From: Nitrososphaeria archaeon
GTDB taxonomy: Archaea > Thermoproteota > Nitrososphaeria > Nitrososphaerales > JARVJX01
DNA length: 36,203 nt
Assembly: GCA_029775995.1 (NCBI GenBank)
Contig: JARVJX010000004.1
Span: forward strand, 1 to 36,203
Reading direction: 5' to 3'
How positions within the stretch are numbered: position 1 is the stretch's first letter; the number at the start of each line of letters is the position of its first letter. Below are positions 1 through 36,203 of this stretch, one piece after another. Made by a program: the position numbers and the translations under genes. The notes beneath the pieces were generated by a model that worked only from the letters and a program-made list of their open reading frames with translations, was not told the DNA's origin and made no database searches.

Positions 1-310
1 AACTCCATACATCAAGCCGAAGAAGAACTCGAAGGTGAAGGCAAAAGGCTCACAAATGGAGGAGCATGATCAAGCTATACAGAGAGAATAAAGATGAGTT
101 CAACAAGCATCACCATCAACCCAGAGTAGAATCCGTATACTCGGTTCTGAAGAGGGTATTAGGCAATGCCCTATCATCAAGAAGGAGGAGAAGCCAGAGA
201 AACGAGCTCTACCTAAGGGTCATCAACTAAACATAGGAATAGCCAACATTACATCCATAAAGGAGACTGTGAAGTAGCTTTTCTGCCACAGCCACTCAAA
301 ACTAAAATTA
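1..310 (+). pseudogene. C-terminal remnant of a DDE transposase (5' end outside window)
   Basis: Reading across frames gives TPYIKPKKNSKVKAKG / AHKWRSMIKLYRENKDEFNKHHHQPRVESVYSVLKRVLGNALSSRRRRSQRNELYLRVIN / LNIGIANITSIKETVK*LFCHSHSK. This resembles a DDE transposase C-terminus (RVES...VLKR) broken by two frameshifts and a stop. Confidence 0.7.
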
Positions 311-369
311 TAAATAGTTAAGAGCTTAAAATATTTTATATTTTAAAGTTCTTAAGGAAGTATTGCTTC

Positions 370-810
370 TTGAAATTGATGATAAAATCGGGAGTTTACA
401 AAAAAGGTTCTATTAACTTTCTTGATGTTTATAGTGAAGTGTTAAGCTCTTTGCCAAGGGAAGCAGGTTCAATTTTATCCTTTATAGGAGTTACAAGGGC
501 TTTAGGCTTAGAGAATAAAGAAGTAAAGAAGCTTGTGATGGAAAGCTATGAAGATGTGGCTAATCAGGTAATAAATGAAATATGTAGAGATGTAGAAAGA
601 AAATATAAAGCTTTATTTGTGGGAATTTACCATTTAGTTGGGGAATTTGATATAGGGGAGCCTTTGGTTTTTGTTATAGTTGTATCTAAGAATAGAAAAG
701 AGGGTTTTGAGGCCATAAAAGAGGCTATAGAGAGATACAAATCGGAACCAGCTTTATGGAAGAAAGAAGTTTATATAAATGGTAGCTATGAGTGGATAAG
801 CCATGCCTAA
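370..810 (+). CDS. moaE: molybdopterin synthase catalytic subunit (MoaE family)
   Basis: 146 aa ORF; GSILSFIGVTR, ...ESYEDVANQVINEI..., VGIYHLVGEFDIGEPLVFVIVVSKNRKEGFEA, WKKEVYINGSYEWI are MoaE-like motifs. Confidence 0.85.
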   Translation: MKLMIKSGVYKKGSINFLDVYSEVLSSLPREAGSILSFIGVTRALGLENKEVKKLVMESYEDVANQVINEICRDVERKYKALFVGIYHLVGEFDIGEPLVFVIVVSKNRKEGFEAIKEAIERYKSEPALWKKEVYINGSYEWISHA

Positions 811-878
811 GGATTTTGAACTATATTTTATAGTATAGAATACACTTCCAAACTTGCTTTTATTCAAGTAAAGATATT

Positions 879-974
879 GTTTGAATCGAACTATAGTAGG
901 ATTGAAAGCTTAAGGTCTCTCATGCCTATGAAGAAGTATTTGAAGTTTGAATCGAACTATAGTAGGATTGAAAG
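879..974 (+). CRISPR. two-repeat CRISPR remnant (30-bp repeats, one 36-bp spacer)
   Basis: GTTTGAATCGAACTATAGTAGGATTGAAAG occurs identically at 879-908 and 945-974, separated by 36 bp (909-944). The repeat has the archaeal-style ...CTATAG...ATTGAAAG form. Confidence 0.85.
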
Positions 975-1006
975 ATCTATATTATCTTTGGTGATGTCAA
1001 AGAGAG

Positions 1007-1032
1007 GGTTCTGTTAACTTCATGTCCATGAG
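1007..1032 (+). repeat. left terminal inverted repeat
   Basis: 24/26 match to reverse complement of 2432-2457. Confidence 0.9.
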
Positions 1033-1047
1033 TTAACTTCCACCCAA

Positions 1048-2166
1048 TCAGCTGATTGCTTCACGCAACACCATCGCTCCCATTGCTGAGCCTTCATATG
1101 ACCTGCGAACCACACAGGCCTCTTTGAACCGAGACAACAAGTTTATAGCTGCATTCAAGTCTCGGTCGTGCTGGACTCCACAGTTGGGACATATCCAGCA
1201 CTTTTCAACAGTGAGGGCTTTGTTGATGAAACCACATTGAGAACAAGTCTTTGATGTATTTGATGCCCTCACATAATAAACAGGCACTCCTTCCCATCTT
1301 GCTTTGTAATCTATCTGCCTTTGTAATTCATGAAAGCTCCATCTATGTAACCTTCCCCTCATCCTTCTACCTTCACCATTACCTCTTCTATGGCTTTTGA
1401 GAATGTGAGTAAGCCTTTCCAATATAATCCCAGCCTTCATAGCTTTAGCTCTCTCTACAATTGCCTTAGATGCTTTATGAAGGGATTGGATTACACGCCT
1501 ACGCTCTCTCCATCCATACTTTGAAAGCAATCTTTGTTTTATCCTTCTGTCTCTATGAGTATCTTTAGCTATGCTTGCCCTTAGCTTACTGTATTGAAAC
1601 TTCATGTTAGCTATCTTTGATAAATCTACCTTCTCCCCATCACTTGATACTACGCTCTTCTCATTTATATCATAAGCGACCATTCTCAGAGGCTCCATCA
1701 AAAAGCTCTCTTTAGAGAACGCTACGATAACTGTGCTCGGAGTTATCGTGATGGAGCCTCTCTTGAGGTTCTCATCTCTTAAGAGTGATAACTGATATTC
1801 TCCACCCTTTAAAGGTATCAGCATAAATTCTCTCGGCTTTACAGGTATCTTTAATAGCATATAATTTAGCTGATAGGTTTGATTATCAAGCTTCATGAAT
1901 AAATGTTTGGCATAGGGTCTCTTCTTCCACCTTCTATTTCTCAACATAGAGAAGGCACATTCACAAGCATTTAAAATATAATGGGTATGTAATCCATAGC
2001 GTCTTTTGAAGTAATCATAGACCATAGTGATGAGTTGAAACCTATTCTTAGCTTTTCTCTCAAACCCTATCCTAATAGCTTCATTCACCATATCTCTGAA
2101 GGTTTCTAATAGCTGAAGTAGCTTATCTGTAGGTTGAATCTGAAATTGAACCGTTGTGGGATTCAT
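1048..2166 (-). CDS. tnpB: TnpB-family RNA-guided nuclease (IS605/IS1341 type)
   Basis: 372 aa; RuvC-like acidic positions in VAYDINEKSV, GIILERLTHI and DRDLNAAINLL; zinc finger CSQCGFINKALTVEKCWICPNCG. Confidence 0.9.
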   Translation of the reverse strand: MNPTTVQFQIQPTDKLLQLLETFRDMVNEAIRIGFERKAKNRFQLITMVYDYFKRRYGLHTHYILNACECAFSMLRNRRWKKRPYAKHLFMKLDNQTYQLNYMLLKIPVKPREFMLIPLKGGEYQLSLLRDENLKRGSITITPSTVIVAFSKESFLMEPLRMVAYDINEKSVVSSDGEKVDLSKIANMKFQYSKLRASIAKDTHRDRRIKQRLLSKYGWRERRRVIQSLHKASKAIVERAKAMKAGIILERLTHILKSHRRGNGEGRRMRGRLHRWSFHELQRQIDYKARWEGVPVYYVRASNTSKTCSQCGFINKALTVEKCWICPNCGVQHDRDLNAAINLLSRFKEACVVRRSYEGSAMGAMVLREAIS

Positions 2167-2195
2167 AGACTTTCATCCCTTCCCCCTCACCTCTA

Positions 2196-2420
2196 TAGGG
2201 ATTCATTGAGGGCCTTCGCCGCCAACGGTAAAGGACGGCACATGGAGAGTCTTAGACAGGCCCCTTCGGCTTATTGATTTCGCCACATATCGGGCATGTC
2301 CTGGACTTAGCATCAACCCTTTCAGGAGTGCTATGAACGTCTATAAAAATCTTTCTCTTTGGGAACTGCTGTACTACCCCTTTAACTCCGAACACAGTTG
2401 ATAATAGCCTAGGAAGCATA
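2196..2420 (-). pseudogene. probable remnant of a second TnpB C-terminus (zinc-knuckle region)
   Basis: Minus-strand translation MLPRLLSTVFGVKGVVQQFPKRKIFIDVHSTPERVDAKSRTCPICGEINKPKGPV* then, in another frame, MCRPLPLAAKALNESL. Resembles the TnpB C-terminal zinc-finger region; short and frame-disrupted. Confidence 0.45.
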
Positions 2421-2431
2421 TAAATATTAAT

Positions 2432-2457
2432 CTCATGAACATAAAGTTAACAGAACC
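2432..2457 (-). repeat. right terminal inverted repeat
   Basis: 24/26 match to 1007-1032; immediately followed by TSD copy aaagagag. Confidence 0.9.
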
Positions 2458-2498
2458 AAAGAGAGAAAGGTTTATTATCTTTGCCCCCTTCAGATAAC

Positions 2499-2888
2499 CT
2501 ACCATATTCTCATGCTTAAACTCTCTATTTCTTCAAAGTGTTTATCTCTCGTTATTAAGGTTTCTCCTTTATGCTTTACTATACCAGCTATAAGTATATC
2601 AAATTCGTTTATAATTTTACCTTTTCTTTTTAATTCCCTATATATCTTTGAGGCTTCTTAACAAACCTCTTTATCTAAGTTTAATATTTGTATGCTTGAA
2701 AGTAATTTGCTCACTATTTCTAAGTTTTCTTTTGGTTTTGATGAAATGATTGCCCCCTTAATCAGCTCATAGGTTGTAATAATCGTTGTATTTAGATTCT
2801 CTTTATTTTGTAGATCTTCAATAACCTTACTGCCCTTTTATCACCTTTTAATAAAGCCACCAATATGTCTGTATCTAAGCAAGACACT
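2499..2888 (-). pseudogene. vapC: VapC-type PIN-domain toxin, frameshifted and with an internal stop
   Basis: Minus strand: MSCLDTDILVALLKGDKRAV [fs] KVIEDLQNKENLNTTIITTYELIKGAIISSKPKENLEIVSKLLSSIQILNLDKEVC*EASKIYRELKRKGKIINEFDILIAGIVKHKGETLITRDKHFEEIESLSMRIW. PIN acidic motifs DTDIL, E in TYEL, FDILIA and TRD; GTG start overlaps the antitoxin stop. Confidence 0.8.
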
Positions 2889-3111
2889 AGAGCCCTGCCT
2901 CCCGAGCTATTGTAACTTTCCTATCTCCTAAAATTTCCATAAAAATCTTTTCAATATCATTACCTACCCACTTACCAGCGAATTCAGTAAGAGGTTTAGC
3001 TCTTTCTTTCTCTATCAATCTCATTACTACATCAGAGAAGGATTCCCCTTCGCCCTTAATCTTCTTAAGGGATTCATAAGCTTTATCTGAGAGAGATATA
3101 ACCTTTGTCAT
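2887..3111 (-). CDS. vapB: VapB-type antitoxin
   Basis: ~74 aa, MTKVISLSDKAYESLKKIKGEGESFSDVVMRLIEKE, typical archaeal VapB N-terminus; immediately upstream of the PIN gene. ATG at 3111 preferred over the TTG at 3114. Confidence 0.8.
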   Translation of the reverse strand: MTKVISLSDKAYESLKKIKGEGESFSDVVMRLIEKERAKPLTEFAGKWVGNDIEKIFMEILGDRKVTIAREAGL

Positions 3112-3113
3112 CA

Positions 3114-3135
3114 ATATGCATATGCATATGCATAT
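3114..3135. promoter_or_regulatory. 22-bp perfect palindrome / TATGCA tandem repeat in the vapB promoter
   Basis: atatgcatatgcatatgcatat lies between the vapB start and a TATA-like acttaaatatat; perfectly self-complementary. Confidence 0.55.
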
Positions 3136-3234
3136 ATTTAAGTCTTAAAGTTGGTATGGCAACAGGGTAATTTTAATATCCTTTATCTTCACAAAAATTT
3201 TATCTTATAGCTTTATAAAAGCTTTAGTAAGATA

Positions 3235-4373
3235 ATGGGTTGGACACTTGAAAAGGCGAAGGATTGGTTCGAGCAGCATAAAGATCAAGCAGCGATTCAA
3301 GGTGCTGAAGGCTTCAGGTGGGCTGAAGGCGTATTCAAACTCGTCAAAGAATCCGCTGAGAAAGGTGGCGCTAAGATCTGGAGGGCTAAGGTTCTTCACG
3401 TAGGCCAGACTAGGAACGGTGTTGTGTTTACGAGGGATGAGTTGGTTAAAGCCGCTAGAAGCCTATCTATGAGGCCTCTAAACATAAACCACCCAGCTTT
3501 AGGCGGTTCAAAATCGAGGTGGCTACCTTCCCTGAAAACGCTGTAATACACGCTGAGTTCGAAGACGGCGCAATCGAAGCACTACTCTACATATCAGACC
3601 CAGAAGTCAATAAAATGATCGAAGCAGGCGAAATCAACGCTGTATCAGTAGAGTGGAGGGCGCTCAAAGAGTATCAGGTAGATGGTTTGAAGCTGGAGGG
3701 AGTCGTCTTCTCAGCGCTAGCACTCTTAACAAAGGATACGCCACCAGGAGATCCGCTAGCAAGCATCATAAAAGATGAAGGAAGCATCTCACAGAAGAGT
3801 CAAGAAGCGCATCAGATCAAAATCCAGCTGGAAAAAGAGGTTGAGAGAGGATACCTAAAGCTCTGGAGCAGACGCTACATAAACGACCTACCAGACGAAG
3901 CCTTCGCAGTGATCCTACCCGGAGGCAAGAAGGATGAAGAAGGCAAGACAACACCTAGATCTCTAAGAAAGCTCCCACACCACAAAAAAGAAGTGAAGGA
4001 CCCAGACGAAGACAGAACAGTAGACATACCCCACCTAAGAAACGCGTTAGCAAGACTACCTCAAATAAAGATCCCCCAGAAGTATAGGGAGCAAGCTCAA
4101 AAACACCTAGAGAAGCACGCCAAAACGCTACTAGAAACCCACGCAGAGCAAGCCACAGAAGACGAACTCGAAGATATGCTGATAGACCACGAAGAGAGAA
4201 TAGCAGACCTCGAGGAGAGGGTTGAGAAGATTGAGCAGAAGCTCTCCGAGGAGCAGAGAGGAGTAGCGTTAATAGAGCCTCAAACAGAAGCAAAAGATCA
4301 GCAGAAGATCGAATCGAGAAGACCAGCGGACAGAATACTATACGAGAAGTGGATCAGAAAGAAGGCTACATAA
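3235..4373 (+). pseudogene. caudovirus-type prohead protease/scaffold-like protein, frameshifted
   Basis: ORF 3235-3546 (...KIWRAKVLHVGQTRNGVVFTRDELVKAARSLSMRPLNINHPALGG) continues in the frame of ORF 3519-4373 (KIEVATFPENAVIHAEFEDGAIEALLYISDPEVNKMIEAGEINAVSVEW...). Later FAVILPGGKKDEEGKTTPRSLRKLPHH and VDIPHLRNALARLPQ motifs occur in phage head proteins. Confidence 0.65.
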
Positions 4374-4397
4374 CACAAGACCCTCCTAAGACATTCA

Positions 4398-6206
4398 TCA
4401 AGCAGCTACGTAGATGAAGCCTACTTCTCTTAGCGTGTAGCTTATAAGCGATGATATTATGGGTATGTGTAGTGTTACGGTTGCTACTCTGCTTAATCTG
4501 CATTCGCCTAACCATTTTGATAAGAGGCTTGTTATGGTTTGTGTGCCGTATGCTGCTAGTATTTGGAATGGTGTGAGGTATATGAATCTTGACTGCAGTA
4601 GTGATGGTAGGGTTGATTCTGTGAATAGGGCTCCTGTTGTGCAGACTATTGTTAACGCTAGTAGGGTTGTGTGTAGCCTATTTCTGCTTGCTGCTATGTA
4701 GAAGAGCCCTATTGTCGCTAGTATAAGGATGAGTGGATTTGAGTACGCGTCTCCTAAGAATGTTGTGAATGTTGTGTTTAGGTTCTGGATTGCTGAGAGT
4801 ATGTTTGCTGCTGATATATGAGGTGTCATGGTTTGAGCTGTTTGGAACGTTGTTGGATTTCTTATAAGAAGATTTTTAACAGCTTCCCCTACAAGGTTTA
4901 CCGCGATTAGTGTTACTGTGGTTTTGGCTTCTGTTAGTGTTAGGCTTCTTCTCAGCCAGGTTATTACTGAAGTCAGTGTTATTGTTGCGATGAAGATGAG
5001 CCAGGTGGCCGGGTGTGTGTATAGGGCTGCTACTGATAGAGCTGAGGCTCCTAATAGAGGTCTTTTACCGCCTCCTTTTAGGGTCTTTATGTAAAGTGCT
5101 AAAGCGAAGTTTACTTCAACGAGGGCTAGGAGGTTTGCGTAGAAGCCTGCGTTTATGCCCGCTACTGCTTGAAATGAGATTGGTGTGTATAATGCTGCTA
5201 ACAGCGCTAAATCCCTTCTATGCGTTGAAGATAAGTAGTATGTTGATATTGTCAACGATGCGATTAGGATTGCTGGTGTGGCTCTAGCTGCGATTTCTAT
5301 ACCTAAGAGGGATGCAATGCTCTGCTGTAGAAGTAGGTAGAGGGCTCTATCACTTCTTGAGGCTTCGGAGAGTATGGATCGCACGTCTAGATTCACGTAA
5401 AACTTCATCTGAGTGTAGTAGTAGTGTGTATCCACCCCAACTAATGTTGAAGAGGGGTTTAAGGCTGGTAGGTAGGGGTAGAGGCCAACGTACACCGCTA
5501 GTATCAGTGATGCCGCTAAGGTCAGCTTCGCTCTGCATCCTCTATTAAAAACTTTATTCGACTCTATGTTGAAAGTTTTCCTCCATAGCGCTACCCTCAG
5601 GAGCCACATGCTCGTAAATATTAGGAAGAGTCTTGGAGCGATTGGTTGAAGGGAGTTTGCGAGCTGAAGTTCTGTAAAAGAGGGTGCCCAGCTGAAGTCT
5701 GTGAATGGTTTCGAACCGTCAAAGCCGTTAAGAAGCCATCTAAGGGCTGAAGGTAAGGTTATCGATGCTGTAAGAGTTAGCCAGATTACCGCTGCTAAGC
5801 TCAAGATGTGGCGTTTTGAAGAAGCTCCTCCTTTAGAAGCAAGGTTGTAGAGTGTTAACACTCCAGCCGCTATGGCTAAGATTAGGGCTGCTGAGGATGT
5901 GATGTTGAGGGGTGCAGAGAAAAGTAGCAGAGTGAAGGCAGCTTTTTCAAGAAAGCCTCTCTTTAAGAGTCTTAATGAGAGTAAGGCTACCGCTGCTAAG
6001 AGCAAGAGCCAAAGATATAGGTCGACTTCTGGTGTTAGGATGCAGATGTCGATGGTGTAGTGGACTAAGCCCGATCCTCTAACCAGAGCGTATATGCCTA
6101 CACCATTGGGTAGGTGGATTACGCTGAGCCAGATGAAGATGGAGGTTAACGTTGCCTGCACTAACGTCTTTAGATCTACATCCTCTTCACCTCGTGAATT
6201 AGGCAA
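4398..6206 (-). CDS. multi-pass membrane protein, possible GT-C-fold glycosyltransferase
   Basis: 602 aa, >10 hydrophobic segments, GVDTHYYYTQM extracytoplasmic Asp motif; TTG start. Confidence 0.5.
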   Translation of the reverse strand: MPNSRGEEDVDLKTLVQATLTSIFIWLSVIHLPNGVGIYALVRGSGLVHYTIDICILTPEVDLYLWLLLLAAVALLSLRLLKRGFLEKAAFTLLLFSAPLNITSSAALILAIAAGVLTLYNLASKGGASSKRHILSLAAVIWLTLTASITLPSALRWLLNGFDGSKPFTDFSWAPSFTELQLANSLQPIAPRLFLIFTSMWLLRVALWRKTFNIESNKVFNRGCRAKLTLAASLILAVYVGLYPYLPALNPSSTLVGVDTHYYYTQMKFYVNLDVRSILSEASRSDRALYLLLQQSIASLLGIEIAARATPAILIASLTISTYYLSSTHRRDLALLAALYTPISFQAVAGINAGFYANLLALVEVNFALALYIKTLKGGGKRPLLGASALSVAALYTHPATWLIFIATITLTSVITWLRRSLTLTEAKTTVTLIAVNLVGEAVKNLLIRNPTTFQTAQTMTPHISAANILSAIQNLNTTFTTFLGDAYSNPLILILATIGLFYIAASRNRLHTTLLALTIVCTTGALFTESTLPSLLQSRFIYLTPFQILAAYGTQTITSLLSKWLGECRLSRVATVTLHIPIISSLISYTLREVGFIYVAA

Positions 6207-6212
6207 GTGTAT

Positions 6213-6524
6213 TCAACCACCTTCTTCTACAACCTCTATTGTTATGAGTTCTGACCACGCTGAAAATATCGACACTAAAGCCTTTACCACAAGGTTTACC
6301 GATACGAGTGTGCTTCCGTTTACGATTTGTGTTGCTGTTAGTGTGAGTGAGGCTAAGATGAATGGGAGTGGTTTTCTTGATTTCAGCCCGAAGGCTATTT
6401 GTGTCGTTATGGCTATGATCGCTGGGGCTGCTGCGGCTCTGAATATGGTTGTTGGTTGAATAGTTGGTCTGAAGGCTAGGTATATGTCGATCGCTGCTGC
6501 TGTGATGTAGAGTAGTGTGGCATC
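6213..6524 (-). pseudogene. hydrophobic ORF lacking a start codon, in frame with the preceding ORF after TAG-TAG
   Basis: DATLLYITAAAIDIYLAFRPTIQPTTIFRAAAAPAIIAITTQIAFGLKSRKPLPFILASLTLTATQIVNGSTLVSVNLVVKALVSIFSAWSELITIEVVEEGG*, directly after KLIYG** of ORF 6528-6758. Confidence 0.45.
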
Positions 6525-6527
6525 CTA

Positions 6528-6758
6528 CTAGCCGTATATGAGTTTGATAACCGTTTTCGCTTGCGTATATATCTTTGAGAGGCTCTCCCTTGAGGGCAGG
6601 GCTGAAGCTATATCAATTAGGTTCCTCTTCTCTACAACCCCCAGCCTCGCGTATCCGAAGACTGAAGCTATCGCTGTTAAAGGTATCCCTATGAACCAGC
6701 TCAGATCCAGTATGTAGGTCAGTAGGGTTATTGAAGCCAGTGTGGCTATGGTCTTCAC
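6528..6758 (-). CDS. small hydrophobic protein of unknown function
   Basis: 76 aa ORF with two hydrophobic segments, on the strand of the downstream membrane genes. Confidence 0.4.
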   Translation of the reverse strand: MKTIATLASITLLTYILDLSWFIGIPLTAIASVFGYARLGVVEKRNLIDIASALPSRESLSKIYTQAKTVIKLIYG

Positions 6759-6838
6759 GCACTCTATACAATCTAATTTGAATCACACCTTTATCGATGA
6801 GGATATGGTTGCGAGTAGGGATACAGTGAAGCCTGTTC

Positions 6839-7708
6839 TCAGTTGCTTGCTGATTTGATGTGCCCCTTCTCAATTAAGTAATCGCGAAGTGCATCCTTCC
6901 AATCTCTAACTTTTATCCCGTATTCCTTCAGTTTTATGCTTTCTAAGGCAGAAAATAGTGGGCGCTTAGCTTTCATTTGGAGCTGGTCTGTTTTAATTGG
7001 TTTTAAATCCGCGTTAATTCCTGTGAGTTTGAAGATCTCATCGGCAAATTGGAACCATGTACAGTAGCCCTTATTGGTTGCATGGTAGATTCCATATGGT
7101 AGTTGTAGTTCCAGAACTTTCTTGATTATTAGCGCGGCATCTTTTGTGTAGGTGGGGCTTATCCACATGTCATCCACAACACTTATGGGCTCGTTTTTCT
7201 TGGCTTTAGCTATCATTGTTTCAACGAAGTTTCCGCCTTTCCCGCTGGCGCCAGCTACTCCAAAGAGGCTCGCAAGGCGGAAAATGAAATGTTTTGGATT
7301 TTGTTTTGTATAGAGTTCTCCTGCGACCTTTGAAATCCCGTAAGTGTTTATGGGGTTTGGTACGTCATCTTCTGTGTAAGGGAGATTTTTTGAGCCGTTG
7401 AAGACGTAGTCTGTACTTATGTAAACGGTTATGGCGCCAATTTCTCTAGATATTGTAGCCACGTTTTTGGCTCCTACGGCGTTTACCTGAAATGTTTTTA
7501 GTGGTTCTTCTTCGCATTGGTCTGTTTTATGGAAGGCGGCTGTATTCACAATAATGTGAGGTTGATGCTCTTTCAGGATTATACAGCTATTGTAGTCAGA
7601 CACTTCTATGTCACTATGTGTCAAACCTATAACTTCATGTTCATTCAATAACGTTTTTACTAGGTCTGTGCCTAACTGGCCTGTAGAGCCTATGATGGCT
7701 ATTCTCAT
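6839..7708 (-). CDS. rfbD: dTDP-4-dehydrorhamnose reductase
   Basis: 289 aa; GSTGQLGTDL, INTAAFHKTDQCEEEP-type, STDYVFNG, YGISKVAGE motifs; cluster context. Confidence 0.9.
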   Translation of the reverse strand: MRIAIIGSTGQLGTDLVKTLLNEHEVIGLTHSDIEVSDYNSCIILKEHQPHIIVNTAAFHKTDQCEEEPLKTFQVNAVGAKNVATISREIGAITVYISTDYVFNGSKNLPYTEDDVPNPINTYGISKVAGELYTKQNPKHFIFRLASLFGVAGASGKGGNFVETMIAKAKKNEPISVVDDMWISPTYTKDAALIIKKVLELQLPYGIYHATNKGYCTWFQFADEIFKLTGINADLKPIKTDQLQMKAKRPLFSALESIKLKEYGIKVRDWKDALRDYLIEKGHIKSASN

Positions 7709-8721
7709 AGAATCAGCCCCTTCATTTCAACCTCTCTTATCAGTTTGTGGGCTTCTAATAGGTGCTTATACCATTTTACGGTTATAGTTCTTGGGTCGTC
7801 TGGATTTAATTTCCCATCTTTTAGGGCAGCGAATACTTCTTTTGCTCCTTCCTCTATTGTATGTTCTGCTTTAAAGTTTAATGTTTCTTTTATTTTGTTA
7901 AAGTTTACCCTGTAGCTTCTTTTGTCCGGTGAACCGTACCATTCGTAGTTAAAGGGCATATTGATGGATTCTGCAACGAGTCTGGCTAGGTCGAAGATTT
8001 GGATGTTTTGATCGTTGCTCCCAACGTTGAAGATTTGTCTATTAACAAGCTCCTGTTCAGCTTCTAAAACTTTTATGAAGGCATTTGATGTGTCTTTTAC
8101 ATGTACGAAGGGGCGCCACTGTTTTCCATCTCTCATTATGGGGATTTTACCATTTTTGTAAAAGCCTAAAACCATTCCATTGATCGCCAAGTCAAATCTC
8201 ATTCTAGAGGAGTATCCATAAACAGTTGCTTGCCTAAGCACTGTAACAGTAAAGGATTTGTCTGCCAGAAGCAGAATTTCCTTTTCAACTAAAACATTAG
8301 CCTTGGCGTATGTAGTTAATGGGTTTAAAGCTGATTCCTCTGTTAACAGCCCATCTTGGAAGCCGTAAACACTACAGGTGCTTGCAAGCACATACTTCTT
8401 AACCCCATACTCTCTTGATAACTTTGCAACTCTAACCCTTCCCTTATAGTTTATTTCAAGCGTTTTTTGCGGGTCAAGCTCGCCTGTAGGATCGTTTGAA
8501 AGTGAAGCAAGATCAAATACGGCGTCCACTCTTCTTAGGATTTCTGGCTCGAACCATCTGATGTCATCTTTTATGATCTCAATTTTGTCTGCAATTTCCT
8601 CTATGGGCTTCATTCCAAAAAAGAACCTGTCTAGACATAACACGTCGTAGCCATTTTCTAGTAGAGATCTGCACAATATTGAGCCTATATATCCTCCCCC
8701 GCCAGTAACTAAAACCCTCAC
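7705..8721 (-). CDS. NAD-dependent epimerase/dehydratase (extended SDR)
   Basis: VRVLVTGGGGYIGS Rossmann motif; likely GTG start at 8721, since the ORF-track N-terminal extension overlaps rfbC. Confidence 0.85.
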   Translation of the reverse strand: MRVLVTGGGGYIGSILCRSLLENGYDVLCLDRFFFGMKPIEEIADKIEIIKDDIRWFEPEILRRVDAVFDLASLSNDPTGELDPQKTLEINYKGRVRVAKLSREYGVKKYVLASTCSVYGFQDGLLTEESALNPLTTYAKANVLVEKEILLLADKSFTVTVLRQATVYGYSSRMRFDLAINGMVLGFYKNGKIPIMRDGKQWRPFVHVKDTSNAFIKVLEAEQELVNRQIFNVGSNDQNIQIFDLARLVAESINMPFNYEWYGSPDKRSYRVNFNKIKETLNFKAEHTIEEGAKEVFAALKDGKLNPDDPRTITVKWYKHLLEAHKLIREVEMKGLIL

Positions 8722-8737
8722 TGCTTGTTTCCCTCTC

Positions 8738-9241
8738 TTATTTGTGTGGGGGATAGAACCAGTCCCAAGGTTTGCCGACTCTTGGGTCGTCTTTTTTGCC
8801 ATTGAGAGATTCGGGTATTATATTTTTATCGTTCCATGGCCTACGTTCTTCATCAGGATTTTTGTAATTATATAATTTTGAGACGAAGTAGATGGTTAAT
8901 GAAGGGTTGTTTCCAATCGTTTTAGTTCCGTGCCAATAGTGGCCTGGAATCCTGACGATTTGTAATTTATGTTCGCTTGCTACGATCTCATCTAGTTCTT
9001 TTGTTTTATCATCGTAGGCGCATATTTTCATGGCACCTTTAACTACTATAAAGTAGTCTGTTTGGCCTCTGAGGTGTCTGTGCCAAGCTCTCACAATGTT
9101 AGGATAGCTGTATGAAAGGTTTGCCTGGGCTATCCATTCATCACCTAAAATTTCCTTCCAATCTTGGCGGAAAATTTCGCAGAAGAATCCCCTCTCATCA
9201 GGAATCTTCTTTAACTCAAATGTTTTTACTCCATCTAACAT
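8738..9241 (-). CDS. rfbC: dTDP-4-dehydrorhamnose 3,5-epimerase family protein
   Basis: 167 aa; DERGFFCEIFRQDW, AWHRHLRGQTDYFIVVKGAMKI, RIPGHYWHG cupin motifs. Confidence 0.88.
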   Translation of the reverse strand: MLDGVKTFELKKIPDERGFFCEIFRQDWKEILGDEWIAQANLSYSYPNIVRAWHRHLRGQTDYFIVVKGAMKICAYDDKTKELDEIVASEHKLQIVRIPGHYWHGTKTIGNNPSLTIYFVSKLYNYKNPDEERRPWNDKNIIPESLNGKKDDPRVGKPWDWFYPPHK

Positions 9242-9280
9242 TATTCTCCCTTTTTCAACAGGTGGAATTTATTTATTTCT

Positions 9281-10339
9281 TTATACTTCTACTTCTGAGT
9301 AGTCTCCCAAATGTAGCCTTATGGTGTTTTTTCTGTTGTTTTTTGTTACTTTTGCGTATCTACCTATGAGGCTCTCTTCTAGGCGGTCAACGTCTATTAT
9401 TTGGGTGTTTTCCATGATTACACAGTATTCTATGTTAGAATTTTTTATCTTAGTGTTATTTCCAACGCTCGTATATGGGCCAATAAAAGAATTTTCGATT
9501 TGGCAACTTCCACCTACTACAGCAGGGCCCCTTATGGTGCTGTTAACTATTTTTGCATCTTTTTCTATTTTAACTCTCCCCTCTACAGTGCTGTTGACTG
9601 TTTCACCTTTTATTTCACGTTTTATGTATGTGTCGAGGATTTTTGCGTTAGCCACCAAAACGTCGTCCTTTTTACCCGTGTCGAGCCACCATGTTTTTAG
9701 GATTTCAGCCTTTACTTTATAGCCCAAGTTTATCATTTCTTGTATTGCATCGGTTATCTCAAGTTCACCACGCCAAGAAGGTTTGATGCGCTCTATTACA
9801 TCGTGAATTTTGTTTGAGAATAAATAAGTGCCGACTATAGCAAGGTTGCTGATAGGTTCCTTGGGCTTTTCCACAAGTTTTATAATCCTTCCTTTTTCAT
9901 CCAGCATAGCCACACCGAACTTTGATGGGTCATCCACCTCCCTCAGCAGTATTAGCGCATCCAAGCCTTCTTTTTCAAATTTTTCCACGAAGCTTGTAAT
10001 TCCTTGGCCTAGAAGGTTGTCGCCCAAACACATAGCAAAATCTTCCTCACCTAAGAACTCTTTAGCGGTTTTAACAGCGTGCGCTAATCCTAAAGGTTCT
10101 TGTAAAATATACGTAACATTAAACCCCCAATTTGAGCCATCTTTAACATACTCTTTAACAAAGCTGCCAGTTTCTGGAGCAATTATCACACCAACGTCCT
10201 TAATCCCTACTTCAGCGACTTGGTCTAGAACATATCCTAAGATAGGCTTATTGGCGACTGGAATAAGCTGCTTAGCCAAAGTGAAGGTTAAAGGGCGAAG
10301 CCTAGTCCCTTTGCCGCCGCTTAAAACAAGGGCCTTCAT
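9281..10339 (-). CDS. rfbA: glucose-1-phosphate thymidylyltransferase, long form with left-handed beta-helix C-terminus
   Basis: MKALVLSGGKGTRLRPLTFTLAKQLIPVANKPILGYVL; C-terminal hexapeptide repeats. Start at the internal Met is favoured over 10375. Confidence 0.9.
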   Translation of the reverse strand: MKALVLSGGKGTRLRPLTFTLAKQLIPVANKPILGYVLDQVAEVGIKDVGVIIAPETGSFVKEYVKDGSNWGFNVTYILQEPLGLAHAVKTAKEFLGEEDFAMCLGDNLLGQGITSFVEKFEKEGLDALILLREVDDPSKFGVAMLDEKGRIIKLVEKPKEPISNLAIVGTYLFSNKIHDVIERIKPSWRGELEITDAIQEMINLGYKVKAEILKTWWLDTGKKDDVLVANAKILDTYIKREIKGETVNSTVEGRVKIEKDAKIVNSTIRGPAVVGGSCQIENSFIGPYTSVGNNTKIKNSNIEYCVIMENTQIIDVDRLEESLIGRYAKVTKNNRKNTIRLHLGDYSEVEV

Positions 10340-10531
10340 GATGATAGATTTTGTCTTTAAGAGGGTTCTTAGCACACTTTAAGCTTCTTCAGACGATCAT
10401 CCGCGTATTTTAAGGAGAATTTCTTCTTTTGTATTCTAACGAAAATTATTAGATTTGAATGTGCAGTACATACTGGAAGCAGAAAGTGTCTGTGGATACC
10501 GAAAATAACAAGACAGAATATCACTTAACTA

Positions 10532-11749
10532 TCAAAGCTTCCTGGCTTCTTTTATCCTAACACTGCAGCGCTTCTTGGCTTGCAACAAATCGTTGTAGAA
10601 ACAGACTCCATTAACTATTAAAAGCAAGAAGAGCAGGAGCACTACAAAATAGTAGGGTCTGTAAATAATATCTAAGGAATACGCAGTTTCCTCTATTATA
10701 AACTTGATAATCGCTTGACCATTACCAGGAAGCTTCAAAGATAGCATTATTTTATCCGCCGATAAACCAAAGTGTAATGTAGACCTTCCACCATCGAGAA
10801 TATGGAGAGGAGCCGAAATACTGGTATATTGTTTTTGGTTAATCACGTAGTTCGTAGCAATACCTTCAAAATTTCCAGTAGAAGGGTTGTAGGAATATAG
10901 TGCTACAATTCCCGTGGTCTTTAAGAGTCCTGAAATGTCAATCTCTACTTCAACTCCTAACATTCGATCTAAAATTACTTTGTCTACGTACCAAACGCCA
11001 GCGAAAGGTAGATAACCAAGAGATAGAAAACGAACTTTATGCAGTATGTCCTTTGAACCAGCCCTAAATGCATAGTGTGGAGAGTCCAAATAAAAGACGT
11101 GGCGTTTCCAACCTTGATGATCATCGACAAAGTACCATGAAATGAAACCACCGCCAGGTTCAGACTCTAGTCTTAGTTCTACAGTGCTCCCTGAACCTCC
11201 CCCATACCAATAGAGAACTAGAATATCATATGTAGACCAGTCAGCTTCAGAGAGAAACCCATAATCGTGTATTAATCTCCATAAACTATGGTTGCCGTAC
11301 GTTGTGATATTAACTTTATAACTGTTCAATCCGTTATTGACGAATATATTGTCGTCAGTTGCACTTCCGATTCCTAGAACCCCCGTTCCAAGCAGATCAA
11401 CTGACCAAAAGGATGCCTGGTTATCGTCTGCCACGACCATGGGCTCGTTTTCTTCTATTTCATTACTTATGCAAAAGATTCCATTAATATTGTTTGAAGT
11501 CAAATCTTTAGCTAGCTTGATATCCATACTATTCTTTACATTACATGATGAAATTGATGAATGTAGATAATGTATGTCGTGCAAAGTTACGCTAGGCTTG
11601 GGCTCCAGAATCCTTATTGGCTTTTGCGTTATAAGAAGGCTAGGCTTTACCAAGGGAATATAAATCACCCAAGCAACTATAAGAAACGCGACAACAAACA
11701 GTACAACATGCTTTCCCCTTAGCTCTATCTTTATTCCATCATCACACAA
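10532..11749 (-). CDS. membrane-anchored extracytoplasmic protein with possible carbohydrate-binding domain
   Basis: 405 aa; N- and C-terminal hydrophobic segments; aromatic/Gly-rich central region (YDILVLYWYGGGSGSTVELRLES...GWKRHVFYLDSPHYAFRAG...) resembling CBM/galactose-binding-like beta-sandwiches. Confidence 0.5.
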   Translation of the reverse strand: MCDDGIKIELRGKHVVLFVVAFLIVAWVIYIPLVKPSLLITQKPIRILEPKPSVTLHDIHYLHSSISSCNVKNSMDIKLAKDLTSNNINGIFCISNEIEENEPMVVADDNQASFWSVDLLGTGVLGIGSATDDNIFVNNGLNSYKVNITTYGNHSLWRLIHDYGFLSEADWSTYDILVLYWYGGGSGSTVELRLESEPGGGFISWYFVDDHQGWKRHVFYLDSPHYAFRAGSKDILHKVRFLSLGYLPFAGVWYVDKVILDRMLGVEVEIDISGLLKTTGIVALYSYNPSTGNFEGIATNYVINQKQYTSISAPLHILDGGRSTLHFGLSADKIMLSLKLPGNGQAIIKFIIEETAYSLDIIYRPYYFVVLLLFLLLIVNGVCFYNDLLQAKKRCSVRIKEARKL

Positions 11750-11798
11750 ATATAACTACCCGTTTGGAGACTGTTAAACCCTATCTGACTTTCCTCAC

Positions 11799-14102
11799 TT
11801 ATTCGAGTTTGTTTCTAACTTCAAATATAAATACCTCTCCTGATATTGAACGAATAAATTTAAAATATTTAGAGTCGTAGAACAAACTGAGCAGGAGGTT
11901 GTCAATGAACATTGCAGGTTTAAGCGAGAAATCAAGGGATTCCTGATGCGTCCAAGCGGAGGTTCTCGTGCTGATCACTACTACATAAGTAAAATTCTTA
12001 ATCCTTAAACCGTTAATGTGATAGTGGCTTTCAGGCGGTATGCGATTAGTTAATGTATGGATTGCATTATAAGCTGTTCTACTACTGTTTGCTCGAAATA
12101 CATTATCTCTTAGGTATTGAAGTGTTTCTTTAGAATCAATACTCATCTCCTCTACTTCCATTACTCTATCTATAAGCCAGATGGTATTAGAAAGTGGTGT
12201 CATTAACCACATGGTAAAATAGTCACTTATAATTATCAAATTCCTTGACATATTTCTCCTTATGAACATAGATGCTTCGAATTCTGCAGGCGTAAAATAT
12301 GTTTGAGCACGTTGTTCAGAGGGTATGCTTTCGTTTCTATATGAAAACCTAGCATAAATAGGTTGAACCAAAAACGGCGTGGTGGTCACCAAAAACAGGA
12401 CAAATATGATAGTGGCAAGTTTCAGCTGAGAGAATCTCCTCTGAACAATTATTATGAACTTTATGTTAGTAGCTCTATATAACAGTTCAGACAACAAAAA
12501 AATCATCGCTGTTGTCATAAATGGGTTAAGGTACTTATATACACGATAGGTCCAAATTATAGGAGCAAAATACGTGATCAATAACATAGAAGACATAATC
12601 GACGTCGGTATCATATGCTTCCTTCCTGCCAACAGAAGATACGTTTGTGAAACCACAAAAAAGATGATTATTGCTTCTCCGTTCCCATAAAGATATTCAT
12701 CAAACTTGAAAAAGAAATCCACATCCCATTGTACATGAAGATATGGTATAGACATAATCCCTAGGTCTAGTACCTTTATTCTCTGCAGAACGACCCAAAA
12801 TAGTGCTACGAGGGCAACTAAACGTGTTAGAATGATTGGTGAAAGTACTATCCTTCCATGTCTCTTTTCTTTTTGAAAAAGCGAAACAACTCCATATAAT
12901 AGTAAAACTGCGACAAATAATAACCCCTCATGAACATGTATTAGGAAAGAAGTAAAGGCGATCAAGTATAACACTATGAATACCGTTCTTAGTTCAATAT
13001 CTTGAAAAAGATATTTGCCAATCACGAGTATCAAGAAAAAAAGGGCAGGCAAAAGCAGTGGTTTTATCTCAAACACAAAGGTACCTCGCGGCAGCCCTAA
13101 AGTTGGGTCTTCAAGGAGGTGTATAAAATACAGAAAGACAGAGATGAGACCAACTGAGATACTGCCTTTTACAACATTCTTTGTATGTCTTTTTCCACAT
13201 GCTTGGCTGCTATTAACTAAAAGCAAAGCGAATGGGAACATCGAGTAGAAGATGGTACTGCCTTTAAAATGTTGGGCAGGTATATCAAAGAAAAGCATTC
13301 CTGTAGGGTCTTTTCCTCCGGACATTATGAATGAAGATATTAAAGCGCCTAATAAAGAAAGTCGGTTGTCCTGAATCTTATCTTGAAGATAAAGAAAAAT
13401 TCCACAAGCAAATAAAGCTGCAAGGAGATATCTGGCCATCCATACGACAGGTAGTGGGTCCAGATGGAAAAAGTAAGAAGGTATAGCAACTAAAATGACA
13501 TCAGGCAACCGAGCGTCAAGCATAAGGTGGTAATTCTCAATCGCCAGCGTCGATGGTTGAATTATAGCTCGAGCTAAATCATGGTTAAGTCCAAACAGAG
13601 GATACGGTATATAGGGAATCGATATTAGTACTGGCAATATCCCTATAAACGAGGAAGCTACTAACATGCAGATACTTCTTACTGATACGTTAAATTGTTT
13701 GTAGTGTGATGGGCATACGAGAAATGCAATAAAAAGCAAACACACTATTACTGCAAAGAACATATAGAATAGCCCCTGACGTTGTAGTAAGCCTGCTACT
13801 AAGCTAACCCCACATATACCCGCCATCCAGAATATAAAAAATTTGACAGCCTTACTTTCTGTAACCCCTATGGAAATATTTGTGACCTTGTTTACTAATA
13901 AAATGAAGACCCTACCGATCTCATACGGGACTGTGATCATAACCGGTAGTGCTAAAATTGTCCATAGATATTCAGGTACAAAATCAGAGCGGAACATTGA
14001 GACAACAAATCCTACGAGTAAATAGCCCAAAATGACTAGATTAGAAAGTCTGGTTCTTACATATACAGGTAAGCTTATGTTAACCAAATTTAAGAAATTC
14101 AA
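11799..14102 (-). CDS. large multi-pass membrane protein of unknown function in glycan cluster
   Basis: 767 aa, many TM segments, located among glycosyltransferases. Confidence 0.55.
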   Translation of the reverse strand: MNFLNLVNISLPVYVRTRLSNLVILGYLLVGFVVSMFRSDFVPEYLWTILALPVMITVPYEIGRVFILLVNKVTNISIGVTESKAVKFFIFWMAGICGVSLVAGLLQRQGLFYMFFAVIVCLLFIAFLVCPSHYKQFNVSVRSICMLVASSFIGILPVLISIPYIPYPLFGLNHDLARAIIQPSTLAIENYHLMLDARLPDVILVAIPSYFFHLDPLPVVWMARYLLAALFACGIFLYLQDKIQDNRLSLLGALISSFIMSGGKDPTGMLFFDIPAQHFKGSTIFYSMFPFALLLVNSSQACGKRHTKNVVKGSISVGLISVFLYFIHLLEDPTLGLPRGTFVFEIKPLLLPALFFLILVIGKYLFQDIELRTVFIVLYLIAFTSFLIHVHEGLLFVAVLLLYGVVSLFQKEKRHGRIVLSPIILTRLVALVALFWVVLQRIKVLDLGIMSIPYLHVQWDVDFFFKFDEYLYGNGEAIIIFFVVSQTYLLLAGRKHMIPTSIMSSMLLITYFAPIIWTYRVYKYLNPFMTTAMIFLLSELLYRATNIKFIIIVQRRFSQLKLATIIFVLFLVTTTPFLVQPIYARFSYRNESIPSEQRAQTYFTPAEFEASMFIRRNMSRNLIIISDYFTMWLMTPLSNTIWLIDRVMEVEEMSIDSKETLQYLRDNVFRANSSRTAYNAIHTLTNRIPPESHYHINGLRIKNFTYVVVISTRTSAWTHQESLDFSLKPAMFIDNLLLSLFYDSKYFKFIRSISGEVFIFEVRNKLE

Positions 14103-15441
14103 AGATCTTCTTTTTTAGATACAGAATGCCCATTGATTTATATGCCTTCCTTGCATAGTACAGCATAACTAAAAAGTCTATTAGATGGTTGATTCTGGGT
14201 TGAACCCTACTTGTAACTAACTTGTAATTAGGACTATTCTTATCGTTCGCAAATCTAGGCTGCTTGCAGAATTCATTAAGGGGTTTGGCAGCTGAACTCG
14301 CAGCGAACTTATCTATAGCTAATCTTCTTGAATTTGAAGCCATTAAATCCCTTAAATTTTTATCATTCAGAATAGTTAGAATAGCTTCTTGCACATGATG
14401 GTGACTATAAGGAGGTACACTGATACCTGCTTTATGCTTGTTGATCAGTTCAGCTAGCTCATCGCCCGTGGTAGAAATGACGGGGAGACCCGCCCACAAG
14501 CTATCTATAACGCGAGTCCTGAGCGAAAAGATGGTCTCTAAGTGTAATCCGTGGAGATTAATAGCTACATCTGATTCAAGATATATCTGCTCCAGTAATT
14601 CGAAGGGAACCCAGTCAATGAAGAATACAGTCTTACCGAGTAACTCCATTGCCTTAGCTTTATTAATGGCTTCTTGATACTTATTTACCAACACTAGTTC
14701 AGCCTTAGGATTCTTAGCACCTACAACTATCATTTTTATGCTGTTAGTTTCACTTGCTACTAATTTCATTGCTTTTAAAGCGGTTTCAAAGTCAAACCAA
14801 GGATAAAGCCCTCCGCACCATAACACCACTTTATCATCCTCATCAACATATTTCCCTCTTAATAGAGCAGTATCAGTTCGTCGGTTAGGCGGCCTATTTG
14901 GCACACAATATGGTACGATAGAGATTAGATCTTTACCATAAGTCAAAGGAGTTATACGCCCAAGGATGGCTAACATGCCTAGGTAATAGTAAACTTGGCT
15001 TTGGTTGCCGCAAATAAAGTAGTCCCCCTTTTGGAGCGCTTTAGCGATTCTGGGAAGGACCCTTGCAAAAGAATATGTAGCAATTGACGGCTCAACAAAA
15101 AGATATTCATTCAGAATTGGAGCATACAGGTCCACCACTGTTGGAACAGAAGGATTTGACGTAAAGTATGTTGAGGCTGCTCGTCCCCACTGAGGAATCA
15201 CCACGACATCAAATGTTCGCGCCAATTTTCTTAAGGTAAATCTGGACCATTTAACGAAATTTAGGGGGTAATTCCTATTACTTAATGTACTAGCCGTAGG
15301 TTCAGCTATCGATACATTATGACCATACTCTACGAGTTGCAAAGCGAGTCTCAAGATTCGTAAGTCGGGACCAGCTACAAGCCCCTTCTCGTCACATAGA
15401 GGCGAATTCGAGACAAAGAGAATAGAGGTCATTAAATTCAC
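14080..15441 (-). CDS. GT4-like glycosyltransferase
   Basis: VLWCGGLYPWFDFETALKAM, FFIDWVPFELLEQIYLESDVAINLH, RVIDSLWAGLPVISTTGDELAELI. Confidence 0.8.
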   Translation of the reverse strand: MNLMTSILFVSNSPLCDEKGLVAGPDLRILRLALQLVEYGHNVSIAEPTASTLSNRNYPLNFVKWSRFTLRKLARTFDVVVIPQWGRAASTYFTSNPSVPTVVDLYAPILNEYLFVEPSIATYSFARVLPRIAKALQKGDYFICGNQSQVYYYLGMLAILGRITPLTYGKDLISIVPYCVPNRPPNRRTDTALLRGKYVDEDDKVVLWCGGLYPWFDFETALKAMKLVASETNSIKMIVVGAKNPKAELVLVNKYQEAINKAKAMELLGKTVFFIDWVPFELLEQIYLESDVAINLHGLHLETIFSLRTRVIDSLWAGLPVISTTGDELAELINKHKAGISVPPYSHHHVQEAILTILNDKNLRDLMASNSRRLAIDKFAASSAAKPLNEFCKQPRFANDKNSPNYKLVTSRVQPRINHLIDFLVMLYYARKAYKSMGILYLKKKIFEFLKFG

Positions 15442-15579
15442 GTAGCTAAATGGTCCAGAATAGCACAGCCTCTATCTATAATTTCCACACATCACCATTA
15501 ATAATAAAAGAGGTAACCAGAATGGGATGTGTCATGGGTTTTGGTATCTTTTATCCACCACAACAACAGACAGGATATC

Positions 15580-16749
15580 TCATATGTTCTGAAATAGGAT
15601 GTCCATATAGTTTTTGCAAAATCTTAAAAAACTGAATTTGCTTTCTACGTAGTCCCGTCCTCGCATACCCACGGCTCTAGCTTTCGGACTATTAGGTGGA
15701 TATTGTTGCAGAATATTCGCTATGTCTTCTATGCTTTCTGCAAGAAAGTAATGTTCATTATCAACTAACCCTTCAAACCCGTCTATAGCCTTAGAACTCG
15801 CTATTATTGGTATACCCCAGCCTAGAGATTCAAGGACTTTGATCCTTTGGCTTGTGTGTTCTTTAGCAGAGAAGTAAGGAAAGAAGCTAAAACCACTTTT
15901 TAGATAAAGACTTTTTAATTCTTCATCAGGAAGATATCCCATAAATCTTACGATACCAGCTTGTACCATCGGATGAACAGCGTAGCTGAACACAAAGTGT
16001 GCTGGGCCGCCAATTATAAGAATCTTTAGTGGAATTTGTCGAGCAGTTAATATTTCAGCAAGGTTGAGAAGTTCTTCTATAGCCTGCCTATTCTCTTTTT
16101 CTTTCATTGATCCGACAAACAGACCATAATTCTCTCTTTTAGACACTAATTTTTCTTTAGATGGGAGATCATCAATACAATTTAGAAGGAAGTTTAGCTT
16201 ATTTGGTTTTAAGATTGCCCTTAGGATTGCTAGATCCTTAGCAAACGAAGTAATGACCTTAGAAGTTAGCTTTAGCATACTTATTTCATATGCCCAAATA
16301 AGTAGTAGTTTAACTTGTCTGGTTTCCAATAAGCTATATAGCCTTATGTCATCACCAATAGTCATCCCTCTTCTGAACAAATTTACAATGATCGCTGGGG
16401 GGGCGCAATATGTTCCATGGTATTGAAAAATTGTTTTTTCTTTTCCACTAAGACGTAGTAAGAGTGGTATACTCTTTATCCAGAATATTAAAAGAGCTAG
16501 TATCTTAATAGGTGGAATTAGGTCTAATTTTTTCCTTGAAATTCCAAGTCTAATATACTTTAAGCGGATTGAATTTTCAGTTGAGATTATTGTATCTTTA
16601 AATAAAGGGGTTATTACAGTAACTCGTAGGTTTCTTTTTGAAAGACATTTGACCATACTTAAGATACGCCTAGCCCCTCCTTCAAATGGAAATATAGACG
16701 TAGAAAGTATAATGCACTCATGATACTTCATTGTTGTCATGCGCTGCAA
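15580..16749 (-). CDS. GT4-like glycosyltransferase
   Basis: FPFEGGARRILSMVKCLSKRNLRVTVITP; GYLPDEELKSLYLKSGFSFFPYFSAKEHTSQRIKVLESLGWGIPIIAS. Confidence 0.8.
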   Translation of the reverse strand: MQRMTTMKYHECIILSTSIFPFEGGARRILSMVKCLSKRNLRVTVITPLFKDTIISTENSIRLKYIRLGISRKKLDLIPPIKILALLIFWIKSIPLLLRLSGKEKTIFQYHGTYCAPPAIIVNLFRRGMTIGDDIRLYSLLETRQVKLLLIWAYEISMLKLTSKVITSFAKDLAILRAILKPNKLNFLLNCIDDLPSKEKLVSKRENYGLFVGSMKEKENRQAIEELLNLAEILTARQIPLKILIIGGPAHFVFSYAVHPMVQAGIVRFMGYLPDEELKSLYLKSGFSFFPYFSAKEHTSQRIKVLESLGWGIPIIASSKAIDGFEGLVDNEHYFLAESIEDIANILQQYPPNSPKARAVGMRGRDYVESKFSFLRFCKNYMDILFQNI

Positions 16750-17660
16750 TCCATTGACCGAGCATAGTCTATAAATCGTCGTATCCCCGCTCTAAGTCTA
16801 AAAGGTTGTCTTTGCAAATATTTACTAAGAAGAGTAATGTCAGCCAGAGTATTATCAAAGTAGCCCGGTGGTTTGGGTTTAAACACAGGTTGAATATGTA
16901 CTCCCAGTTCGTCGTACATAATTCTGAGAAGGTCAATAAATGATGTAGATTCGCCTGACCCCACATTTAACACTCCTTCAACATCATACTCGATTACTTT
17001 AATACAAGCTTCGATTATATCATCAATATAGACAAAATCCCGTTTCTGTGAACCATCACCATATAGGATTGGTCTTTGTCCTCTAAGCAGATCAAATAAG
17101 AATAGACTAACTACACTTGCAATATCACCTTTACGTTCTTCACCAGGACCATAACCAGCAAATATTCTTAAGCCAACATTACTAACTTCTGTGTAACTCT
17201 TTGCAATTTCTTCACATATGAGTTTTGAAAGACCATAAAGATTGGTTGGACGAGTTGGAGAGTCCTCTCGATGTGGTGGTGATGTGTTCCCATATACGCT
17301 ACTACTGCTAGCATAAACAAGCTTACGAACATTTCTTCGTTTGCAAAATTCGCATACTCTTATCATCCCTATTATACAATTCTTCATCATTCCAATAGGG
17401 TCTTTTCTAAACAAAACATCTGAAGAAGGGGCAGCAAAATGAAAAATAATAGTGGGATTAACATCTAGCAGCTCGTCGATGTCAAGCACATTACCAAGTA
17501 TAAACTTGCAAGGAATATCCATAATTGTCTTCTTATTTCCAGACGATAGATCGTCTAAGACCGTAACATCTGCTCCGTATTGGACTAGCCTTTTCACTAA
17601 ATTACCCCCTATGAAGCCAGCACCACCAGTTACCAGTACTCTAAGACCTCTCCAGTTCAT
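16737..17660 (-). CDS. NAD-dependent epimerase/dehydratase (GalE-like)
   Basis: LVTGGAGFIGGNLVKRL; SSSVYGNTSPP; YGLSKLICEE. Confidence 0.85.
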   Translation of the reverse strand: MNWRGLRVLVTGGAGFIGGNLVKRLVQYGADVTVLDDLSSGNKKTIMDIPCKFILGNVLDIDELLDVNPTIIFHFAAPSSDVLFRKDPIGMMKNCIIGMIRVCEFCKRRNVRKLVYASSSSVYGNTSPPHREDSPTRPTNLYGLSKLICEEIAKSYTEVSNVGLRIFAGYGPGEERKGDIASVVSLFLFDLLRGQRPILYGDGSQKRDFVYIDDIIEACIKVIEYDVEGVLNVGSGESTSFIDLLRIMYDELGVHIQPVFKPKPPGYFDNTLADITLLSKYLQRQPFRLRAGIRRFIDYARSMDCSA

Positions 17661-17891
17661 AGGTATCCATTAACCTATAGTTCTAACTAACGCATCGTTT
17701 CTGGGCACGTTTCTTTACAAAAGAATACATAAAGCAGATAACCGATGAACACTGGATACAGAATTAAAACATAGCTGACTTTGTTGACCTCTTTTCTGAT
17801 TGAGCTATTGGACTATCAGGTCTCTGCAATGGAATCCAAATACTTATAACAAGGAGTTTGTATAGTGAGTAATTTGTAATAAGCAATAATA

Positions 17892-18815
17892 TCACACACC
17901 AATCAAGTTTCTAGTATAGCTTAAACGTGTGCGCATGTTGTCAGGCATATACGGCGCTAGTTGCCCCAGAGTGAAGCCCGCTACCTTTGCAAATAAATAA
18001 CCAAGTCCTAAGAAGCGTTCGGAAATTTTGCAAGATCTTTCCCGAAGAATCTCTGCAGAATACGAGGTAACGTAAGAGATAGACTTACTCAAGCTACTTA
18101 CACGTAGTAGAGGTGTGTTGCTCAAGCTCCATCCAGAGTCAAAGTATCTTTGAAACGCAGTTAGTAGTGTATATTTATTTGCGTGGTAGACGACCGAATT
18201 TGCTGCATAAATAATTACATAGCCTGACATCAAGATTCTACACGCAATCTCTTGGTCCTCACTTATCACAATCTTTTCATTAAACCTGTACCTTTCCCAT
18301 ACCTCCCGCTTCATAGCACCCGAGACTGTCGAAAATAAGACCATCTCCATAGGACCCCTCTGGGTAAGCATCTTGCACGTGTTTATGCGGCTCAAAGGCG
18401 GATAGTGACGTTGTAAGAAGAGCCTTTCATGGAGTGCAGTATCAGGCGGAGCTATCTGACGTGAATATGCAGCTCCGATAATGGGCTGCTCAAGTGGTTG
18501 CACAAGAGCCTGTAGCCAATGCTCATTAGCTGGGACTACATCTTGGTTGCAGAAAACAAGATATCGACACTTGAAGATTGATACCCCAAGATTCCTAGCC
18601 CTCCCGTGGGTAAATCTATTCGGAGGAATAACCCTTACTGTTGCACCATATCTTCTCGCAATATCCAGAGTGCCATCAGTAGAACCGGAATCTATCACAA
18701 TCACTTTTAACTCATAATCGCACTTTTGATGATAAATACCCTCCAGACATCTCTCCAAGTAAGGGGCTCCATTCTTTGTAGGTATGACTAGGCTAACATC
18801 GGTCATAGGAAGCAT
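17892..18815 (-). CDS. GT2 glycosyltransferase (rhamnosyltransferase-like)
   Basis: DVSLVIPTKNGAPYLERCLEGI, VIDSGSTDGTLDIARRYG, GRARNLGVSI, FCNQDVVP. Confidence 0.82.
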   Translation of the reverse strand: MLPMTDVSLVIPTKNGAPYLERCLEGIYHQKCDYELKVIVIDSGSTDGTLDIARRYGATVRVIPPNRFTHGRARNLGVSIFKCRYLVFCNQDVVPANEHWLQALVQPLEQPIIGAAYSRQIAPPDTALHERLFLQRHYPPLSRINTCKMLTQRGPMEMVLFSTVSGAMKREVWERYRFNEKIVISEDQEIACRILMSGYVIIYAANSVVYHANKYTLLTAFQRYFDSGWSLSNTPLLRVSSLSKSISYVTSYSAEILRERSCKISERFLGLGYLFAKVAGFTLGQLAPYMPDNMRTRLSYTRNLIGV

Positions 18816-18826
18816 ATCTTATAGTA

Positions 18827-19516
18827 TCAGGCGCATCTCCGATAAACAGCTAATATGTATATATCAAAGTGCCACAGTCTAAACTTTGCACAAATGTACT
18901 CAAAACACTGGTAACTTATATATAAGATCCTATTGAACTTACAGTACCATGGGTTATTTGCTGTAGTGGTGATCAGTCTCCTAAAACCTGTTTTCTGTAG
19001 AAGACTGTCTAACGCTCCCATAGTGTTACATTTGTATCTCAATGGAAACACTTCTTCGTTAATTTGGTACAAAATCCTGAATAACTTTTTGGTTATACGT
19101 TCCGGCAGGAGCCTGCCACCAATAAAGATTACAGGATTCAGAATATTTGAGGTAACTACAATAAGAAATCCATTTGTTTTAAGGACCTTCTTGAATTCAT
19201 CAAAAGCTTTCAAGGGTTCATTTAAATGTTCTATGACCCACTCGCATATGATTCCGTCGAACGAGCTAGCCCTGAAGGGTAACCAGTAGATAGAAGCGCA
19301 TATTTTATTAAGCAAATTTCTGTTTTTCTTTAAATAACTTGCTGAGAGATCTAACCCTATCAAATCACACCTATAATGTTTTGAAAAGATGCTATCTTTT
19401 CCCATTCCACATCCTGCATCCAGAATTAGAAGATTTTTACTAATATTAACCGTATTATTGCACATTTCTACAAAAACAGTTTCTAATTCTTTATGATAAG
19501 GATTGTATCTTCTCAA
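18827..19516 (-). CDS. class I SAM-dependent methyltransferase
   Basis: LLILDAGCGMGKDSIFSKHYRCDLIGLDLS; FDGIICEWVIEHLNEPLKAFDEFKKVLKTNGFLIV. Confidence 0.85.
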   Translation of the reverse strand: MRRYNPYHKELETVFVEMCNNTVNISKNLLILDAGCGMGKDSIFSKHYRCDLIGLDLSASYLKKNRNLLNKICASIYWLPFRASSFDGIICEWVIEHLNEPLKAFDEFKKVLKTNGFLIVVTSNILNPVIFIGGRLLPERITKKLFRILYQINEEVFPLRYKCNTMGALDSLLQKTGFRRLITTTANNPWYCKFNRILYISYQCFEYICAKFRLWHFDIYILAVYRRCA

Positions 19517-19572
19517 CTTCCTGTCACATACCTTGCCATTTGAATATATCTGATGTTAGCAATTAAATCCTG

Positions 19573-20517
19573 TTACGTACCTTCAACAGCGAAAACTATC
19601 CCCTTATTTTTCAGTCTCTTTATCATATCCGCAAGCAAACCTATAGTGAATAATTGCATCGAACTTATCATCAATAAGACTGCAAGTAACAAAGTTGGTA
19701 ACCTCTCCACTGTCTTGGTTCTAAACCATTCAAGGGTAATATCAATACCAAAAGCCAAGCCCAGCGCACCTAACACAGCCCCTATAACGCTGAAAAAAAG
19801 TAGTGGTCGTGTATCCCTGAAAAGCCTAATGATGGTGCTCAGTATCCTCAGCCCATCGCTTAAGGGGCGAAGCTTACTGACACCTCTTCTACGCCTATAT
19901 GCCACAGGCTCTTCAATTATTTTGGCCTTAGCAGAATGGGCATCAACAAGCATCTCTATGGCGAAGGGCATGCCATCAGCGATCAAACTCATCGCATCAA
20001 TTAGCTCTGACCTGAAGGCCCTCAATCCGCATTGGGTATCGTGGATGTTGAGCCCTAACGTAGTTCTAGCGACCCACGAGATAATTTTATTTCCTATCTT
20101 GTTGGTAAGGGTCATGGCACCTTTCTCCATTTTTAGGAATCGATTGCCTATAACCATGTCAGCCTCGCCGCTCAACAACGGCTTAACAAGAGCTTGTATA
20201 TCCTTAGGATCGTAGGTCAAATCAGCATCTATCATAACTATAACCTTGGTAGCTAAGTTGCGTTTGACATAAAGGAAACCCGTACGTAAAGCATCACCAT
20301 ACCCCCTATTATGCTGTTGGATCACCTTTGCACCGTTTTCGAGCGCAATCTTATCCGTCCCATCATTAGAATGCCCATCTACAACGAGAACCTCAAAATT
20401 TAAACTGGTAAGCGCAGCTCGTACCTCTTTAATACACGTAGCTATATTTTGAGACTCATTTAATGTCGGAATCACAACCACAACATCAAGAGTAGCAGAA
20501 GATGTCTCATTTACCAA
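19573..20517 (-). CDS. GT2 dolichyl-phosphate sugar synthase-like, two C-terminal TM segments
   Basis: VVVIPTLNESQNI, VVDGHSNDGTDKIA, GYGDALRTGF, MIDADLTYDPKDI. Confidence 0.85.
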   Translation of the reverse strand: MVNETSSATLDVVVVIPTLNESQNIATCIKEVRAALTSLNFEVLVVDGHSNDGTDKIALENGAKVIQQHNRGYGDALRTGFLYVKRNLATKVIVMIDADLTYDPKDIQALVKPLLSGEADMVIGNRFLKMEKGAMTLTNKIGNKIISWVARTTLGLNIHDTQCGLRAFRSELIDAMSLIADGMPFAIEMLVDAHSAKAKIIEEPVAYRRRRGVSKLRPLSDGLRILSTIIRLFRDTRPLLFFSVIGAVLGALGLAFGIDITLEWFRTKTVERLPTLLLAVLLMISSMQLFTIGLLADMIKRLKNKGIVFAVEGT

Positions 20518-21469
20518 GATATATACAACCGCCTTTGATCAAGCTTCTCGCTGCGAGTGTAACCGCATCAGCGCTCCCTTTACTTACTCTCCATCCGAGC
20601 TCTTTAATTTTCGAGACGTCAAGTAACATCTCTTTCACATCACCCATCCATCCACGTCCCTCTAAACCACCAGTGCATCGAAAAACAACATCTTTAAGAC
20701 CCATCTCATCTACCACAATCTTAGCAATCGAGAGCACATCAACCTGATCTTCAGAACCCACATTATAAACTTGCAAGCGGTCTTGCTGAAGGTTTCTTGA
20801 TGCTAAGAGAAAGGCGTCAACAACATCATCCACATAGAGATAAGATTTACGTTGAGTCCCATCGCCAAGCACTTCAAGCACATTTGGATTAGAACGCAGC
20901 TTCATCACAAAATCGTATATTACACCATGAGCACACCTAGGACCAACAACGTTGGCCAACCTAAGTATAACGCTATTTAAGCCAAACATATGCGCATACC
21001 CAGATATCAAAGCCTCACACGCCAACTTAGAAGCGCCGTAAAGCGAAATAGGCTTTAAAGGACCATAATTCTCTGGTGTAGGAATAACATCAGCCTCGCC
21101 ATAAACAGTCGAAGTCGATGCGAAAACAACACCAACCCCAAATTCCCTCACGGCCTCAAGGAGATTATAGGTCGCCAACACATTCTGCTCGTAATCTACT
21201 CTTGTATCCAATGCACCGAGACGAACTTCGGGATTCGCTGCAAGATGAAAAACAACCTCGCAGCCATCCATAGCCCGCCGAATATCTCTAGGGTGAAGTA
21301 GATCACCCCTCATAAACTTAAACCGCTCATGTCCAAACCACTTAGCAACATTCTCAACCTTTCCTCTACTCAGATTATCCAAAACAGTAACATTCTCTCC
21401 ACGCTCCATCAACGCATCAACCAAATGACTCCCGATAAAGCCGGCTCCACCAGTAACCAGAACCCTCAT
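20507..21469 (-). CDS. NAD-dependent epimerase (UDP-glucose 4-epimerase-like)
   Basis: MRVLVTGGAGFIGSHLVDALMERGENVTVLDNLSRG; STSTVYGEAD; YGASKLACEA. Confidence 0.87.
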   Translation of the reverse strand: MRVLVTGGAGFIGSHLVDALMERGENVTVLDNLSRGKVENVAKWFGHERFKFMRGDLLHPRDIRRAMDGCEVVFHLAANPEVRLGALDTRVDYEQNVLATYNLLEAVREFGVGVVFASTSTVYGEADVIPTPENYGPLKPISLYGASKLACEALISGYAHMFGLNSVILRLANVVGPRCAHGVIYDFVMKLRSNPNVLEVLGDGTQRKSYLYVDDVVDAFLLASRNLQQDRLQVYNVGSEDQVDVLSIAKIVVDEMGLKDVVFRCTGGLEGRGWMGDVKEMLLDVSKIKELGWRVSKGSADAVTLAARSLIKGGCIYLGK

Positions 21470-21921
21470 ACCGCCTCAGACACCTGCTCAGCAGAAAACC
21501 TACGCTTAATGTTGGCGACGAGCCAACTGCTGCTCTGAACCTTCTCACCCCCAACCCCATACACAACCCTGATACCCAGTTGATCACAGACCTCAAGCTC
21601 AGCCCTAGGCATATTCTCACGCACCCTATCACCTCCTTTAGCAAATACGTGGGGCTTCAAACACTTCAAAACCTCAACACTCGTCAAATCACAGGTAGAG
21701 GGGCAGACCACTACTTCATCAACCCATCTCATCGCCTTCAAAACCTCCAACCTATCCTCCAAAGGCATAAAGCAAAACCCCTTCTTCCTAACACAGCATC
21801 CATCACGATGCACACCAACAACTAACCTATCACCCAACAACCTAGCATCCTTCAAAAGCCTAACATGCCCTCTATGAATAGGGTCGAAGAAGCCAGATGT
21901 AAACACAACTACCTTACCCAA
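21466..21921 (-). CDS. cytidylyltransferase-like nucleotidyltransferase (RfaE2/GCT-type fold)
   Basis: VVVFTSGFFDPIHRGHVRLLKDARLLGDRLVVGVHRD; MPLEDRLEVLKAMRWVDEVVV. Confidence 0.82.
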   Translation of the reverse strand: MGKVVVFTSGFFDPIHRGHVRLLKDARLLGDRLVVGVHRDGCCVRKKGFCFMPLEDRLEVLKAMRWVDEVVVCPSTCDLTSVEVLKCLKPHVFAKGGDRVRENMPRAELEVCDQLGIRVVYGVGGEKVQSSSWLVANIKRRFSAEQVSEAV

Positions 21922-22077
21922 GCCCTAATCTACCCAGCGTCCTCAAATTTGAAACATATAGGAAGCTAGTGAACCAAGAGCACGCTTCTCTTTGATCTCA
22001 TCTATAAGCATTGTAGCCAGATGCAGATGTAAACCGCTAAACGCCTACAGCGCTATCTAACAGTCGATAGCCTACCT

Positions 22078-22341
22078 CTACCGCACATTGGTAAGGAAGC
22101 TAGGTATGCTTCTCTTCAGCAACGCTAGGTAGGCTGCGAACCCTTTATCAAGCAGCCACTTAACAGCGTCGGGATTACCCCAAGACGCAGCAACCCTACA
22201 CACGTCAAGAAGAAGGTTTTCACCAAAGTCAGTAAGTAGATCGGTGAGCCTTTTAGCGAAAGAGCAAGCCTTCATAAGAATAGAGCCGAGAACATTCAAT
22301 AGGGCTCTGCTGATAACCTTAACCAACCCTTTCTTCGCCAA
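22078..22341 (-). CDS. small protein with C-terminal WGN...A..W..D..FA.YL motif
   Basis: 87 aa ORF; motif similarity to ORF 27785-28240. Confidence 0.4.
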   Translation of the reverse strand: MAKKGLVKVISRALLNVLGSILMKACSFAKRLTDLLTDFGENLLLDVCRVAASWGNPDAVKWLLDKGFAAYLALLKRSIPSFLTNVR

Positions 22342-22355
22342 CTCTATTGTAAGAT

Positions 22356-23195
22356 TCAGGATTCGCCTATCACCGCTGGTCCACGTATCGTCGAGCCTGA
22401 CTTTACGATGGAGTTTCTCCCGATCACCACCGACCCTGATACTGTGGCGTCTCCTTCAACCACACCCTCTATCCTTGTTTCGATATCGTGGAGGATGAGC
22501 TGATTTGCTTCAAGCAGATCTTCGGGTCTACCCGTATCCTTCCACCAACCTTGAACAAACCTGACGTGAACCCTACACCCGTGGTCTAGAAGGTGTTGGA
22601 TTGCTTCAGTTATTTCTAGCTCACCCCTCCACGAAGGTTTTAGCTGCTTGACCGCATCGAAGATCTTTTCGTTGAAGACGTAGGTTCCGATGAGTGCCCA
22701 GTCGCTGATATACTCTTTAGGCTTCTCAACCAGCTTCTTCACCCGACCTGATGAGTCGAAGTCTATGATCCCGTATCTGCTTGGCTCCCTCACCTTAGCT
22801 GCGCCCACTACACAGTCGAAGCCACCGTTCTCAAACAAATCGATGAAGGGCTTCACACCCTCCTTCAACAAGTTATCCCCAAGATGCATAACGAACGGTT
22901 CATTGCCTAAGAAACGTTCAGAGACCAAAACAGCGTGGGCCAAACCCTTAGGCTCCGGCTGCTCAATATACGTAACCTCAACACCAAACTTCGAACCATC
23001 GCCGATCAACTCAACAACCCCCTCTCTAAGAGGGCCGACGACGACACCAACCTCCTTTACACCAGCTCTACACAGCGCCTCCAAACCGTATAGAATCATC
23101 GGCTTATTCGCGATAGGAAGAGTATGCTTATTACCCGTAAACGTCAAAGGTCTGAGCCTAGTGCCGTAGCCGCCGGCTAAAAGAAGACCCTTCAT
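22356..23195 (-). pseudogene. rfbA: second glucose-1-phosphate thymidylyltransferase, C-terminally truncated in the beta-helix
   Basis: 279 aa versus ~352 aa for the copy at 9281-10339; ends RGPAVIGES* where the paralog continues RGPAVVGGSCQIENSFIG.... Catalytic domain appears intact. Confidence 0.7.
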
Positions 23196-23521
23196 TAACC
23201 CTTCAGATGACCCTTCTCAGCAAGATAAGCCCTAAGGGCTTCACGCCAACCCCTCATCCTAAAAGGCAGCTTAACACTCTTGAGCGCCGAGAACCTAGGT
23301 CTCCTAGCCTTAGCCTGAAGCTGGCTCGATTTAATCGGCTTAACATGAGGATAGTTATTCTTCAAATAATTCCAATTAAAAAGTGGGCTACCAATATCTT
23401 TCCTAAGAATTTCCATTCTAGAAAGATTGTCAAAGACTAGAACCTCAATTCCCTTCTTTGCATAATACTCAGCTACGTGGGAGCCTATAAAGCCAGCCCC
23501 ACAGCTAACTAGGACCTTCAT
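23195..23521 (-). pseudogene. chimeric ORF: epimerase N-terminus fused to rfbD C-terminus
   Basis: MKVLVSCGAGFIGSHVAEYYAKKGIEVLVFDNLSRMEILRKDIGSPLFNWNYLKNNYPHVK then PIKSSQLQAKARRPRFSALKSVKL...GWREALRAYLAEKGHLKG, matching the RmlD end (KPIKTDQLQMKAKRPLFSALESIKL...DWKDALRDYLIEKGHIKS). Confidence 0.75.
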
Positions 23522-23626
23522 TTACAACTCCTTCCCTTAAAGAGCTTGAAATAAATTAGAGTACATCTTTATCACCACTGTATAATAAGCATAAACAGCC
23601 ATTTCATTTGCCACTGATTCTAAGCC

Positions 23627-23899
23627 CTAGATTAAGTAAATTGCTGCCCTTACCAAAAGTATCATAAAGGCTATTATGAAGGGTGCTCCCCAATTCTTCT
23701 TAAAGTATCTTGGGCTTAAAGGAATCTTTATCTTAAAATCAAACCTTCCTTTAGCTTTCTCCTTAAAGTAACCCTTTTGAAATAATTTGAATCTTTTTAC
23801 CTTTTCTTCCCCTTTAATTTTTTTCTTTATTTCCTCTACCTCCTTTAATAACCTTTTTAACTCTTCCTCTATCTTCTCTATCCTCTCTCATTCACTCAT
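23627..23899 (-). pseudogene. small coiled-coil plus C-terminal TM protein with in-frame stop at codon 4
   Basis: Minus strand: MSE*ERIEKIEEELKRLLKEVEEIKKKIKGEEKVKRFKLFQKGYFKEKAKGRFDFKIKIPLSPRYFKKNWGAPFIIAFMILLVRAAIYLI*. Confidence 0.5.
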
Positions 23900-24221
23900 C
23901 TTCATCTAATACATTATAGAAGATGAAGAAATAAAAATTCAAATTTTTCATTTAAATTTTCATATAAATTGTATATAGGTTTTAAGAAGCTTCTCCAAAG
24001 ATACTCCATATGAGCAAGATTCTTAGATAAGATGGGAGGTAATTCCGCTCTCCTTCTAGGCAAAATTTTAGTTCTTTTATTACAAAATTTATCATTTAGC
24101 TTTTTTATACTTATAATCTTTTACAATTCAAGCGTATAACTCTATAGCCTCTCTCATCTTTCCATCAATACTTTGTATTTTATATCATCTGAAGCACGAA
24201 TCAATATGTTAAGAGTTCCAA

Positions 24222-24605
24222 TTAAACTTTTAAATTCTCAAAATTTAGAAGTCCTAAGGCGAAGCTTCTTGTAGGCTTAACCTCCTCTGTTATAGGATCA
24301 ACAGTTAAGCCTAGTACCTGCATGGTAAAGGTCCCAAGTAAAGGCTCAGGAGATTCCATTATAATTACCTGCACAATAGCCTCCCTTTCCTTGATCTTCA
24401 CGTAGGCAAAACCTAAATCTACCATACTCTTTCTTTTATCAGCTAACATAACTTCTATCTTTGTGATAGGTTCAACTCCTATCTCTCTAGCCATAGATGG
24501 TGGGATAACCATGAAGCCAGCTCCTGTATCAGCTAGAAGCCTAACCTTCTTCACTACCTTTTTCCTTACATTACCTAACTCAGCTTCTACAAATATGTAG
24601 CCCAT
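24222..24605 (-). CDS. retropepsin-like aspartic protease
   Basis: 127 aa; VRLLADTGAGFMVIPPSMAREIG active-site motif; LLGTFTMQVLGLTVDPITEEV. Confidence 0.8.
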   Translation of the reverse strand: MGYIFVEAELGNVRKKVVKKVRLLADTGAGFMVIPPSMAREIGVEPITKIEVMLADKRKSMVDLGFAYVKIKEREAIVQVIIMESPEPLLGTFTMQVLGLTVDPITEEVKPTRSFALGLLNFENLKV

Positions 24606-24615
24606 CCTATAATTT

Positions 24616-24642
24616 AATATATTTCAAATTATAAGATTTTTA
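24616..24642 (-). repeat. 27-bp repeat upstream of retropepsin (copy 1)
   Basis: aatatatttcaaattataagattttta, identical at 26052-26078. Confidence 0.8.
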
Positions 24643-24669
24643 AGCTTTATTAATGCTTATTGCACTTAG

Positions 24670-25057
24670 CTATATTATTTCGAATTCTATGGGTACCTTT
24701 CTCGGCTTTGAACCTTCTGGTGTAAATATTATATCCCAAGAGTCTACTTCCGGTCTTCCTATGATGAGCTCTATGCCTTTTCTAAGGTTTTCAGCAACTT
24801 CGAAGATAGCTCCACCAGGAACTTTTACCCCTTGAAATACCACATCCACCATGCATCTTCCTATGATCCTTAACTTTCCTTTCTCATCCGCTGTTCTAAG
24901 CTCATAGGGCTCTTTTATTGCTATGAAGGCACCAACTTTTCCACAAGTCTTTTGGAGATGATACTTTTGCTGGCACCTTCATCTACAAGAACATTAAGCT
25001 CATAGATTTATCCCCATACCTCAGCTTAACATTGGCAGTAGCCTGCTCGGGCTTCAT
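24670..25057 (-). pseudogene. retropepsin-like aspartic protease, frameshifted
   Basis: MKPEQATANVKLRYGDKS [fs] YELNVLVDEGASKSIISKRLVEKL [fs] GAFIAIKEPYELRTADEKGKLRIIGRCMVDVVFQGVKVPGGAIFEVAENLRKGIELIIGRPEVDSWDIIFTPEGSKPRKVPIEFEII; DEG in place of DTG. Confidence 0.7.
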
Positions 25058-25086
25058 GATAAATATTTCAGTATATCATGTTATAA
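25047..25086 (-). repeat. ~40-bp promoter/start repeat (copy 1)
   Basis: tcgggcttcatgataaatatttcagtatatcatgttata; near-identical to 27103-27142. Confidence 0.8.
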
Positions 25087-25177
25087 CAATATTTAATTTT
25101 ATAGCTACATCTTGAACATAGTCTCTATATCCAACTTTTTGAACGGTTCCTGTAACTATCATCTCAGCCCTTCTCAT
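25076..25177 (-). pseudogene. acylphosphatase N-terminal fragment
   Basis: MRRAEMIVTGTVQKVGYRDYVQDVAIKLNIVIT*; G.VQ.VGYR.YV is the acylphosphatase signature. Confidence 0.65.
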
Positions 25178-25301
25178 GGCTTTTCCTAAGATTTAAGTAT
25201 AAGCTGATACCTTAAGCATAAGTAGAGCTTCTTTACCTCCCTTTAATTCTTTAGCTTGCCAGCTTCACCTATCCTTTCCAGCTAAGGTAATACCTCAAAG
25301 A

Positions 25302-25961
25302 TTATTTTTTCTTACTTTTTTCTATCGCTTTCCTTAATAGCCTTAAGGCCTCTATAAGTTTCTTTCTCGTTTCCTTTGAATCCCTTTTAATAACCTTGAG
25401 CATATCCCTACTCTTCCTAGATTCCTCTATTAGAGTATCCATTATTCGAGTTAGTTTTTCAGATATCTCACCATATTTGTCTAAGATAAGCTTAAAGTTA
25501 TCATCGGTCCTCTTTGCAAATTCCCTAAATTCATTTCTATAATCCCTAAATCCACCAGTGAGGGATGCGAAATGAAGCTTTGCCCACTCTAGGCTATCAA
25601 GAGTCTCCCTCTCTACTATTCTTAGCTCTTCAGCTCCATAGTCTATTTCAAAAGTCTGGTAGCCCCTCCAAGCAGGTGAGTGACCTTCTTCACCTTCCCT
25701 AAACACCCCAATTTGTGAAACATTTAAACTAAGTATATTTTTTGGATCTCCCTTTATATTTATCATACCAATTAGCTTATCCATGGCTTCTTCAGCTCCC
25801 TCCATGAATACCTCTACACCTCCATCAGGCCTGTTTCTCACAAGCCCTCTAATCCCTAAGCTAATAGCTGCTTGCTTTACTAGTGCCCTATACCCAAATC
25901 CCTGAATATTCCCTAAGATAATTATCCTTGCCCTCTTTATCTTTCCAGATGCTTCCATCAT
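25302..25961 (-). CDS. acylphosphatase-like domain fused to a C-terminal coiled coil
   Basis: RARIIILGNIQGFGYRALVKQAAISLGIRGLVRNRPDGGVEVFMEG followed by ~130 aa charged helical region (DNFKLILDKYGEISEKLTRIMDTLIEESRKSRDMLKVIKRDSKETRKKL...). Confidence 0.8.
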   Translation of the reverse strand: MMEASGKIKRARIIILGNIQGFGYRALVKQAAISLGIRGLVRNRPDGGVEVFMEGAEEAMDKLIGMINIKGDPKNILSLNVSQIGVFREGEEGHSPAWRGYQTFEIDYGAEELRIVERETLDSLEWAKLHFASLTGGFRDYRNEFREFAKRTDDNFKLILDKYGEISEKLTRIMDTLIEESRKSRDMLKVIKRDSKETRKKLIEALRLLRKAIEKSKKK

Positions 25962-25989
25962 AACTATCAGCTAACACTAATTCTTTCTA

Positions 25990-26043
25990 TTCCTTTTGTA
26001 GGGAATTTTAGCCTCAAGCTTCTACAAATATGAAACCATTCAT
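25990..26043 (-). pseudogene. retropepsin N-terminal fragment
   Basis: MNGFIFVEA*G... resembles the start of the intact gene, MGYIFVEAELG; shares the same 27-bp upstream sequence. Confidence 0.5.
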
Positions 26044-26051
26044 ACAATTGA

Positions 26052-26078
26052 AATATATTTCAAATTATAAGATTTTTA
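26052..26078 (-). repeat. 27-bp repeat upstream of retropepsin fragment (copy 2)
   Basis: Identical to 24616-24642. Confidence 0.8.
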
Positions 26079-26115
26079 TTATTATTGCTGAAGCATGCTT
26101 CTCGCTAATCTCTTT

Positions 26116-26532
26116 CTAAAGCAACATATTCCTTTGCTTGCTATATATCAACTTAAATTTTCTCATAACATCTCTACCTAATAGAGAAGGTATCGCGAGC
26201 ATCCTCCTGATTTCCTCACCAGATAACCTGCTAAAATCATGCTTTAAAACAAGCACATCTAGTATTTCCACATGTTCACCCTCCAGAGTTTTTAAAATTA
26301 TCTTAGCATCCCTTGCTATGTAAGTGTCAACCAGCCCTCCTATTCCACCAATTCTGGTAGGTGCCTTCTCAAGCCCATTAATCCCTATGCCCAACAGCTC
26401 TCTATCCCTGTCCATATGGCGGTGGCAGAGGCTCCAGTATCTAGGAGAAATTATATATCCCTTAACCTTTAATTTTTCAATTGATATAAACGCTTTAAAA
26501 GCTGGAGCTGGGGGACTGAAAGATCTATCCAT
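26116..26532 (-). pseudogene. retropepsin-like aspartic protease with the DTG motif displaced to another frame
   Basis: ORF frame: ...FKAFISIEKLKVKGYI / PTRIGGIGGLVDTYIARDAKIILKTLEGEHVEILDVLVLKHDFSRLSGEEIRRMLAIPSLLGRDVMRKFKLIYSK. A neighbouring frame between them encodes FLLDTGASATAI (around 26420-26450). Confidence 0.75.
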
Positions 26533-26803
26533 AAAGCCGCGAATAATCATAATATAATATAAATTCCAACGGTTTCTTTGAGACATATTCAACCATAACT
26601 GTCATGAGGCTGAGACCCTTTGCTAGTATTTTTTCTCTGAGTTTACTAGGATCTTCATCGAATGCAACGATTTCTTGTTTATGAATTGCTACAAACATGC
26701 CGTCGTACTTTTCAACGAGACGCTTATAACTCTCTTCGAACCATCTACTATTACGCTCATGCTCTTCAAATAAAGCTAAGACTTCACTCAAAGCAATCAC
26801 CAC
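26525..26803 (-). CDS. DUF5678-like protein
   Basis: NSRWFEESYKRLVEKYDGMFVAIHKQEIVAFDEDPSKLREKILAKGLSLMTVMVEYVSKKPLEF matches the W...Y..L..KY.G..VA......V.......L........ pattern. Confidence 0.7.
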   Translation of the reverse strand: MVIALSEVLALFEEHERNSRWFEESYKRLVEKYDGMFVAIHKQEIVAFDEDPSKLREKILAKGLSLMTVMVEYVSKKPLEFILYYDYSRLYG

Positions 26804-26830
26804 CCATTAATCTAACTAAACAGCCCATTT

Positions 26831-27115
26831 ATTAAACCATTCTTCACCCATCATTGCATCTACCAAAGCAACAGAAAACAAGCTAAATTCAAGCCTCATC
26901 CTTAACCCACCTTTAGCATTTTCATAAGTGAGGACTTCAGCACCTCCTACCTCTATATGGTTTATATCCTTCCAATTGAACCAAGATTCTTAACTTCTTC
27001 ATTCTAGCCTAAGGATTAAACCTGCGTTCACCAATGGGAACTTTAGCCTTTTCATCGAAACCTCTCATGCCTTTCTTCAGATATTCTAACCTTGATCACT
27101 GTTCGGGCTTCATGA
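26831..27115 (-). pseudogene. heavily decayed gene sharing promoter and first codons (MKPEQ) with the 25057 retropepsin
   Basis: Minus strand MKPEQ* [fs] VIKVRISEERHERF ... KAKVPIGERRFNP ... VGGAEVLTYENAKGGLRMRLEFSLFSVALVDAMMGEEWFNKWAV*. Confidence 0.4.
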
Positions 27116-27142
27116 TAAATATTTCAGTATATCAGGTTATAG
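27103..27142 (-). repeat. ~40-bp promoter/start repeat (copy 2)
   Basis: tcgggcttcatgataaatatttcagtatatcaggttata; one mismatch to copy 1 over the shared core. Confidence 0.8.
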
Positions 27143-27239
27143 ACCATATTTATTTAACCTTACCCTATCTTATAGCTCATTTTGGTTTAAGTAATAAGAC
27201 TTCTTTCCATACCCTCTTTTATCATGCATCTTATACTCT

Positions 27240-27584
27240 TCAGTAAGCTATGAATGCTTCAACTTTGTTTAGTTGCTTTGTTACAGGGTTAACTTCAAAG
27301 CCAAGCCCTTCTAAAGAATATGTTCCTAATACAGTAGCATCCCCCTTCTCTGCAAAGACTATTATACTTGTCACACGTTCACCAAAAAGCTCTAAAACTG
27401 CTTCTCCTACCTTGCAAAAACTTCTCTACCATCTATACTTCTAAATCTTTTTCCCATAAGGTTCAACCCCAATCCTCTCTAGAATCTCTTCTGGAATCCA
27501 TGTGAAGATCGATCCTGTATCTACTAGGAGCTCAGCCTCCTAACTACCCTTTTCTCCACTGATCTTAAACTTAGCATAGGTCAT
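27240..27584 (-). pseudogene. retropepsin-like aspartic protease with internal stop and frameshift
   Basis: MTYAKFKISGEKGS*EAELLVDTGSIFTWIPEEILERIGVEPYGKKI* [fs] GEAVLELFGERVTSIIVFAEKGDATVLGTYSLEGLGFEVNPVTKQLNKVEAFIAY*. Confidence 0.75.
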
Positions 27585-27784
27585 GCCTATATTCTCTACC
27601 TATAACATAAAATTTAGTTTAAAGTTAGATGGAAAAGAATAATTGCCTAAGCTGTATTTTAGCATTCAGCTTCTTTTTAGTCCAATTTGATCGAAATTTG
27701 AAAATTTCTAATTCAATTCTTTTAATAGCACTCATTTCTTTTTTATTCAATTTAAGGAATCAATAAATTAAAGCTAAAGATTTT

Positions 27785-28240
27785 TTAGATAAAGGCTTTA
27801 TTACTACTCATAAATCCTAAATATATAGCATAATTATCATCGTATCTCCAATTTATTGCTTGCTTATTACCCCATTTATAGGCTATCTCACTATAAACAT
27901 AGGCTAAAGCTTTACCCTTTAAGAAGAATCTGTATATAGGATTCAAAATTAAAATTAGCTCTCTGATTACCTTTAATATAGCAGAAAGAAATCCTTTAGC
28001 CTTAAACTTAACCTGAAGCCTTAAACTCAATTCAGCTATACCTTTACTAACTTTACTCACCTTAAACCATACCCTATGTTTTTTACTCCTTTCTACCAAA
28101 CTCTTAAGTAGATCCTTTAGCTTCTCCCCCTTTCTAAAATTTTTCATCATCTCTTTTTTATTATTTAAGAGGCAGATTTTTGTTATATTTAGAGCTTCTT
28201 TAAAGTTCGAAATTATTTCTTCCTCACTTTCTACTACCAT
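27785..28240 (-). CDS. hypothetical protein
   Basis: 151 aa ORF; AYVYSEIAYKWGNKQAINWRYDDNYAIYLGFM near the C-terminus. Confidence 0.45.
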   Translation of the reverse strand: MVVESEEEIISNFKEALNITKICLLNNKKEMMKNFRKGEKLKDLLKSLVERSKKHRVWFKVSKVSKGIAELSLRLQVKFKAKGFLSAILKVIRELILILNPIYRFFLKGKALAYVYSEIAYKWGNKQAINWRYDDNYAIYLGFMSSNKAFI

Positions 28241-28348
28241 CTTCTAAGTCTTATCATAGAATATATTTAAGTTTATTTCTTAAGATGAGATGTTGTCACG
28301 ATAAGGTTTGACCCTTTTGTATAATTCCTTTGCCATCGAGCTTGTTTA

Positions 28349-29245
28349 TTGAGGGTTCTAGGCTTCTTCTATGCAAGCTCTAAGGTTCTGATGGAAGGTA
28401 AGGCCATCGAAGGTACCTTTAAACCCGATAGGATAATAATAGGGGAGATAGATAAAAGTTCTGGGGATTTTCTTGAAGGTTTTTACAAAGAATTCTATAG
28501 TAAAGATGTTCCTCCAATCATAAGAACATCCTTAGTTAACGCTGAGCTCATAAAATACGCTAACAATGCCTTTTTAGCTATGAAGGTAAGCTTCATAAAC
28601 ATGATAGCAAACTTATGCCAAAAGCTTCCCAATTCTGATGTTGAGGTAATAGCCAAAGGCATAGGCTTAGATAAGAGGATTGGAGAGCTATTCCTAAGGT
28701 CTGGAGCAGGATTTGGAGGTAGCTGCTTCCCTAAAGACCTAAAGGCTCTATTAAACTTCGGAATTGAAAAAGAAGTTAATTTGCCTTTAATAGAAGCAAC
28801 TTTAAAGATCAACGATGATCAACCTTACAAACTAATCGAACTTGCTAAAGAGCTAATTGGGGATCTTAAAGGAAAGAGAATATCCATTCTCGGATTATCC
28901 TTTAAGCCTAACACCGATGATATGAGAAATGCCATATCTATAAAGATTGTGAATAGGCTTTTAGAAGAAGGTTCTAAAATTATCGTTTACGATCCTAAAG
29001 CCATGAAAAATGCAAAGAGAATATTTGGAAATAGAGTAGAATATGCTGATAATTTAGAAGATTGTTTAAAAGGTTCAGATTGCGCTTTAATAGTTACTGA
29101 GTGGGATGAATTTAAGAAGCTTAAACCTCAAGATTTCATAAATTTAATGAAGATTCCAGCGATTGTGGATGGTAGAAGAATATATGATGCTAAAGATTTC
29201 TCATCTAAACTTAAGTTTTCTGCCATAGGATTTAGCAATATGTAG
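28349..29245 (+). pseudogene. UDP-glucose/GDP-mannose dehydrogenase family, N-terminally truncated
   Basis: MEGKAIEGTFKPDRIIIGE, ELIKYANNAFLAMKVSFINMIANLC, GSGFGGSCFPKD-like SGAGFGGSCFPKDLKAL, ILGLSFKPNTDDMRN. The N-terminal Rossmann NAD-binding domain is missing. Confidence 0.8.
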
Positions 29246-29689
29246 GTTAAATAAAAAAATAAGTGTAGCCATTAGATAAAACTTTTAGAAGTTATTAGAA
29301 AACCCTCTTCGTTTGGGTGATGGCTTTATCGATCTGCCTCATACCTCAAGTATGGGAAATTTGTTGTAACATCAGCCTTGGATAAAATAATTATCCATGG
29401 TTAAGGAGAGGTTTGAGGATGAATTTATGATTGGCTATTCCATCACTGAAATTGTGAAGGCCATTGATGAAATTAGCATGCAGTTGTGAGGGAAGCCTTA
29501 AAGATTTTAGGGTTGAAGAGGGGTTGTAGCATAATTCGTTTTAGCATGCTATCAACCCCCTTCTCATCTATTCTCATTTTGATAGGTAGGGCATCTTCCC
29601 TTCATGTATGACCATAAGGTGATGGCTACTGGAAGTACTACCATATGGCACACTAGAGAAGGGTTACTCCATTACAGGCTAAGATATAT

Positions 29690-30456
29690 ATAACTCTTCT
29701 ACAGTACGGTAAACTGAATGCAAGACATTTAAGCCATATACTTCAGATTAATAAGGTCGACATATATAGAGCTATTAGAGGTCTTAAGAAAACAGGACTT
29801 ATAGAAGTATCAATTACAAATCCTTCAGAGTACTCTGCTATCTCACCTGAAACTGCCATAAGGATCTTGTTATTAGAAGTTGAAAGAAAGTTAAAAGACA
29901 TAAATAAGATTGGTAAAGAGTTACTTATCTGCCTTTCTTCTATAAAAAATTACGAAAGAGAAGGAGAAATAAAAGAAAGCATTAAGGGAACAGCATACTT
30001 CAAGCTCGTTACTGGACCCAGTGTAATATACAAGGTAAAAAGTCTGATTGAAGGTTCAAAAAGGGAAATTTTGTACGTTACATCAGCAAAGTTTATGCAT
30101 GTGGAAGAGACGGTTTTTGAACCATTTCTTAATAAATTTTCTAATTCGCCTAAAGTTAGGATGATAACAGAGCCGAGGTAAATATTGGAAATCTCCATAT
30201 TATTGAAGAGATGGTTAAAAAGATAGAAGTTAGACATGCCGATGATTTATCCTTTCATGTAAGATATGGAATTTTTGATGGTGAAAAGATGATTATAGGA
30301 ACCTCGTCTAAAGTCCCTCCTGATACACTTCACGATCTCTCTATGCTACTAACTAACAGCGATACATTAATCCGAGAGTTTAAGAGCATGTTTGAAAAGT
30401 TATGGGCAGTATCAATTTCATTTGAAGATAGGCTTAATTCAATAAAAAATAAGTAA
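29690..30456 (+). pseudogene. TrmB-family transcriptional regulator, frameshifted
   Basis: PLQAKIYITLLQYGKLNARHLSHILQINKVDIYRAIRGLKKTGLIEVS wHTH, then LLLEVERKLKDINKIGKELL...YFKLVTGPSVIYKVKSLIEGSKREILYVTSA; stop at about 30181, continuing in another frame as IGNLHIIEEMVKKIEVRHADDLSFHVRYGIFDGEKMIIGTSS. Confidence 0.7.
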
Positions 30457-30506
30457 GCATATGCTACAACCTAAAGTATATATATTGCTTTATGTTTAAC
30501 TAGTAT

Positions 30507-32087
30507 ATGTCTAATGCTCCTAAAAAGTTAGATAGAAGAAAGTTCCTATATGCTGGATTAGGTACTGCAATTGTAGTAGTTGGTGGATTAGCTGCATACT
30601 TTGCTACTAGACCTCCTGAAAGAATTGTAGAAACTGTTGAGAAACCTGTTGAAAAAACTATAGTTCAAACACAAGTTCAAACCGTTGAAAAGCCTGTTGA
30701 GAGAACAATAACTCAAACCGTTGAGAAGGTTGTAAAAGAAGTAGAGACCAAATTTACTACTATAGCTGGTACACCTACCACAATTGTAGAAACGGTAGAG
30801 AAAAAAGTTGAGGTTACTAAACCAGGTGCTACTCTTATAGATTTTTGGGTCTTTGGAGGCACAACTATTGAAGAGCATCCTTGGCTATCCTTCATAACTG
30901 AACAATTCAATTCAGCTCATCCTGATATTCAAGTTAGAAGAACTGGAAAGAGCTGGGCAACAAAATATGAGGAAATCTTAGCAGCTTATAAAGCAGGTAC
31001 TGCACCTGATTTGTTCACTACCGATGCTACTGCCATAGGAGACTATGTGGAGGCAGGCTTAGTTGTTCCTTTAGATGTAGAGTTTCCTGAAGTGTTGAAA
31101 TGGGAAGAAAGGTTTGTTCCAGAGATATGGAAGAACTCAGCAACTTGGTGGAAAGGCCATCTCTATGCTATACCTCCTTGGGTAGATGCTTTTACTTTCT
31201 TAGCCTATAATAAAGAGCACTTCAAGCAAGCTGGAATAGTTGATTCTAAAGGTGATCCTACACCTCCCAGAACTTGGGATGAATTGATGGAGTTTTCAAA
31301 GCTTCTAACTAAGAAAGATAAGGGAATTTATGGCTATGCCTTTCCAGTAAAGGTGGCTGCAGAGCCTGATTCTGATGTACTTACTGGAATAGCCTATCAA
31401 AATGGAGCTAGATGGCTTAGTGAAGATGAAAAAACGGTAGTGCTTGATGACCCAGGATGGGTAGATACAGTACAATTCCATGTGGATTTAGTTAAGGCAG
31501 GAGTAGTTCCTCCAAATCCTCTAGATATAGGGTATATAGAGACAAACCAGCTATTCTTCGCTGGTAAGCTATCCATGCAAAGTGGTGCATCTTGGATTCC
31601 AGTATTTCCAAAGTATCTTGGTGTTCCACCAGATTATCCTTACGACATTTCTCTCTTTCCTAAGAGAAGTCCTATAAGTGGTTCCTATCCACCTGCTAGC
31701 ATGATCATGGGAGCTATGATGGGTATGTTCATGACCTCCACCAGCAAGCACAAGAAAGAAGCCTTTGAGTTTATGAAGTGGTTTGCTTCAGAAGAAGTGC
31801 TCATAGGATGGGATGGAAGCCATGTAAGGGGAAGAATCCCAGCTTTAAAGAAAGCCTATGAGTCTGTAACTTATAAAGTAACCTACCCAGCCCTGTACAA
31901 TCTCTATCATGAAGGAGTGCTATTCAAAGGAGCCCTACAGTTACCTACCTTCTTAGGTTTGGTAGAAATGAAGGAACCTATGTTAGCGGCTTGGCAGGAG
32001 GCTGTAGCAGGTAAAAAATCACCTAAAGATGCCTTAAGGGATGCTAAAACTAAAGCTCAAAGGATCTACGATGCAAAAAGGAAATAA
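30507..32087 (+). CDS. ABC transporter sugar-binding protein with Tat-like signal
   Basis: DRRKFLYAGLGTAIVVVGGLAAYF signal; (ETVEKPVE..T)n linker; solute-binding family 1 features (FNSAHPDIQVRR, AAYKAGTAPDLFTTDATAIGDYVEAGLVVPLD). Confidence 0.88.
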   Translation: MSNAPKKLDRRKFLYAGLGTAIVVVGGLAAYFATRPPERIVETVEKPVEKTIVQTQVQTVEKPVERTITQTVEKVVKEVETKFTTIAGTPTTIVETVEKKVEVTKPGATLIDFWVFGGTTIEEHPWLSFITEQFNSAHPDIQVRRTGKSWATKYEEILAAYKAGTAPDLFTTDATAIGDYVEAGLVVPLDVEFPEVLKWEERFVPEIWKNSATWWKGHLYAIPPWVDAFTFLAYNKEHFKQAGIVDSKGDPTPPRTWDELMEFSKLLTKKDKGIYGYAFPVKVAAEPDSDVLTGIAYQNGARWLSEDEKTVVLDDPGWVDTVQFHVDLVKAGVVPPNPLDIGYIETNQLFFAGKLSMQSGASWIPVFPKYLGVPPDYPYDISLFPKRSPISGSYPPASMIMGAMMGMFMTSTSKHKKEAFEFMKWFASEEVLIGWDGSHVRGRIPALKKAYESVTYKVTYPALYNLYHEGVLFKGALQLPTFLGLVEMKEPMLAAWQEAVAGKKSPKDALRDAKTKAQRIYDAKRK

Positions 32088-33006
32088 GATTCATCTTTCC
32101 CCCTTCTTTTTTTTAGCTTTGATTAATAAAAGACTCTTAAGCGGCTACTTCTATATAATACCAGCAATACTTCTAGTTTTTGTTCTACTATACTTTCCCT
32201 TATTTCATGGTATAAGATTAAGCTTTTTCAATTATAAAGTTACAGAATTAGAGCCTGGTGCAAGGTTTGTTGGTTTTGAAAATTATTTTGATTTACCCTA
32301 TGACCCTACTTTTTTAATTGCCCTAAGAAATACATTACTATTCGTAGCAGGGGGTCCTACACTATCCATCTTAGGAGGGATACTCTTAGGGATACTTCTT
32401 ACTCAAGAGTTTAAGCTTAGTAAAGCTCTTAGAGCCATCGTTTTAATCCCTTGGATCTTACCAGACATGGTTGTAGGTCTTCAATGGGCTTGGATGTTAC
32501 AATCTCAATATGGAATCGTTAACGAAATACTCTTAAATTTTGGTCTAATGAAGGAGAGGTTTGGATGGTTAGCAAGCATGGAGACTGCTGCACCCATGCT
32601 TCTTTTAATCTTTGTATGGAAATTTTTCCCAATTGTAGCCCTAATGGTATACTCTTCTATTATAAGTATACCTACGGAAATTTTTGAAGCTTCAGTAGTT
32701 GATGGCGCATCACCTTTAAAAAAGTTTTTATACATAACTTTACCCATGATTAGACCCTCTCTAATTGTAGTATTTTTACTTCTTTCCGTTTGGTTCGCTA
32801 ACAATTTTACTATAGTCTTCGTTACTACGGGAGGAGGTCCAGCTAATAGTAGTGAGCTACTAACTACCTATCTATACAAATTGGCTTTTGCTTTCTTTAG
32901 GTTAAGCTATGCAGCTACTGTTTCAACTATAAACTTTCTTATCCTTTTAGCCTTCAGCCTACTTTACGTTTACACTTTCAGGAATGTGCTTAGGGGACCG
33001 AAGTGA
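32071..33006 (+). CDS. ABC sugar transporter permease (MalF/UgpA type)
   Basis: SVVDGASPLKKFLYITLPMIRP EAA motif; 6+ TM. Start at internal ATG 32071 favoured. Confidence 0.87.
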   Translation: MQKGNKIHLSPFFFLALINKRLLSGYFYIIPAILLVFVLLYFPLFHGIRLSFFNYKVTELEPGARFVGFENYFDLPYDPTFLIALRNTLLFVAGGPTLSILGGILLGILLTQEFKLSKALRAIVLIPWILPDMVVGLQWAWMLQSQYGIVNEILLNFGLMKERFGWLASMETAAPMLLLIFVWKFFPIVALMVYSSIISIPTEIFEASVVDGASPLKKFLYITLPMIRPSLIVVFLLLSVWFANNFTIVFVTTGGGPANSSELLTTYLYKLAFAFFRLSYAATVSTINFLILLAFSLLYVYTFRNVLRGPK

Positions 33007-33872
33007 AACTGACAATGAAATTGAATAAAGGTGAAATAAGTAAAAGAGTGGCTATTTATGTAGCTTCCATAACAGCCTTTATTGTAATCCTATTTCCCTA
33101 TATTTGGACCGTATTAAATTCCTTTAAAAATGTAAAAGAAGTAAATTCTGTTCCTCCTACCTTCTTCCCCCAAGAACCTACACTTGCTAATTTATTAGAA
33201 ATCGCTACTGGAGGAGCCCTATACCGTACTGACCCTTGGTCTGTATATTTTATGAATAGTGCTATAGTATCCTCTGTTACATCCCTACTTGCCACTTTTA
33301 TCAGTATATTTGCAGGCTATGGCTTTTCTAGATTTAGAATTAGAGGAAATATGTTTTTACTCATTTTAATTTTAGTTGCCATGCTCTTTCCAGGACCGGT
33401 TATTTTGATACCAACCTTTGAGATCATGAGAAATATTGGTCTTGCTGATTCCCTCTTAGGTCTAGGTATACTTTACACAGCTATACTTACACCCCCTCTC
33501 ACATGGCTCCTCTATATCAATTTCAAAAATTTTCCAACAGATTTTGAAGAAGCAGCTAAAGTAGATGGATGCACCCAATTAGGGGCCTTTCTTAGGGTTG
33601 TAGTCCCTATGTCTAGGATGGTTATAGCCATGATAATAGTATTTGCCTTTTTGATAGCATGGTCTGAATTTCCCTTCGCTCTAATACTTCTTAGAAGTTC
33701 CAGCAATTATACAGTACCCATAGGTCTAGAAACCTATATCAGCGAGTTTACCATATGGTGGCATCTCCTATCTGCTGCTATTGTACTATACAGTATACCC
33801 TTGATAGCCTTATTCTTCTTAGTTCAAAAGACCTTTATTAAAGGATTAACCAGCGGTATGTTGAGGGGGTGA
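33003..33872 (+). CDS. ABC sugar transporter permease (MalG/UgpE type)
   Basis: FEEAAKVDGCTQLGAFLRVVVPMSRM EAA motif; multiple TM. Confidence 0.88.
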   Translation: MKLTMKLNKGEISKRVAIYVASITAFIVILFPYIWTVLNSFKNVKEVNSVPPTFFPQEPTLANLLEIATGGALYRTDPWSVYFMNSAIVSSVTSLLATFISIFAGYGFSRFRIRGNMFLLILILVAMLFPGPVILIPTFEIMRNIGLADSLLGLGILYTAILTPPLTWLLYINFKNFPTDFEEAAKVDGCTQLGAFLRVVVPMSRMVIAMIIVFAFLIAWSEFPFALILLRSSSNYTVPIGLETYISEFTIWWHLLSAAIVLYSIPLIALFFLVQKTFIKGLTSGMLRG

Positions 33873-33876
33873 TATC

Positions 33877-34818
33877 ATTCAATTAAGGGAGGGGCTTCAC
33901 CTAATTAAATGTCCCTTTAGATTTGGTATAGATTCTGGGGTTTACATTCTTAAAAGAGGAAAGAGTATAGTGATGATAGATTGTGGTATAGCTTCTTCTC
34001 CTGCAGAGTATATATTTCCCTACTTAAAGCAGGTAGGTATAGAAGAAGTTTCTTTTTTAATAAATACTCATGGACACCAAGACCATATGGGTGGTAGCTC
34101 TTATATTAAAGAAAATAGTAAAGCTAAAGTAGCTGCCCATGAGTTAGACGTTCCTTGGATTGAAAACCATGCTTTGCTATTAAAAGAATTTGTAGCTAAA
34201 TATGATATTTATTTTCCTTTAAACGATAAAGCTATTTCAGAATTTTATAAGAGTGTAGGGAAAGAATGTAAAGTAGATATGATACTTAAGGATGGTGCTA
34301 TAATTCCAGTAGATGGTTCAGAATTGAAAGTCATACATACACCAGGTCATACTAAAGGCTCCATCTGCCTTTACGAACCTTCTGAAAGGATTCTTTTTAC
34401 AAGCGACGCTGTTCAAGGTACTGGATTAAGCTCAGAATCTTATAATTTTAAGGTTTTACCAGTTTATATGGATGCTGAAGCTTACTTTAATTCCTTAAAT
34501 AGACTCAAAGAAATGAATATAGAACTTGCTTTGATGGCCCATGACTTTGAACCCTTTAAAAGGAGAGTATTAAAGGGTGAAGAATTTAGGGAATATTTGA
34601 ATTTAAGTCTTAACCTTTTTATGAAGATGGATGAGTTAATATTAAAAATTTTAGAGGATGGCCCCTATGATCTCTTAGCTTTGACAAAAATTATCAGTGA
34701 TAAAATTACAGAGGGAAAAGGCATCCTTTGGAATGATATATACATTGTGGATGCTCACCTACAAAGACTTCTAAAAGGTGAAAAGGTTAGCTATTCTGAG
34801 GGAAAATATCTTAGGTAA
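33877..34818 (+). CDS. MBL-fold metallohydrolase (start uncertain)
   Basis: THGHQDHMGG, HTPGHTKGSICLY, LFTSDAV. Homologous-looking N-terminus IQLREGLHLIKCPFRFGIDSGVYILKRGKSIV is open upstream of the first ATG at 33970. Confidence 0.8.
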   Translation: MQLREGLHLIKCPFRFGIDSGVYILKRGKSIVMIDCGIASSPAEYIFPYLKQVGIEEVSFLINTHGHQDHMGGSSYIKENSKAKVAAHELDVPWIENHALLLKEFVAKYDIYFPLNDKAISEFYKSVGKECKVDMILKDGAIIPVDGSELKVIHTPGHTKGSICLYEPSERILFTSDAVQGTGLSSESYNFKVLPVYMDAEAYFNSLNRLKEMNIELALMAHDFEPFKRRVLKGEEFREYLNLSLNLFMKMDELILKILEDGPYDLLALTKIISDKITEGKGILWNDIYIVDAHLQRLLKGEKVSYSEGKYLR

Positions 34819-34827
34819 TATACAGAA

Positions 34828-35826
34828 ATGAATTTCGGATACTTTATACCTACCTTTGGACTTTATGAAGAGCCCAATTGGAATGTTATAAAAGATCACT
34901 TTTTAATAGTTGATAAAAGTCCTTTTAACTCAGCATGGATAGCGGACCACTTTGTTTGGGGTATAAACAATGCCATGTTAGAATGTTGGACTCTTTTAAC
35001 AGCCTTAGCCTCTTTAACAGAAAGGGTTAGAATTGGTTGTGGAATGCTTTGCCAATCTTATAGAAATCCAGCTTTAGTCGCTAAAATGGGAGCTACCTTA
35101 GATTTAATATCTAAGGGAAGATTGGAATTTGGATTAGGGGCTGGTTGGAAAAAGGATGAATATATTCAATATGGTTTTGATTATCCTCACTATAAAGTTA
35201 GAGCTGAACAATTGAGGGAAGCTTTAACTATAGTAAGGAGCCTTTGGACAAAGGATAAAGTAACCTATAATGGTAAATACTATAAAGTTAAAGATGCGGT
35301 ATGTGAGCCAAAACCCTTACAAAAGCCTTATCCTCCCTTATGGGTAGGAGGAAGTGGAGATGAAGTGCTAAGAATTACAGCAGAATTTGCCGATGGATGG
35401 GATGCTCCAGCTAGCGATCCTTCAGGAGTAGGTGGAGGAGGCATTTGGGCTACAGATTCAACCCTTTTTAACTCCTTAACAAAACTGGAAAATTATTGTA
35501 AAGAATTTGGGAGAGATTTTAAAAGAATTCAGAAATCCATGAATATATGGATTTGTATTTCTGAAAACGAATCAAAGTTGATGGATTTATTTTTAAAGTG
35601 GAGGAAAGCTTTAAAGAGTATTAAGCCCTATTCAGAGCTCATAAAGGGGGAGATAACCTTAGAAAGCGCTAAAAGGAACTGTATCTTCGGTACTCCTAAT
35701 GATTGCATAGAGAAGATTAAAAGCTTTAAAGAAATTGGATTGACACAGTTGGTTTTAGGTTTTGCGGATTATCCATCTATAGAAGGATTTGAGCTATTCA
35801 TTAAAAGGGTTGCCCCAAAATTTTGA
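34828..35826 (+). CDS. LLM-class flavin-dependent (F420-type) oxidoreductase
   Basis: NFGYFIPTFG; AWIADHFVW; TERVRIGCGMLCQSYRNPALVAKMGATLDLISKGRLEFGLGAGWKKDEYIQYG. Confidence 0.88.
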   Translation: MNFGYFIPTFGLYEEPNWNVIKDHFLIVDKSPFNSAWIADHFVWGINNAMLECWTLLTALASLTERVRIGCGMLCQSYRNPALVAKMGATLDLISKGRLEFGLGAGWKKDEYIQYGFDYPHYKVRAEQLREALTIVRSLWTKDKVTYNGKYYKVKDAVCEPKPLQKPYPPLWVGGSGDEVLRITAEFADGWDAPASDPSGVGGGGIWATDSTLFNSLTKLENYCKEFGRDFKRIQKSMNIWICISENESKLMDLFLKWRKALKSIKPYSELIKGEITLESAKRNCIFGTPNDCIEKIKSFKEIGLTQLVLGFADYPSIEGFELFIKRVAPKF

Positions 35827-35906
35827 TAAATAAAACTCAATTTAGTTCTAATTGTTAACTTGATGATATACTCTATGATTAGGGAAGTAAAAGAGCTTCT
35901 GGGCTA

Positions 35907-36203
35907 TTAAGACCCATCCTCTTCGGGCATCTCATATTGAGGAGGGGCTTCTCCAACTGATTTTACAATTAAAGGATAATTTACTTCCTTTTTATCTGCT
36001 TCTATCTTTTTAAGTTTAACTATAAAATGCCATTCATCACCATAATCGAAAAGGAATAGCATTCTCTTCCCAATACGGTGCTGTTACCTTAAGCCGATCA
36101 CCTCCTTTGCTAACTCTAGGAGTTTAAGGTACTCTGGTTGCTTATGTAGGTGGAAGAGCCTTATCCAATTCCTTACGTGCTCTTGCCTGCATTCTTTCTT
36201 TAT
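35907..36203 (-). pseudogene. plasmid pRiA4b ORF-3-like protein, internal stop, truncated by window edge
   Basis: Minus strand ECRQEHVRNWIRLFHLHKQPEYLKLLELAKEVIGLR*QHRIGKRMLFLFDYGDEWHFIVKLKKIEADKKEVNYPLIVKSVGEAPPQYEMPEEDGS*. Confidence 0.55.

What the first reader, a model, noticed from the sequence alone, without database searches (positions are those of the whole stretch)
999..2465. tnpB carried as cargo of an IS6-like TIR element with a perfect 8-bp target duplication
Seen directly: 26-bp TIRs (24/26), each starting GGTTCTGTTAAC, bounded by aaagagag on both sides. The 1451-bp element encodes tnpB and no DDE transposase. Established: IS200/IS605 elements lack TIRs and TSDs, whereas IS6-family elements have TIRs starting GGTTCTGTT... 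and 8-bp TSDs. Inference: a non-autonomous DDE-mobilised element has captured an RNA-guided nuclease, decoupling TnpB from TnpA and peel-and-paste homing.
Basis: partly seen in the sequence, partly recalled or inferred. Interest (0 to 1): 0.85.

Follow-up and report, generated by a model that had tools for sequence, protein, structure and literature searches.

The report
RNA-guided nuclease in inverted-repeat archaeal transposon
This is one member of a widespread but apparently undescribed group of small archaeal mobile elements in which the RNA-guided DNA-cutting enzyme TnpB sits inside a classical inverted-repeat transposon instead of its usual IS605 or IS607 home, with its guide RNA and target motif apparently re-fitted to the new transposon ends, much as Fanzor nucleases are in eukaryotes.

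Summary
In detail: 26-bp inverted repeats (24/26), a perfect 8-bp duplication, an intact tnpB and no transposase. It is not a one-off capture. Among about 210 related tnpB loci in Nitrososphaerales and other Thermoproteota, 46 independent elements (35 plus 11 hold-out) have GGTTCTG-type inverted repeats and 7-8/8-bp duplications; at least five have inspected empty sites in related genomes. Catalytic residues are conserved. The right end encodes a covarying structured RNA (the presumed omegaRNA) whose 3' hairpin is made from the inverted repeat. In tnpB orientation, TT sits at -3/-2 before the duplication in 29/46 elements, against 7/46 on the mirror side and 6/66 in autonomous IS6 controls, and the motif tracks TnpB phylogeny. 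That is where a target-adjacent motif must lie for a guide reading duplication plus right flank to hit the empty site. So TnpB is probably still coupled to its element: an IS6-type DDE transposase moves it in trans and TnpB attacks empty sites (both inferred). The window copy also carries an internally deleted IS607 element at the start of tnpB; its own empty site was not found. New variant of a known kind, prokaryotic and Fanzor-like.

The parts
999..1006 (.). target duplication, copy 1 (AAAGAGAG); in tnpB orientation CTCTCTTT, the first 8 nt of the predicted guide
   Evidence: identical copy at 2458-2465
986..1006 (-). predicted guide segment read beyond the right end: CTCTCTTTGACATCACCAAAG (length assumed about 20 nt)
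   Evidence: position follows from known TnpB biology; sequence; not shown experimentally
1007..1032 (-). right-end terminal inverted repeat; in tnpB orientation CTCATGGACATGAAGTTAACAGAACC, also the 3' hairpin of the predicted omegaRNA
   Evidence: hairpin; covariation
1007..1180 (-). predicted omegaRNA region (3' part of tnpB through the right end); limits approximate
   Evidence: conserved covarying structure in the last 130 nt of 33 related elements
1048..2166 (-). tnpB, 372 aa, RuvC residues D166, E250, D336 all present; first codons (MNPTT) come from the nested IS607 right end
2150..2379 (-). internally deleted IS607 element (left end 2379-2329, right end 2329-2150) inserted at the 5' end of tnpB
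   Evidence: co-linear 85-98% matches to the IS607 element on contig C96 (L009: 1199-1249, 2808-2889, 2960-3084); its recombinase matches NF033518 transpos_IS607
2380..2431 (-). left-end leader with TATA-like TTTATATGC, presumed native tnpB promoter
   Evidence: sequence only; relatives have CTTAAATG-type boxes at the same place
2432..2457 (-). left-end terminal inverted repeat GGTTCTGTTAACTTTATGTTCATGAG
2458..2465 (.). target duplication, copy 2 (AAAGAGAG)
2466..2468 (-). TAM-like TTT directly 5' of the duplication in tnpB orientation (...AAACCTTT|CTCTCTTT|GGTTCTG)

Best explanation
The window holds a member of an old lineage of small (about 1.2-1.45 kb) single-gene archaeal elements that carry tnpB between IS6-type terminal inverted repeats. 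The element is moved in trans by an IS6-type DDE transposase, which makes the 8-bp duplication (duplication shown, transposase inferred). tnpB and the right end encode a TnpB nuclease and an omegaRNA; the right inverted repeat forms the 3' hairpin of that RNA (supported by covariation), so the guide begins exactly at the element edge and reads the duplicated 8 bp plus the right flank (inferred from known TnpB). Most insertions have a TTN motif immediately 5' of the duplication on the left-end side (shown). This is where the TAM must be for the guide to match the empty site. The loaded nuclease could therefore cut empty alleles and let the element be copied back by repair, while the filled site is spared because the match stops after TAM plus 8 bp (inferred). 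The window copy was later hit by an IS607 element, now internally deleted, which supplies the first codons of tnpB; whether this copy is still active is not known.
For: Inverted repeats and duplication in the window. 35 independent related tnpB elements with inverted repeats >=12/20 and duplication >=7/8, plus 11 in a hold-out. Empty sites: junctions inspected base by base for L201, L194, L249, L204, L137, and more diverged for L256; seven more elements (L221, L237, L213, L234, L232, L196, L218) have junction-spanning matches by coordinates only. RuvC D/E/D conserved in 34/34, 31/34, 32/34 elements. Covarying RNA: 90% of cells paired, 0 of 500 shuffles reach it, slid pairings fall to 24-47%. 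Right-end inner arm pairs better with its own inverted repeat than with swapped ones (z=5.1, 0 of 20,000). TT at -3/-2: 23/35, mirror 4/35 (p=5e-6), 33 autonomous IS6 elements 6/66 sides (p=5e-9); hold-out 6/11 (p=0.001 vs IS6); combined 29/46 vs 7/46 (p=4e-6); the TT count peaks at exactly this offset (23 against 3-8 elsewhere). The trimer tracks TnpB relatedness (Mantel, 0 of 5000 permutations), whereas neighbouring flank, duplication and mirror positions do not.
Against: No element was found that encodes the DDE transposase and tnpB together, and no transposase was shown to act on these ends. The only IS6-type gene found in the window's genome is cut by a contig end and its presumed end differs (GATACTGTCAAGTT). 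About 40% of elements lack TTN. In the hold-out the mirror side had 3/11. IS6 transposition is replicative, so why empty sites would need attacking is not obvious. The window's own empty site was not found in 200 relatives; no close relative is held. Cleavage, guide start and TAM are not shown experimentally. The p-values ignore relatedness between elements.
Confidence: 0.72

Rival explanations
1. A tnpB was captured as passive cargo of a non-autonomous IS6 element and its RNA-guided function is now irrelevant.
For: Inverted repeats, duplication and absence of a transposase in the window; a passenger gene in an IS6-family element is known though rare (PMC7986276).
Against: Conserved catalytic residues over deep divergence, covarying guide-RNA structure reaching into the inverted repeat, one-sided TTN motif that tracks TnpB phylogeny, dozens of elements rather than one.
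Confidence: 0.1
2. The TTN motif is a target preference of the DDE transposase itself, with no role for TnpB in shaping which insertion sites are seen; TnpB may still be active.
For: The exact transposase is unknown; IS6 controls show a mild A/T preference (ATA most common); left and right ends are not identical, so an asymmetric transpososome is conceivable.
Against: 33 autonomous IS6 elements of the same order show little TT at this place (6/66 sides) and neither does the right-end side of the tnpB elements (4/35); the trimer tracks TnpB relatedness.
Confidence: 0.15
3. These are ordinary IS200/IS605-type (IS1341) tnpB elements whose terminal hairpins only look like inverted repeats.
For: The right end does form a hairpin and TTN is a plausible IS605-type insertion motif.
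Against: Left and right ends match each other (up to 20/20) and 8-bp duplications are frequent; empty sites carry one copy of the duplication. IS200/IS605 elements make no duplication (PMC3627910).
Confidence: 0.03

Closest known systems
Fanzor1 / Fanzor2* nucleases in eukaryotic DNA transposons (PMC3627910, PMC10711439)
   Same: TnpB-type nuclease, sometimes the only gene, inside terminal-inverted-repeat transposons with target duplications; inverted repeat predicted to be part of the guide-RNA scaffold.
   Different: Here it is archaeal, with IS6-type ends; the duplication is 8 bp of variable sequence and so would be part of the guide with the TAM outside it, whereas in Fanzors the duplication is described as taken into the scaffold.
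IS200/IS605 elements and the tnpB-only IS1341 group
   Same: TnpB, omegaRNA at the right end, TAM-like motif at the left-end insertion edge, compact single-gene form.
   Different: No Y1 transposase; matching terminal inverted repeats and 8-bp duplications, both absent from IS200/IS605.
IS607 elements (TnpB with serine recombinase)
   Same: Closest TnpB relatives outside the lineage in this sample (L098, L349, L352, L357; about 36-41% identity).
   Different: IS607 has no inverted repeats or duplications and here ends ...CCCACAACGGT; the nested insert in the window is of this kind, the host element is not.
IS6 family insertion sequences (PMC7986276)
   Same: GGNTCTGTT-type terminal inverted repeats and 8-bp target duplications.
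   Different: The element encodes no DDE transposase but an RNA-guided nuclease; the IS6 review mentions a single passenger-gene member (ISDsp3, hypothetical protein).

Membership tests
TnpB RNA-guided nucleases | Match to the guided TnpB family above its cut-off | tested here: met
   NF040570 123.2 bits vs cut-off 100
TnpB RNA-guided nucleases | Intact RuvC D-E-D | tested here: met
   D166, E250, D336
TnpB RNA-guided nucleases | Structured RNA running from the 3' end of tnpB to the right end | tested here: met
   covariation over 33 elements; expression not tested
TnpB RNA-guided nucleases | RNA-guided cleavage next to a TAM | not testable with these tools
   only the TTN flank bias was seen
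IS200/IS605 family | No terminal inverted repeats and no target duplication | tested here: not met
   24/26 inverted repeats and 8/8 duplication; recurrent
IS200/IS605 family | Y1 transposase, or mobilisation by one | tested here: inconclusive
   no Y1 gene inside the window element; mobilisation in trans not testable
IS607 family | Serine recombinase, no inverted repeats, GG insertion | tested here: not met
   true only of the nested insert
IS6 family | GGNTCTGTT-type terminal inverted repeats | tested here: met
   window GGTTCTGTTAACTT vs autonomous IS6 GGTTCTGTTAACTTAAGC in G031
IS6 family | 8-bp target duplication | tested here: met
   single copy in empty sites of relatives
IS6 family | Encodes an IS6 DDE transposase | tested here: not met
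   only tnpB inside, so at most a non-autonomous dependant
Fanzor | Eukaryotic or eukaryotic-virus host | tested here: not met
   archaeal genomes
Fanzor | Derived RuvC with repositioned glutamate | not tested
   a glutamate is present at the RuvC-II position aligned among archaeal TnpBs; no comparison with Fanzor sequences was made

The most novel reading that the evidence does not exclude
TnpB, through TAM binding, takes part in choosing where the DDE transposase inserts (TAM-directed DDE transposition), so that a new insertion is born with a TAM next to a guide that matches its own empty site. This would be a DDE transposition system tied to an RNA-guided nuclease, distinct from the Tn7-like CRISPR-associated transposons.
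Probability: 0.12. Interest if true: 0.95.

Novelty: new variant of a known kind. Interest (0 to 1): 0.8.

Why it matters
TnpB in prokaryotes is described only with Y1 (IS200/IS605) and serine (IS607) transposases, and the literature read here states that prokaryotic tnpB-only elements lack inverted repeats and duplications (PMC3627910; contrast with Fanzors in PMC10711439). A large archaeal lineage in IS6-type elements would show that the nuclease can be refitted to a DDE-type transposon in prokaryotes too, in parallel with Fanzors. Because duplication, guide and TAM fall in a fixed register here, it makes the open question of what TnpB does for its element testable in a system with classical ends and recognisable empty sites.

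Tried and rejected
AlphaFold on the single window sequence failed (pLDDT 38) and was not used. Rfam gave only a chance hit (Hovlinc, 19 bits vs cut-off 42). The window's own empty site was searched in 200 relatives without result. I first took the relatives for Sulfolobales; the locus title Thaumarchaeota archaeon AcS1-13 (contig of 35,997 bases, the same length as G108:C34) points to Nitrososphaerales. I considered that the right end is just an IS605 hairpin; rejected because left and right ends match and duplications are exact. I considered that TTN is an IS6 preference; IS6 controls argue against. End-finding in loci without real inverted repeats gives chance duplications of 5-6/8, so only >=7/8 was used. 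L117's junction match (69%, gapped) was judged uninformative. The tree is FastTree only; L348 (degenerate) falls on the IS607 side, so a second acquisition of such ends is not excluded. The large TnpB census in PNAS 2023 is not held, so prior mention there cannot be ruled out.

Full report
OBSERVATION. The inverted repeats (1007-1032 / 2432-2457, 24/26), the perfect 8-bp duplication (999-1006 / 2458-2465) and the minus-strand tnpB (1048-2166) are as described. TnpB passes the curated cut-off of the guided_TnpB family, is similar to solved TnpB and Cas12f proteins, and has the three RuvC residues (D166, E250, D336). No transposase was found inside.

NESTED IS607. Window 2150-2379 is co-linear with the left and right ends of an IS607 element on contig C96 of the same genome, with about 1.56 kb and 70 bp missing. 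The C96 element encodes a broken serine recombinase matching transpos_IS607. The insertion sits at the start of tnpB, so the first codons (MNPTT) come from the IS607 right end; homology with other TnpBs begins at residue 5. The tnpB ORF stays open, but its native start and leader are disturbed.

RECURRENCE. Searching 150-400 genomes of the order and 398 of the phylum and fetching the loci gave 35 independent elements with inverted repeats >=12/20 and duplication >=7/8, and 11 more in a later set, most 1.23-1.37 kb long with tnpB alone. The ends vary between elements, but left and right ends of one element agree (for example GGTTCTGTCCAGTCTTCGTTTGG in L087, GGCTCTGTTAAATCTTCGGCTC in L115). In the window's own genome, decayed relatives with the same type of ends and a piece of the tnpB 3' end lie on C121 and C146.

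EMPTY SITES. Flanks joined over one duplication copy were searched in two families. Base-by-base checks show contiguous junctions with a single copy of the duplicated 8 bp for L201 (13 genomes, 90-99% identity), L194 (3), L249 (3), L204 and L137; L256 is more diverged (73-82%) with changes inside the duplicated bases. L221, L237, L213, L234, L232, L196 and L218 have junction-spanning matches of full query length that I did not inspect base by base. In the inspected empty sites the flanking trimer (TTG, TAT, ATA, TTA, TTT) is already present, so it belongs to the target. The window's own empty site was not found.

GUIDE RNA. The last 130 nt of 33 elements fold to a common structure: 90% of cells are standard pairs, and 0 of 500 shuffles reach either the pairing or the covariation; sliding the partners of the two outer stems by 1-3 nt drops pairing to 24-47%. 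The terminal stem pairs the inner arm (GAAGTTAACTC-type) with the inverted repeat itself. Own pairs score higher than swapped pairs (z=5.1). So the inverted repeat seems to serve both as transposon end and as guide-RNA 3' hairpin. That such an RNA is made and loaded is inferred.

TAM-LIKE MOTIF. In tnpB orientation the three bases 5' of the left duplication copy are TTG 8, TTT 8, TTA 7 of 35. TT at -3/-2 is 23/35, against 4/35 at the mirror position and 6/66 on the sides of 33 autonomous IS6 elements in G006 and G031 that have closely similar ends and 8-bp duplications. At other offsets TT occurs 3-8 times. The rule was written in the notebook before the hold-out loci were fetched, four of which were already looked at; the hold-out gave 6/11 (p=0.001 against IS6), with 3/11 on the mirror side. 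The trimer is more alike in related TnpBs (Mantel r=0.28, 0 of 5000 permutations), while the adjacent flank, the duplication and the mirror side are not. These p-values treat insertions as independent; related elements are included.

MECHANISM. Shown: ends, duplication, conserved nuclease, covarying RNA, one-sided motif. Inferred: an IS6-type DDE transposase acts in trans; the guide starts at the element edge; TnpB cuts empty sites and repair copies the element in. The register fits: in the empty site the motif is followed directly by duplication plus right flank (window guide CTCTCTTTGACATCACCAAAG after TTT); in the filled site the match ends after 8 nt. Different copies in one genome have different duplications (for example L232 and L234, L115 and L116), so new insertions are not directed by the parental guide. 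Weak points: no autonomous partner with proven matching ends in the window's genome, replicative IS6 transposition leaves no obvious empty donor site, and about 40% of elements lack TTN.

TREE. In a FastTree tree of 148 TnpBs nearly all inverted-repeat elements fall in one starred set of 129 rows, apart from the IS607-type relatives; the degenerate L348 is the exception. This argues for one old switch of ends, or few.

KNOWN WORK. PMC3627910 states that tnpB-only prokaryotic elements lack inverted repeats and duplications and describes Fanzors in inverted-repeat transposons. PMC10711439 contrasts TnpBs (IS200/IS605, IS607) with Fanzors in many transposon types and predicts that the inverted repeats enter the Fanzor guide scaffold. 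The IS6 review mentions one passenger-gene member and no tnpB. The thaumarchaeal mobilome survey counts IS200/IS605 and IS607 elements but does not mention tnpB. I found no report of IS6-type tnpB elements, but the large TnpB census (PNAS 2023) is not held.

Noticed in passing
window 879-974: Two identical 30-nt CRISPR repeats (GTTTGAATCGAACTATAGTAGGATTGAAAG, spacer 36 nt) end 32 nt before the insertion; if the spacer length is kept, the element sits inside a third spacer, and the sequence 36 nt on begins GTTT like a repeat but is otherwise unlike one.
   Followed up: partly
L013 (contig C56) 73-178: An IS607 left end cut by the contig edge lies about 25 nt from a single copy of the same CRISPR repeat (29/30).
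   Followed up: no
L014 1501-1843 (contig C97 18115-18457): A 343-bp stretch with the same type of ends (GGTTCTGTTAACTCTTAG / GGTCCTGTTAACTTTTAG) and no clear duplication: a MITE-like relative.
   Followed up: partly
L103 (G005), L348 (G445), L361 (G459): tnpB elements in three different families share nearly identical ends GGTTCTGGTGCATCTTCGAGTG with 7-8-bp duplications; looks like spread of one transposon type between lineages.
   Followed up: no
L165 (G108 contig C41): A 2.0-kb element with perfect 20/20 ends GGTTCTCCTAACTCCTCGGGAC, 8/8 duplication and an IS240-type DDE gene plus a second ORF; its ends resemble those of tnpB elements, so it is a candidate autonomous partner.
   Followed up: partly
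L063 (G089): A 2.45-kb IS6-like transposon whose DDE transposase seems to carry a SWIM-type zinc finger, with further ORFs inside and an 8/8 duplication AGATCTCA.
   Followed up: no
window 370-810: ORF that reads like a MoaE-type molybdopterin synthase subunit upstream of the CRISPR repeats (from sequence only).
   Followed up: no
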